This document shows, one piece after another, positions 1-57,258 of a stretch of DNA of 57,258 nucleotides (position 1 is its first letter; each line of letters opens with the position of its first letter). Position numbers and translations under genes: made by a program. Source of the DNA: an uncultured Pseudomonas sp. (GTDB lineage Bacteria; Pseudomonadota; Gammaproteobacteria; Pseudomonadales; Pseudomonadaceae); NCBI RefSeq assembly GCF_946886105.1, contig NZ_CAMPHV010000036.1:1-57258 (forward strand). The letters are read 5' to 3'. Below the pieces are notes generated by a model. The model worked only from the letters and a program-made list of their open reading frames with translations, was not told the DNA's origin and ran no database searches.

Positions 1-100
1 GAGCCTGTTTTTAACGCCGTATCGGCAACGCAGGTAGTTTTTCAACAGCCTGCTAACCCACCCTACAGAAGCTGTCTGCACCACATGATTGGGACAGAGC

Positions 101-2313
<2,213 letters not shown>

Positions 2314-2342
2314 TGTCGCGTCAACCATGAAATATCGGATCA

Positions 2343-2511
2343 CTGTAGGGTGGGTTAGGCGCGTGCTGCGGATAGCGATGAATCAGCAAGATTCGTTGCG
2401 CCGTAACCCACCATTGGCGCAACGCAGGGATATCGCCTGGTGGATTACGCGGCGCGCCACGATAGCGATGCCTTATCGTTCGGCGGTTGGCGCCGCTAAT
2501 CCACCCTACAG
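2343..2511. repeat. Dispersed inverted-repeat element (CTGTAGGGTGGG family)
   Basis: Terminal inverted repeats of 16 bp (2343-2358 and 2496-2511, one mismatch) bracket a segment with internal GTAACCCACC and GTGGATTACG arms. The same GTAGGGTGG/CCACCCTAC ends recur at 18170, 23238, 23439 and 48503. It fills most of the pobR-pcaQ gap. No protein-coding signal is seen; it looks like a non-autonomous palindromic element. Confidence 0.7.
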
Positions 2512-2592
2512 GGGATAGTGATAGATGAGTAAGACCGTGGTTAACCGACATTTCAGCATTGACATGAGGCTAGTTCAGTTGAGGAACGACCG

Positions 2593-3522
2593 GTGAACAT
2601 CGACACCCGCATCAAATTCCGTCATCTGCTGTGCTTTCTCGAGGTGGCGCGCCAGGGCAGCCTGGCGCGGGCGGCCGACAAGTTGGCGGTGAGCCAGCCG
2701 GCGATCTCCAAGACCCTCAAGGAGCTGGAGACGTTGCTGACGGTCAGCCTGTTCGAGCGCGGCAAGCACGGCGTGGTCCTGACCGAGGCCGGGGTGGCCT
2801 TCCTGCGCTATGCCGGGCCCTGCGTACAAGCCCTGCGCGAAGGGATCGGTAGCCTGCGCGGCGGCGACTACGCGGCGCAGACGATCAAGCTCGGCGTGCT
2901 GTCGACGGTCGAGAGCCTGCTGATGCCGGAAGTGGTGCGGCGCCTGCACGAACGGCACCCGGCGCTGGCGGTCAGCGTGGTGACCGGGCCGAGCGCCTAC
3001 CTGCTGTCGCAGTTGCGCGTCGGCGAGCTGGATCTGGTGGTCGGGCGCATGACCGACAGCCCGCAGATCCAGGGGCTGAGCTTCGAGCACCTGTACAGCG
3101 AATCCATGACCCTGGTGGTGCGCGCCGGCCATCCGCTGCTGGCGGGGCCGCTGCTACGCGGTCAGCTGGAGGATTACCCGCTGGTGCTGCCGCTGGCCGG
3201 CACCACCATTCGCCAGTACGCCGACAGCCTGTTCGTGCAATGCGGCATCGCCCAATCGCGTCAGCGCCTGGAAACCCTTTCGGTGGCGCTCAGCCGGCGT
3301 TACGTGCTGTGCAGCGAGGCGATCTGGGTCGCGCCGCTGGATGCGGTGCGCCTGGATCTGCGCGCAGGCGAGCTGGTCGAACTGGAGCTGGGCACCCAGG
3401 AGCCGGGCGGCTCGGTGGGAATCTGCACCAACGCCACGCTGCCGTTATCGCCGGCCGCGCAGAGTTGCCTGGAGGTAGTGCGGGGGATAGGGAGGGACTA
3501 TCGGGAGGGAAGTTATCCATAA
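2593..3522 (+). CDS. pcaQ: LysR-family regulator of protocatechuate genes
   Basis: LysR-type activator, 309 aa, starting at GTG with a GAGGAACG ribosome site. The N-terminal winged HTH spans about residues 8-65 (FLEVARQGSLARAADKL, then SQPAISKTLKELE) and is followed by the effector domain. Start, length and sequence fit PcaQ, which activates pcaHG in response to beta-carboxy-cis,cis-muconate in other proteobacteria. It sits directly upstream of pcaHG in the same direction, and a 16-bp palindrome of PcaQ-box type overlaps its stop codon. Confidence 0.92.
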   Translation: MNIDTRIKFRHLLCFLEVARQGSLARAADKLAVSQPAISKTLKELETLLTVSLFERGKHGVVLTEAGVAFLRYAGPCVQALREGIGSLRGGDYAAQTIKLGVLSTVESLLMPEVVRRLHERHPALAVSVVTGPSAYLLSQLRVGELDLVVGRMTDSPQIQGLSFEHLYSESMTLVVRAGHPLLAGPLLRGQLEDYPLVLPLAGTTIRQYADSLFVQCGIAQSRQRLETLSVALSRRYVLCSEAIWVAPLDAVRLDLRAGELVELELGTQEPGGSVGICTNATLPLSPAAQSCLEVVRGIGRDYREGSYP

Positions 3523-3534
3523 CCATATGGTTAT
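3519..3534. promoter_or_regulatory. PcaQ-type operator palindrome before pcaH
   Basis: ATAACCATATGGTTAT is a perfect 16-bp palindrome. It agrees with the reported PcaQ box ATAACC-N4-GGTTAA of rhizobia except for the last base. It overlaps the pcaQ stop codon and lies 105 bp before the pcaH start, a sensible LysR activator position. Confidence 0.75.
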
Positions 3535-3639
3535 GGGTGCTCGGCATCTTTTCAGTTTTCGTTCGCTATCGGCTGACCGAAACTGCACGCCACGGCCTGC
3601 CGTTAAGGCCCTCCATCACTCCAACGAAAGGAGCCCGAT

Positions 3640-4359
3640 ATGCTCGATGCGGACAGCCGCCGCTTCGTCATTCGTGACCGCAACTGGCACCCGAAAGCCT
3701 TCACCCCGGACTACAAGACCTCGATCGCCCGTTCGCCGCGCCAGGCACTGGTGAGCATTCCGCAATCGATTTCTGAGACCAGCGGGCCGGACTTTTCGCA
3801 CCTGGCGCTGGGCCGGCACGACAACGACCTGCTGCTCAATTTCAATAACGGCGGCCTGCCGGTGGGCGAGCGCATTCTCGTCGTCGGCCGGGTCATGGAC
3901 CAGTACGGCAAGCCGATCCCGCATACCCTGGTGGAAATGTGGCAGGCCAACGCCGGTGGCCGTTATCGGCACAAGAACGACCGCTACCTGGCGCCGCTCG
4001 ACCCCAACTTCGGCGGTGTCGGCCGCGCCCTCACCGACAGCGAAGGCCGCTACAGCTTCCGCACCGTCAAGCCCGGCCCCTACCCATGGCGCAACGGCCC
4101 GAACGATTGGCGTCCGGCGCATATCCATTTCTCCATCAGCGGCCCGTCGATCTCCACCCGGCTGATCACCCAGCTGTATTTCGAGGGCGACCCGTTGATC
4201 CCGCTGTGTCCGATCGTCAAGTCGATCGCTGACCCGGACGCGGTGCAGACGCTGATCGCCAGGCTCGACATGGGCATGGCCAACCCCATGGATTGTTTGG
4301 CCTACCGCTTCGACATCGTGCTGCGTGGTCAGCGCCAGACCCACTTCGAAAATTCCTGA
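3640..4359 (+). CDS. pcaH: Protocatechuate 3,4-dioxygenase beta subunit
   Basis: Iron-bearing beta chain of the intradiol dioxygenase that cleaves protocatechuate to 3-carboxy-cis,cis-muconate. 239 aa, starting after AAAGGAG. The four Fe(III) ligands can be placed: Tyr109 (GGRY), Tyr148 (PGPYPW), His161 and His163 (PAHIHF). The intradiol dioxygenase core follows an N-terminal arm of about 75 residues. It is the first gene of the pcaHG pair, with 11 bp between stop and the pcaG start, and is probably under PcaQ control. Confidence 0.98.
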
Positions 4360-4370
4360 GGAGGATTCCC

Positions 4371-4979
4371 ATGCCCGTCCAACTGCTACCGGAAACCCCT
4401 TCGCAAACCGCCGGCCCCTATGTTCATATCGGCCTGGCGCTGGCCGCCGCCGGCAACCCGCCCCGCGAGCTGGAAATCTGGAACCGCATGGCCAAGCCCG
4501 AAGCGCCCGGCGAACACATCGTGCTGATCGGCCAGGTCTACGACGGCAACGGCCATCTGGTGCGCGACTCCTTCCTGGAGTTGTGGCAGGCCGATCACCA
4601 GGGCCGCTACGACGAGGTCTTCGACCCGGAGAAAGCCTTCAACGGCTTCGGCCGCAGCGCCACCACCTTCGACGCCGGCAGCGAGTGGACGGCGCAGACG
4701 ATCAAACCCGGCGTGGTGCGCAACGCCGCCGGGGTGCCGATGGCGCCGCATATCAACGTCAGCCTGTTTGCCCGCGGCATCAATATCCACCTGCAGACGC
4801 GCCTGTACTTCGACGACGAAGCCGCAGCCAATGCCGTGGATCCGGTGCTCAACCTGATCGAGCAACCGCAGCGTCGCGAAACCTTGATCGCCAAGCGCTG
4901 CGAGGTCGACGGCAAGCCGGCCTACCGTTTCGATATCCGCATTCAGGGGGAGGGCGAGACGGTATTTTTCGACTTCTGA
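4371..4979 (+). CDS. pcaG: Protocatechuate 3,4-dioxygenase alpha subunit
   Basis: Alpha chain (202 aa) that pairs with PcaH; it has the intradiol fold but lacks the iron-ligand set, as alpha chains do. It begins MPVQLLPETPSQTAGPYVHI, the usual PcaG N-terminus, after GAGGAGG. The frame is open further upstream inside pcaH but the Shine-Dalgarno fixes the start. It ends in GETVFFDF, typical of the family. Confidence 0.97.
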   Translation: MPVQLLPETPSQTAGPYVHIGLALAAAGNPPRELEIWNRMAKPEAPGEHIVLIGQVYDGNGHLVRDSFLELWQADHQGRYDEVFDPEKAFNGFGRSATTFDAGSEWTAQTIKPGVVRNAAGVPMAPHINVSLFARGINIHLQTRLYFDDEAAANAVDPVLNLIEQPQRRETLIAKRCEVDGKPAYRFDIRIQGEGETVFFDF

Positions 4980-5031
4980 GCCGCCAGCGGCAGAGTGCGT
5001 GGGCTGTGCAGTTTGCGATTACCGCACCCGG

Positions 5032-5049
5032 GTTCGATAATCGCCAAAC
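5032..5049. promoter_or_regulatory. PcaR-type box upstream of pcaR
   Basis: GTTCGATAATCGCCAAAC resembles the PcaR recognition sequence known at the pcaIJ promoter of P. putida (GTTCGATAATCGCAC-like). It lies 25 bp before the pcaR start, so it probably mediates autoregulation. A related element precedes pcaI. Confidence 0.6.
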
Positions 5050-5073
5050 GCTGCCCACCCACTCGGAGGTTCC

Positions 5074-5919
5074 ATGAGCGATACCCGTCCGCCGCAGTCA
5101 AGCCTGGCGCCGCCGCCCTATGTATCGCCGGCCAAACGCATCGAGGAATTCGCCGGCGATCCCAACTTCATGACCTCCCTGGCGCGTGGCCTGGCGGTGA
5201 TCAACGCCTTCCAGGAGCGCAAACGCCACCTGACCATCGCGCAGATCAGCCACCGCACCGAGATTCCCCGCGCTGCGGTGCGCCGCTGCCTGTACACGCT
5301 GATGAAGCTGGGCTACGCGACCAGCGACGGACGCACCTACTCGTTGCTGCCCAAGGTGCTGACCCTGGGCCATGCCTACCTGTCGTCGACGCCCCTGGCG
5401 GTGTCCGCCCAGCCCTATCTGGACCGCATCAGCGAGCAACTGCACGAAGCCTGCAACCTGGCCACTCTGGAGGGTGAGCAGGTGCTCTATATCGCCCGTT
5501 CGGCTATCCCGCAACGGTTGATTTCGGTGGACCTCAGCGTCGGCAGCCGGCTGCCGGCTTACTGCACCTCCATGGGCCGCATTCTGTTGGCCGCGCTGGA
5601 CGACGACAGCCTGCACGACTACCTCGAACACGCCGAATTACAGGCCAAGACAAGCCGCACCCTGTACACCCCGGACGCCTTGTGGACGGCCCTGCAGCAA
5701 GTGCGCGAGCAGGGCTGGTGCATCGTCGACCAGGAGCTGGAGCAGGGCCTGCGCTCGATCGCGGTGCCGGTGCGCGATTCCAGCGGCCATGTACTGGCGG
5801 CGATGAACGTCAGCACCCACGCCGGCCGGGTACCGGTCAGCGAGCTTGAGAAGCGCTTTCTGCCGATCATGCTCAACGCCAGCCGCGAGTTGAGCGACCA
5901 GCTGTTCCGTCCGTTGTAA
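5074..5919 (+). CDS. pcaR: IclR-family pca regulon regulator
   Basis: 281-aa IclR-type regulator that responds to beta-ketoadipate in related pseudomonads and controls pcaIJ, pcaF and pcaBDC. The winged HTH spans about residues 33-95 (SLARGLAVINAF, then ITIAQ-type helix and AAVRRCLYTLMKLG). The C-terminal IclR effector domain follows (GSRLPAYCTSMGRILLAAL near 155-175). The start follows GGAGGTTCC. It lies between pcaHG and pcaIJF, with PcaR-like boxes on both sides. Confidence 0.95.
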   Translation: MSDTRPPQSSLAPPPYVSPAKRIEEFAGDPNFMTSLARGLAVINAFQERKRHLTIAQISHRTEIPRAAVRRCLYTLMKLGYATSDGRTYSLLPKVLTLGHAYLSSTPLAVSAQPYLDRISEQLHEACNLATLEGEQVLYIARSAIPQRLISVDLSVGSRLPAYCTSMGRILLAALDDDSLHDYLEHAELQAKTSRTLYTPDALWTALQQVREQGWCIVDQELEQGLRSIAVPVRDSSGHVLAAMNVSTHAGRVPVSELEKRFLPIMLNASRELSDQLFRPL

Positions 5920-5947
5920 GACTCGCACCTCACTGGATATCGGATCT

Positions 5948-5980
5948 GTTCGATTATCGAACGATACATCGATAATCGGA
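5948..5980. promoter_or_regulatory. PcaR-type double box upstream of pcaI
   Basis: Two similar half-sites lie in tandem, GTTCGATTATCGAAC followed by CATCGATAATCGGA. They match the IclR-type PcaR box and lie 85-117 bp before pcaI, where the pcaIJF promoter is expected. The first half-site is itself palindromic. Confidence 0.6.
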
Positions 5981-6064
5981 TTGTTTGCCATTGGTGCCGG
6001 CCCTACTGTTGCCTCACTCGCTACCTCGATTCGGTAGCACCGTTCAATCAGTGAGAGCAGCAGC

Positions 6065-6931
6065 ATGGCCGAACTCATTTCCCTTGGCGAAGCCGTAGAG
6101 CGCTTCGTCAGTGACGGCGATACCATCGCCCTCGAAGGCTTCACCCATCTGATCCCGACTGCGGCGTCCCACGAGATCATCCGCCAGAACAAGCGCGAGC
6201 TGACCCTGGTGCGCATGACCCCGGACCTGGTCTACGACCTGCTGATCGGCGCCGGTTGCGCGAAGAAGCTGGTGTTCTCCTGGGGCGGCAACCCTGGCGT
6301 CGGCTCCCTGCATCGCCTGCGCGACGCGGTCGAGAAGGACTGGCCCAAGCCGCTGGAAATCGAGGAGCACAGCCACGCGGCCATGGCCAACGCCTATGTC
6401 GCCGGGGCCTCGGGACTGCCGTTCGCGGTGCTGCGCGGTTATCAGGGTTCGGACCTGGTCAAGGTCAACCCGCGAATCAAGTTCATCGATTGTCCGTTCA
6501 CCGGCGAGCAGCTGGCCGCGGTGCCGAGCGTGCGCCCGGACGTCACCGTGATCCACGCGCAGAAGGCCGACCGCAAGGGCAATGTGTTGCTCTGGGGCAT
6601 CCTCGGCGTGCAGAAGGAGGCGGCTCTGGCGGCCAAGCGTTGCATCGTCACCGTCGAGGAAATCGTCGACGAGCTCGACGCGCCGATGAACGCCTGCGTG
6701 CTGCCGAACTGGGCGCTGACCGCGGTCTGCCACGTGCCCGGCGGTGCCCATCCGTCCTACGCGCTGGGTTACTCCGAGCGCGACAACCGCTTCTACCAGG
6801 CCTGGGATCCGATCGCCCGCGACCGCGAAAGCTTCAGCGCCTGGATCGACGAATATATCCGCGGTACCGCCGACTTCGCCGCGTTTCAAGCCGCGATTGC
6901 CCAAGCCAAGACTACGGAGGCCAAGCAATGA
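6065..6931 (+). CDS. pcaI: 3-oxoadipate CoA-transferase subunit A
   Basis: Alpha subunit (288 aa) of the family I CoA-transferase that makes 3-oxoadipyl-CoA from 3-oxoadipate and succinyl-CoA. Length fits the longer CatI/PcaI type of Pseudomonas (about 280 aa) rather than the 230-aa P. putida type. The N-terminus carries DTIALEGFTHLIPTAASHEI, the glycine-rich CoA-transferase entry. It overlaps pcaJ by ATGA, implying translational coupling. Confidence 0.95.
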   Translation: MAELISLGEAVERFVSDGDTIALEGFTHLIPTAASHEIIRQNKRELTLVRMTPDLVYDLLIGAGCAKKLVFSWGGNPGVGSLHRLRDAVEKDWPKPLEIEEHSHAAMANAYVAGASGLPFAVLRGYQGSDLVKVNPRIKFIDCPFTGEQLAAVPSVRPDVTVIHAQKADRKGNVLLWGILGVQKEAALAAKRCIVTVEEIVDELDAPMNACVLPNWALTAVCHVPGGAHPSYALGYSERDNRFYQAWDPIARDRESFSAWIDEYIRGTADFAAFQAAIAQAKTTEAKQ

Positions 6932-7706
6932 GCGCCTACAGCACCAGTGAAATGATGACCGTGGCCGCTGCCCGCCGCCTGCAGAACGGCGCGGTGTGCT
7001 TCGTCGGTATCGGCCTGCCATCCAAGGCCGCCAACCTGGCGCGCCTGACCTCCTCGCCGGATGTGGTGTTGATCTACGAATCCGGCCCGATCGGCGCCAA
7101 GCCGAGCGTGCTGCCGCTGTCGATCGGCGACGGCGAGCTGGCCGAAACCGCCGATACGGTGGTGCCGACCGGCGAGATATTCCGCTATTGGTTGCAGGGC
7201 GGGCGCATCGACGTCGGATTCCTCGGCGCGGCGCAAGTCGACAAGTACGGCAATATCAACACCACTGTGATCGGCGATTACCACCGGCCGAAAGTGCGCT
7301 TGCCCGGCGCCGGCGGCGCGCCGGAGATCGCAGGCTCAGCCAAGCAGGTGCTGATCATCCTCAAGCAGTCGCACCGCACCTTCGTCGACAAACTGGCCTT
7401 TATCACCTCGGTCGGCCATGGCGAGGGCGGCGACCACCGCAAGCGTTTGGGCCTGCCGGGTGCCGGGCCGGTCGGCATCATCACCGACCTGTGCATCATG
7501 GAACCGGAGGCCGGCAGCAATGAATTCATCGTCACCGCGCTGCACCCGGGGGTGACCCGCGAGCAGGTGATCGAGGCCACCGGCTGGCAGATCCGTTTCG
7601 CCGCCGATCTCGGCGAAACCGCCGCGCCGACTGAAATCGAGCTGGCGGCGCTGCGTGCCCTGGAAGCCCGCACTGCCGCGGCCCACGGCCAGGCCGGAGG
7701 TGAAGA

Positions 7707-7710
<4 letters not shown>
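6928..7710 (+). CDS. pcaJ: 3-oxoadipate CoA-transferase subunit B
   Basis: Beta subunit (260 aa), carrying the catalytic Glu: Glu51 in the ESG motif of [13 protein letters not shown], which replaces the SENG motif of other family members as in CatJ. The start ATG overlaps the pcaI stop, and its own stop overlaps the pcaF start (ATGA both times), so pcaIJF are one coupled unit. The frame is open upstream through pcaI, but the [10 protein letters not shown] start is the family one. Confidence 0.95.
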
Positions 7711-8912
<1,202 letters not shown>

Positions 8913-8934
8913 GCCCCGATCCTCAGGGTCTGAT

Positions 8935-8993
8935 GTAGGAGCCAGCTTGCTGGCGATCCAGGTCGAACGCATCGCCAGCAAGCTGGCTCCTAC
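8935..8993. repeat. REP-like perfect inverted repeat
   Basis: Two 23-bp arms (8935-8957 and 8971-8993), perfectly complementary around a 13-base loop, carry the AGCCAGCTTGCTGGC core. A half copy is at 12078-12100 and a diverged pair at 21596-21704. This is a common Pseudomonas intergenic palindrome; it follows pcaF and may also act in transcript termination. Confidence 0.85.
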
Positions 8994-9016
8994 AATCTGG
9001 GTTAGCCCCCTAGTCC

Positions 9017-9092
9017 GTAGGATGGGTCGAGCGAAGCAATACCCATGCTGTCCTTATGATGGGTTATGCCTTTGGCTAAACCATCCTATGGG
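9017..9092. repeat. Intergenic repeat, copy 1 (GTAGGATGGGTCGAG family)
   Basis: Starts GTAGGATGGGTCGAGCGA and ends CCATCCTATGGG, with GATGGGTTATGCC inside. A close second copy lies 85 bp downstream at 9178-9254. The ends are complementary, so it can fold. Confidence 0.75.
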
Positions 9093-9177
9093 CTGAACAG
9101 TTTGCAAGACAGGCTCGTCTGCGATCATCCGGGTCTCGGAAACCCGATCGTCAGGCGGGCCTGCTCATGCAAAATCT

Positions 9178-9254
9178 GTAGGATGGGTCGAGCGATGCGA
9201 TACCCCCATGCGGTTCTTATGATGGGTAACGCCTTCGGCTAACCCATCTATGGG
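9178..9254. repeat. Intergenic repeat, copy 2 (GTAGGATGGGTCGAG family)
   Basis: Near-copy of 9017-9092 in the same orientation. Its last bases contain an ATG in frame with pcaB (9250), which can mislead start prediction. Confidence 0.75.
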
Positions 9255-9282
9255 CTATCAACACAGCAAAAAAGAGATCGCC

Positions 9283-10635
9283 TTGAACAATCAACTGTTC
9301 GACCGTTACTTCGCCAGTCCTGCCATGAGCGCGGTGTTTTCCGACACCGGGCGGGTGCAGGGCATGCTGGATTTCGAAGCGGCCCTGGCCCGTGCCGAGG
9401 CCCGCGTCGGCCTGATCCCCCAGGCCGCGCTGGCGCCGATCGAGGCCGCCTGCCGCGCCGAATTCTATGATTTCGCCGAACTGGCCGAGGCCATCGCCAC
9501 GGCCGGCAACTCGGCGATTCCGCTGGTGAAGGCGCTCGGCAAGCGCATCGCCAGCGCGGACAAAGACGCCGAGCGTTATGTCCACCTCGGCGCCACCAGC
9601 CAGGATGCGATGGACAGCGGGCTGGTGTTGCAACTGCGCCAGGCCGTCGAGTTGCTGGAGGCCGACCTGGCGCAGTTGGCCGAGGCGCTGGCCGAGCAGG
9701 CCGAGCGCCACGCCGACAGCCTGCTGCTGGGGCGTACCTGGTTGCAGCACGCCACGCCGGTGACCCTGGGTATGAAACTGGCCGGCGTACTCGGCGCGGT
9801 CAGCCGTCATCGCCAGCGCCTGAATGAGCTCAAGCCACGCCTGCTGGTACTGCAATTCGGCGGCGCCGCCGGCACCCTGGCGGCGCTCGGCGAGCAGGCC
9901 TGGGCGGTAAGCAAGGCGCTGGCCGAGGAGTTGGGCCTGGACTTGCCGGAGCAGCCCTGGCACAGCCAGCGCGACCGTCTGGTGGAATTCGCCGCGCTGC
10001 TCGGCCTGATCGCCGGCAGCCTGGGCAAGTTGGGGCGCGATCTGAGCCTGCTGATGCAGACCGATGTCGGCGAAGTGTTCGAGCCGTCGGCGCCGGGCAA
10101 GGGCGGCTCCTCGACCATGCCACACAAGCGCAATCCGGTCGGCGCGGCGGTGCTGATCGCCGCCGCGACCCGCGCCCCTGGGCTGGTTGCGACGATGCTG
10201 GCGGCCATGCCCCAGGAGCACGAGCGCAGCCTGGGCCTGTGGCACGCCGAGTGGGAGACCTTGCCGGAGCTCTGCTGCCTGGTTTCCGGCGCCCTGCAAC
10301 AGGCGCTGCTCGCGGTGCCCGGCCTGGAGGTAAATGTCGCGCGTATGCGCGGCAATCTGGAATTGACCCAAGGTCTGGTGCTGGCCGAGGCGGTGAGCAT
10401 CGCCCTGGCCCAGCGTATCGGCCGCGACGCCGCCCACCATCTGGTCGAGCAGTGCTGTCGCCAGGCCATCGCCGAACAGCGTCACCTGCGCGCGGTGCTC
10501 GGCGATAACGCTGAAGTCGGCGCCCAGTTGAGTGCCGAAGAACTGGATCGCCTGCTCGATCCCGCCCATTACCTGGGCCAGGCGCGACGCTGGGTCAGCC
10601 GCGCCCTGGCCGAACATCGCGCTTTATCAGTCTGA
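9283..10635 (+). CDS. pcaB: 3-carboxy-cis,cis-muconate cycloisomerase
   Basis: Converts 3-carboxy-cis,cis-muconate to 4-carboxymuconolactone. It belongs to the fumarase/aspartase superfamily and carries its signature GSSTMPHKRNP. I place the start at TTG 9283 (450 aa, (M)NNQLFDRYFASPAMS), which has an AAGAGAT site 6-7 bases upstream and gives the usual PcaB N-terminus. The in-frame ATG at 9250 lies inside a dispersed repeat and would add 11 residues. It is first of the pcaBDC group, with 10 bp before pcaD. Confidence 0.95.
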   Translation: MNNQLFDRYFASPAMSAVFSDTGRVQGMLDFEAALARAEARVGLIPQAALAPIEAACRAEFYDFAELAEAIATAGNSAIPLVKALGKRIASADKDAERYVHLGATSQDAMDSGLVLQLRQAVELLEADLAQLAEALAEQAERHADSLLLGRTWLQHATPVTLGMKLAGVLGAVSRHRQRLNELKPRLLVLQFGGAAGTLAALGEQAWAVSKALAEELGLDLPEQPWHSQRDRLVEFAALLGLIAGSLGKLGRDLSLLMQTDVGEVFEPSAPGKGGSSTMPHKRNPVGAAVLIAAATRAPGLVATMLAAMPQEHERSLGLWHAEWETLPELCCLVSGALQQALLAVPGLEVNVARMRGNLELTQGLVLAEAVSIALAQRIGRDAAHHLVEQCCRQAIAEQRHLRAVLGDNAEVGAQLSAEELDRLLDPAHYLGQARRWVSRALAEHRALSV

Positions 10636-10645
10636 GGAGTTTTCC

Positions 10646-11434
10646 GTGCCATTTGTCCACCTCGCCGACGGCGACCTGCATTACCAACTCGAAGGCCCGG
10701 CCGCTGCGCCTGTGCTGGTGCTGAGCAATTCCCTGGGCACCGACCTGCATATGTGGGACGCGCAGATGCCGGCCTTTACCGAGCATTTCCAGGTACTGCG
10801 CTACGACACCCGTGGCCATGGCCGGTCGCTGGTGAGCGCAGGCCCCTACAGCATCGAGCAGAACGGCCGCGATGTACTGGCGCTGCTCGATGCCCTGGAT
10901 ATTCCCCGCGCCAGTTTCTGCGGCCTGTCCATGGGTGGGTTGATCGGTCAGTGGTTGGCGATCAACGCCCCGGCGCGCATCGAACGTCTGGTGCTGTGCA
11001 ACACCGCGGCGAAGATCGGTAGCCCCGAAGTGTGGAACCCGCGTATCGACAGCATAGTTGCCGGCGGCGCCCAGGTTATGGGCGAGCTGCGCGACGCCTC
11101 CATCGCCCGCTGGTTCACCGCGGTGTTCGCCGAGGCGCAGCCGCAGACGGTCGAGCCGATTGTCGGCATGCTGGCGCAGACTTCGCCGGAGGGTTATGCG
11201 GCCAACTGCGCGGCAATACGCGACGCCGATTTTCGCGAGCAACTTGCCGCCATTGCAGCGCCGACCCTGATCGTCTGCGGCAGCGCCGATCCGGTGACCA
11301 CCCCGGCCGATGGCCGTTTTATCGCCGAACGCATCGCCAATGCCGAGCTGATCGAGCTGCCGGCCGCGCACCTGTCCAATGTCGAGGCCCGCGCGGACTT
11401 TACTCAGGCGCTGCTGGCTTTCCTGCAACAGTGA
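10646..11434 (+). CDS. pcaD: 3-oxoadipate enol-lactonase
   Basis: Alpha/beta hydrolase that opens beta-ketoadipate enol-lactone to beta-ketoadipate. 262 aa from the GTG start, which follows TGAGGAG; family length is about 263. The nucleophile elbow is GLSMGG with Ser95, and the His lies in PAAHLSNVE near the C-terminus. The open frame reaches back into pcaB, but VPFVHLADGDLHY is the family start. Confidence 0.96.
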   Translation: MPFVHLADGDLHYQLEGPAAAPVLVLSNSLGTDLHMWDAQMPAFTEHFQVLRYDTRGHGRSLVSAGPYSIEQNGRDVLALLDALDIPRASFCGLSMGGLIGQWLAINAPARIERLVLCNTAAKIGSPEVWNPRIDSIVAGGAQVMGELRDASIARWFTAVFAEAQPQTVEPIVGMLAQTSPEGYAANCAAIRDADFREQLAAIAAPTLIVCGSADPVTTPADGRFIAERIANAELIELPAAHLSNVEARADFTQALLAFLQQ

Positions 11435-11441
11435 TTGCCTC

Positions 11442-11502
11442 GGTGCGCATGGCGCACCCTACGAAGCGCCGCGAATCGCCCGTAGGGTGCGCCATGCGCA
11501 CC
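11442..11502. repeat. Inverted repeat between pcaD and pcaC
   Basis: Perfect 22-bp arms (11442-11463 and 11481-11502) with core GTGCGCATGGCGCACC, separated by 17 bases. Fragments of the family recur near 25945-26074, 38643 and 39029. It separates pcaD from pcaC within what is otherwise one transcription unit. Confidence 0.8.
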
Positions 11503-11524
11503 ATCACCCCCCGGAGTTCACGCA

Positions 11525-11920
11525 ATGGACGAGAAACAACGCTACGAAGCCGGCATGCAGGTGCGCCGTGCGGTGCTCGGCGACGCCCATGTCGAGCGCA
11601 GCCTGGAGAAGCTGACGCCCTTCAACGAAGAGTTTCAGGAAATGATCACCCGCCATGCCTGGGGCGACATCTGGACCCGTCCCGGCCTGTCGCGGCACAC
11701 CCGCAGCCTGATCACAATCGCCATGCTGATTGGCATGAACCGCGAAGGTGAGCTCAGGCTGCACCTGCGCGCGGCGAAGAACAACGGCGTAAGTCGCGAC
11801 GAGATCAAGGAGGTGCTGATGCACAGCGCGATCTACTGCGGCATTCCGGCGGCCAACGCCAGCTTCCACCTGACCGAGGAGGTGTGGGACGAGCTGGGTG
11901 TGGAGTCGTTGCAGGACTGA
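11525..11920 (+). CDS. pcaC: 4-carboxymuconolactone decarboxylase
   Basis: Decarboxylates 4-carboxymuconolactone to the enol-lactone used by PcaD. 131 aa, the exact family size, of the AhpD-like fold: MDEKQRYEAGMQVRRAVLGDAHVE at the N-terminus, then RSLITIAMLIGMNREGEL and the HSAIYCGIPAAN helix. Last gene of the pca cluster, followed by a terminator. Confidence 0.97.
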   Translation: MDEKQRYEAGMQVRRAVLGDAHVERSLEKLTPFNEEFQEMITRHAWGDIWTRPGLSRHTRSLITIAMLIGMNREGELRLHLRAAKNNGVSRDEIKEVLMHSAIYCGIPAANASFHLTEEVWDELGVESLQD

Positions 11921-11939
11921 ACGCCCCGTTTTTCCCTCG

Positions 11940-11983
11940 AACCGCCGGCAGCCTCTGCGCTGTATCGGCGGTTTTTTCTTTTT
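11940..11983 (+). terminator. Rho-independent terminator after pcaC
   Basis: AACCGCC (11940-11946) pairs with GGCGGTT (11967-11973) and is followed directly by TTTTTCTTTTT. It ends the pcaBDC transcript 19 bp past the pcaC stop. Confidence 0.85.
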
Positions 11984-11989
11984 GGCCGT

Positions 11990-12120
11990 CTTAAGCCGCG
12001 GCGAGCGAGGGAGTCTTTTCGTCGCCCGGATAAGCCTTGGCGCAATCCGGGGCAGCGTTGGATCGCTGGAACCTTGGATCGCCAGCAAGCTGGCTCCTAC
12101 GGGAGCTGAAAGTAGGCGTC
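11990..12120. repeat. Repeat fragments in pcaC-ech gap
   Basis: Contains a degenerate GCCCGGATAAGCC...GCAATCCGGGG element and a half copy (12078-12100) of the 8935 palindrome. After about 12130 the sequence becomes AT-rich and leads into the ech promoter. Confidence 0.55.
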
Positions 12121-12267
12121 TTTCCGCCCCGAACTGCGGTCTGTTAATAAGGTTATGTTTGTTAACGTGATTTTTATCGCTGCATACGCGCTTGTGCTCC
12201 TGTCTTGCGAATTGAAGCGTTAAACGGGTTGTATGGTGAAATTTGTTATTTCGTATAGGGCTTGATT

Positions 12268-12311
12268 CGCAAATATAGTTAATTGACATAACTATATTTG
12301 CGGAGTAATTT
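12268..12311 (+). promoter_or_regulatory. ech promoter with overlapping MarR-type operator
   Basis: CGCAAATATAGTTA (12268-12281) and its exact complement (12289-12302) form a 14-bp inverted repeat around ATTGACA. The spacer supplies a consensus -35 TTGACA at 12283-12288. After 17 bp there is a -10-like TAATTT at 12306-12311. A repressor on this site would cover the -35. The core GTTA-N7-TAAC is shared with a repeat before the MarR gene at 18868-18890. Confidence 0.82.
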
Positions 12312-12349
12312 TGCTTCCAGGCGCTAACAGCCATGACAAGAGGTGAGAG

Positions 12350-13180
12350 ATGAGCAATTACGAAAACCGCTGGCAAACCGTGAAGGTCGAGCTTGATGAG
12401 GGCATCGCCTGGGTCACGCTCAATCGTCCGGAAAAGCGCAACGCCATGAGCCCGACGTTGAACCGTGAAATGGTCGATGTGCTGGAAACCCTGGAGCAGG
12501 ATCCGGCGGCCGGCGTGTTGGTGCTGACCGGTGCCGGCGAGGCCTGGACCGCGGGTATGGACCTGAAGGAATACTTCCGCGAAATCGACGCCGGCCCGGA
12601 AATTTTGCAAGAGAAGATCCGCCGCGAAGCCTCGCAATGGCAGTGGAAGCTGCTGCGCATGTACACCAAGCCGACCATCGCCATGGTCAACGGTTGGTGC
12701 TTTGGTGGCGGTTTCAGCCCGCTGGTGGCCTGCGATCTGGCGATCTGCGCCGACGAGGCGACCTTCGGTCTGTCGGAAATCAACTGGGGCATCCCGCCGG
12801 GCAACCTGGTCAGCAAGGCCATGGCCGATACCGTCGGCCACCGCCAGTCGCTGTACTACATCATGACCGGCAAGACCTTCGGCGGGCAGAAAGCCGCGGA
12901 GATGGGCCTGGTCAACGAAAGCGTGCCGCTGGCACAGCTGCGCGAAACCACCATCGAACTGGCGCGCAACCTGCTGGAGAAGAACCCGGTGGTGCTGCGT
13001 GCGGCCAAGCATGGCTTCAAGCGTTGCCGCGAGCTGACCTGGGAGCAGAACGAGGATTACCTGTACGCCAAGCTCGACCAGTCGCGCCTGCTCGACAAAG
13101 AAGGCGGCCGCGAGCAGGGCATGAAGCAGTTCCTCGACGAGAAGAGCATCAAGCCCGGTCTGCAAGCGTACAAGCGCTGA
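12350..13180 (+). CDS. ech: Hydroxycinnamoyl-CoA hydratase-lyase (enoyl-CoA hydratase/aldolase)
   Basis: Hydrates feruloyl-CoA and splits it to vanillin plus acetyl-CoA (also p-coumaroyl- and caffeoyl-CoA). 276 aa, crotonase fold. The residues known to matter in the P. fluorescens enzyme are at the same numbers: Ser123 (GGFSP), Glu143 (GLSEINWG) and Tyr239 (YLYAKL). Start follows AAGAGGTGAGAG. First gene of ech-vdh-fcs-aat, behind a MarR-type operator. Confidence 0.98.
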   Translation: MSNYENRWQTVKVELDEGIAWVTLNRPEKRNAMSPTLNREMVDVLETLEQDPAAGVLVLTGAGEAWTAGMDLKEYFREIDAGPEILQEKIRREASQWQWKLLRMYTKPTIAMVNGWCFGGGFSPLVACDLAICADEATFGLSEINWGIPPGNLVSKAMADTVGHRQSLYYIMTGKTFGGQKAAEMGLVNESVPLAQLRETTIELARNLLEKNPVVLRAAKHGFKRCRELTWEQNEDYLYAKLDQSRLLDKEGGREQGMKQFLDEKSIKPGLQAYKR

Positions 13181-13265
13181 AACACTTAGGCGGGCGATGA
13201 ATCGGTCGCCCGGCTCTAGCGAGCCGAGCGCGTTTCCAGAACAAGCACAACAAGAGGAATTCCCC

Positions 13266-14714
13266 ATGTTCGAGGTGCCTTTGCTGATTGGCGGTGAGTC
13301 GCGACCGGCTGCCGATGGCCGTGTGTTCGAGCGCCGCAACCCGGTGACCGGCGAGGTGGTGTCGCGGGTCGCCGCCGCCACCCTGGAAGACGCCGACGCC
13401 GCCGTGGCCGCGGCCCAGGCGGCGTTTCCCGCCTGGGCCGCGCTGGCGCCCAACGAGCGGCGTGCGCGTCTGCTCCGGGCCGCCGAGTTGCTCGAAGACC
13501 GCGCGCCGGAGTTCCTCGCGGTGGCCGGCGAAACCGGGGCCATGGCCAACTGGTACGGCTTCAATGTGCACCTGGCTGCGAGCATGTTGCGCGAGGCGGC
13601 GGCGATGACCACGCAGATCTATGGCGAGGTGGTCCCCTCTGATGTGCCCGGCAGCTTCGCCATGGCCCTGCGTCAGCCGTGCGGCGTGGTGCTCGGCATC
13701 GCGCCTTGGAACGCGCCGGTGATCCTCGGCACCCGGGCTGTCGCCATGCCGCTGGCCTGCGGCAATACCCTGGTGCTCAAGGCGTCCGAGCTGAGCCCGG
13801 CGGTGCACCGCCTGATCGGCCAGGTGCTGCAGGACGCGGGGCTCGGCGACGGCGTGGTCAACGTGATCTGCAACGCGCCGGAAGACGCGCCGGCCATAGT
13901 CGCTCGGCTGATCGCCAACCCGGCGGTGCGTCGGGTGAATTTCACCGGCTCCACCCATGTCGGGCGGATCATCGGCGAACTCTCGGCGCGGCACCTGAAG
14001 CCGGCGTTGCTGGAGTTGGGCGGCAAGGCGCCGCTGCTGGTGCTGGACGACGCCGATCTGGACGCGGCGGTCGAGGCGGCGGCCTTCGGCGCCTACTTCA
14101 ATCAGGGGCAGATCTGCATGTCCACCGAACGCCTGGTGGTCGATGCCAAGGTGGCTGACGCCTTCGTCGAGAAGCTGGCGCAGAAGGCCGCGAGCCTGCG
14201 TGCCGGCGATCCACGCGATGGCGCCTCGCTGCTCGGTTCGCTGATCGATGCCTCGGCCGGGCAGCGGATCAAGGCGCTGATCGACGACGCCCTGGCCAAG
14301 GGCGCGCGCCTGGTCACCGGCGGCCAGCTGGACGGCAGCATCATGCAGGCGACCCTGCTCGATGGTGTGACCCCGGACATGCGCCTGTACCATGAGGAAT
14401 CCTTCGGTCCGGTGGCGGTGCTACTGCGCGGCGCGGGCGACGAAGAGCTGCTGCGCCTGGCCAACGATTCCGAGTTCGGCCTGTCGGCGGCGATCTTCAG
14501 CCGCGATGTGTCGCGCGCCCTGTTGCTGGCGCAGCGGGTCGAATCCGGCATCTGCCATATCAACGGTCCGACCGTGCACGACGAGGCGCAGATGCCCTTC
14601 GGCGGGGTCAAGGCCAGTGGTTACGGCAGCTTCGGCAGCAAGGCGTCGATCGATTTCTTCACCCAGTTGCGCTGGGTCACTATTCAGAACGGGCCGCGCC
14701 ACTACCCGATCTGA
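13266..14714 (+). CDS. vdh: Vanillin dehydrogenase
   Basis: NAD(P)-dependent aldehyde dehydrogenase oxidizing vanillin (and 4-hydroxybenzaldehyde, protocatechualdehyde) to the acid. 482 aa from ATG 13266 after an AGAGGAATT site; 23 further upstream codons are open but unlikely. Catalytic Glu250 (LELGGKAP) and Cys284 (NQGQICMS) are present, as is the APWNAPVILG cofactor region. Placed between ech and fcs, it removes the toxic aldehyde made by Ech. Confidence 0.96.
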   Translation: MFEVPLLIGGESRPAADGRVFERRNPVTGEVVSRVAAATLEDADAAVAAAQAAFPAWAALAPNERRARLLRAAELLEDRAPEFLAVAGETGAMANWYGFNVHLAASMLREAAAMTTQIYGEVVPSDVPGSFAMALRQPCGVVLGIAPWNAPVILGTRAVAMPLACGNTLVLKASELSPAVHRLIGQVLQDAGLGDGVVNVICNAPEDAPAIVARLIANPAVRRVNFTGSTHVGRIIGELSARHLKPALLELGGKAPLLVLDDADLDAAVEAAAFGAYFNQGQICMSTERLVVDAKVADAFVEKLAQKAASLRAGDPRDGASLLGSLIDASAGQRIKALIDDALAKGARLVTGGQLDGSIMQATLLDGVTPDMRLYHEESFGPVAVLLRGAGDEELLRLANDSEFGLSAAIFSRDVSRALLLAQRVESGICHINGPTVHDEAQMPFGGVKASGYGSFGSKASIDFFTQLRWVTIQNGPRHYPI

Positions 14715-14847
14715 AAACCTGTTGAGGATCTGCCGCGCAGATCCTCTGCAGGCAGCAGCACTCATAAGAACAATCGGTCCGGCCAGGCCGCGCATCGTGG
14801 ATGCGGCGGCCGAATGTCCGGAAGCGCTTTGCGGAGGAGTTTCACAG

Positions 14848-16710
14848 GTGAATAGCCAATCCAACGGTCGAGTCGAACCCGCCTACCGGCCGGTATCGAT
14901 CGGCCAGTCGGCGGTGCAACTGCGCCAGGTCGGGCAGGCACTGTATATGCAGGCGGCCGAGCCGTTGCAGGCGTATCCGCAGCGCATGCTCGAACGCTTG
15001 CTGCGCTGGGCCGAGGAACGTCCCGAGCAGACCTTTATCGCGCGCCGCGATGCCGCCGGCGACTGGCAGCGCATCAGCTATGCCGAGATGCTCGGGCGGG
15101 TGCGCAGCATCGCCCAGCGCCTGCTGGGCTTCGATCTGTCGGTCGAGCGGCCGCTGTTGATCCTTTCCGGCAACGACCTGGAACACCTGCAACTGGCCTG
15201 CGCGGCGATGTATATCGGCGTGCCTTATTGCCCGGTGTCGCCGGCCTATGCGCTGGTGGCCCAGGACTACACCAAGCTGCAGCACATCTGCACGCTGTTG
15301 CAGCCGGGGCTGGTGTTCGCCGCCGACGGCCAGGCCTTCGCCCGCGCCATCGAAGCGGTGCTGCCGGCCGCCACGCCCTTACTGCTGACCGCGGGCGAAG
15401 TGGCGGGGCGCGAGTGTCATGCGTTCGCCAGCCTGCTCGGCACCGAGGCCTGCGACGAGGCGGATGCGGCCTTCGCCGCGACCGGCCCGGAGAGCATCGC
15501 CAAGTTCCTCTTCACCAGCGGCTCGACCAAGCTGCCCAAGGCGGTGATCACCACCCAGCGCATGCTCTGCGCCAACCAGCAGATGCTGTTGCAGACCTTC
15601 CCGGTGTTCGGCGAGGCGCCGCCGGTGCTGGTCGACTGGCTGCCGTGGAACCACACGTTCGGCGGCAGCCACAACGTCGGCATCGTGCTGTACAACGGCG
15701 GCACCCTGTATATCGACGACGGCAAGCCGACCCCGCAGCATTTCGCCGAGACCCTGCGCAACCTGCGCGAGATCTCGCCGACCGCCTACCTCACCGTGCC
15801 CAAGGGCTGGGAAGAACTGGTCGCCGCCCTGGAGGCGGATGCCGAGCTGCGCGAAACGTTCTTCGCCCGGATCAAGCTGTTGTTCTTCGCCGGCGCCGGC
15901 TTGTCCCAGGCGGTCTGGGACCGCCTCGACGCCGTGGCCGAGGCGCACTGTGGCGAGCGTATCCGCATGATGGCGGGGATCGGCATGACCGAAACCGCAC
16001 CGTCCTGCACCTTCACCACCGGGCCGCTGGCCATGGCCGGTTACGTCGGCCTGCCGGCACCGGGCTGCGAGGTCAAACTGGTGCCGGTGGACGGCAAGCT
16101 GGAAGGGCGCTTCAGCGGTCCGCACGTGATGCCGGGCTACTGGCGCTCGCCCGAGCAGAGCGCCGCGGCGTTCGATGAGGAAGGCTTCTACTGTTCCGGC
16201 GACGCGCTGAAACTGGCCGATCCCGAGCACCCGGAATGGGGCCTGATGTTCGACGGGCGTATCGCCGAGGACTTCAAGCTCAACACCGGGGTGTTCGTCA
16301 GCGTCGGCCCGCTGCGCACGCGGGTGATCATGGCCGGCGCGCCCTATATCCAGGACGTGGTGGTTACCGCGCCGAACCGCGAATGCATCGGCCTGCTGCT
16401 GTTCCCGCAGTTGCCGGCTTGCCGCGAACTGGCTGGTCTGCCGTCCGACTCCACGGCCGAGCAGGTGTTGACCGCGCCGCGAGTGCGGGCCTGGCTCGGC
16501 GGGCTGCTCGAACAGCTCAACCAGAAGGCCACCGGCAGCGCCTCGCGCCTGGCCTGGGCCTGTCTGATGAGCGAACCGCCGTCGCTGGACAAGGGCGAGG
16601 TCACCGACAAGGGTTCGCTCAACCAACGGGTGATCCTCAGTTGCCGTGCCGAGCGTATCGATGCGCTCTATCGCGGCGAGGATCCGGCGCGCGTCACGGC
16701 GCAGCGCTGA
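14848..16710 (+). CDS. fcs: Feruloyl-CoA synthetase
   Basis: AMP-forming ligase activating ferulate, p-coumarate and caffeate to CoA thioesters. 620 aa from GTG 14848, which follows a strong GGAGGAG; the frame is open through vdh but that is a shadow. The ANL motifs are present: the phosphate-binding loop FTSGSTKLPK near residue 223 and GIGMTETAPS. The C-terminal hinge region reads MFDGRIAEDFKLNTG. Operon position between vdh and a thiolase matches the P. putida ferulate cluster. Confidence 0.95.
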   Translation: MNSQSNGRVEPAYRPVSIGQSAVQLRQVGQALYMQAAEPLQAYPQRMLERLLRWAEERPEQTFIARRDAAGDWQRISYAEMLGRVRSIAQRLLGFDLSVERPLLILSGNDLEHLQLACAAMYIGVPYCPVSPAYALVAQDYTKLQHICTLLQPGLVFAADGQAFARAIEAVLPAATPLLLTAGEVAGRECHAFASLLGTEACDEADAAFAATGPESIAKFLFTSGSTKLPKAVITTQRMLCANQQMLLQTFPVFGEAPPVLVDWLPWNHTFGGSHNVGIVLYNGGTLYIDDGKPTPQHFAETLRNLREISPTAYLTVPKGWEELVAALEADAELRETFFARIKLLFFAGAGLSQAVWDRLDAVAEAHCGERIRMMAGIGMTETAPSCTFTTGPLAMAGYVGLPAPGCEVKLVPVDGKLEGRFSGPHVMPGYWRSPEQSAAAFDEEGFYCSGDALKLADPEHPEWGLMFDGRIAEDFKLNTGVFVSVGPLRTRVIMAGAPYIQDVVVTAPNRECIGLLLFPQLPACRELAGLPSDSTAEQVLTAPRVRAWLGGLLEQLNQKATGSASRLAWACLMSEPPSLDKGEVTDKGSLNQRVILSCRAERIDALYRGEDPARVTAQR

Positions 16711-16712
16711 GC

Positions 16713-17960
16713 ATGGGCAAGGGCCTGTATTCGGCGTTCGACGATGTACTGATCCTCGAGGCCGTGCGTACGCCCTGGTGCGATTACGGCGGCGCCCTGG
16801 GGCTGGTCTCGCCGACCGACCTGGGCATCAAGGTCGGCCGCGAAGTGCTGCGCCGCGCTGAGATTGAGCCGGCGGCGGTGGATTCGCTGTTGGCCGGCTG
16901 CGTGGCCCAGGCGAGTTTCGACGCCTATATGCTGCCGCGGCACATCGGCCTGTACAGCGGCGTGCCACAGGCGGTGCCGGCTCTGGGCGTGCAGCGCATC
17001 TGCGGCACCGGCTTCGAGTTGCTGCGCCAGGCCGGCGAGCAGATCGCCGCCGGGAGTGCCGAGTTGGCCTTGTGCGTCGCCGCCGAGTCGATGTCGCGCA
17101 ACCCGATCGCCGCCTATACCCACCGTGGCGGCTTTCGTCTCGGCGCCGCGGTGGAGTTCAAGGACTTCCTCTGGGAGGCGCTGTTCGATCCGGCCGCCGG
17201 CGTCGACATGATCGGCACCGCGGAGAATCTGGCGCGATGTTATGGCATCAGTCGTGAAGAGGCCGACGCTTACGCCCTGCGCAGTTTCGAGGCGGCGCTG
17301 GCGGCGCAGGAGGAGGGCGTGTTCGCCGACGAGATGGTCAGCGTGCACAGCGAAACTTTCGAGCTGGACGGCTATCAGCCGCGCGGCATCGCCTTGCCCC
17401 GTGGGGTCGAATCGCTCGAACGTGACAGCCATCCGCGGCCGACCAGCCTGGCGGCGCTATCGCGTCTACGGGCGATCCATGCCGGCGGCGTGCAGACCGC
17501 CGGCAACAGTTGCGCGGTGGTCGACGGTGCGGCGGCGGCTTTGCTCGGCTCGGCGGCTATGCTCGACGGCCGCCGGCCATTGGCGCGCTTGCTGGCGACC
17601 GAGGTGGTCGGCGTGGCGCCCGAACTCATGGGCATTGGCCCGGCGCCGGCGATCCGCCTGTTGCTCGAACGCAGCGGCTTGCGCCTGGACGATATCGACC
17701 GCTTCGAAATCAACGAAGCCCAGGCCGCCCAGGTGCTGGCGGTGCAGCGCGAACTGCAGCTCGACCCGCAACGCCTCAACCGCCAGGGCGGCTCCATCGC
17801 CCTCGGCCATCCGCTGGCCGCCACCGGCTTGCGCCTGAGCCTGAGCCTGGCCCGCCAACTACGCGCCGCCAACCAACGCTACGGCATCGCCGCCGCCTGC
17901 ATCGGCGGCGGCCAGGGCATGGCGGTATTGATCGAAAATCCGGCGTTCGAAAGGCGTTGA
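16713..17960 (+). CDS. aat: Beta-ketothiolase of the ferulate cluster
   Basis: Thiolase-family protein, 415 aa, starting 2 bp after fcs. Thiolase residues are present: Cys in QRICGTGFELL near 97, GHPLAATG and ACIGGGQG toward the C-terminus. The homologue beside fcs in P. putida is called aat. It is proposed to serve a beta-oxidation-like ferulate route, but the non-oxidative ech route is complete here, so its real substrate is unproven. The longer upstream reading frame overlaps fcs and is not the start. Confidence 0.85.
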   Translation: MGKGLYSAFDDVLILEAVRTPWCDYGGALGLVSPTDLGIKVGREVLRRAEIEPAAVDSLLAGCVAQASFDAYMLPRHIGLYSGVPQAVPALGVQRICGTGFELLRQAGEQIAAGSAELALCVAAESMSRNPIAAYTHRGGFRLGAAVEFKDFLWEALFDPAAGVDMIGTAENLARCYGISREEADAYALRSFEAALAAQEEGVFADEMVSVHSETFELDGYQPRGIALPRGVESLERDSHPRPTSLAALSRLRAIHAGGVQTAGNSCAVVDGAAAALLGSAAMLDGRRPLARLLATEVVGVAPELMGIGPAPAIRLLLERSGLRLDDIDRFEINEAQAAQVLAVQRELQLDPQRLNRQGGSIALGHPLAATGLRLSLSLARQLRAANQRYGIAAACIGGGQGMAVLIENPAFERR

Positions 17961-18333
17961 TTTTGGTAGCCCGGATGAAATCCGGGGATCGTTTTTACCG
18001 CCGCAACCGCTGCCCCGGATTGCATCCGGGCTACAAGGGCGCGGGCATTGGCCGCGGGCTTCGCGATGGCGCAACCACGTGGGAGGCGCTTTAGCGGCGA
18101 GCTTTCACCAGCTGTTATCGCGGCTAAAGCGGGGTGCCGCCCAGCCCTCCCGCGGTTTGTATCAGCGGGGTAGGGTGGATGACGCTTTTCTCATCCACCA
18201 TTGCGGCTATTGCCGGTGCCGCGATTGGTGGATGGATAGAGCGCTATCCACCCTACAGCCTGGGCCTGACCGGCTTCGGTATGGCGGTGTGGGAGGCGTT
18301 TTAGCGGCGAGTTCACGGTTTCTCCGCAGGCGC
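17961..18333. repeat. Repeat-filled gap between aat and the MarR gene
   Basis: Three families lie side by side. A GTAGCCCGGATGAAATCCGGG/CCGGATTGCATCCGGGCTAC pair is at 17966-18034. Two GGGAGGCGYTTTAGCGGCGAG copies are near 18080 and 18290. An inverted pair GTAGGGTGGATGACGC.../...CCACCCTAC is at 18170-18256. No gene is visible. The convergent genes on each side probably use these hairpins as terminators. Confidence 0.75.
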
Positions 18334-18825
18334 TCAATCCGCGGCGTTGCTGTCCTGCCGATAAACCTTGTGCAGCAGTCGCAGCAGCTGCTGTTGCTCC
18401 TCGTCGCTGAGCGCTGCTGTGGCTTCCCGGTCGCTGGCGAGGGCGATTTCCTTGAGCTGTTTGAGCAAGGTTTCCCCAGCCTTGCTGAGGAAAATGCCGT
18501 AGGAACGTTTGTCCGGCTTGCAGCGCACGCGCACGGCGAGGCCGAGTTTCTCCAGTTTGTTCAGCAGGGTCACCACCTGCGGCGGCTCGATGGCGAGGAT
18601 GCTCGCCAGGTCGATCTGCATCAGCCCGGGGCTGGCCTCGATGATCAGCAGGGCGGAGAACTGCGCGGGGCGCAGGTCGAAGGGGGCAAGTTGCTCGATC
18701 AGGTTCTGCGCGACCTTCAACTCGGCGCGGCGCAGGGCGTAGCCGATCAGCTGGCTGAGCAGGGTGCCGCTCGGCTCCGTGGTTGGGCTGTTCACTTCTG
18801 GGATGGGGGCATTTTTCTTGGCCAT
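18334..18825 (-). CDS. MarR-family regulator of the hydroxycinnamate genes
   Basis: 163 aa from ATG 18825 (MAKKNAPIPEV); an ATG 25 codons upstream is also in frame. The winged HTH lies about residues 60-115 (PAQFSALLIIEASPG, IEPPQVVTLLNKLEKLG, then the wing with RSYGIFLS). MarR repressors relieved by hydroxycinnamoyl-CoA (FerC/FerR/HcaR/CouR types) control ferulate genes. This gene faces the fcs/aat end, and a palindrome with the same GTTA-N7-TAAC core lies before both it and ech. Specific effector is inferred. Confidence 0.85.
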   Translation of the reverse strand: MAKKNAPIPEVNSPTTEPSGTLLSQLIGYALRRAELKVAQNLIEQLAPFDLRPAQFSALLIIEASPGLMQIDLASILAIEPPQVVTLLNKLEKLGLAVRVRCKPDKRSYGIFLSKAGETLLKQLKEIALASDREATAALSDEEQQQLLRLLHKVYRQDSNAAD

Positions 18826-18867
18826 TGGCTTGAACCGGATACTCGCTAAAGGTTGCCGAAATGGAAG

Positions 18868-18890
18868 ACTGGTTAATAAGCCTAACCAGT
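18868..18890 (-). promoter_or_regulatory. Probable autoregulatory operator of the MarR gene
   Basis: ACTGGTTA and TAACCAGT form a perfect 8-bp inverted repeat with a 7-base spacer (ATAAGCC). On the minus strand it overlaps a possible TATTAA -10. The GTTA-N7-TAAC core and spacing equal those of the ech operator. Confidence 0.65.
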
Positions 18891-19037
18891 TTCGCACCAA
18901 TGGCCAGGCTTTGGCCAGTTGCTCGTTGCCCTGAGGGTGCTTCTGGTCAGGTCTTAGGTTGACCCGGCAAAATCGAGAGTGGGTCGCACAAGTCTTTGCT
19001 CATGCCGATCAGCTCCTGTGATTGGAAAAATAAAAAT

Positions 19038-19130
19038 AAGGAAACTTATTGGTTTCCTTTATTTTGTTTTTTGTCATACTCGCTTCATCGAGCCGGTAGA
19101 GGTGCCGGCTCGCCCAGCACTTAGTGCTGG
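19038..19130. promoter_or_regulatory. Structured leader before calB
   Basis: Three hairpin-capable repeats lie in a row: AAGGAAAC/GTTTCCTT (19038-19059), CGAGCCGG/CCGGCTCG (19089-19112) and CCAGCAC/GTGCTGG (19114-19130). They lie 34-126 bp upstream of calB in an AT-rich stretch that likely holds its promoter. Function unknown: operator, leader structure or terminator remnants. Confidence 0.45.
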
Positions 19131-19163
19131 CTAATAACAATTCAACCAGCAGGAAATTACGCC

Positions 19164-20606
19164 ATGAGCATTCTCGGTCACCAGGCTGCGGCGGCCAGCG
19201 CCGACCAACTGGCTACGGCCCTTGCAGCCATGAAATCGGCCCATCTGCGCGAGGGGCCGGCGAGCCTGGAGTTGCGCCGCGACCGCCTCGACCGGGCGAT
19301 CGCCCTGTTGCTGGATAACCGTGAGGAGATAGTCGCCGCGGTGTCCGCCGACTTCGGCAACCGCAGTCGCGAGCAGACTCTGTTGTCCGATATCGCCGGC
19401 TCGGTGGCCAGCCTCAAGCACTGCCGCGAGCACTTGGCCGAATGGATGCAGTCCGAATCCCATCCGGCGCCGTTCCCCGGTTGCGAAGCGCGGGTCGATT
19501 ACCAGCCGCTGGGCGTGGTCGGGGTGATCAGCCCGTGGAACTTCCCCATCGTGCTGGCGTTCGGGCCACTGGCGAGCATCCTCGCCGCCGGCAACCGCGC
19601 CATGCTCAAGCCATCTGAGCTGACCCCGCGCACCTCGGCGCTGCTCGCCGAGCTGATCGCCCGCTACTTCGACGCCAACGAACTGAGCACGGTGCTGGGC
19701 AGTGCCGAGGTCGGCGCGCTGTTCAGTGCGCTGCCCTTCGATCATCTGATCTTCACCGGCGGCACCGCGATAGCCAGGCATATCATGCGCGCCGCCGCGG
19801 ATAACCTGGTGCCGGTGACCTTGGAGCTGGGCGGCAAGTCGCCGGTGCTGGTCTCGCGTAGCGCCGACCTCGCCACCGTGGTGCAGCGGGTGATGACGGT
19901 GAAGACCTTCAACGCCGGGCAGATCTGCCTGGCCCCGGACTATGTGCTGCTACCGGAAGAGTCGCTCGGCGATTTCGTCGCCGAGGCCGTACGTTTCGTC
20001 AGCGAGATGTACCCGACGCTGCGTGGTAATCCCGATTACACCTCGATCATCAACCCGCGCAACTTCGACCGGCTGCGCAGCTATCTCGCCGATGCCCATG
20101 CCAAGGGGGCGCGCCTGGTCGAGATCAACCCGGCGCAGGAGGACCTGAGCGATCGCGAAATCCGCAAGATCGCCCCGACCCTGGTGCTCGAGACCAGCGA
20201 CGAGATGCAGCTGTTGCGTGAGGAAATCTTCGGCCCCTTGCTGCCAATCAAGACGTATCGCGATTTCGCTGAGGCGATCGACTACGTCAACGACAAGCCG
20301 CGCGCGTTGGCGGCCTACTACTTCGGTGAGGACGCTGGCGAGCGCCGGCAGGTGCTGGAGCGCACCACCTCGGGCGCGGTGGTGGTCAACGATTGCATGA
20401 GCCATGTGCTGTTCGAGGAACTGCCGTTCGGCGGTGTCGGCCCCTCCGGCATGGGGGCTTATCACGGCGTCTACGGTTTCCGTACCTTCAGCCACGCCAA
20501 GGCGGTGGTGGTGCAGAGCCCGATCGGCGAGTCCAACCTGGCGATGCGCGCGCCTTACGGCGAGATAATTCATGGTTTGCTGGATCACCTGCTGACCGCC
20601 CATTGA
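19164..20606 (+). CDS. calB: Coniferyl aldehyde dehydrogenase
   Basis: Aldehyde dehydrogenase oxidizing coniferyl aldehyde to ferulate, so it links calA to fcs. 480 aa. It has SPWNFPIVL cofactor loop, ELGGKSPVLV catalytic Glu region and NAGQICLAPDY with the catalytic Cys. This NAGQICxAPDY form and the overall length fit the class 3-like coniferyl aldehyde dehydrogenases. Start ATG 19164 follows CAGGAAA. The exact aldehyde substrate is inferred from context. Confidence 0.88.
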   Translation: MSILGHQAAAASADQLATALAAMKSAHLREGPASLELRRDRLDRAIALLLDNREEIVAAVSADFGNRSREQTLLSDIAGSVASLKHCREHLAEWMQSESHPAPFPGCEARVDYQPLGVVGVISPWNFPIVLAFGPLASILAAGNRAMLKPSELTPRTSALLAELIARYFDANELSTVLGSAEVGALFSALPFDHLIFTGGTAIARHIMRAAADNLVPVTLELGGKSPVLVSRSADLATVVQRVMTVKTFNAGQICLAPDYVLLPEESLGDFVAEAVRFVSEMYPTLRGNPDYTSIINPRNFDRLRSYLADAHAKGARLVEINPAQEDLSDREIRKIAPTLVLETSDEMQLLREEIFGPLLPIKTYRDFAEAIDYVNDKPRALAAYYFGEDAGERRQVLERTTSGAVVVNDCMSHVLFEELPFGGVGPSGMGAYHGVYGFRTFSHAKAVVVQSPIGESNLAMRAPYGEIIHGLLDHLLTAH

Positions 20607-20638
20607 TCCGCTAAATTGAGCCGCCAAGGAGCCGAATC

Positions 20639-21580
20639 ATGAATCTATTGCAAAGCCTCAAAGCCAAGCTGCTGCGCGCCCTCGCCAAGCGCATGAAAGG
20701 CAAATTCGTCTACGACGCGGCGCAGTTTCCGCTGCGCGCGGTCGCCGAGGAATTTATCCCGACTGCCTGGGGACCCGCGCGGGCGTTGTTCTACTGGCCC
20801 AACACAGCGTCCGCACAGCCGCTGCCGGTGTATCTGAACCTGCATGGCGGCGGCTTCGTCGCCGGCGTGCCCGAGCACGACGACAGCTATTGCCGTCGCC
20901 TGGCGCATAACCTGGGTTGCCTGGTGGTTAATCTCGATTATGTGCTGGCGCCGGAACAGCCATTCCCCGCCGGCTTGCGGCAGTCGTTCGCGGTACTCGA
21001 ATGGCTGGCCGAACAAGCCACCGCGCTGGGCATCGACCCGCAGAGAATCGCTGTCGGTGGGCACAGTGCTGGCGGCAACCTGGCCACCGGGGTGGCCAAC
21101 CTGGCCCGTGGACATCAGCGGCTAAAGGTGGTGCATCAAGTAATCGACTACGCGGCGCTGGATGTGAGTCAGGATCCGGCATTCAAGCACTCCAGTCTCG
21201 ACCAGCCCTTGCTGCGTCCTGGGTTGATGCGTTTCTTCAACAGCTGCTATCTGAGCGATCCGGCCCAGGCCCTCGATCCGCTGGTGTCGCCGCTGCTGGC
21301 CACGGTCGGCGAACTGCGCGGCATGCCGCCCGCCACCCTGATCACCGCCGAGTACGATGTACTGCGCGCTGAGGGTGAGGCTTATGCGGAAAAACTGCGC
21401 CAGGCCGGCGTACCGGTGACCGAGCGGATGTTTGCCGGTTGCGATCATATGTTCACCCACCTGGGCCCGGACGACTCGGCGGAGCAGGCCTGGCAGTTGA
21501 TGGAGGATGGGTTGCGTGGGGCGTTTCGGGTTGAGAAGGGCGAGGCGGTTGCCGTCAGTAGTGCCGATGCGCTGGTCTAG
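20639..21580 (+). CDS. Alpha/beta hydrolase (hormone-sensitive lipase family)
   Basis: 313-aa cytoplasmic esterase. The oxyanion-hole motif HGGGF (about residues 70-74) and the nucleophile elbow GHSAGG (about 141-146) define the HSL/family IV esterases. The Asp and His lie in the C-terminal third (CDHMFTHL). It follows calB by 32 bp with an AAGGAG site, so the two are probably cotranscribed. It might hydrolyse phenylpropanoid esters, but nothing in the sequence proves this. Confidence 0.85.
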   Translation: MNLLQSLKAKLLRALAKRMKGKFVYDAAQFPLRAVAEEFIPTAWGPARALFYWPNTASAQPLPVYLNLHGGGFVAGVPEHDDSYCRRLAHNLGCLVVNLDYVLAPEQPFPAGLRQSFAVLEWLAEQATALGIDPQRIAVGGHSAGGNLATGVANLARGHQRLKVVHQVIDYAALDVSQDPAFKHSSLDQPLLRPGLMRFFNSCYLSDPAQALDPLVSPLLATVGELRGMPPATLITAEYDVLRAEGEAYAEKLRQAGVPVTERMFAGCDHMFTHLGPDDSAEQAWQLMEDGLRGAFRVEKGEAVAVSSADALV

Positions 21581-21595
21581 AATTGACCAATGACT

Positions 21596-21704
21596 GTAGG
21601 AGCCAGGGGGACGCCCAGTCCTTGCTGGCGATCAACAAACCTACAAGCGCCAACGATTTGCGGGGGCGCCTGGATCACCGGATCGCCAGCAAGCTGGCTC
21701 CTAC
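21596..21704. repeat. Diverged copy of the AGCCAGCTTGCTGG palindrome
   Basis: GTAGGAGCCAG at 21596 and GATCGCCAGCAAGCTGGCTCCTAC ending at 21704 are the two arms of the 8935 family. They are separated by a longer, imperfect centre. The element fills the gap between the hydrolase and the TetR gene. Confidence 0.7.
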
Positions 21705-21794
21705 ACATTGGGGGCCGACTCGATCCGGCGCGGGCTTTCGCCGGCATGCCGCGCTAAGCTAGGTGCCGCGTCATGCCGATCAGTAGAAGCCCTT

Positions 21795-22460
21795 ATGCCT
21801 GAAACCACCCCTCAGCCCGCCAAGCGCGGTCGCGGCCGGCCGCCGTTGCGTAGCCGCGACGAGCAAATGAGCCAACTGCTGGATGCCGCGGCGCTCGAAC
21901 TCGGCAGCGGCAATTTCGCCAACGTCACTATGGACGCCATCGCGCGTTCGGCCGGTATTTCGAAAAAGACCCTCTATCAATTGGTCGCCAGCAAGGAAGA
22001 GCTGATGTCGCTGCTGGTGGCGCGCGATCTGTCCACCCTCGAATTACTGCTGGAAAGCGGTATCGACTGCGCCGAGAGTTTGCTGGCCGAGCTACGCATG
22101 TACCTCTACCTGTGGGCACGTCTGACCCTTTCGCCGTTGGCCTTGGGGATCTATCTGCTGGCCGCGCAAGGGCGCGAGAACGCGCCGGGTATCGCGCGGA
22201 TCTGGTATCAGGAGGGCGGGGCACGTTGCCTGAATCTATTGCGCGGTTGGCTGGACAAGGCTGCGGGCAAAGGCTTGTTGGCGCGTGAGGATGTCGAGCC
22301 GGCGGTCGAGTTGATCGACGCGCTGCTGATCTCGCAGCCGCTCAAGCTGTTCACCCTTGGGGTGCAGCAAAGCTGGTCCGACGAGCAGATCGGCGAGCGA
22401 GTCGAGGTGGCCCTGGGGATGTTCGGCAGGTGTTTCATACGCGGCGCTGCCGCGTCTTGA
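21795..22460 (+). CDS. TetR/AcrR-family regulator
   Basis: 221 aa from ATG 21795. A basic N-terminus (KRGRGRPPLR) precedes the TetR HTH at about residues 25-70 (AALELGSGNFANVTMDAIARSAGISKKTLYQLVASKEEL). The ligand-binding C-terminal half has no recognisable subfamily. It lies between the calB-hydrolase pair and vanR in the same direction. It may control the neighbouring hydrolase, but no operator was identified. Confidence 0.85.
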   Translation: MPETTPQPAKRGRGRPPLRSRDEQMSQLLDAAALELGSGNFANVTMDAIARSAGISKKTLYQLVASKEELMSLLVARDLSTLELLLESGIDCAESLLAELRMYLYLWARLTLSPLALGIYLLAAQGRENAPGIARIWYQEGGARCLNLLRGWLDKAAGKGLLAREDVEPAVELIDALLISQPLKLFTLGVQQSWSDEQIGERVEVALGMFGRCFIRGAAAS

Positions 22461-22514
22461 TCGCGTGCTGGCTGCGCTATGATGGCGCGCATTGCAGAGT
22501 GGTTGGGGGATGGT

Positions 22515-23240
22515 ATGAGTAAGCCGGGTCAGCGCGTTCTGATCGCGCTGCGCAAGATGATCGCCTCGGGGGAACTGGCCGCGGGCGAGCGCATCGCCGA
22601 GATTCCCACCGCCGAATTGCTCCAGGTGTCGCGTACGCCGGTGCGTATCGCTTTTCGTACCCTGGAGCAGGAGGGCCTGCTGGTCAAATGCGCCGGGCGC
22701 GGCTACACCGTGCGCGCGGTCAGCCCGGCCGACATCGCCGGCGCGGTCGAGGTGCGCGGGGTGCTCGAGGGCCTGGCCGCGCGCCAGGCGGCGGAGCGGG
22801 GTATCGATGCCGAGGTGCGCGAGGCCCTGCAGGAGTGCCTGGAGCAGGGCGACCGGTTGTTTCAGAAGGGGCATGTCGTGGAAGAGGATCTGGAGAGCTA
22901 CCACGACCTCAATATGCGCTTCCATCAACTGATTCTTACCGCCAGCGGCAACCCGGCCATCGCCGAGGCCCTGGCGCGTAACGACCACCTGCCGTTCGCT
23001 TCGGTCAGCTCGCTGGCGGTAGACCTGCATGACATGTCCCGCGAATACCGCCGCTTCAATTTCGCCCATATGCAGCACCATGCGGTGTTCGACGCGCTGA
23101 TCAACGGCCAGGGCGCACGGGCCGAAGCGATCATGCGCGAACACGCCAACGCGACCCTGCGCTACGCGGAAATCTTCGGTCCGATCCCGGTCGCCAGCGA
23201 AGGGCTCAAGGTGATTCAGAAGGGTGTCGGATCACCGTAG
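22515..23240 (+). CDS. vanR: GntR-family vanillate repressor
   Basis: FadR-subfamily GntR regulator, 241 aa from ATG 22515 (an ATG 12 codons earlier is possible). The winged HTH is at about residues 5-70 (ALRKMIASGELAAGERIAEI, then VSRTPVRIAFRTLEQEGLL). The FCD effector domain follows with its metal-binding His residues (FHQLI, HHAVFDAL). It lies beside vanAB, and a VanR-type palindrome sits at the vanA promoter. Its stop codon lies in the first bases of a dispersed repeat. Confidence 0.9.
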   Translation: MSKPGQRVLIALRKMIASGELAAGERIAEIPTAELLQVSRTPVRIAFRTLEQEGLLVKCAGRGYTVRAVSPADIAGAVEVRGVLEGLAARQAAERGIDAEVREALQECLEQGDRLFQKGHVVEEDLESYHDLNMRFHQLILTASGNPAIAEALARNDHLPFASVSSLAVDLHDMSREYRRFNFAHMQHHAVFDALINGQGARAEAIMREHANATLRYAEIFGPIPVASEGLKVIQKGVGSP

Positions 23241-23621
23241 GGTGGGTCGGGCCGCGCAGGTTAGCGGCGCTAACCTCCGAGCGATACAGGCACCGCTATC
23301 TTGGCGTGCCGCGTAATCCACCAGGCGATATTCCTGCGTTGCGCCAGTTTCGTAGCCTGGATAAGCGCCAGCGCAATCCGGGAAATTTGTTGCTCCAGCC
23401 GGGATTTCCCCGGATTGCATCCGGGCTACAAGAGCGAGGTAGGGTGGATCGGGGCGCGTAGCTGACGCCTTTTTTCATCCACCATCGCAATTGGTGGATG
23501 GGTGAAGCGTCATCCACCCTACGGTTCCTGTTCGGTAAATTCGTAGCCTGGATAAGCGCCAGCGCAATCCGGGAAATTTGTTGCCCCAACCGGGATTTCC
23601 CCCGGATTGCATCCGGGCTAC
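23238..23621. repeat. Composite repeat cluster between vanR and vanB
   Basis: At least four elements abut. A GTAGGGTGGGTCGGG element begins at the vanR stop. Two near-identical GTAGCCTGGATAAGCGCCAGCGC...GGATTGCATCCGGGCTAC units lie at 23352-23429 and 23543-23621. Between them a GTAGGGTGG/CCACCCTAC inverted element occupies 23439-23522. No gene fits. The two CCGG units are direct repeats of about 79 bp. Confidence 0.8.
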
Positions 23622-23624
23622 GAC

Positions 23625-24578
23625 TTATAAATCCAACACCAACAACGGACTCTTCGCCCGCGAGCAGCAGGGGGTGAATTGGTCGTTGCGCGCCTGTTCG
23701 TGCTCGGTCAGGTAGAGGTCGCGGTGTTCCGGTTCGCCGGCCAGTACGCCGGTCAGGCAGGTGCCGCAGATGCCTTGCTCGCAGGACAGCTGAATCTCGA
23801 TGCCGGATGCTTCCAGCGCTTCGGCGACGCTTTTGTCGGCGGGGATCTGGATGATCCGGCCGCTGCTATTGATCTGCACGGCGAAGCTGCCGTCGTTGTC
23901 GTGGTTGCTCGGTGCGGCGGTGAAATACTCGCGGTGCGCGCGTTCGTCTGGCCAGCCCTGGGCTTTGGCGGTGTCCAGCACATGCGCCATAAAACCACCA
24001 GGCCCGCAGACATACAGATGCGTGCCGGCATCGGGATCGGCGAGCAGCGCGGCGGCATCCAGGCGCTGTTCGGCATCGCCATCGTCGAAATGCAGGTGCA
24101 CGCGTTCGGCGAAGGGCGCGGCCCGCAGGCGCTCGATAAAGGCCGCGCGCTCGATGGAGCGGGCGCAGTAGTGCAGTTCGAACTCGGCGCCGAGCTGGTG
24201 CAGACGCTCGGCCATGCAGAGGATCGGGGTGATGCCGATGCCGCCAGCGAACAACAGGCTGCGTTGGGCATCCTCGCTCAGCGGGAAGAGGTTGCGCGGC
24301 TCGCTGATCGACAGCGTCCGGCCCACCTGCAGCTGCTCGTGTACGGCCAGGGAGCCGCCGCGCGAGGCGGGGTCCTTGAGCACGCCGATCAGGTAGCTCC
24401 GGGTTTCCCAAGGTGGATTGCACAGCGAGTATTGGCGGATCAGGCCGCCGGGCAGGTGCACGTCGATATGGGCGCCGGCGGCGAATGCCGGCAGCGGCGC
24501 GCCGTCGACGCGGGCCAGTTCGAAGCTGCAGATATCCTGGGCCTGGTTGTTGCGTGCGACTACGGATACTTCGATCAC
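23625..24578 (-). CDS. vanB: Vanillate O-demethylase reductase subunit
   Basis: Reductase component (317 aa) carrying electrons from NAD(P)H to VanA. It is a phthalate dioxygenase-reductase type protein. The FMN-binding barrel comes first (RQYSLCN near 49-55), then the NAD domain ([15 protein letters not shown]). A C-terminal plant-type [2Fe-2S] domain has ligands Cys266, Cys271, Cys274 and Cys304. It follows vanA by 46 bp in one operon. The repeat cluster begins immediately past its stop. Confidence 0.96.
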
Positions 24579-24624
24579 GGTACGCTCCTTACTGAGCGGA
24601 AATAGAGGGGCGGGTGCACGGCGT

Positions 24625-25686
24625 TCAACTGCTGGCGATCAGCTCGGGCGCCGCAACCGGCGCGCGTTCCTGGGCGATCAGGCGTTCGAGGATGCGCCGC
24701 GACTGCACGCCGCCGGCGTCGATATTCAGCTTGAGCAGTTGGCGCTGCGGATGGGCCAGCAGGTTGGCCTGCTGCTGTTCGAGCATCTGCAGGTCCTCGC
24801 TGAAGATCTTGCCCTGGCCTTCGCGGATGCTTGCGGTGAGTTCCTGGTCCTCGGGCTTGAAGCTGCGCGCCATGCCCCAGAAGTACCAGATCGAGGTCTC
24901 GGTTTCCGGGGTGATGAAATCGACCACGATGCTCGCCGCCTTGTCGGCCGGCGCGGCCTGATAACCGCCCTTGCCGGCATGAGCCACGCCGACCTCGATC
25001 AACACATGGCTCGGCGGGGTGAAGCGGCAGATCTGCCAGCGGTCCACCGGCACGTCGTCGGCCAGGCCGTTGCCGCGCAGGGCCATGCGCCAGAACGGCG
25101 GGGCCATGATGTTTTCCATATGCCGGCTGGTGACCACGCTGTCGCCCTCGACCGTGGTCACCGGCGCGACCTCGTCGATTTCCTTCTGACCGATGCTGGA
25201 GGCGTGCACGTAGGTCTCGTGGGTCAGGTCCATCAGGTTGTCGATCATCAGGCGGTAGTCGCAGTTGATATGGAACAGCCCGCCGCCATAGGCCCAATCT
25301 GGGTTGTCGGCCCACTCAAGGTGATGGATCAGTGCCGGGTCGGCCTGCGCGGCATCGCCCGGCCAGACCCAGATAAAGCCGTAGCGCTCCTCCACCGGGT
25401 AGCTGCGGATGCACGGGAAGCCGCGTACGCGCTGACCGGGCATCGCTGCGGTCTTGCCGTCGGCGCCCATGGCCAGGCCGTGATAGCCGCAGACCAGTTG
25501 GCCATCCTCGACGAAACCCAGGGACAGCGGCGCGCCACGGTGCGGGCAGAAGTCCTCGACCGCCGCGACTTTGCCTTGCGGCCCGCGATAGAAGGCGATT
25601 TTCTCCCCGCAGATCTGCCGGCCCAGGGGCTTCTCGGCGATCTCGTCCGGGGTGCAGGCTACATACCAGGTGTTTTTCGGGAACAT
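24625..25686 (-). CDS. vanA: Vanillate O-demethylase oxygenase subunit
   Basis: Rieske non-heme iron oxygenase that demethylates vanillate to protocatechuate and formaldehyde. 353 aa. Rieske ligands are Cys47, His49, Cys66 and His69 (FCPHRG and CGYHG). The catalytic domain carries the mononuclear Fe site region ([15 protein letters not shown]). Start follows GGAGAGCCTCC. Under a VanR-type operator, it is first of vanAB. No formaldehyde dehydrogenase is seen nearby. Confidence 0.97.
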
Positions 25687-25719
25687 GGAGGCTCTCCTGA
25701 GTGGGCCTTGGTTGTTTTT

Positions 25720-25759
25720 ATTGGATCCAATAATTCCCGTTGGTGTGTCTGGGTGTCAA
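25720..25759 (-). promoter_or_regulatory. vanA promoter and VanR operator
   Basis: ATTGGATCCAAT (25720-25731) is a perfect 12-bp palindrome identical in form to the VanR operator reported for Caulobacter and other bacteria. On the minus strand TTGACA (25759-25754) and GAATTA (25736-25731), 17 bp apart, form a promoter whose -10 adjoins the palindrome. A second, degenerate copy (10 of 12) lies at 25880-25891. Confidence 0.82.
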
Positions 25760-25879
25760 AGTAAAAGTCTACGCGCAGGCGTGTTTGTGGTCGATTATCG
25801 GACAGCTAAAGGTTTGTACCGGTGATTTGGTGTTGTGTGGCGTATCTTGCGGTTATTTCGAGTTTGGCGATTTGTTATC

Positions 25880-25891
25880 TGTGGATCCAAT
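25880..25891. promoter_or_regulatory. Second VanR-like site
   Basis: TGTGGATCCAAT matches the vanA operator palindrome at 10 of 12 bases, 149 bp further from vanA. It could be an auxiliary operator or chance. Confidence 0.4.
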
Positions 25892-25944
25892 TACTTGGCG
25901 GTAGGGCGAGCAACTCCCCTGGTGCGCTTTGCGCGGAAAAGACT

Positions 25945-26076
25945 GGTGCGCATGGCGCACAACGGCCGTGATCATCCTCGTAGCCCGGATGCAATCCGGG
26001 GAAAGCTTGTGCGGCTGATATCGCTCCCCGGATTTCATCCGGGCTACAAGAATGCTTGTGCGCGCGGCGCACCCTA
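25945..26076. repeat. Nested repeat pair between vanA and the sigma54 regulator
   Basis: GTAGCCCGGATGCAATCCGGGG (25980-26001) and its complement-like arm (26026-26047) form a large hairpin. It is flanked on both sides by GTGCGC-rich arms of the 11442 family (from 25945, to 26074). The element ends just before the stop of the regulator gene, so it may terminate that transcript. Confidence 0.7.
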
Positions 26077-26089
26077 CAAGGACGATTCG

Positions 26090-27943
26090 CTACCCGTCCG
26101 CCGGCCGGCGCGACAGGCGATAGGACAGTTGCGCGCGGGTCAGGCCGAGGCGGCGGGCGGCTTCGGAGACGTTGCCTTTCACCTCGGCCATGCAGTGGTC
26201 GATCATCGCGTCTTCGACTTCCTGCAACGACAACCGGCTCAGGTCCTTGTCGCCGAACAGGGCGTGCAGCGCTTCCGGCGGTTGCGCCGACGCCGGGCTG
26301 GGCTGCCTGTCGGTTGCTGCCTGGCCGGTTGGCGTCTGCTCGTGGGGCGCCGCGGCCAATTGGCCGCGGGTGCCGATGGAGAATATCGGCTGGGCCAGGC
26401 GTTCGCCGCTGGTGAACAGGTGCGCCAGGTCGATGGCGCCGCCATCCGGGGCGCTGATCACGCCGCGTTCCACCAGGTTCTGTAGCTCGCGGATATTGCC
26501 GGGGAAGTCGTAGCCCAGCAGGGTGTCGGCGGTGCGTGGGGTGAAGCCGCTGAGTTGACGACCGTGGCGCTGGGTGAAGCGATGCAGGAAGTGGGTCATC
26601 AGCAGCGGGATGTCCTCCTTGCGTTCGCGCAGCGGCGGCAGGTGGATCGGGAATACGTTGAGGCGGAAGAACAGGTCCTCGCGGAACTCGCCGCGTTGGG
26701 CGGCGGCGCGCAGGTCGACGTTGGTCGCGGCGACCACCCGCACATCGACCTTCAGGGTACGGCTGCCGCCGACCCGCTCGATCTCGCCTTCTTGCAGGGC
26801 GCGCAGCAGCTTGCCCTGGGCGACCAGGCTGAGGGTGGCGATCTCGTCGAGGAACAGGGTGCCGCCGTCGGCGCGTTCAAAGCGTCCGGCGCGTGACTGG
26901 GTGGCGCCGGTGAAGGCGCCGCGCTCGACGCCGAACAGTTCCGACTCCATCAGGTTTTCCGGAATGGCGGCGCAGTTGATCGCGACGAAAGGCGCGTCGG
27001 TGCGCGGGCTGATGCGGTGCAGCATGCGCGCGAACATCTCCTTGCCGACCCCGGATTCGCCGGTGAACAGCACGGTCGCCTGGGTCGGCGCGACCCGCCG
27101 CAACATATGGCAGGCGGCATTGAAGGCCGAGGAGATGCCGACCATATCGCTGTCCTGCGCTGCACTCGGTTCGCTTTGCAAACCCGCCGGTAGGGCGCCC
27201 TTGTCGGCGCCTTTGCCATCGCTTTTGCGTGCGGCCGTGCTACCGCCACTGCCGACGAAGGGTTCGGCGTTGAGGTCGGCCAGATCCTCTTCGGCGTCGT
27301 CCCATTCCTCCGCGGGTTTACCGACCAGGCGGCAGATATTGGAGCCGGTCGAGCGGCATTCGACTTCGCGGTAGAGGATCAACCGGCCGACCATCGCCGA
27401 GGTGTAGCCGGTGGCGTAGCCGGTCTGCATCCAGCAGGCCGGTTCGGTGCCGATGCCGTAATGGGCGATGTGCTCATCGTCCTCGCTGGAGTGATGCCAG
27501 AGGAACTCGCCGTAATAGGTGCCGAGGTTCATGTCGAATTCGAAGTGCACGGTTTCGACCTTCACCGCCCCTTCGATCGCATGAATGATCGGGCCGGCGG
27601 CGAACACCGCCAGGGTGTCGGCATCCGGGAAGCGTTCCCTGACCAGGGCCGCGTCCCGCGCGCCGCAGTGGTAGCCGGTGCGCCGCATGATGCCGCGGGC
27701 ACGCGCCAGGCCCATGCTTTCGATCAGCTCGCGGCGCAGCGCCCCGAGGCCGCTGCTGTGCATCAGCAGCATGCGCGCACCGTTCAGCCAGATGCGTCCG
27801 TCGCCGGGGCTGAACATCAGGGCTTCGGTCAGGTCCTGCAGGGTCGGCGCGGCGCCGGGCGGCAACTGCTCGCTGGCACCGCGGGCGGGAGATTTCTGCG
27901 TGCCGCGGGTGAGTTCGGCCAGGGAGATCAACTTATCTGCCAT
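26090..27943 (-). CDS. Sigma54-dependent activator of XylR/DmpR type
   Basis: 617 aa from ATG 27943 ([11 protein letters not shown]) after AAGGA; an earlier in-frame ATG exists. Domains in order: N-terminal XylR_N/V4R aromatic-sensing region (about 35-220, ending in a Cys-containing segment before the linker), AAA+ domain and Fis-type HTH ([20 protein letters not shown]). The AAA+ domain carries Walker A GESGVGKE, the sigma54 loop GAFTGA and Walker B GGTLFLDE. It is divergent from calA, whose upstream region has a good -24/-12 promoter, so it probably activates the calA operon in response to coniferyl alcohol or a related phenol. The effector is inferred. Confidence 0.92.
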
Positions 27944-27986
27944 TGGAAAATCCTTAATCGGATTAATCATATTCCGCATAGTGCAG

Positions 27987-28007
27987 GATGATTTTGCTGA
28001 AATCATC
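27987..28007. promoter_or_regulatory. Candidate upstream activator site for the calA promoter
   Basis: GATGATTT and AAATCATC form a perfect 8-bp inverted repeat around TGCTG, centred about 125 bp before the expected calA transcription start. That is the distance used by XylR/DmpR-type activators. A 10-bp palindrome AAGTCGACTT follows at 28016-28025. Confidence 0.5.
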
Positions 28008-28107
28008 ACTTTTTTAAGTCGACTTTAGTCGCGCTCCGCAGGCTGGTTTCCCGGTGATATTCCGCAAATGCGCGTGCTAGATGGGTTTCTTCTTCGCGCT
28101 CGGCACA

Positions 28108-28123
28108 TGGCATATCGATTGCT
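28108..28123 (+). promoter_or_regulatory. Sigma54 promoter of the calA operon
   Basis: TGGCATATCGATTGCT matches the -24/-12 consensus TGGCAC-N5-TTGC with exact GG-N10-GC spacing. It is 102 bp before the calA start and downstream of the divergent sigma54 activator gene. Confidence 0.8.
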
Positions 28124-28225
28124 AGAACTAGTTACCGACTTTAACTAATTCGGCAATAACAACATGGCTTGGCTGCCGTCGACCTTGCGCCAGCAGCACA
28201 AGCACGACTGAATCGGGAAACCCGC

Positions 28226-28993
28226 ATGAAGCTGACCAATAAGACGATAGTCGTGACCGGGGTCTCCTCGGGCATCGGCGCCGAAACTGCCAGAACCCTG
28301 CGTGCCCATGGTGCCACCGTCATAGGTGTGGACCGCAACGAACCCAGCCTGAGTCTGGATGCTTTCGTCCAGGCCGACCTGAGTCATCCCGATGCCATCG
28401 ATGCCGCCGTGCAACAGCTGCCGGCGCAGATCGACGGTCTGTGCAATATAGCCGGTGTGCCCGGCACCGCCGACCCGCAGTTGTTGGCGCGGGTCAACTA
28501 CCTGGGCCTGCGCCATTTGAGCGAGGCCGCGCTGCCGCGCATCCGTGCGGGCGGGTCGATCGTCAACGTCGCCTCGGTGCTCGGCGCCGAATGGCCGCAG
28601 CGCCTGGAACTGCACCGCACCCTCGGCCTGGTCAGCGGTTTCGCCGCAGGCGAAGCCTGGCTCCGCGAGCACCCGGTGGAGGATCAGACCTGTTACCAGT
28701 ACTTCAAGGAAGCGCTGATCGTCTGGAGCCAGATCCAGGCGCAGCCCTGGTTCCTGCGCACCTCGGTGCGGATGAACTGCGTGGCGCCCGGCCCAGTGTT
28801 CACCCCCATCCTCAACGATTTCGTGACCATGGTCGGCGCCGATCGCGTGCAGGCCGATGCGCACCGCATGAAGCGCCCGGCCTATGCCGACGAAATCGCC
28901 CCGGTGATCGCCTTTCTCTGCGCCGACGAGTCGCGCTGGATCAACGGCGTGAACATTGCGGTCGATGGCGGCTTGGCCTCGACCTATCTCTGA
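28226..28993 (+). CDS. calA: Coniferyl alcohol dehydrogenase (SDR)
   Basis: Short-chain dehydrogenase, 255 aa from ATG 28226, predicted to oxidize coniferyl alcohol to coniferyl aldehyde with NAD+. The cofactor motif is TGVSSGIG (residues 11-18). The active site Ser lies in VNVASVLG and Tyr/Lys in YQYFKEAL. An insertion of about 25 residues between the Ser and Tyr is typical of the CalA/3alpha-HSD subgroup. With calB, vdh and van it completes the coniferyl alcohol route. It follows a sigma54 promoter and leads a likely 7-gene unit. Confidence 0.88.
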   Translation: MKLTNKTIVVTGVSSGIGAETARTLRAHGATVIGVDRNEPSLSLDAFVQADLSHPDAIDAAVQQLPAQIDGLCNIAGVPGTADPQLLARVNYLGLRHLSEAALPRIRAGGSIVNVASVLGAEWPQRLELHRTLGLVSGFAAGEAWLREHPVEDQTCYQYFKEALIVWSQIQAQPWFLRTSVRMNCVAPGPVFTPILNDFVTMVGADRVQADAHRMKRPAYADEIAPVIAFLCADESRWINGVNIAVDGGLASTYL

Positions 28994-29209
28994 TCGATTT
29001 ATCGGGCGGGTCCGATAGCGACGCCCTTCGCCCTCGGCTGGGGGTGGCGCGAATAGCCGGATGGGAGGCCGGTTGCGGGCCTTGAAGACAACGGCAACTG
29101 AACCTGGGGAGCGAACAGCCGGAGCCAGTCCACCACAGCAAACAAACCATAGCCTCGGCGGCCATATGGCCGAGGGGCAGTTTCGATAATAAGAACAATG
29201 AGGAAAGCC

Positions 29210-30826
29210 ATGAACAACCAAAGAGGTCTTGCCACCTTCACGCGTGCCGCACTGGCCACCGCCATCTGCGCCGCACTGCCGTTGTCGAGCGCCAGCGCGA
29301 TGCAATTCGACCTCGGCGACTCGCAATGGCGTGCACGCTGGGACAACACCATCAAATACAGCCTGGCCTACCGTCTGCACGGGCAGGACAGCGCGATCAC
29401 CGACTCGCCGACCGCCGGCGGGCTCTACCCGAATATCCAGAGCCAGGGCGACAACAACTTCGACCGCGGCCTGGTATCCAACCGCCTGGACGTGTTCTCC
29501 GAGTTCGACCTGAGTACCGCGAACTATGGCCTACGGGTCAGCGGTGCGGCCTGGTACGACGACGTCTACAACAAGAACACCGACAGCGGCTTGCAGGAAG
29601 ACTTCCTCGACGACACCCGCGAACTGCACGGGCGCGACGCCGAGATCCTCGATGCCTTCGTGTTCGTGCGCGGCGCTGTCGGCGAGTCGAGCCAGGGCAC
29701 CCTGCGTCTCGGTCGGCATAGCCTGATCTACGGCGAAAGCCTGTTCTACGGCGGCAACGGTATCGCCAACGCCCAGGGGCCGAGCGACATCGTCAAGCTG
29801 CTCAGCGTGCCGGGTACCCAGTTCAAGGAAATCCTGCGGCCGGTCAATCAAATATCCGGGCAATTGCAGATCAACCCGCAGTTGTCGGTCGGCGCCTACT
29901 ACCAGTTCGAGTGGGAGCGCTCCAACCTGCCCGGCGCCGGCAGCTACCTGAGCGATGTCGATGCAGTGGGCGAGGGCTCCGGTTCTTTGTTCACGGTGTT
30001 CGGCAGCGAAACCCGGCATGGCAAGGATATCGAGGCCAAGGACTCGGGGCAGGGCGGCTTGCAGGTGCGCTACAAGCCTGAAGATACCGAGTTGGAACTG
30101 GGTTTCTATGCCGCTCAGTACCACGACAAGGCGCCCAGCGGCCTGTACCTCGACGTGCCGTCCCTGGCCACCTACCGCCAGGTGTTCGCCGAGGACATCA
30201 AGACCGTCGGCGCCAGCTTCTCCACCGCCTCCGGGCCGTTCAACTTCGCCGGCGAAGCCTCGCTGCGCTGGAACGCGCCGCTGGTCAGCAACCTGCAGGT
30301 GGTGGCGCCCGGCATGGCCGCTGACAACAGCGACGACGCGCTCTATGCCAAGGGCAAGACCGCGCACATCAACCTCTCGACCATCTACCTGCTGCCGCCC
30401 AACCAGTTGTGGGACGGCGGTTCGGTGATCGCCGAGTTGGCTTGGAACCGCACCCTCAGCGTGACCGACAACCGCGCGGCGCTGGACTCCAACACCACCC
30501 GCGACGCCACGGCGTTGCGCGTGCTGGCCGAGCCGGCCTACTTCCAGGTGGCCGACGGTCTCGACCTGAGCGTGCCGATGGGTTTCGGCGTGGTGCTCGA
30601 CGGGCGTTCGTCGGCGGTGAGCAAGGCCGGTTTCGGCAACAGTCACGCCGGCGACTGGAGCATCGGGCTCAAGGCCACCTACCTGCAGCGTTGGGACTTC
30701 GGCATCAACTACGTGAACTTCTTCGGCAAGAAGGGCGCCGGCCTGCGTGAGGACGGGGACTTCAGCTACGAGCAGTCGCTGGCCGACCGCGACTTCGTCT
30801 CCGTTTACGTGAAAACCACATTCTAA
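29210..30826 (+). CDS. DUF1302 family outer-envelope protein
   Basis: 538 aa starting at ATG 29210 after GAGGAAA (an ATG 4 codons earlier is possible). A signal peptide of about 33 residues ends at SASA. The mature part is rich in alternating beta-strand sequence with many aromatic residues and ends in YVKTTF, a terminal aromatic like outer membrane barrels. DUF1302 proteins accompany DUF1329, YCF48-like and RND genes in hydrophobic-substrate catabolic clusters. Likely a barrel or envelope protein for uptake or export of phenylpropanoids; the function is not established. Confidence 0.8.
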   Translation: MNNQRGLATFTRAALATAICAALPLSSASAMQFDLGDSQWRARWDNTIKYSLAYRLHGQDSAITDSPTAGGLYPNIQSQGDNNFDRGLVSNRLDVFSEFDLSTANYGLRVSGAAWYDDVYNKNTDSGLQEDFLDDTRELHGRDAEILDAFVFVRGAVGESSQGTLRLGRHSLIYGESLFYGGNGIANAQGPSDIVKLLSVPGTQFKEILRPVNQISGQLQINPQLSVGAYYQFEWERSNLPGAGSYLSDVDAVGEGSGSLFTVFGSETRHGKDIEAKDSGQGGLQVRYKPEDTELELGFYAAQYHDKAPSGLYLDVPSLATYRQVFAEDIKTVGASFSTASGPFNFAGEASLRWNAPLVSNLQVVAPGMAADNSDDALYAKGKTAHINLSTIYLLPPNQLWDGGSVIAELAWNRTLSVTDNRAALDSNTTRDATALRVLAEPAYFQVADGLDLSVPMGFGVVLDGRSSAVSKAGFGNSHAGDWSIGLKATYLQRWDFGINYVNFFGKKGAGLREDGDFSYEQSLADRDFVSVYVKTTF

Positions 30827-30844
30827 GAAAAGGTGTCATTCGCC

Positions 30845-32206
30845 ATGCAAAGCAAATTTTCGTTGCATCTGTCTGTCCTGACGCTTGCCCTGATGGGTAG
30901 CTGTTTCGCTCATGCGGCGGTCTCCCCGGAACAAGCCGCGCGCCTCAACGCCGACCTCACCCCTCTGGGCGGTGAGCGCGCCGGCAACGCCGACGGCACC
31001 ATCCCGGCCTGGACCGGCGGCTACACCGAGGCCCCGGCCGGTTACCAGAGCGGAGACAAACGCGCCGATCCGTTCGCCGCCGACAAACCCTTGTTCTCGG
31101 TCAGCGCGAGCAATATGGCGCAGTACGCCGAGCAGTTGGCCGAGGGCACTCAGGCGCTGCTGAAGAAGTACCCGGACTACCGCCTGGACGTGTATCCGAC
31201 CCGGCGTAGCGCCGCGGCGCCGCAGTGGGTGTACGACAACACCCTGCAGAACGCCACCCGCGCCACCCTCGAAGTGGAGAGCGAGAAAGTCAGCGGCGCC
31301 TACGGCGGCATTCCCTTCCCGCTGCCGCAAAACGGTGCCGAGGTGCTGTGGAACCAACGCCTGTCCTGGCAGGGCGCCGACACCTTCTACTCGCCGTTCG
31401 ACACCTGGCTGATGACCGCCGGCGGCAAGAAGATCCAGGCCACCCGCGCGCGCTTCTGGTATCAGAGCCCCTACTACTTCAAGGAAGGCAACCTGGAGAC
31501 CTATGGCGGCAAGTTCCTGATCGGCAAGCTGGCCACCGAACAGCCGTCGTCCAAGGCCGGCGAAGGCCTGATGACCCACTGGGACATGGACCCGGGCAAG
31601 CGTGCCGCCTGGCAGTATCTGGTCGGCCAGCGCCGCGTGCGCCGCGCGCCGAATATCGCCTACGACACCCCGGACTTCGTCACCTCCGGCGTCGGTTTCT
31701 TCGACGAGGCGTTCATGATCTTCGGCCCGACCGACCGCCACGACCTCAAATTGGTCGGCAAGAAGGAACTGTTGGTGCCCTACAACAACAACCGCGCGGC
31801 GGCGGTAAGCAGCGACGAGCTGGTCAAGCCGGGCTTCCTCAATCCCGATCTGGTGCGCTGGGAGAAGCACCGCGTCTGGGTGGTCGAGGCCACTCTCAAG
31901 GCCGGCAAGCGCCATGTGGTGCCCAAGCGCACCTACTACGTGGACGAGGACTCCTGGCAGGTACTGCTGGTCGACGGTTACGACGCCCAGGGCAAACTGG
32001 GTCGCCACAACTACTCGCTGACCCTGTTGGCGCCGGAAATGCCGGTGCTCACCAACCAGGTCATGTGGGGCAGCTACAACCTGGAAACCGGCGCCTACTT
32101 CCTCAACTCCTCGTCCAACGACCTGAAGGTGCAGTACCAGGCCTATCCGCGCCCGTCGCCCTCGTTCTTCACCCCTGACGCCATGGCCAGCGACAGCATG
32201 CGCTAA
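30845..32206 (+). CDS. DUF1329 family periplasmic lipoprotein-like protein
   Basis: 453 aa from ATG 30845; a GTG 4 codons earlier is open but has no room for a ribosome site. The N-terminus is a signal peptide (LALMGSCFAHAA; no clear lipobox). The body has the DUF1329 features: LTPLGGERAGNADGTIPAWTGG near the N-terminus and a LolA/outer-membrane-like beta fold predicted for the family. Only 18 bp from the DUF1302 gene, with which it always travels. Possibly carries hydrophobic compounds across the periplasm (inference). Confidence 0.82.
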   Translation: MQSKFSLHLSVLTLALMGSCFAHAAVSPEQAARLNADLTPLGGERAGNADGTIPAWTGGYTEAPAGYQSGDKRADPFAADKPLFSVSASNMAQYAEQLAEGTQALLKKYPDYRLDVYPTRRSAAAPQWVYDNTLQNATRATLEVESEKVSGAYGGIPFPLPQNGAEVLWNQRLSWQGADTFYSPFDTWLMTAGGKKIQATRARFWYQSPYYFKEGNLETYGGKFLIGKLATEQPSSKAGEGLMTHWDMDPGKRAAWQYLVGQRRVRRAPNIAYDTPDFVTSGVGFFDEAFMIFGPTDRHDLKLVGKKELLVPYNNNRAAAVSSDELVKPGFLNPDLVRWEKHRVWVVEATLKAGKRHVVPKRTYYVDEDSWQVLLVDGYDAQGKLGRHNYSLTLLAPEMPVLTNQVMWGSYNLETGAYFLNSSSNDLKVQYQAYPRPSPSFFTPDAMASDSMR

Positions 32207-32292
32207 GGGGTTGTCCTAGGCGCCGCTACCCAGGTCGCGGCGCCTCGGACGATCACTGTTTGGATAAACCTTTTGCAGTGGTTGGAGCGCAT

Positions 32293-33375
32293 ATGATCGG
32301 TAACTTTTCCTTCACCCGGGCTTTGCCCCTGTTGCTGACCGCGCTGTTGCTGCCCGGCTGGTCGGCGGCGCAGTCGGCCGCCGCGCGGCTCCCCTTGCTC
32401 GACCAGCCGGCGCTGCAAAGCGCCAAGGCGCCGCGTTCGGTACTGCTGGCGGTGACCCGCGCCGGCGAGCGCCTGGTCGCGGTCGGCGAGCGCGGCATCG
32501 TGCTGCTCTCGGACGATTCCGGCGCAAGCTGGCGCCAGGCCAAGGTGCCGGCCAGCGTCAGTCTGACCTCGGTGCAGTTCGTCGATGCCGAATACGGCTG
32601 GGCGGTCGGGCACCTCGGCGTGGTCCTGCACAGCGCGGACGGCGGCGAAACCTGGAGCAAACAACTGGACGGCATCCAGGCCGCGCAGCTGGCGCTGGCG
32701 GCGGCCCAGCAGAGTGGCGACGAGCGCTTGCTCAAAGGTGCCGAATGGCTGGTTGCCGATGGCCCGGACAAACCCTTTCTCGATCTGTATTTCAGCGACC
32801 GTCGTCACGGCTACATCGTCGGCGCCTACGGCTTGATCCTGCGCACCACCGATGGCGGCGCCAGTTGGCAGTCCTGGATGGGCCAGGTGGAGAACCCCGA
32901 GGGCCTCAACCTGTACGCCATCGATGCCCAGGGCGGCGAGTTGTTTATCGCCGGCGAGCGCGGCTTGTTGCTGCGTTCCAGCGACGCCGGGCAGTCGTTC
33001 CAGGCGCTCGCATCGCCTTACGAGGGCAGTTTCTTCGGCCTGCTGAGCAGCCGTAGCGGCGGCTTGCTGGCTTACGGTCTGCGCGGCAACGCCTGGTGGT
33101 CGAGCGATCGCGGCGACAGCTGGCAGCAATTGGACACCGGCCTGGAGTCGGCCCTGGCCGCGGGCATCGAGCTGGCCGACGGCAGTCTGCTACTGGCCAG
33201 CCAAAGCGGCGAATTGCTGCTCAGCGACGATAGCGGCAGGCATTTCGAACACCGCCGCACCCATGAGGGCGCGACTGTCGCCGCCGTCGAACAGGCGGCC
33301 GACGGCAGCCTGACCAGCGTCGGTCTGGGCGGTTTGTCCGCCCGCCAGGAAATCCAGGCCGCGGCCCGCCCTTGA
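32293..33375 (+). CDS. YCF48/BNR-repeat periplasmic protein
   Basis: 360 aa from ATG 32293 after TTGGAG. A signal peptide (about residues 1-27, ending SAAQSAAA) is followed by a beta-propeller built from Asp-box repeats: SDDSGASW, SADGGETW, TTDGGASW, SSDAGQSF, SSDRGDSW and SDDSGRHF. It resembles the photosystem II assembly factor YCF48/Hcf136 fold, here without any photosynthetic role. In this gene order it probably assists assembly or function of the RND protein encoded next. Confidence 0.8.
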   Translation: MIGNFSFTRALPLLLTALLLPGWSAAQSAAARLPLLDQPALQSAKAPRSVLLAVTRAGERLVAVGERGIVLLSDDSGASWRQAKVPASVSLTSVQFVDAEYGWAVGHLGVVLHSADGGETWSKQLDGIQAAQLALAAAQQSGDERLLKGAEWLVADGPDKPFLDLYFSDRRHGYIVGAYGLILRTTDGGASWQSWMGQVENPEGLNLYAIDAQGGELFIAGERGLLLRSSDAGQSFQALASPYEGSFFGLLSSRSGGLLAYGLRGNAWWSSDRGDSWQQLDTGLESALAAGIELADGSLLLASQSGELLLSDDSGRHFEHRRTHEGATVAAVEQAADGSLTSVGLGGLSARQEIQAAARP

Positions 33376-33418
33376 TCGGCCACGCCAGCGCCCCCGCGTA
33401 GGTAGTTAGGAGTCAAAT

Positions 33419-35842
33419 GTGAAATACGAAAAACCGTCGAGCACAATGCACACCGTGATCGGCCGCCTGGAAGACTTCGACCGCGCATCGGGCAATCGGG
33501 TGGAGCGACTGATCTTCAACCATCGGCCCTGGGTGATCCTGCTGTGCCTGTTGGCCACCCTGGCGCTCGGCTGGCAGGCCGCGCGCATCGGCATCAACGC
33601 CAGCTACGAGAAAACCATCCCCACCAAGCATCCCTTCGTGGTCAATTTCCTCGCCGAACGCAGCGAGCTGAGTGGCCTGGGCAATGCCCTGCGGATCGCC
33701 GTGGCGGTGGAGCAGGGCGATATCTTCAGCGCCGACTACCTCGACACCCTGGCCAAGCTCAACGACGAGATCTACCTGCTGCCGGGCGTCGACAAACCCT
33801 ATATGAAGTCGCTGTGGACGCCGACCACGCGCTGGACCGCGGTGACCGAGGACGGCCTGGACGGCGGCACCGTGATCCCCGGCAGCTACGACGGCTCGCC
33901 CGCCAGCCTCGACGAGGTGCGCACCAACGTCGCCCGCTCCGGCGAGATCGGCCAACTGGTGGCCGCCAACTTCAAGTCCAGCGTGATCTACGTGCCGCTG
34001 CTGGAGATCAACCCGGAGACCGGCAAGGCGCTGGACGCCGGCGAGTTCTCGCGGCGCCTGGAGGCCCTGCGCGACAAGTACCAGAACGATCAGGTGCGCA
34101 TCCATATCACCGGCTTCACCAAGCTGATCGGCGACCTGATCGAAGGGCTGTTGCAGGTCGCGTTGTTCTTCGTCGCCGCGGTGGCGGTGACCGTCGCCGT
34201 GCTGTTCTGGTACACCCGCTGCGTGCGCAGCACCTTCGCCGTGGTGCTCTGCTCGCTGATCGGCGTGCTCTGGCAGATCGGCCTGCTCGCCGCCCTGGGT
34301 TACGAGCTCGACCCTTACTCGATTCTGGTGCCGTTCCTGGTGTTCGCCATCGGCATGAGCCATGGCTCGCAGAAGATGAACGGCATCATGCAGGACATCG
34401 GCCGCGGCATGCTGCCCTGGGTCGCCGCGCGGTTGACCTTCCGCCGCCTGTTCCTCGCCGGCCTGACTGCGTTGATCAGCGATGCGGTGGGTTTCGCCGT
34501 GCTGATGGTGATCGAGATCCAGGTGATCCAGGACCTGGCGATCACCGCCAGCATCGGCGTGGCCGTGCTGATCTTCACCAATCTGGTGCTGCTGCCGGTG
34601 CTCTTGAGCTACACCGGCATCAGCCCGCAGGCCGCGCAGCGCAGTCTGAAGGCCGAGCAGGACGACAGCGCCGGCATGGCCCGTCACCCGTTATGGCGGC
34701 TGCTCGACCGTTTCACCAGCCGTCGCTGGGCGATCGGTGCGGTACTCGGCGGCCTGCTGCTGGCGGTGTTCGGCAATCAGGTATCCAACCAGCTGCAGAT
34801 CGGCGACCTCGACCCCGGCGCCCCGGAGCTGCGCGCCGACTCGCGCTACAACCGCGATGTGCAGTTCATGAACGACAACTACGCCGCCAGCTCGGACATC
34901 TTCGTGGTGATGATCCGCACCCCGGAAGATCAGTGCACCCGCTACAGCACCCTGTCGGCGGTGGATCAACTGGCCTGGCGCCTGGAGCAATTGCCGGGGG
35001 TGGAATCGACCACCTCGATGGCGGCACTGAGCAAGATCGCCAACGCCGGCTACAACGAGGGCAACTTCAAGTGGTACGAGCTGGTGCCCAACGACGGCGC
35101 CCTCGGCGCGGTACAGACCCGTGCGCCGCGCGAACTGTTCAATCAGGGCTGCTCGCTGCTGTCGTTGTACGTTTACCTGGCCGACCACAAGGCCGAAACC
35201 CTGAGCCGGGTGGTGGCCACCAGCGAAGCCTTTATCGCCGAGCAACAGCTGCCGGAGGTCAAGTTCATGCTCGCCGCCGGTAGCGCGGGGATCGAGGCGG
35301 CGACCAATATCGTGGTCGAGAAGGCCATGCAGGAAATGCTCTATTGGGTCTACGGCGCGGTGATTCTGCTGTGCTGGGTGACCTTCCGCAGCTGGCGCGC
35401 GGTGCTCGCGGCGATCCTGCCGCTGATCCTCACCTCGATTCTCGCCGAGGCGCTGATGGTCGGCCTGGGCATGGGCGTCAAGGTCGCCACCTTGCCGGTG
35501 ATCGCCCTCGGCGTGGGCATTGGCATCGACTATGCGCTCTACGTGTTGAGCGTGATCCTGGCGCGTATGCGTGCCGGCGATTCGCTGTCCGAGGCTTACT
35601 ACCGGGCGCTGTTGTTCACCGGCAAGGTGGTGGTGCTGACGGGCATTACCCTGTCCATCGCCGTCGCCACCTGGGTCTTCTCGCCGATCAAGTTCCAGGC
35701 CGATATGGGCATCCTGCTGGCCTTCATGTTCCTGATGAACATGCTCGGCGCGCTGATCCTGCTGCCGGCGCTGGCCTACTTCCTGTTGCCGCAGAAGGCC
35801 TTCGACGCCAAGCCGGCGACCCTGCCGGTCGGGGAGGGCTGA
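33419..35842 (+). CDS. RND superfamily (MMPL/HAE3-type) transporter
   Basis: 807-aa inner membrane protein starting at GTG after TTAGGAGT. One helix near residues 36-54, a periplasmic domain of about 170 residues, then a bundle of helices (about 236-400, sterol-sensing-like) is followed by a second copy of this plan. The motif GVGIGIDYALYVLS near 700 is a typical RND TM4/TM10-like segment. No membrane-fusion or outer channel gene lies nearby, which fits the self-contained HAE3 class working with envelope partners. It overlaps the next gene (TGATG). Substrate unknown; aromatics are likely by context. Confidence 0.87.
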   Translation: MKYEKPSSTMHTVIGRLEDFDRASGNRVERLIFNHRPWVILLCLLATLALGWQAARIGINASYEKTIPTKHPFVVNFLAERSELSGLGNALRIAVAVEQGDIFSADYLDTLAKLNDEIYLLPGVDKPYMKSLWTPTTRWTAVTEDGLDGGTVIPGSYDGSPASLDEVRTNVARSGEIGQLVAANFKSSVIYVPLLEINPETGKALDAGEFSRRLEALRDKYQNDQVRIHITGFTKLIGDLIEGLLQVALFFVAAVAVTVAVLFWYTRCVRSTFAVVLCSLIGVLWQIGLLAALGYELDPYSILVPFLVFAIGMSHGSQKMNGIMQDIGRGMLPWVAARLTFRRLFLAGLTALISDAVGFAVLMVIEIQVIQDLAITASIGVAVLIFTNLVLLPVLLSYTGISPQAAQRSLKAEQDDSAGMARHPLWRLLDRFTSRRWAIGAVLGGLLLAVFGNQVSNQLQIGDLDPGAPELRADSRYNRDVQFMNDNYAASSDIFVVMIRTPEDQCTRYSTLSAVDQLAWRLEQLPGVESTTSMAALSKIANAGYNEGNFKWYELVPNDGALGAVQTRAPRELFNQGCSLLSLYVYLADHKAETLSRVVATSEAFIAEQQLPEVKFMLAAGSAGIEAATNIVVEKAMQEMLYWVYGAVILLCWVTFRSWRAVLAAILPLILTSILAEALMVGLGMGVKVATLPVIALGVGIGIDYALYVLSVILARMRAGDSLSEAYYRALLFTGKVVVLTGITLSIAVATWVFSPIKFQADMGILLAFMFLMNMLGALILLPALAYFLLPQKAFDAKPATLPVGEG

Positions 35843-36594
35843 TGAGCATCTTCCAGGGCGGTTGCTTGGCGATGGTATTGCTGTTGGCTTCGTCGCTGGC
35901 CGGCGCCGCCACGCCGAGCCAGCAGTACCAACAGCTGCGCAGCCAGGCGACGCTGTTGGCGGTGAACGCCTTGATCTACTACGACGCGCAACCGGATGCG
36001 CGGCCCGACAAGCGTCACCTAACGGCGTTGCAAGGCGCGCAGCAGCGCCTGGATGCCTTGGCGCTGCAACTGAATCTGCCGACTGACATTGGCGATTCGC
36101 TGGCCAGCCTGGAGGCCTGGCTAGCCAAGCTGCAGGAGCTTTCGCGCGACGAGGCGCCACGCTACCCGCAACTGCTGGTCGGCCTGCTCGACAGTCGCGC
36201 GCAGCTCGACCGGCAAGCGGCCGCCGCCTATCAGCAGGTAGCGGATGAACTGTCGCCGGCGATGCGCTTGCTCAACCGTCAGAGCCTGGATATCGCCAGC
36301 CTGTTGCTGCATGCCCAGGCACGCAGCGCGCGGGTGATCGGCGACCATTCGCTGGCGTTCGCCGAGGCCGAGTTCATTGCCCGGGACCAGGCGATCAAGC
36401 AGGGCTTCGACGAGCTGAGCAGGCTCCTGCCGGAACAGGCCGAGGCGCTGCACAAACAGCGCCTGGCCTATCGCTTCGTGCGTAAGCGTCTGCTGCATCG
36501 GGATCCGGGCCAGGTGATCGGCGGTTTGGAGCGCTACCTGGCGGGCATAGTCGTGGGGCTCGATGATTTGGCCGCCACCAACCCTGGTGAATGA
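35842..36594 (+). CDS. Exported protein of unknown function in the calA operon
   Basis: 250 aa, overlapping the RND stop by 1 bp, so coupled to it. A signal peptide ([23 protein letters not shown]) precedes an all-helical body. It has no motif I recognise. The mature part is rich in Leu, Gln and Ala with heptad-like spacing (about residues 60-120 and 140-200), suggesting a helical bundle in the periplasm. The pattern vaguely recalls the periplasmic sensing bundles of chemoreceptors; the next gene is one, 7 bp downstream. A partner for RND or receptor is possible. Confidence 0.7.
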
Positions 36595-36601
36595 GGTCTC
36601 C

Positions 36602-38518
36602 ATGCGCAGACTGATTCGCGTGCTGGCCAATCTTCCGGTCGGTGCCAAGTTGTGGCTGGGTTTCGGCCTGGTGCTGCTGTCCACCCTGGGCGTGGCGGCC
36701 ATCGCCTTTCAATCCATCGGCCTGTTGCAGGCGCGCGACCAGCAAACCCGCGCGGATGCCGCGAGCCAGGCGGCGATCCTGCAGGCGCGTATCGCCGAGA
36801 AGGAATTCGCCACAGGCCTGACTGCCCAGGCCCATGAGCAAGTGCGCGCGAGCATCGAGGCGCTGCATGGGGGGCAGGGCGAGAGCCCGGTCGCCAGCGC
36901 CGCCGACGCCTACCTGCAACAGTTTCTGCGCTATGCCGAAGCCCTGCGCCAGGCCACAACCGAGCGGCAGCGCATGCAGGCGCGGGCGCAAACCGTCGCC
37001 GACAGCTATATCGCCGTGCTCTTCGACCAACTGGATGCGCTCAACGCCATGCTCGATAACGCTGGCGCGCCGAGCCGCGAGCAGGTGATGCAACTGGAAC
37101 TGGCGATAGCGCTGCGCGACAAGCTGGCCACGCTGCGCAACAACGAACTGTATTTCGCCATGGACGGCGAAGAGCGCTACCGCGACGACTGGGAAATGGG
37201 CATGAGCGACCTCTCCGCCAGCATGGAAACCCTGGCGCTCAATCTGCAAGGCGACAGGGAACAGGCATCGTTTCAAACCGCCCGTAGCGCCTTGTCCGAT
37301 TACCAGCAGGCGTTCCAGCAATTCGTCGCCAGCCGTGAACGGGCCGCGCGCAACAGCACGGCGATGGTGGCCGAAACGGAGCGGATGATGGCGGTGCTGG
37401 CGGAGGCCAATCGGCGGCAGGAGCAAGCGACCCGCGACGACAGCCAAACGGCCTATCGACACCTCGGTTGGGTCACCCTGTTGGCGTTGGCCCTGGGGGC
37501 GGGTGCCAGCCTGTCGATCGGCCGATTGATCATGCAGCCGCTACGCCAGGCGGTGGCGCTGGCCAAACGGGTCGCGGCCGGCGATCTCAGCGGCCAGCCG
37601 CTCGGTGCGGCCCGGCGCGACGAGCTGGGCTTGCTGCTCGACACAGTGGGCGACATGCGCGGCAGCCTGCATGGCCTGGTCGGGCGTATCGGCGAAGGCG
37701 TCGGCCAGCTCAACGGCACAGCCAGCAACCTCTCCGCGGTGATCGCGCGCAATGGTCAGGGCATCGAGCAGCAACGTCAGGAAACCGAGCTGGCGGCCAC
37801 GGCCATGCAGCAGATGAGCGCCACCGCGCAGGAAGTCGCGCGCAACGCCATGGACGCCAGCGATGCCGTGGCCCAGGCCGATCAGCAAGCCCGCGAAGGC
37901 GACGACCTGGTGCGCCAGGCCGGCGACAAGGTGCAGCGCCTGGCCAGCGACATGGCCGGCAGCGCCGAGGTCATGCAAGCCCTGTTGCAAGAAAGCGCGG
38001 TGATCGGCGGCGTGCTCGACGTGATCAAGGCCGTCGCCGAACAAACCAATCTCCTCGCACTCAACGCCGCCATCGAAGCCGCCCGTGCCGGCGACCACGG
38101 CCGCGGTTTCGCCGTGGTCGCCGATGAAGTCCGCGGCCTGGCCCGGCGTACGCAGAACTCCACCGAAGAGATCGAAAACATGATCGTGCGCCTGCGCCAG
38201 TTGGTGCAGCAAGCGGCGCAACGCCTCGCCGGCAGCCACGCGCTGAGCGGCGAAACCGTGGTCCTCGCCGACCAGGCCTCGCAAGCCCTGACGCGCATCA
38301 CCCAGGCGGTGTCCACCATCGAACGGATGAACCAACAAATCGCCGCCGCCGCCCACCAGCAAAGCGTCACAGCTGAACAGGTCAGCGTGAGTATGGAACG
38401 GGTCAGCCGAATCGCCGACGGCAACGCCCAGGAAAGCCTGCACTTGCAGGTGTCGACGGCGGAGCTGGAGGAGGTCGGGGGGCGCTTGAATGCGGCGGTG
38501 GGGCATTTTCGGGTTTGA
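36602..38518 (+). CDS. Methyl-accepting chemotaxis protein of the calA operon
   Basis: 638 aa from ATG 36602. TM1 about residues 17-40, a helical periplasmic sensor of about 240 residues, TM2 about 287-308, then HAMP and the cytoplasmic signalling hairpin with [18 protein letters not shown] and [12 protein letters not shown]. The C-terminus lacks a CheR-docking pentapeptide (ends VGHFRV). Only 7 bp from the preceding gene, so cotranscribed with coniferyl alcohol genes. It probably directs taxis to phenylpropanoids or their products (inference). Confidence 0.92.
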
Positions 38519-38722
38519 GCTGGGCTGGCCGCAGTGACGGACGTGTTGCGCGATCGTGCGGGCCAGGCCGATCAGTCCCCTCTCCCCACTGGGGAGAGGG
38601 TCAGGGTGAGGGGTGGGTTTACCGGGCCAACGAAATTATCGGCTTTGAACAGCTTCGTAGGGTGCGCCGTGCGCACCAATACAGACAGCCGGCGCAACTT
38701 CGCCGGGCCGCAGCAACTCCAC
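38519..38722. repeat. Repeat-bearing gap after the chemoreceptor
   Basis: CCCTCTCC...GGGGAGAGGG inverted repeat near 38578-38600, followed by a GTAGGGTGCGCCGTGCGCACC fragment at 38649. Similar GGGGAGAGG and GTAGGGCGCACCCTAC pieces recur at 38997-39050. No gene is visible here. Confidence 0.6.
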
Positions 38723-38929
38723 TCAATCCGCCGTTCGCTGCCGATACTCGGTGGTGGTGATGCCGGCGAAGCCCCAGTTATCCGTGTCGACTTCCTCGAT
38801 CACGATATGGGTCAGCTCGGGATTTTTATTCAGCACCCGTTGCAGGGTTTCGGTGATCTCGCGAATCACCTGGGCTTTCTGCTCGCGGGTAACGCCGTCG
38901 CGGGTAATGCGCACATTGACGAAAGGCAT
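38723..38929 (-). CDS. 4-oxalocrotonate tautomerase family protein
   Basis: 68 aa, starting MPFVNVRITRDGVTREQK. After Met removal Pro1 is the catalytic base of this superfamily, and the Arg at about position 11 is kept. Length is close to 4-OT (62 aa) plus a short tail. ATG follows GGAGTATCGAT. It stands alone, facing the chemoreceptor gene; no catechol meta-cleavage genes are near, so its substrate is unknown. Confidence 0.9.
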   Translation of the reverse strand: MPFVNVRITRDGVTREQKAQVIREITETLQRVLNKNPELTHIVIEEVDTDNWGFAGITTTEYRQRTAD

Positions 38930-39074
38930 ATCGATACTCCTTGGGGTTTGAAATGGGTTATGTGCCGGACACTATTGCCCGGCTTGCCCCTATTAGTTCC
39001 CTCGCCCCTCTGGGGAGAGGGGAGTCCGTAGGGCGCACCCTACGGATCGGTACTTTTGGTTTTTTAAACTGGCT

Positions 39075-39809
39075 TTACCACTTGCCGACACTCATGCCGC
39101 CATCCACCGGCAACACCGCGCCGGTGGTGAAGTCAGCGTCGGAGAGATAGAGCACGGCGTCGGCGATTTCCTCGATGCGGCCCACCCGTCCGGCCGGGTG
39201 CAGACCCTTGAGGAACTCGTGGGTTGCCGGGTCGTGCATCGGCGTATCGATGATCCCGGGCGCCACCGCATTCACCTTGATGTTGTACGGCGACAACTCC
39301 AGCGCCAGGGCGCGGGTCGCCTGATTCAGGCCGCCCTTGATCAGCACCGGCAGCATCGCCGGCACCGCCAGGTTCGGTTGCAACGCGATGCTCGCGGTGA
39401 TGTTGATGATGTGCCCCTGACGCCGCTCGATCATGTGCCGCGCGGCGGCCTGGGAGGCGAACACGACGCCCTTGAGATTGGTCGCCAGCAGGCTGTCCAG
39501 ATCCTCGGCCGTGTAGTCGATAAAGGGCTTGGCCATAAAGAAGCCGGCGTTATTCACCAGCACATCGACCTGACCGAAGCGCTCGATGGCGCGTTCGATC
39601 AAGCGCGGCGCGGTGGCCGGGTCGGCGATATCGCCAGCCACGCCGAGAAAACGCCCATTGCCGCCAAGGGTTTCGGCGGCGTCGGCCAGTCGCGCTTCCG
39701 AGCGCGCATTGCCGACCACATTGAAGCCGCGGGCGAGATACGCCTTGGCCAGGCCAAGGCCGATGCCGCTGGAGGCACCGGTGATTACCACAGTTCTGTT
39801 GTTGCTCAT
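39075..39809 (-). CDS. SDR family protein lacking the canonical catalytic Tyr
   Basis: 244 aa, Rossmann fold with TGASSGIG (11-18) and NNAG (about 87-90). The active-site region reads ITASIALQPNLAVPAMLPVLIKGG: Ser and Lys are in place, but the YxxxK position carries Pro (PVLIK). Related bacterial SDRs with this P-x-x-x-K form exist. So it may not be a classical dehydrogenase. The C-terminus GAVLPVDGGMSVGKW is normal. Divergent LysR gene 113 bp away is its probable regulator. Confidence 0.85.
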   Translation of the reverse strand: MSNNRTVVITGASSGIGLGLAKAYLARGFNVVGNARSEARLADAAETLGGNGRFLGVAGDIADPATAPRLIERAIERFGQVDVLVNNAGFFMAKPFIDYTAEDLDSLLATNLKGVVFASQAAARHMIERRQGHIINITASIALQPNLAVPAMLPVLIKGGLNQATRALALELSPYNIKVNAVAPGIIDTPMHDPATHEFLKGLHPAGRVGRIEEIADAVLYLSDADFTTGAVLPVDGGMSVGKW

Positions 39810-39922
39810 GGTGATAGTCCTATTGGGAAGTGGAGGGCAGCGCTGTTGGGCAGGACTATATTTGTGCGCAGAAAGCGGATAAATATGCCGTCAGGCACTT
39901 CACTTGATACACGGTGTAATCA

Positions 39923-40840
39923 ATGCGACGGCAATTCGACGATGTACTGTTGGGCAGCATCGAGCTGTTCTGCCTGGCGGCGGAGATCGGCAGCTTTACC
40001 GGCGCGGCCCTGGCGGCCGGCGTCACCCCGGCGGCGGTAAGCCGTTCGGTCTCGCGCCTGGAGGCGCGGCTTGGCGTGCGCCTGTTCGTGCGCACCACCC
40101 GCAGCATCCGCCTGACCGAAGGCGGGCAGGCCTACCACCAGCAATGCCGTGGCGCGTTGAACCAGATGCTCGACGCCGAGCGCGAGTTGATGGGCCAGCA
40201 ACAGGCGCCTTCCGGCACTCTGCGCATCAGCATCCCCACCACTTACGGGCACCACCGGATACTGCCGCTGCTGCCCGAATTCCGCCGCCAGTACCCGCAG
40301 GTGCGGGTGGACATCCACTTGGGTAATCGCAATATCGACTTCGTCGACGAAGGCTACGACATGGCCATCCGCGTGCGCGCGCAACCGGATTCCAGCCTGA
40401 TCGCCCGCCACCTGGAAGACGCCGCCCTGGTCGTGGTGGCGACCCCCGATTACCTGGCGCGCGCCGGCACCCCGCAGACCCTCGACGACCTGGCGCAGCA
40501 CGAATGCATTCAGTTCGAACTGCCCAGCAGCGGCCGGCGCATCGCCTGGCTGTTCAATGACCAAGGCCGCCCCTGCGAACTCCTCACCGAGGGCGCCTAC
40601 CTCTGCTCCGACGAAGTACTCGGCGGCGTAACCCTGGCCAAACACGGCGCCGGCCTGTTCCAGGCCTACCGCTTTACCATCGAACGGGAACTGGCCGAAG
40701 GCTCACTGGTGGAAGTGCTACAACCCTACGCCGGCCGCTCGCGGCCGTTTACCTTGCTCTATCCCCATGGGCGGCATATGCCGTTGAGGTTAAGAGCGTT
40801 TATTGATTTTTTGCTGGAGAGGCAGAGGGGGTGGGCTTGA
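39923..40840 (+). CDS. LysR-family regulator divergent from the SDR gene
   Basis: 305 aa with N-terminal HTH (about residues 10-66: LAAEIGSFTGAALAAGVTPAAVSRSVSRLEARLG) and a substrate-binding-like effector domain. It is of the CrgA/AaeR-like subgroup by its VRLFVRTTRSIRLTE linker. The 113-bp intergenic region with the SDR gene should contain its binding site. It is the last GC-rich gene before the AT-rich island. Confidence 0.9.
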   Translation: MRRQFDDVLLGSIELFCLAAEIGSFTGAALAAGVTPAAVSRSVSRLEARLGVRLFVRTTRSIRLTEGGQAYHQQCRGALNQMLDAERELMGQQQAPSGTLRISIPTTYGHHRILPLLPEFRRQYPQVRVDIHLGNRNIDFVDEGYDMAIRVRAQPDSSLIARHLEDAALVVVATPDYLARAGTPQTLDDLAQHECIQFELPSSGRRIAWLFNDQGRPCELLTEGAYLCSDEVLGGVTLAKHGAGLFQAYRFTIERELAEGSLVEVLQPYAGRSRPFTLLYPHGRHMPLRLRAFIDFLLERQRGWA

Positions 40841-40947
40841 AGGTGGATTATGTAGGTGGGTCGGGGGGCTGGATTGGGTGTGTGGCCGGTTGTTCGGCAG
40901 TGTTGGTGGGTGATGCTCGTACCATCGATATCGTGGACGGCCCCCGC

Positions 40948-40976
40948 TTGTTACTTTGTAGTCACTGATGTCATAT
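40948..40976 (+). promoter_or_regulatory. Possible promoter of the RT island
   Basis: TTGTTA (40948-40953), 17 bp, then TCATAT (40971-40976). It is weak at the -10. It overlaps an 8-bp inverted repeat TGATGTCA-TAT-TGACATCA (40966-40984) that could be an operator. Transcription would begin just before TTTTAGC at 40986. Confidence 0.35.
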
Positions 40977-40982
40977 TGACAT

Positions 40983-41260
40983 CACTTTTAGCTTAATGGT
41001 AGAAGGTTACTGTGCTGGGTGTACTTACCCAGATGCTCTTTAACTTTAGTGAGAAATGGGCTTGCAGTCTGTGATCGGTTAATTCTGATCAGTTTTGGTG
41101 TTCTCCAAAGCTTCTTCCGCCCAACCGTTGCGAGGTGATCCGGTCACCGTGCGCTCCGTGTCTGCGTGTATTGCTCGGTGCTGGCGTTTGGTGTGCTTGG
41201 TACCAAGCTTTACGGCGGAGGGCTTTATCAAACAAGTTTGATAAAGCCAGAACTGTAGTT
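40983..41260 (+). ncRNA. Candidate retron-type msr-msd RNA upstream of the RT genes
   Basis: Non-coding, highly foldable stretch leading into two retron-type RT genes. From 5' end: TTTTAGC (40986-40992; retron branching G lies in such an AGC); hairpin CTGGGT/ACCCAG (41015-41032); TTTGG/CCAAA (41094-41108). Then a long-range stem AAAGC..TCCGCC (41107-41120) with GGCGGA..GCTTT (41215-41225). It encloses GGTGA/TCACC and the palindrome GCTTGGTACCAAGC (41195-41208). Last is the 13-bp perfect hairpin at 41221-41248, whose first bases overlap the long-range stem, so the two would be alternative pairings. No clear a1/a2 pair was found, so the limits are uncertain and the retron reading is inference. 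Confidence 0.42.
41221..41248 (+). repeat. Perfect 13-bp hairpin before the 77-aa gene
   Basis: GGCTTTATCAAAC, then AA, then the exact complement GTTTGATAAAGCC. No T-run follows, so it is not a simple terminator. It lies 90 bp before the 77-aa gene, in the position where retron msd stems or phage-type operators occur. Confidence 0.7.
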
Positions 41261-41337
41261 TGTAGAGGCATCTTCATAGTTCCTTTCGGCCCAGGCTGCT
41301 TGACGGCGAGGCAATCCCGCCCGATAGGAGTTTCACT

Positions 41338-41571
41338 ATGAGTAAGTTAAAGAAGTCGCGTGGCCGAAAGGCCATGTCGGTGAAGCATAAAAATGAAGAT
41401 GCCCGTGTTATTGTAACTAGCAGCAACAATCCTAATCCTGTATGGGTGAAGGTGAAAGGCGCCCTTAAGTGGGTAGCTAAATGTTTTGTTCGTTACTCGG
41501 CTAGACTAGGGCTTATAGCCCTCTGGGATAACCGTGAAGCTATCCTGGCTGTATTTGGGATAGAGTTATGA
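41338..41571 (+). CDS. 77-aa basic protein of unknown function in the RT island
   Basis: Starts ATG after a good ATAGGAGTTTCACT ribosome site. The first 22 residues are very basic (MSKLKKSRGRKAMSVKHKNE). The rest contains an amphipathic or weakly hydrophobic helix (VKGALKWVAKCFVRYSARLGLIALW) and a hydrophobic tail (ILAVFGIEL). AT-rich codon use matches the two RT genes. It precedes RT1 by 76 bp and likely shares its transcript. It could be an accessory nucleic-acid-binding protein, a membrane-active toxin or an inhibitor; no family recognised. Confidence 0.65.
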   Translation: MSKLKKSRGRKAMSVKHKNEDARVIVTSSNNPNPVWVKVKGALKWVAKCFVRYSARLGLIALWDNREAILAVFGIEL

Positions 41572-41600
41572 CACAACAAACTACATCATTCGAATTCTGG

Positions 41601-41628
41601 AATAGGGCTGTCAATTTTTAGCCCTATT
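41601..41628 (+). promoter_or_regulatory. Hairpin in the leader of RT1
   Basis: AATAGGGCT and AGCCCTATT form a perfect 9-bp stem around a 10-base loop, followed by TATTTG and then the RT1 ribosome site AAGGA. It may attenuate transcription or end the upstream RNA. Confidence 0.5.
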
Positions 41629-41647
41629 TATTTGTAAGGATTTTCAA

Positions 41648-42640
41648 ATGGAATTGGCTCATTATCCTTGTTCTCCTATATACAGTATCAAAGCTCTTTC
41701 ACTGATGCTTGGTGAGCAAACTTCAGATATTGAGCGGGTCGCGTTAAAATCCAGTGGGCTTTATCGCTCGGTTCCTCAGCTTAAAAAAAATGGCGAGCCT
41801 CGCGAGACATACGACGCTTATGAACCGCTTAAAAAGATCCAAAAAAAAATTGCCACTCGTATATTGAATCGTATCTCTTATCCCCATTATCTTCATGGTG
41901 GTATTAGAGATAAAAATTCGCCTAGAAGTATTTATAGTAACTCTCAAGTGCATTTAGGCAATTCTTTTATTCTCCTTTTGGATGTTGAGAACTTCTATCC
42001 CTCCATTACGTCTGGGCATGTAAAAACCATTTTTAAAGATTTCCTCGGTTTTAGTGATAAAGTTTCCTTTTTGTTGTCTGAATTGCTTACCAAAGATGGA
42101 AAGGTTCCGCAGGGTGCTTGTACTAGCAGTCATTTGGCTAACTTGGCTTTCTGGGATGTAGAGCCCAAGATTTACTCTTATCTGAGTGAGTTGGGTTTTT
42201 CTTATTCGCGTTTTGCTGATGATATTACTATTTCCTCTAAACATGAGGCGGATGCTCGCACTATCACCAATATCGTTTCCAAGGTTATAGGCATGCTTGC
42301 GTCTAAAGGATGTAAGCTTAAACGCAGCAAATTTCATGTTCGTCGCCGTGGTCAATCCCTGCGCCTGAAGGATAAAACTGTTCCCCTTACGGTTACTGGG
42401 TTGTCAATTTTTAATACCAATCGAGCTAGTATTACTCAGGCAGATCGTAACTCAATACGTTCTTCTGTGAAGAAATTGGAGGTCTTAGCTCACTCAGGTT
42501 GCGAATGGTCGATATTGGAGAAAGTCTATAATAAAACCATGGGGCAAGTAGGTCGTTTGATTGCTTGTCATCATTTAGAAGGCGCTCGTTTGAAAAGCAG
42601 GATGAGAGTTATAAAGGCTTATTATGACGGGGTGGTCTGA
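41648..42640 (+). CDS. Retron-type reverse transcriptase (RT1)
   Basis: 330-aa reverse transcriptase. Motif order: NSQVH (98-102, the retron NAxxH position), catalytic Asp112 in LLDVENFYPSI, PQGACTSS (154-161) and FADD (189-192, the usual YADD with Phe for Tyr). VTG is at 249-251 in TVTGLSIF and a basic thumb follows. The NAxxH and VTG motifs mark retron RTs and are absent from group II intron and DGR RTs. No extra domain is present. The start follows TAAGGATTTTCAA. Codon use is AT-rich, so it was acquired by transfer. Probably makes msDNA from a linked RNA and acts in phage defence with RT2. Confidence 0.88.
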   Translation: MELAHYPCSPIYSIKALSLMLGEQTSDIERVALKSSGLYRSVPQLKKNGEPRETYDAYEPLKKIQKKIATRILNRISYPHYLHGGIRDKNSPRSIYSNSQVHLGNSFILLLDVENFYPSITSGHVKTIFKDFLGFSDKVSFLLSELLTKDGKVPQGACTSSHLANLAFWDVEPKIYSYLSELGFSYSRFADDITISSKHEADARTITNIVSKVIGMLASKGCKLKRSKFHVRRRGQSLRLKDKTVPLTVTGLSIFNTNRASITQADRNSIRSSVKKLEVLAHSGCEWSILEKVYNKTMGQVGRLIACHHLEGARLKSRMRVIKAYYDGVV

Positions 42641-42879
42641 ATTCAAGGGGGAGCGATACTTATGATCCGGCTCGTGCAACGCCTACATAAATATAGAAGA
42701 TTAATATTTTGAACGGTTTTTTGTATTGAAAGCGTTCTTAGCTTGGGTTACGATGACGGCGTCTCCGTCCAGGGATTAACATGGGTTGTTCTAATGCGAC
42801 CTGACTCAGCAATGTGACATGCAAAAGCGGTGGGTTGACGAGTGTTATTCGGCGGCTCGCGATGATGTAAGGTGAAACT
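42641..42879 (+). other. Non-coding gap between RT1 and RT2, possible second RT template RNA
   Basis: 239 bp without an ORF. It includes TTCTTAGCTTGGGTTAC near 42734-42750, similar to the TTTTAGCTT...GGTTAC start of the upstream candidate RNA. A hairpin GACGG-CGTCT-CCGTC (42755-42769) and CGAG/CTCG (42839-42858) follow. Gap length and structure would suit an msr-msd for RT2; no a1/a2 pair was found by eye. Confidence 0.35.
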
Positions 42880-44574
42880 ATGGACGGGGACATCTCTCTT
42901 CCCAAGCCGGTTCTGGACAGTTCCACTACGCCAGAGCTACTAGCTACTATGCTGGGTACAAGTTATGGGAAAATTAAGTATTTTTATTATGGTCGCAGTG
43001 GATCAAGAACTGCTTATTTCTATACTAAATTCGAGATTAATAAAAAAAATGGTGGGCTGAGAGAGATATATGCTCCCAATAAGCAGCTAAAGGTGCTTCA
43101 AGGTAGAATAGCCGCTCTTTTATCTAATATATATAAGCCGAAAAGTTATGTGACGGCATTTGTTCGAGGTACGTCGCTCTACGATAACGCAGTTCATCAT
43201 ACAAGAAAAACCTTTGTTTTTAATCTCGATCTAAAAGATTTTTTCCCGACGATTACCTTTGCTCGCGTTCGTGGGCTTCTAATCTCTAAGCCATACGCTT
43301 TAGATCCTTCAACAGCTTCTGTTATTGCACACTTGACGACTGTAAATGGTTATCTTCCTCAAGGTGCTCCAAGCTCTCCTGTTCTCTCTAATATGATTTG
43401 CACTTCTTTAGATCGTCAGCTGAATTCTTTGGCTAGAGTGCATCGAGCAAAATATACTAGATATGCTGATGATATTACTTTTTCATTTTATTGTCCTTTA
43501 AAGTATCTCCCTTTTGAGATTGTTAATGCTCAAGTGAGTTCGGCGAAAATTAATCATTACAAGGCTCAGGTTGGAGCTGAATTAAAGGAGATAATATCTG
43601 CAAATGGTTTTTTTGTGAACTCAGATAAAGTTCGCTTGCAGTGTAGGCATGAGCGCCAGGTTGTGACGGGTCTGATTGTTAATAAAAAAGTTAATGTTGA
43701 TAGGCGCTATATTAGAAAGACTAGTGCGATGATTCATTCAATACAATCACTTGGTATTGAAGGTGCTAGATCTTTAAATCGGATTATTAATCCTTCTAAA
43801 GAAAATCCTGAAGAAGCAGCGTTTGAACTAGAGCCGCATGTTCAGGGGCGCTTACTTTTTATTAAACAAATAAAAGGTGAGTCTTCACCTGTATATCGGA
43901 ATATGGCTATACGATTCAATGCATTGTCCGAGGAGTATAAAGTTCCACTGTCGTCCGCTGAGACACAAGGCGCTATCAATCTAAATGCTAGTGTCGTTGA
44001 AAAATGCTGGGTTCTTGAAGTCGACGAAACCATTTCTCAAGGTACTGGATTTATCATTGAGGGCGGAATTATGGTTACATGTGCTCATGTTGTGGCCTCT
44101 AAGGATGATCCTGCCAAGCATGTTGAGTCATGTATAGCATTTCGTGTGAGAAGTAAATCTGAAAAACATCGTGCAGTTGTGGTGCATTATGATCTACACA
44201 GAGATATAGCCTTGTTGAAAATTGATTCCGATACTCATAAATTCCCATTTTTTCGAGTAGAAGAAAAAATACCACTCAGGCAGAACGATAAGATTTCTAT
44301 CTATGGATTTCCCGATTATAAGCCTGCATCTACATCAGTTGGCTGTGTTTGGGCTCGTATCGTTAATAGTTTTGTTGCATCTGTAGTAACTTATTATGAA
44401 GTGGACAAGGTTCTCTACTCGGGTAATAGCGGTGGGCCAGTTTTGAACTCAAATCATCATGTTGTTGGCATAGCCGCCAGAGGTGCTGTTGATGGGCACG
44501 AACTCAATGCTTTTTTATGTAAATCTGAGCTGGAGAAGGTCATTGCGGCTTACAATGCTCTTCATGGTGACTGA
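42880..44574 (+). CDS. Retron-type reverse transcriptase fused to a trypsin-like serine protease (RT2)
   Basis: 564 aa in two halves. Residues about 1-340 are an RT: NAVHH (103-107, retron NAxxH), catalytic Asp117 in FNLDLKDFFPTI, PQGAPSSP (160-167), YADD (195-198) and VTGLIVN (262-268). Residues about 372-562 are a chymotrypsin-fold protease with a full triad: His403 (VTCAHVV), Asp442 (HRDIALLKI) and Ser517 (SGNSGGP). RT-trypsin fusions have been noted in retron surveys. Its place 239 bp behind a second RT is unusual. Model: RT product or its loss during infection releases protease activity. Start follows GTAAGGTG; AT-rich codons. Confidence 0.9.
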   Translation: MDGDISLPKPVLDSSTTPELLATMLGTSYGKIKYFYYGRSGSRTAYFYTKFEINKKNGGLREIYAPNKQLKVLQGRIAALLSNIYKPKSYVTAFVRGTSLYDNAVHHTRKTFVFNLDLKDFFPTITFARVRGLLISKPYALDPSTASVIAHLTTVNGYLPQGAPSSPVLSNMICTSLDRQLNSLARVHRAKYTRYADDITFSFYCPLKYLPFEIVNAQVSSAKINHYKAQVGAELKEIISANGFFVNSDKVRLQCRHERQVVTGLIVNKKVNVDRRYIRKTSAMIHSIQSLGIEGARSLNRIINPSKENPEEAAFELEPHVQGRLLFIKQIKGESSPVYRNMAIRFNALSEEYKVPLSSAETQGAINLNASVVEKCWVLEVDETISQGTGFIIEGGIMVTCAHVVASKDDPAKHVESCIAFRVRSKSEKHRAVVVHYDLHRDIALLKIDSDTHKFPFFRVEEKIPLRQNDKISIYGFPDYKPASTSVGCVWARIVNSFVASVVTYYEVDKVLYSGNSGGPVLNSNHHVVGIAARGAVDGHELNAFLCKSELEKVIAAYNALHGD

Positions 44575-44804
44575 TCACCCAGCAACCGTACTGTTTTAAG
44601 GTAAGCGATCCATAAACCCCAACTATTGCTGATGGAGCGGGCCTGTAAGTATGAGTTTGTCTATAGGCAATTTCACGGCAGCAGTGCTTCGTAGTCCTCG
44701 ACGCTACCGGCGGCCGGCAGGCTGTAGTGAACAATCGGGAACAGATCACGATATTGATGTTGCTGACCATCCACTTCTATCCGACTTAGCCACTAAAGGC
44801 GATC
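44575..44804. other. Right edge of the RT island
   Basis: No complete gene. GGTGA/TCACC brackets the RT2 stop (44566-44579) without a T-run. From about 44640 composition rises to that of the flanking chromosome. No matching direct repeat with the left edge (40841 onward) was found, nor an integrase. Confidence 0.5.
44673..44792 (-). pseudogene. Possible 3' remnant of an unidentified gene
   Basis: A 39-codon open stretch without a start codon, reading WLSRIEVDGQQHQYRDLF and ending SVEDYEALLP, looks protein-like and GC-biased. It stops in TGA. I do not recognise it. It abuts the island, so it may be the tail of a gene cut by the island's arrival, or chance. Confidence 0.3.
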
Positions 44805-45668
44805 TCACCCCATCGGTCTAAACCCATTCGCCGCACTGCAATATTGCTGTTCCATCTGCTTGCTCCACTCTAGTCGATCCCGCGCCCAGCGTTTTTCCCA
44901 GGCCCGGCATTGCTCGCGAAAATGCACCTTGGCCGCCTTGCGGCATTCGCGGTAGTCGATCGAGCCACGGTGGTGGTTGAGGCAAACGCTGCTGCTGTCG
45001 ATGCGGTTATTCAGGGAGTGCCATTCGGCGAGGTAGGAACCGCCACCGTCCCAGCGTTCAATCCAAACTTGATCCACCTCGCGGCTGGCGCTACGCCGGG
45101 CCGGCGCGCTGCTGCGGTTGGTTTGCTCGGCTTTGTATTGGGCGAGGTATTGCGCTGAAACCATGCCGCTGCTCGGTGCCGGGCGCTGGTCGCGGGGCAG
45201 GGTGCCGTAGCGGCAGGCGATGACGTTTTCGTCGATAAGGTTGGCGGTTTCGATGCAGTCGGCCAGCGGCTTGGGCATGGCGATCGGGGCGTTGCTCAGG
45301 GTGTCGGGCTGGATCGGCTCGAAATGCTGGGGAATATGGTAGGGGTCTGCTGGTTGCCCAGGTTTCGGCCTGCTCTGGTTGATGGGTAGCAGGTCGATGG
45401 ATGGCAGGGCGATAGCGGGCGCTGCGGGGTTAAGCAGGCCGTTGCTCTTGGCCTTGAGCAGGTCGCCGAAGCCGTTGTATTCGGCCAGCAGGTAGAAGCT
45501 GAAGGCGAATACCGCGAGTACGCCGAACACATTGGCGAAGCGCCGCAGCGGATTGGCACGCGTGCGTTGGCGTCGATGCAGCCAGGTTTGCACGCTGAGC
45601 GGGGCGTCGTCGCTGTCGGCGCTGAGCGGGTCGTCGCGGCTGTCGCGTTGCCAATCCTGGTGCTTCAT
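44805..45668 (-). CDS. Single-pass membrane protein of unknown function
   Basis: 287 aa from ATG 45668 after AAGGAAAG. An N-terminal cytoplasmic part rich in Asp and Arg (about 1-43) leads to one TM segment at about 44-62 (FANVFGVLAVFAFSFYLLA). A Pro-rich linker and a periplasmic C-terminal part follow, with several Cys (CIETAN, ACRYGTL, CLNHH, YRECRKAA, REQCRAW), probably in disulfides. Normal chromosomal composition. No family recognised. Confidence 0.75.
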   Translation of the reverse strand: MKHQDWQRDSRDDPLSADSDDAPLSVQTWLHRRQRTRANPLRRFANVFGVLAVFAFSFYLLAEYNGFGDLLKAKSNGLLNPAAPAIALPSIDLLPINQSRPKPGQPADPYHIPQHFEPIQPDTLSNAPIAMPKPLADCIETANLIDENVIACRYGTLPRDQRPAPSSGMVSAQYLAQYKAEQTNRSSAPARRSASREVDQVWIERWDGGGSYLAEWHSLNNRIDSSSVCLNHHRGSIDYRECRKAAKVHFREQCRAWEKRWARDRLEWSKQMEQQYCSAANGFRPMG

Positions 45669-45791
45669 GGCTTTCCTTACCTGTCCATGGCGGCCTGTGC
45701 TGATGCGATTCAACCGAGCCCGACGTTGCCTTGGAGGGTAAACCCGCTTGCGGCAATTTGCCAGTATTCGGCGGGTGGCGATCGCGGCGTA

Positions 45792-46673
45792 CTAGGGGCG
45801 ACGTTGCAGGGTGCACTTGGGCTGTTCGTTGAACAGATTGCGGTACGCCTCGGCAAACCGGCCGAGATGCCAGAAGGAGCGGCGCATGGCGATTTCCGCC
45901 ACGGTCGTCTGTGCCGGCGATGCCTGCTGCAGGTCGCGATGGGCGGCGCTCAGGCGGCGCATCCGCAGCCAGGCGCTCGGCGTCAGCCCGGTGTACTCGA
46001 TAAAGGCCTGCTGCAACTGGCGGATCGAAACGCCGGCGGCCTGAGCCAGCTGGAGGGTGCTGAAGTTGTCTTCGGGGTAGCTGTTGGTCAGCTCGCACAC
46101 CCGGTTGACGATCTGCCGGCTGAGCGAGAGCCGCTGGCGTTGCCGACGATCCTCGATGGGGGCCGAGCATTCGAGCACGAATAGGCAATCTTCGATCAGT
46201 TGCGCGGCAAGGTTCGACGGCGGCGGGCAGTCCGTCGAGATGGCGAGCTTGCCCAGCAGGTTGCCCAGCCAGGAGCCGAAAAGATTGGCCTGGGACGACT
46301 TCAGGGGCATCAGGTACAAATCCCCCAGCACCTCGTCGAGGCAGTGCTTGCCGAGCAGGGCGAGGTTCACTATCACGGCCACCTCACGGTAGTTTTCCGG
46401 GGTGATCCAGGTATTGCGGCTTTGGCTGTCGAGTAAATAGAAGGTGCCAGTGCTCAGGTCGAAGCTGAACACCAGGGCATTTGCGGGTGCCCGGAAATAC
46501 TGCTCGACCCGGGTGTTCATCCGCTCTTCGTACGCCGCCACACCGCCCAGCTCGGCATGCACGATGCGGCCCTGAAAACGCCCGGCGGACATCTGCGCGT
46601 ATTGCTGCTCCCAGCCTGCGATAGCCGTTCTCTGTTGCTCTACGTCGGAGGTATTCAGCACCTTGATCGACAC
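45792..46673 (-). CDS. AraC-family transcriptional regulator
   Basis: 293 aa. The C-terminal 100 residues hold the AraC double HTH: STLQLAQAAGVSIRQLQQAFIEYTGLTPSAWLRMRRL, then VAEIAMRRSFWHLGRFAEAYRNLFNEQP. The N-terminal part (AraC_binding_2/cupin-like) contains FSFDLSTGTFYLLD. It is divergent from the Tat-exported DUF3237 gene 241 bp away and may control it. The form is like EutR/OruR-type regulators; effector unknown. Confidence 0.88.
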   Translation of the reverse strand: MSIKVLNTSDVEQQRTAIAGWEQQYAQMSAGRFQGRIVHAELGGVAAYEERMNTRVEQYFRAPANALVFSFDLSTGTFYLLDSQSRNTWITPENYREVAVIVNLALLGKHCLDEVLGDLYLMPLKSSQANLFGSWLGNLLGKLAISTDCPPPSNLAAQLIEDCLFVLECSAPIEDRRQRQRLSLSRQIVNRVCELTNSYPEDNFSTLQLAQAAGVSIRQLQQAFIEYTGLTPSAWLRMRRLSAAHRDLQQASPAQTTVAEIAMRRSFWHLGRFAEAYRNLFNEQPKCTLQRRP

Positions 46674-46914
46674 GAGCCAGCCCTCCGATTCCGTACGTCT
46701 AAAACAAGTTAATAAAGTAAACTAAATGCACCATATCAGTGCAAAACTTGCTGCGCAATCTGGATAGAGAGCGGGGGTTTTCTCAGAGAAGATGCTGGAA
46801 GACGGGATCTGTGAGAACTGTAGAGGGGACGCCGGTCGCGGCATTGCTTCGATTAATCGATAACGTCAATAACAAAAAATAACGGCTTTCTGCCATTTGA
46901 CTGGAGTGTAGCGA

Positions 46915-47526
46915 ATGAATCTTCACCGGGGAAATCCTCTCGCACGCCGCGATTTGCTTAAGCTCGCCGGCAACCTGGCCGGTGCAGTCAGCGTGATGGC
47001 GTTACTGGGTGTCAGTACCGGGGCGGCCGCTGAGTTGAAAGAAACCAAGCCGAACCGCATCGACAGCGAGTTGGTCATGCAGATCAACGTCAAGCTGGGT
47101 GCGCAGGAGGACATGGGAAAGGGACCGGATGGGTACCGCATCAACTATCCGATCATTGGCGGCACCTTCGTGGGTGAGGGCATGCGCGGGATCGTGGTGC
47201 CCGGCGGTGCCGATATGGCCGTGGACCGTAACGATGGCGTGACCATGATCGATGCGCTGTACCGTCTGAAAACCGACGACGGTCAGATCATCATCATCCA
47301 CAACGCCGGCATCTGGCGCCTCAACGAGCAGGGCCTGGCCAAGCAGGCCAAGGGCGTTGCGCTGGAGGAGATGCTGGACAGCGACTCGTACTGCCGCACG
47401 GTGCCGTCGTTCAAGACCTCGCCGGGCAAGTACGCCTGGTTGAACGACTATATCTTCGTCGGCAGCATCGACTACCTCAGTGAGACCGAGGTGTTGATCG
47501 GCGTTTACCGCGTCAACGGTGTTTGA
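46915..47526 (+). CDS. Tat-exported DUF3237 family protein
   Basis: 203 aa. The N-terminus LARRDLLKLAGNLAGAVSVMALLGVSTGAAA is a twin-arginine signal, so the protein is folded before export. The mature part (about 40-203) fits DUF3237, a small beta-barrel family: IVVPGGADMAVDRNDGVTMIDALYRLKTDDG and WLNDYIFVG. Found in catabolic settings but of unknown activity. Start is supported by CTGGAGTG. The divergent AraC gene is its likely regulator. Confidence 0.82.
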   Translation: MNLHRGNPLARRDLLKLAGNLAGAVSVMALLGVSTGAAAELKETKPNRIDSELVMQINVKLGAQEDMGKGPDGYRINYPIIGGTFVGEGMRGIVVPGGADMAVDRNDGVTMIDALYRLKTDDGQIIIIHNAGIWRLNEQGLAKQAKGVALEEMLDSDSYCRTVPSFKTSPGKYAWLNDYIFVGSIDYLSETEVLIGVYRVNGV

Positions 47527-47593
47527 TCGGCGCTCGGTGTTCGCGGCGACGGATTGCCTGCCGGGTGTACGCCATAGAGGGGGGCAAGCTGGG

Positions 47594-48286
47594 CTAGCAG
47601 GCCGCGGAAAAATCTCCCAAGGCAAAATCCGCGGGATCGAACCTGTCGCGGGTGTCCATCCGAATGCCTCGCAGGCTCGCGGTTTCCAGGTGCGAGGCGT
47701 ATAGCGACTCGGCAAAGTAGCTGATCAGGAGGGTGCGCCGGCGTGCGCCGCTGGCGTTCAGGCTGCCCGCGTGCACCAGGTCGACATCGAACACCAGGAT
47801 GTCGCCCGCGCAGCCTGAAAGCTGCAGCGAGCGGGACTCGTCATTGAAATCGAATGGCGGCGCTGCCGGTTCGGGGCGATGGCTGGCGGGGACGATACGG
47901 GTTGCGCCGTTCTCGGCGCCGTAGTCGTCGAGATAAGCCAGGACGTTGACCATGTCGCCTGGGCGTTGGGCCGAGAGGTCGCGGTGCAACTGCTGATGGC
48001 CACCACTGGCCAGGGGCTCGCGACCCTCGACCTGGGCGAGGAAGAAGCGTTCGCCGATCAACTCGCCGACCGCCGCCAGCACCTGCGGCAGGCGACACAC
48101 GGCCTGAACCGTCGAATCGAGGTCGAGCAGCGAATGGCGCCAGTCCATGCCGCGCGGCACCGGCCAATCGGCCGACGGCTTTACGCCTGCATCGAACACC
48201 GCGCGAAGGTCACCCAGCCACTGCGCCGGGATCGCGCCACGCAGCAGTACATAGCCATCTCGTTGGAGTTGTTCGCGGTTGGTCAT
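47594..48286 (-). CDS. Phytanoyl-CoA dioxygenase (PhyH) family protein
   Basis: 230-aa Fe(II)/2-oxoglutarate oxygenase. The iron facial triad is visible: His101 and Asp103 (LHRDLS) and His172 (DLVHAGS). The 2-oxoglutarate Arg is in the RRRT stretch near 182-184. The N-terminus is typical of the family (REQLQRDGYVLLRGAI). It faces the DUF3237 gene; the 67-bp convergent gap shows no clear terminator. Substrate unknown. Confidence 0.88.
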   Translation of the reverse strand: MTNREQLQRDGYVLLRGAIPAQWLGDLRAVFDAGVKPSADWPVPRGMDWRHSLLDLDSTVQAVCRLPQVLAAVGELIGERFFLAQVEGREPLASGGHQQLHRDLSAQRPGDMVNVLAYLDDYGAENGATRIVPASHRPEPAAPPFDFNDESRSLQLSGCAGDILVFDVDLVHAGSLNASGARRRTLLISYFAESLYASHLETASLRGIRMDTRDRFDPADFALGDFSAAC

Positions 48287-48811
48287 GGCTTCCTAGATTT
48301 CCTCACCAAGGCTTTCCAACGCCCCTCCCGGAAAGGAGGAGCCGTTCAGTGTGTGGGGGGAAGTCTAGTCGCGCCGCTCACTGGGTCGCGATTCGATTCT
48401 GCATCTTCGAAAAAGCGTTGCTCATCAGGCGTTAGGGGCTGTTGCCGTTTGGGCAAGCGGTGCGAATGCCGGTCCTCCTGGCGCAGATGCAGGTCGTGCG
48501 ACGCGTAACCCACCAGGCGATGGATGGCGTTGCGCCGATGGTGGGTTACGCCGCAGCAGGTATAGCGAGTCGGCCGACAAATGCAACAGGCGGCTAACCC
48601 ACCCTACGAATTGCCGCGTCCGGACATTGCTTAGCTGTCCCGCGCGCTGCAACACATAACGGATACATCGTCCATTACCTCCATGCGAAGCATGCCGCTC
48701 GGACAGGAGATGGATGGCCAGCTCAAGCGCATGGAAGGGGTTGGACGTGCGGCCGAACTATTTCCCCCGACGCCCAGTCTCCAAAGGATATGAACGCTAG
48801 CGGGTGGAGCC
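48287..48811. repeat. Gap with a palindromic element before the GGDEF-EAL gene
   Basis: Inner arms GCGTAACCCACCA (48503-48515) and TGGTGGGTTACGC (48539-48551) with an outer GGCTAACCCACCCTAC end at 48591-48606 belong to the 2343 family. The rest of the gap holds CCTTTCC/GGAAAGG-type short repeats near 48310-48340. No gene is seen. The promoter of the downstream gene should lie in 48620-48800. Confidence 0.65.
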
Positions 48812-51730
48812 ATGGAGCACGCCGATACTCCAAGCTGGCCGGTGGGATGCAGTGAAATGCGTACGCGAATCCGCGCCTGCGATTGGGCAGCGCTCGGTTT
48901 GGGTGCGATACCGACATGGCCGCAATACATGAAAACCGCCATCGACATTTTGCTCGGTCTTCCCACGTCTGGTGCATTGCTGTGGGGTCACGAGGGTGTG
49001 GTGATCTACAACGATGCCTTTGCCGAGTTCGCTGGCCGACTGCATCCCGCTCTGCTGGGCAGCAAGGTCCTGGAGACGCTGCCCGCGCATATCGGTTTCA
49101 ACGCCCAAGTGATGGCGGAGGTACTTGGCGGCGGCTCGCTCGCATACCGTGATCAGCAATTCACACTGACCTGCGATGGCGAAGAATTGGTGTGGCTCAA
49201 TCTCGATTACTGCCCGGTGCTCGACGAACAGGGCAGGCCGGCCGGGGTGTTCGCCCTCGTTAACGAAACGACCGGGCGGGTGCAGGCGGAAAAGGAGTTG
49301 CTGGAAAGCCAATCGCACATGTCGGCGATTTTCGAACACGCCAAGGTCGGGCTGTCGGAGCTTTCCCCGGAGGGCGCTTTCCTGCGTGTCAACGGCGAAC
49401 TGTGCGGGATGCTGGGGCGTACGCGCGAGACCTTACTGAATGCGCGCATCTGCGATGTCACCCATCCGGATGACTTGCCCAACAGCATGGCGGCGATCAG
49501 GCGAATGATGAAGACAGGCCAACCGGTAACGGTAGACAAGCGCTATGTTCGATTGGATGGCCGCCTGGTCTGGGCGCGCAGCAGTCTCAGCCTACTCAAC
49601 TATGCGGACCGCCCGTGCACCATACTCGCCGTGACTGTCGACCTGACCCAACGCAAGCATGCCGAACAGGCTCTCGCGGAAAGCGAGGCGCGCTTTCGCG
49701 CACTGGCGGAAGCTTCGCCAGTGCTGATCTGGCAACTCGACACCAAGGGCAATGCGGTCTATCTGAACCCGCGCTACCTCGACGTGACAGGCGCTTCCAG
49801 TAAAGAACTCCACGGCAAGGGGTGGCAGGCATTTCTGCATCCGGACGATGCGCCACAGTTTTTGGCAGAGATCGCCGCCGCTCAGCAGGCGCGTGCGCCA
49901 TTGCGCCAGCGTGCCCGGGCGCGTAGCAAGAGCGGCGAATGGCTCTGGCTCGAGTCGCATGCCGCTCCGTGGTTCGACTCCGAAGGCGCCTACGCGGGCC
50001 ATGTCGGCATTGCCCTCGACATCACCGAAGCCGTTAATGCGCAGGAGGAATTGCAGGTCAGCAACGAGCGCCTGAAACTGGCGATCGAGGGGTCTGGCGA
50101 CGGCGTGTGGGATTGGGATATGCGAAACGACACACTGCTGTATTCGAAACGCTTGAGGGAAATAATAGGTTTCTCGGAAGAAGACACGAGCGACCGCCTC
50201 GAAGATTGGGAGGAGCGCACCCACCCCGAAGACCAGGGGCAGGTCGTGGCCGCACTCAATGCCTGTTTGCAGGGCGAGACTTGCTCCGTCAAGAGCGAAT
50301 ATCGTATTCGCTGTAAGACCGGCAGCTACAAATGGGTACTGTTGCGCGCCATCGTCGTTGCTCGCGACAAACAGGGTAGGCCGTTACGCATGGCGGGCAC
50401 CCTGACCGACATATCGGAAAAACGCAGCTCGGAAGAGGTCGTATGGCGCCATGCCAATTTCGATTCGCTGACGGGCCTGCCCAATCGGCGCCTGTTCCGC
50501 GACCGCTTGGAGTATGAAGTCAAGAAAGCCCAGCGTACCGGTCTGCCCTTGGCGCTTCTATTTATCGATCTCGACCGTTTCAAAGAGGCGAACGACCTGC
50601 TCGGACACGACATCGGCGACCAGTTGTTGACCGAGGCGGGTAAGCGCATCAGCCACTGCGTGCGTCAGTCGGACACCGTGGCGCGTCTGGGCGGCGACGA
50701 ATTCACGGCGATACTCGCCGATCTCGACGACCTCGCGCATGTCGAGATGATCGCGCAGAAGGTGATCGAGGCCCTGGCGTCGCCTTTCCAACTCGGTAAT
50801 GAAGTGGTGTACCTGTCCGCCAGCGTCGGCATCACGCTTTACCCCGAGGATGCGACCTACCCGGAAGACCTGCTGCGCAATGCCGACCAGGCGATGTACA
50901 CCGCCAAGAACGGCGGGCGTAACCAGTTCAGCTATTTCACCCGTTCAATGCAACAGAAGGCACATGCCCGGTTGCGACTGATCGGCGATTTACGTCATGC
51001 CCTGAGCGGCAATCAGCTCAGGGTGTATTACCAACCGGTGATCGAACTGGCAACGGGGCGGGTGGCCAAGGCGGAAGCCCTGCTGCGCTGGCAGCATCCG
51101 AAACTCGGCCTGATCGATCCGCCGCGCTTCATCCCTTTTGCGGAAGAGTCGGGGCTGATCAATGACATCGGCGAATGGGTGTTCAGGCAGGCCGCTTCGT
51201 GTTCGAAGAAATGGGGCGAACAAATCGGCGCTCCGTTCCAGATCAGCGTCAATAAATCTCCAGTGCAATTTCTCTCCCGTATCGAGGAGAGCGACTGGCC
51301 AGCCCATTTGCACAGCCTCGGCCTGGAGGGCAGCAGCATCTCCGTCGAGATCACCGAGAACCTGCTGCTCAACGCGTCCGCCAGTGTGGTGAGCAAGCTG
51401 CTGCAGTACCACGATGCCGGGATTCAGGTGGCGCTCGACGATTTCGGCACCGGCTATTCCTCCATGGCTTACCTGCGCAAGTTCGATATCGATTACCTGA
51501 AAATCGACAAATCCTTCGTGCGTGACGTCAACACCGACGCCGGCGACCGCGCGATCGTCAGATCGATAATCGTGATGGCCCATGAACTCGATATAAAAGT
51601 GATCGCAGAGGGAATAGAAACCATCGAGCAAAAGAATCTGCTGATCGATGCCGGTTGCGATTATGGGCAGGGCTTCCTGTTTTCGCAGGCCGTGCCGGCG
51701 GAAGAGTTCGAGCTCGTATTACAGCCCTGA
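48812..51730 (+). CDS. PAS-GGDEF-EAL cyclic-di-GMP turnover protein
   Basis: 972 aa without TM segments, so cytoplasmic. Four PAS/PAC sensor modules occupy about residues 40-545 (each ends in a TDISEKR- or DLTQRK-type PAC motif). A GGDEF domain follows with the intact RLGGDEF motif near 628, then an EAL domain with KAEALLRW near 754, DDFGTGYSSMAYL and KVIAEGIET. Both catalytic motifs look intact, so diguanylate cyclase, phosphodiesterase or both are possible. Start follows GGTGGAG. Transcribed alone. Confidence 0.93.
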   Translation: MEHADTPSWPVGCSEMRTRIRACDWAALGLGAIPTWPQYMKTAIDILLGLPTSGALLWGHEGVVIYNDAFAEFAGRLHPALLGSKVLETLPAHIGFNAQVMAEVLGGGSLAYRDQQFTLTCDGEELVWLNLDYCPVLDEQGRPAGVFALVNETTGRVQAEKELLESQSHMSAIFEHAKVGLSELSPEGAFLRVNGELCGMLGRTRETLLNARICDVTHPDDLPNSMAAIRRMMKTGQPVTVDKRYVRLDGRLVWARSSLSLLNYADRPCTILAVTVDLTQRKHAEQALAESEARFRALAEASPVLIWQLDTKGNAVYLNPRYLDVTGASSKELHGKGWQAFLHPDDAPQFLAEIAAAQQARAPLRQRARARSKSGEWLWLESHAAPWFDSEGAYAGHVGIALDITEAVNAQEELQVSNERLKLAIEGSGDGVWDWDMRNDTLLYSKRLREIIGFSEEDTSDRLEDWEERTHPEDQGQVVAALNACLQGETCSVKSEYRIRCKTGSYKWVLLRAIVVARDKQGRPLRMAGTLTDISEKRSSEEVVWRHANFDSLTGLPNRRLFRDRLEYEVKKAQRTGLPLALLFIDLDRFKEANDLLGHDIGDQLLTEAGKRISHCVRQSDTVARLGGDEFTAILADLDDLAHVEMIAQKVIEALASPFQLGNEVVYLSASVGITLYPEDATYPEDLLRNADQAMYTAKNGGRNQFSYFTRSMQQKAHARLRLIGDLRHALSGNQLRVYYQPVIELATGRVAKAEALLRWQHPKLGLIDPPRFIPFAEESGLINDIGEWVFRQAASCSKKWGEQIGAPFQISVNKSPVQFLSRIEESDWPAHLHSLGLEGSSISVEITENLLLNASASVVSKLLQYHDAGIQVALDDFGTGYSSMAYLRKFDIDYLKIDKSFVRDVNTDAGDRAIVRSIIVMAHELDIKVIAEGIETIEQKNLLIDAGCDYGQGFLFSQAVPAEEFELVLQP

Positions 51731-51800
51731 ACGGCATTCATTACCGCCTCGGCGCGCGGAAATCCGCGCAGGTGCTTTAACGTGCAGTGTCTGTTGAACC

Positions 51801-51835
51801 CGCATCCGAGGCCCGCGACGCGGGCCTGGGATGCG
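51801..51835. terminator. Terminator-like hairpin between convergent genes
   Basis: CGCATCC (51801-51807) pairs with GGATGCG (51829-51835) and inside it GGCCCGC pairs with GCGGGCC. On the plus strand a short TTGTTT follows. It lies between the GGDEF-EAL gene and the convergent binding-protein gene and could serve both. Confidence 0.65.
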
Positions 51836-51840
51836 GTTGT

Positions 51841-52569
51841 TTACTTGATGCCGTTGCGTTGCAGGATGGTGTCGAAGGTGCCATCGGCCTTGATGGCTGC
51901 CATGCCCTTATTGAATGCGGCGATGATTTCCTCATGCTTCGGATTTTTCAGCCCGCCGGCGACATGCAGGCCGTTACTGGACATCGGCGTGGCGACGAAC
52001 TCGATCTGCTCCAAGGCTTCCGGATTTTCTTTGTTGATCAGGCTCTTGGCGACCACCTCGTCTTCCAGGGTGAGGTCGATGCGACCGCCGATCACCTTGA
52101 GGATGCTGGGCATCAGGTTGGCGGCTTCCTCTCTCTTGAAGTTGCTGGCCTTCTCGAAGGTATCGCCGTAGCCGTAGCCGCGTACGGTACCGATGGTTTT
52201 ACCGGTCAGGCTGTCCATGCCGGAGTACTCAAAGTCGCTGCCTTTCTTCTTGATGAATTTGACGTCGTTGGACATGTAGGGCTCGCTGAACTTGAGAAAG
52301 CCTTCCCGCTCCTGGGTCTTCCAGGCGCCGATCAATACGTCGTATTCGCCTTCCTTGACACCATCCAGGGCGCGCTGCCAAGGCACGAAGGTCAACTTCA
52401 GTTCGTGCCCCTGGGAGGCGAAGGCGGCCTTGACCAGTTCCGTGGCGACCCCTTGCTGGGGATGGTCCGGATCGAGGAAGGGCGGCCAGGGATCGCCGGC
52501 GGCGGTGATGGTTTGCGCACTGAGGGTGGTGGAACCGAGCAGAAGAGCGAGAGCGAGCAGTTTTCTCAT
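51841..52569 (-). CDS. Periplasmic solute-binding protein, family 3
   Basis: 242 aa. A signal peptide (MRKLLALALLLGSTTLSA) is followed by a bilobed SBP_bac_3 domain: AAGDPWPPFLDPDHP, then GEYDVLIGAWKTQEREGFLKFSEPYM and GGRIDLTLEDE. No ABC permease or ATPase gene is adjacent. The neighbouring chemoreceptor gene (same strand, 95 bp upstream) suggests it may serve sensing as well as uptake. Ligand unknown, of amino acid-like class. Confidence 0.88.
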   Translation of the reverse strand: MRKLLALALLLGSTTLSAQTITAAGDPWPPFLDPDHPQQGVATELVKAAFASQGHELKLTFVPWQRALDGVKEGEYDVLIGAWKTQEREGFLKFSEPYMSNDVKFIKKKGSDFEYSGMDSLTGKTIGTVRGYGYGDTFEKASNFKREEAANLMPSILKVIGGRIDLTLEDEVVAKSLINKENPEALEQIEFVATPMSSNGLHVAGGLKNPKHEEIIAAFNKGMAAIKADGTFDTILQRNGIK

Positions 52570-52664
52570 GGTGGTTTCCTCAACGGTGAAAAGCGGTGGG
52601 CAAACACCGCTCTGGGGCTTTATCGATTGCCCGCGCCGCCGTTGGCATGCTCCCGAACGAGGAG

Positions 52665-54191
52665 CTACGCCTTGAATCGGTGGATCAGGCTATCCAGGTG
52701 TGCGGAGAGTTCTTGCAGGGTGGCGTTCTCGGATTTGGTCAATTCGATGTTCTCGGTATTTTCGGTATTCAGTCCGGAAATCCTCACCAGGCTTTGGCTG
52801 ATGCCTTCGGCCACGCTGTGCTGCTCTTCGGCGGCCTGGGCGATATAGGTGTTCATCTCGCGGATTTTCTGCATGGTTTCGTGAAAGCGCAGCACCGACT
52901 CCTGCACCACTTCCGACTCGCGGCCGGCCTCGGTGGCCATGTTGCGGCTGAGCTCCATGGCCTCCACCACGTTGTGCGTCGAGCCCTGTAGGCGCGAAAT
53001 GATGGTGCGTATCTCTTCCGTGGAGTTGCGGGTGCGCCCGGCCAGTACCCGCACCTCGTCGGCGACCACGGCGAAGCCGCGGCCCTGTTCGCCGGCACGG
53101 GCCGCTTCGATGGCGGCGTTCAGGGCCAGCAGGTTGGTCTGCTCGGCAATGGCGTTGATCACCTCGATGACCTTGTCGATGGCGCCGCTTTCCTGGGCCA
53201 GGGATTGGGTGAGGTTGGCCACTTTTTCCACTTCCGCGACCAGCCCGGCGATGGCCTGGTTGGCATGCCCGGACAGCTCCACGGCCTTGTTCACGTGCTG
53301 GCTGGCCTCGTCGGTCACCTGGGAGGTGCTGAGGGCGTTCTGCGCGACTTCTTCGACCGCACTGGTCATTTCGGTGATCGCGGTGGCGACTTGATCGAGT
53401 TCCAGCTGCTGCGAATTGATACTGCGGGAGTTCTGGTTGGCGTGTTCCTGGCAGGTATTGCTGGAAAGCAATACGCGTTCCGATAGCGCTTTTATTTCCC
53501 TGATGATGGTCTGCAGTTTCTCGACGAACTGGTTGGTGTTCTCGGCCAGGCTGCCCACTTCGTCCATTCGTTTTATCGCCAGGCGCCGGGTCAGGTCGCC
53601 TTCGCCCTTGGACAAGTCGGCCAGGGCACTATTCATGTGATGCAGGGGGCGAAGAACGTTCGAGTGCAGCAGCAACATCAGGATGACGATGATCGCCACA
53701 TCCAATAACAACGTTTGCAAGACGGAACGCAGCAGCAAGCCGTCCAGCTCTTCCTTCAGGCCGGCATCGCTGGATTGAATAAGCAACTGGCCAACCAGTT
53801 TCTTGTCGCCGCCGTCTTCATAAAAGATTTCTTCGTTCAGATAACCGCTTGTATCGGCTGGAATTTCACTGATCGGCACAACCTCGCCGGTGTTGTCCTT
53901 AGTGAAGCCGGCGACAATCTTGGGACCGTTGGTCACCAGGATCAAAGAGATGCTCGGGTCGCTCAACTCGGATTTGATGGCGGCCTCGGCGAACTTTTTT
54001 TCATAGTTCCACAGAGGCCCGGGCAGGGACAGTTTCAGGCGTTCGCTGACGCGCTGAGTGGATTCGACGATGTGCTTGGTCCGGTTGTTTTTGATGCTTT
54101 GGTAATTGAAATATGAAAAGGCGGTGAGGATGAGCGTGATCAGGGCAACGACATAGAGGCCCATTCTGACCTTGAGGCTGGCATCTTTCAT
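52665..54191 (-). CDS. Methyl-accepting chemotaxis protein
   Basis: 508 aa from ATG 54191 ([13 protein letters not shown]); a longer frame of 44 codons upstream is open but lacks a ribosome site. TM1 about 11-30, a periplasmic sensor of about 120 residues, TM2 about 155-176, then HAMP and the signalling domain with [24 protein letters not shown]. No CheR-docking tail (ends LIHRFKA). Upstream of the binding-protein gene on the same strand, so the pair may act together. Confidence 0.93.
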
Positions 54192-54524
54192 ATTTCTACG
54201 GCCTGCAATTGAAGTGATTCGGTGGCCGGCGCGGCTGGCCTTAAGCAATAAGTCGGCCAGTTGAGGAGGTTCTTGAGTGCCACTCGCTGTCTTGAGTTTT
54301 AGCAGATATGTCGGCTTAGGCAAGGCAACTGGCGGGTATCCGTCTGATCACGTGGAAGATGGCCGCGATCGGTTGGTAGTGCGGTTGAACGGGGTTTCCG
54401 AACGCCGACTGGCTGCCGGTCTTGGCGCCGGTGAAAACCCCTGTCATGGGATTGTCGCGGCGCTGTCATACCTGTGCCACCACCTTTAGCTGCAATCGCT
54501 GCAACTCATATGGAGGATGCGGCG
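54192..54524. other. Divergent intergenic region between the chemoreceptor and ugd
   Basis: 333 bp with no gene. It should hold the two divergent promoters, but no strong consensus or palindrome was identified. Confidence 0.5.
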
Positions 54525-55886
54525 ATGCGAATTTGCGTAATCGGGGCGGGTTATGTGGGATTGGTGTCGGCGGCCTGTTTTGCCGAAATGGGCAATCGGG
54601 TGGTCTGCGTCGAGCGCGACGCATCGCGGGTGGCGCGTCTGGCGCGCGGCGAGGTGCCGATCTACGAACCGGGATTGGAGCCAATGCTCAAGGCCCATCT
54701 GGCCAGCGGCCAACTGAGCTTCAGCCACAACCTGGGGAAGGGCATCGAACGCGCGGAGGTCGTGTTTATCGCGGTGGGCACACCAAGCGGCGAGGACGGC
54801 TCGGCCGATCTGTCGCATGTCCTGGCGGTGGCGGACGAGCTGGGCGAGCGCCTGCAGCAGGCGTGCCTGGTGGTGGATAAATCCACGGTGCCGGTGGGCA
54901 CGGCAGAACGTGTGGCGCAGCGGATAAACGCGGGTCTGGCGCGACGCTGCAAGGGCTTCAAGGTGGTCTTGGCCAGCAATCCCGAGTTCCTCAAGGAAGG
55001 TTCGGCGATCGATGATTTCATGCGCCCGGATCGGGTGCTGATCGGCTGCGACGAGCCAGCGGCAACCGAGCTGTTGCGGCGCTTGTACGCACCATTCTTA
55101 CGTAATCACGAGCGCCTGCTGTGCATGAGCGTGCGCGCCGCGGAGTTCAGCAAGTACGCGGCCAATGCCTTTCTCGCCACCAAGATTTCCTTTATCAACG
55201 AGATGGCGGGGCTGTGCGCACGTCTGGACGTGGACATCGAAGAAGTCCGCCGCGGCATCGGTAGCGACAAGCGCATCGGCACGCACTTCATCTATGCGGG
55301 CTGCGGCTACGGCGGCTCCTGTTTTCCCAAGGATGTGCGCGCCTTGATCCGCGCGGCGGAGCAAGAAGGTATTGAACCGGGCATTCTGCGTGCAGTCGAA
55401 GCACGCAATGCGTTGCAGAAAACCTTGCTGTTCCAAGCGTTGCGCGAGCATTTTTCCGGACACCTGCAGGGCCGCGTCGTGGCGCTCTGGGGGTTGGCTT
55501 TCAAGCCTGGCACCGATGACCTGCGCGAGGCGCCGAGCCTGGTGCTGCTGGATGCCTTGCTCGCGGCCGGGGCGCAGGTGCAAGCCTGCGATCCGGTTGC
55601 CACCGCTGCGGTGGCGGCACGTTATGGGCGAGCCATCGACAGCGGGCAGTTGCGCTTGAGCGAGTCGCTGTACTGCGTGGCGGAAGGCGCCGATGCGGTG
55701 GTGCTGCTCACCGAGTGGAAACAGTTTCGCCAGCCGGACTTCACACGGATCCGTGGCGCGATGCGCATGCCCGTGCTGTTCGACGGTCGCAACATCTACG
55801 ACGCAAAACAACTCGCGGAATTGGGTTTCCTTTACCGCGGTATAGGTCGGCCGGCTGTAGGGCATTGTAAGGCGCATGCAGCCTGA
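54525..55886 (+). CDS. ugd: UDP-glucose 6-dehydrogenase
   Basis: Makes UDP-glucuronate from UDP-glucose with two NAD+. 453 aa from ATG 54525 after GGAGG; the longer frame to 54474 is unlikely. The N-terminus MRICVIGAGYVGLV is the NAD-binding motif. The catalytic Cys lies in GYGGSCFPKDVRAL near 260, and NPEFLKEGSAI marks the substrate region. It precedes galU by 41 bp, so UDP-glucose supply and oxidation are linked for polysaccharide or lipid A precursor synthesis. Confidence 0.96.
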   Translation: MRICVIGAGYVGLVSAACFAEMGNRVVCVERDASRVARLARGEVPIYEPGLEPMLKAHLASGQLSFSHNLGKGIERAEVVFIAVGTPSGEDGSADLSHVLAVADELGERLQQACLVVDKSTVPVGTAERVAQRINAGLARRCKGFKVVLASNPEFLKEGSAIDDFMRPDRVLIGCDEPAATELLRRLYAPFLRNHERLLCMSVRAAEFSKYAANAFLATKISFINEMAGLCARLDVDIEEVRRGIGSDKRIGTHFIYAGCGYGGSCFPKDVRALIRAAEQEGIEPGILRAVEARNALQKTLLFQALREHFSGHLQGRVVALWGLAFKPGTDDLREAPSLVLLDALLAAGAQVQACDPVATAAVAARYGRAIDSGQLRLSESLYCVAEGADAVVLLTEWKQFRQPDFTRIRGAMRMPVLFDGRNIYDAKQLAELGFLYRGIGRPAVGHCKAHAA

Positions 55887-55927
55887 TAGACTGCGCCGGC
55901 GATTTCGTCCCATTTTTAAGGTCTCCC

Positions 55928-56767
55928 ATGATTAAAAAATGCTTGTTCCCCGCAGCCGGTTACGGCACTCGCTTTTTGCCTGCGACCAAGGCAATGCCCA
56001 AGGAAATGCTGCCGATCGTGAACAAGCCGCTGATCCAGTACGGCGTCGAAGAGGCGCTGGAGGCCGGCTTGAAGCAGATCGCCATGGTTACCGGCCGCGG
56101 CAAGCGTTCTTTGGAAGACCACTTCGACATCAGCTACGAACTCGAACACCAGATCCGCGATACCGATAAGGAGAAATACCTGGTCGGTATTCGCCGTCTG
56201 ATCGACGAGTGCAGCTTCTCCTACACCCGTCAGGTCGAGATGAAGGGTTTGGGCCACGCGATTCTCTGCGGCCGCCCGCTGATCGGCGACGAACCCTTCG
56301 CCGTGGTACTGGCCGACGACCTCTGTTTGAACCTGGAAGGCGACGGCGTACTGACCCAAATGGTCAGGCTGTACAACCAGTTCCGCTGCTCGATCGTGGC
56401 GATTCAGGAAGTGCCGCCGGAAGAGACCCACAAGTACGGGGTGATCTCCGGCGAAATGATCCGCGACGACATCTACCGGGTTAACAGCATGGTCGAGAAG
56501 CCCAAGCCGGAAGATGCACCGTCGAACCTGGCGATCATCGGCCGCTATATCCTCACCCCGGACATCTTCGACCTGATCGAACAGACCGAACCGGGCAAGG
56601 GCGGCGAAATCCAGATCACCGACGCACTGATGAAACAGGCCCAGGACGGCTGCGTACTGGCCTATAAATTCAAAGGCCAGCGTTTCGACTGCGGCGGCGC
56701 CGAAGGTTATATCGAAGCGACCAACTTCTGCTTCGAGAACCTCTACAAGCCGGGTAAGGCTTATTGA
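55928..56767 (+). CDS. galU: UTP-glucose-1-phosphate uridylyltransferase
   Basis: Makes UDP-glucose from UTP and glucose 1-phosphate. 279 aa, the family length. The nucleotidyltransferase entry reads PAAGYGTRFLPATKAMPKEML (residues about 7-27), and VEKP and GGEIQITDAL motifs follow. Likely cotranscribed with ugd and closed by a strong terminator. Confidence 0.97.
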   Translation: MIKKCLFPAAGYGTRFLPATKAMPKEMLPIVNKPLIQYGVEEALEAGLKQIAMVTGRGKRSLEDHFDISYELEHQIRDTDKEKYLVGIRRLIDECSFSYTRQVEMKGLGHAILCGRPLIGDEPFAVVLADDLCLNLEGDGVLTQMVRLYNQFRCSIVAIQEVPPEETHKYGVISGEMIRDDIYRVNSMVEKPKPEDAPSNLAIIGRYILTPDIFDLIEQTEPGKGGEIQITDALMKQAQDGCVLAYKFKGQRFDCGGAEGYIEATNFCFENLYKPGKAY

Positions 56768-56800
56768 GGCAGCTGCAAGCCCTGAGCTGTAAGTGATTAA

Positions 56801-56832
56801 CAAAGCCACCGCAAGGTGGCTTTGTGGTTTTT
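56801..56832 (+). terminator. Rho-independent terminator after galU
   Basis: CAAAGCCACC (56801-56810) and GGTGGCTTTG (56815-56824) form a perfect 10-bp stem with a GCAA tetraloop, followed by TGGTTTTT. Confidence 0.92.
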
Positions 56833-56840
56833 ATAGTTCG

Positions 56841-56948
56841 TAGGTTGGGTTAGCGGCGTTGTTGTGGTTCAAGCAACGACATCGCCGCCTGCCGCCGCGT
56901 AACCCAACAAGGTCTCTATGCGGTGTGATTGCTGATCGGCTTTGTCCA
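56841..56948. repeat. 108-bp direct repeat, copy 1
   Basis: Begins TAGGTTGGGTTAGCGGCG and ends GATCGGCTTTGTCCA. It repeats at 57151-57258 with two mismatches. Internal inverted arms GGGTTAGCGGCG and GCCGCGTAACCC let it fold. Confidence 0.85.
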
Positions 56949-57111
56949 TCTGCGGACACCGCGCGGGCCTGTTGTTGGGTTACGCGGCGTTCATTTACGG
57001 CGGTATCGATAACTAACGCGGTTGCCGCTAACCCAATCGGGTCGTTCTGCGTGTGGTTTGTAGCTGCTCTTCAGTCTTGCCCTTTACCCTGGCGGGTTGC
57101 ACCCGCCCTAC

Positions 57112-57142
57112 ACAGCTCCCGTAGCCCGGATGAAATCCGGGG
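57112..57142. repeat. GTAGCCCGGATG-type repeat fragment
   Basis: ACAGCTCCCGTAGCCCGGATGAAATCCGGGG fragment, the same family as 17966 and 25980, lying between the two 108-bp copies. Confidence 0.6.
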
Positions 57143-57150
57143 TAGTTGGG

Positions 57151-57258
57151 TAGGTTGGGTTAGCGGCGTTGTCGTGGTTCAAGCAACGACATCGCCGCCT
57201 GCTGCCGCGTAACCCAACAAGGTCTCTATGCGGTGTGATTGCTGATCGGCTTTGTCCA
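57151..57258. repeat. 108-bp direct repeat, copy 2, reaching the window end
   Basis: Second copy of 56841-56948 with two base changes; it runs to the last base, so the true repeat may be longer. Confidence 0.85.

What the first reader, a model, noticed from the sequence alone, without database searches (positions are those of the whole stretch)
40983..44574. Tandem retron-type reverse transcriptases, the second fused to a trypsin-like protease
Seen: two different RT genes in one AT-rich island, both with NAxxH-like and VTG motifs and intact catalytic Asp pairs. The second carries a C-terminal protease with His403, Asp442 and Ser517. A structured leader and a 77-aa gene precede them. Known: retron RTs pair with one RNA and an effector in anti-phage defence, and RT-protease fusions have been noted. 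Inferred: a two-RT system in which one RT may guard or modulate the other, with proteolysis as the effector output. I know of no characterised system with this exact layout.
Basis: partly seen in the sequence, partly recalled or inferred. Interest (0 to 1): 0.92.

Follow-up and report, generated by a model that had tools for sequence, protein, structure and literature searches.

The report
Two retron cassettes side by side
A foreign-looking stretch of Pseudomonas-like DNA holds two neighbouring retrons, probable anti-phage systems, one fused to a protein-cutting enzyme; they look like separate devices sharing an address, and their RNAs show conserved pairing with their own genes.

Summary
A 38-47% GC insert in a ~64% GC Pseudomonas-like chromosome holds RT1 (best PADLOC model RT_V, 245 bits; RT_VI 236) and RT2 (RT-Protease_XI, 560 bits). 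H403/D442/S517 are invariant in 46 aligned sequences.

The proposed two-RT system is not supported. Of 14 genomes with a type XI gene reaching through the protease, one (G294) has an RT1 relative, adjacent and in the same order. The closest RT2 (G001) has no RT1. RT2 has its own RNA directly before it. The simplest reading is two complete retrons stacked at one site.

The unexpected part is RNA-level. In the window's type XI group the closing helix of the retron RNA takes in the RT-protease start codon (83 of 83 cells paired; 6 of 11 pairs with two-sided changes). In the RT1 cassette two helices tie the leader to codons of the 77-aa gene and to the stretch after it; four viral-collection loci outside that alignment keep both. 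Function is untested.

The parts
41015..41294 (+). Leader RNA of the RT1 cassette (likely retron ncRNA): hairpins 41015-41032, 41072-41091, 41091-41112, the perfect 13-bp hairpin 41221-41248, and a tentative enclosing pairing 41056-41062 with 41288-41294 (helix A)
   Evidence: Covariation scan over 13 loci; inverted repeat I4; alignment. Helix A rests on 2 two-sided pairs (3 cells), no better than other entries in that list that are probably chance, and had no control. No Rfam match in 40800-45000. Exact RNA ends and branch G not determined.
41254..41263 (+). 5' strand of helix B, which brackets the 77-aa ORF (3' strand 41576-41585)
   Evidence: 99.4% of 160 cells paired, 3 of 10 pairs with two-sided change, slid versions at most 59%; analogous helix in 4 of 4 distant loci examined; 10 of 10 pairs in 4 of 4 viral-collection loci where the 5' motif was found
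41267..41276 (+). 5' strand of helix C, pairing with the Glu-Asp-Ala codons of the ORF's EDAR motif (3' strand 41394-41403)
   Evidence: 97.5% of 159 cells paired, 6 of 10 pairs with two-sided change, slid versions at most 49%; 10 of 10 pairs in the same 4 viral-collection loci
41338..41571 (+). 77-aa small basic protein, candidate effector of cassette 1
   Evidence: ORF; open in 17/17 close loci, dN/dS 0.24-0.76 in 11 pairs; no PADLOC or NCBIfam match, one Pfam hit below cut-off; max 19-residue hydropathy 1.28
41394..41403 (+). 3' strand of helix C, inside the ORF
41576..41585 (+). 3' strand of helix B, just after the ORF stop
41648..42640 (+). RT1, retron reverse transcriptase, type V/VI neighbourhood
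   Evidence: PADLOC RT_V 245.4 bits, RT_VI 235.8; RVT_1
42726..42754 (+). Promoter-like site, 6 nt before the type XI RNA
   Evidence: consensus scan; 10 sites found in the region against 7.9 (sd 2.7) in shuffles, so weak on its own
42761..42893 (+). Type XI retron RNA: a1 42761-42771, msr hairpin, template region, a2 42881-42891 inside the RT2 start
   Evidence: alignment A3 and alifold, pair counts, covariance model R1
42880..44574 (+). RT2, retron RT fused to a trypsin-like protease (RT-Protease_XI); protease domain about residues 388-531

Best explanation
Two complete and separate retrons lie head to tail on one acquired AT-rich insert. Cassette 1 is a structured RNA, a small basic protein and RT1 (type V-like). 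Cassette 2 is a ~131-nt RNA and an RT-trypsin fusion (type XI). Each RT most likely copies part of its own RNA into msDNA, and the RT-RNA-DNA complex holds its own effector inactive: the small protein in cassette 1, the fused protease in cassette 2. Phage damage to the msDNA or to a host target would free the effector and stop growth of the infected cell. In cassette 2 the retron RNA and the message share the start site: a2 covers the U and G of the AUG and the next codons, so a folded transcript should be a poor message, which would limit free RT-protease. Shown here: gene content, domains, triad, conserved RNA pairing, separate occurrence. Inferred: msDNA, inhibition, trigger, toxicity, translational control.
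For: PADLOC and Pfam assignments. Triad invariant in 46 sequences. Fold like Eco2 plus HtrA; Eco2 is a single-chain RT-effector held in a self-inhibited complex (PMC12405507, passages). Model R1 finds one RNA directly before RT2 in the window and in its 7 close genome loci (all 8 used to build it), and also in L099 and L060, which were not used; none in the 11 RT1-only loci searched. The nearest genomes for each RT lack the other. Different retrons using one insertion site is documented (PMC6868368, passages).
Against: G294 has the same order RT1 then RT2 on one strand, and P0028/P0144 and P0026/P0199 share longest-contig lengths 13339 and 9167 (by eye), so adjacency recurs more than random placement would give. 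R1 finds no RNA at E 0.1 in the 12 more distant type XI loci given to it. No msDNA, expression or phage data exist for this locus. The RT1 cassette's own a1/a2 is not settled.
Confidence: 0.78

Rival explanations
1. One cooperative two-RT system: RT1 or its msDNA guards or modulates RT2-protease, or the protease activates the small protein.
For: Same order and strand in G294, whose RTs are only ~51-52% identical to the window's; two further pairs hinted at by equal contig lengths 13339 and 9167 (by eye). Neither RT of the window has its nearest relative in G294, so the pairing probably arose more than once.
Against: 13 of 14 type XI genomes and 15 of 16 close RT1 genomes lack the partner. None of 97 viral-collection loci, 8 of which reach into the protease, holds both. 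G294 has a 304-aa gene between the two. G099, whose RT2 is 83-88% identical to P0028/P0026, has no RT1 hit. Equal lengths were also seen at 1970 and 2749, where the two genes with the usual gap would not fit, so equality alone proves little.
Confidence: 0.12
2. A dual-RT defence of the DRT3 kind, with two RTs making complementary DNA.
For: Two RT genes and structured RNA; DRT3 is a dual-RT system in print (PMC13174585, abstract and outline).
Against: Both RTs match retron models far better: Drt3a 36.6 and 29.5 bits against a cut-off of 200.
Confidence: 0.02
3. The adjacency is a fossil: one or both cassettes are no longer working.
For: One relative's RT1 (G038) has an internal TAG, so such genes do decay.
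Against: All three ORFs open, catalytic residues intact, RNA helices paired in the window.
Confidence: 0.06

Closest known systems
Retron type XI (PADLOC RT-Protease_XI)
   Same: RT fused to trypsin-like protease over nearly the whole length, 560 bits; an RNA just upstream
   Different: Stands beside a second retron; in this subgroup a2 of the RNA lies on the start codon, while in six distant loci (read by eye) it lies just before the called start in five and the start is unclear in one (L063)
Retron type V (PADLOC RT_V), with type VI next
   Same: RT1 best model RT_V; small ORF then RT in 17 of 17 close loci, conserved leader before it in the 13 aligned
   Different: Small ORF has no PADLOC model; type V against VI not resolved
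Retron Eco2 (Ec67), type I-C RT-Toprim
   Same: Single-chain RT-effector; nearest solved structure (3.3e-46; rank 1)
   Different: Effector is a Toprim RNase, here a serine protease
DRT3 dual-RT system
   Same: Two RTs in one system (PMC13174585, abstract)
   Different: RTs are of another family
Nuclease-protease pairs of AVAST, Lamassu, Hachiman, DRT
   Same: Trypsin-like protease fused to a defence enzyme (PMC12799240, passages)
   Different: There the protease is N-terminal and follows a nuclease gene; here it is C-terminal and the gene before it is RT1. I did not search neighbours for an MBL nuclease

Membership tests
Retron (general) | RT with xADD, NAxxH-like and VTG motifs | tested here: met
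   motif names are recalled
Retron (general) | Upstream RNA closed by a1:a2 (RT2) | tested here: met
Retron (general) | Upstream RNA closed by a1:a2 (RT1) | tested here: inconclusive
   conserved leader, but the closing helix is not settled
Retron (general) | Branched msDNA made in cells | not testable with these tools
   needs cells
Retron type XI | RT-trypsin fusion scoring best against the type XI models | tested here: met
   560 and 558 bits, next family 374
Retron type XI | Intact Ser protease triad | tested here: met
   H403/D442/S517 invariant in 46 sequences
Retron type V | RT scoring best against RT_V | tested here: inconclusive
   RT_V 245.4, RT_VI 235.8; of four relatives scanned, three best RT_V, one best RT_VI
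Retron type V | Catalogued effector partner | tested here: not met
   No PADLOC model matches the 77-aa ORF or 5 small ORFs of related loci; the type's formal definition (Mestre 2020) is recalled, paper not held
DRT3 | Drt3a-family RT | tested here: not met
   Drt3a 36.6 and 29.5 bits, cut-off 200
Obligate two-RT system | Conserved linkage of RT1 and RT2 | tested here: not met
   1 of 14 type XI genomes; 1 of 16 close RT1 genomes; none of 97 viral-collection loci

The most novel reading that the evidence does not exclude
In the RT1 cassette the retron RNA is also an RNA antitoxin. Its tail (41254-41276) can either take part in the retron fold or pair with the small protein's own message, over the Glu-Asp-Ala codons and just past the stop, so one RNA switches between reverse-transcription template and brake on a toxin message: a type I toxin-antitoxin built into a retron. 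In cassette 2 the same logic is more compact, the RNA closing helix covering the RT-protease start codon.
Probability: 0.17. Interest if true: 0.78.

Novelty: new variant of a known kind. Interest (0 to 1): 0.52.

Why it matters
I found no characterised RT-protease (type XI) retron in the search listings seen, so a compact natural example with an RNA model helps. If the paired elements work as proposed, retrons control their effectors at translation as well as by holding the protein, which would explain how a cell carries a fused protease or a small toxin safely. The helix that reaches into a coding motif also warns that the 'conserved protein motif' EDAR may be kept partly for its RNA.

Tried and rejected
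Obligate linkage of the two RTs: rejected by counts. DRT3-like system: rejected by family scores. Rfam: nothing in 40800-45000. Plasmids: 372 records match RT2 but 4 cover 80% of it, all under 60% identity; phages: 54 records, none covering 80%. The third homolog search, with the 77-aa protein, returned only the protein itself, so its relatives were taken by position beside RT1 relatives. A tiny extra ORF (MTQQTTSFEF, overlapping the stop of the 77-aa gene) was considered; helix B explains part of the conserved letters, so I do not claim it. Flank synteny: the tautomerase-like, SDR and LysR genes before the insert are kept together in the four relatives fetched, but the genes after it were not found there, so no clean empty site was shown.

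Counting rules. overlaps; only its 5 new type XI genomes are added. Searches drew largely on genomes already searched and are not added. In one search, 18 of 398 genomes matched at 1e-40; 9 matched by the RT part only and were not counted as type XI. In G001 the RT2 gene is split over two contig ends and was left so. In one search, 23 of 398 genomes matched RT1 at 1e-30; the 16 at 1e-90 or better are called close, the other 7 were dropped. One search found none in 5 genomes, and the tool warned that an empty answer alone shows little. Viral loci: the best 80 of 256 RT2-like and all 17 RT1-like were fetched.

RNA controls that do not favour the helices: the number of further pair types did not exceed shuffles for any of the three (488, 343 and 462 of 500 shuffles as high), and pairs with two-sided change were reached by 4, 4 and 8 of 500. 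Related rows can also beat shuffles without structure. In A3, G288 has gaps and a GTG start. A4 has 17 loci, 16 distinct rows. One search used 13 of 17 loci. Helix A has no control. No helix C analogue was clear in the 4 distant loci. Of the 17 viral RT1-like loci, 6 (L179-L184) were searched for the leader motif and 4 had it; L182 and L183 look alike, so they are not fully independent. On recheck helix A was marked down and the novel reading lowered from 0.20 to 0.17 for that reason.
Full report
What is there. The insert spans roughly 40950-44600 and is AT-rich. It holds, in order on the plus strand, a structured leader, a 77-aa ORF, RT1, a second structured RNA and RT2 fused to a protease. 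No tRNA was found in the window. The tautomerase-like, SDR and LysR genes before the insert are kept together in the four genomes fetched, at 75-92% identity. No whole genome is held for the window; where the closest matches are named they are Pseudomonas or Stutzerimonas.

RT2. PADLOC places it as RT-Protease_XI at 560 bits over residues 14-556. H403, D442 and S517 are invariant in 46 sequences, the 45 relatives being 40-86% identical to the window. The AlphaFold model (mean pLDDT 87.2, pTM 0.69) finds retron Eco2 first and, lower, HtrA-type proteases; sequence search of the PDB agrees. RT-protease fusions are known as a class: a survey in PMC12405507 (passages) lists protease among fused effectors.

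RT1. The best model is RT_V at 245.4 bits, with RT_VI at 235.8. Four relatives scanned split three to one, so I call it type V-like. In 17 close loci (window plus 16 genomes) a small ORF precedes the RT; the leader was aligned in 13 of them. The small ORF evolves fast but as a protein (dN/dS 0.24-0.76 in 11 pairs). It is basic at its start and partly amphipathic; the maximum 19-residue hydropathy is 0.4-1.8 across the 17, above 1.6 only in L078.

Are the two one system? In 398 genomes of the genus of G001 nine have a type XI gene matched through the protease (in G001 on two contig ends); a family sample adds five more. RT1 was sought in the same genus sample and in the five: of the 14, one has it, G294. 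There it is adjacent and in the same order, with a 304-aa gene of no Pfam family between and an integrase gene nearby. Conversely, of 16 genomes with a close RT1 (E 1e-90 or better) one has type XI. The nearest RT2 (G001, 90% over the N-terminal part) has a different gene upstream and no RT1 hit. The nearest genome for RT1 (G394, 76%) has no RT2 hit at 1e-40. Among 97 viral-collection loci, 8 reach into the protease, and none holds both. Two metagenome pairs are hinted at by equal longest-contig lengths (13339 and 9167, compared by eye), which is indirect; two other equal lengths (1970, 2749) are too short for a pair. Together this says that adjacency recurs, is not required, and probably arose more than once, because the window and G294 are not nearest relatives in either protein. 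Different retrons sharing one insertion site is documented for E. coli and Vibrio (PMC6868368, passages).

RNA of the type XI cassette. Before RT2 in eight close loci (window included) lies an RNA of about 126-140 nt. Its closing helix pairs 42761-42771 with 42881-42891. The second strand contains the U and G of the RT2 AUG and the next codons; seven of the eight have ATG there, G288 a GTG a little upstream. All 83 countable cells pair, 6 of 11 pairs show two-sided change, and sliding the strand drops pairing to at most 51% (alifold). Covariance model R1 finds one copy in each of those eight loci, in the viral-collection locus L099 and in L060 (62.7 bits), the last two not used in the model; none in the eleven RT1-only loci and none in twelve more distant type XI loci. 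L099's RNA looks the same as that of L047, so it may not be independent. In six distant type XI genome loci another pair of complementary strands sits there, the second just before the called start in five (read by eye). In 5 of 9 loci matched by the RT part only (family not tested), the script also found a helix near the called start, so nearness is common and overlap with the start codon is the special feature of this group. A promoter-like site lies 6 nt upstream, but the scan found hardly more sites than shuffles do.

RNA of the RT1 cassette. A covariation scan over 13 loci ranked first helix C, then two local hairpins, then helix B. Helix B (41254-41263 with 41576-41585) brackets the small ORF: 99.4% of 160 cells, three pairs with two-sided change, slides at most 59%. 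Helix C (41267-41276 with 41394-41403) pairs the leader with the Glu-Asp-Ala codons of the ORF's EDAR motif: 97.5% of 159 cells, six pairs with two-sided change, slides at most 49%. Four of four viral-collection loci that were not in the alignment and carry the leader motif keep both, 10 of 10 pairs each with G-U allowed. Four distant RT1 relatives carry an analogous bracket helix of different sequence but no clear helix C. A further pairing, helix A (41056-41062 with 41288-41294), would cross B and C; its support is weak (two two-sided pairs, no control). If real, it means alternative folds or trans pairing. I cannot name the branch G or the template ends.

Most likely working. By analogy with Eco2, where an RT-effector chain is held in a self-inhibited msDNA complex and a phage nuclease appears to release it (PMC12405507, passages), I infer that the RT2 complex holds the protease until phage interference. 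For cassette 1 I infer that the small basic protein is the effector. Start-site pairing in cassette 2 and helices B and C in cassette 1 suggest added control at translation. None of these steps is shown here.

Limits on novelty. The founding retron classification (Mestre 2020) and a 2024 experimental census are not held, so I cannot exclude that the type XI RNA or the small ORF was described there. Searches for retron with type XI and protease (none), with msDNA and trypsin, with serine protease, with msr-msd and start codon, and for adjacent or tandem retrons listed no characterised case as far as titles, abstracts and the passages opened show. Type names and what defines them are otherwise recalled.

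Noticed in passing
window 41254-41276, 41394-41403, 41576-41585: Leader of the RT1 cassette pairs with codons of the small ORF's EDAR motif and with the stretch after its stop; strongly covarying; purpose unknown.
   Followed up: partly
window 41586-41647; same place in the close relatives: A conserved TCATTCGAATTC-like stretch and then a hairpin of changing sequence lie between the small ORF and RT1.
   Followed up: no
L045 7179-8093: A 304-aa gene with no Pfam match and CxxC-like pairs sits between the two retrons of G294; in G001 another unassigned 330-aa gene lies before RT2.
   Followed up: partly
L045 4525-5079: A short phage-integrase-family gene lies beside the G294 double retron, suggesting a mobile island.
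   Followed up: partly
L099: A full-length type XI retron with its RNA sits in an IMG/VR contig.
   Followed up: partly
L024 / G038:C34:150740-151708: RT1 relative with one internal TAG, while its small ORF (L065) is open.
   Followed up: no
L079-L082, small ORFs of 59-61 aa: Distant RT1 relatives have a different small ORF in the same place and a different bracket helix; a GCUCUUUAA stretch after the first hairpin is shared with the close group.
   Followed up: partly
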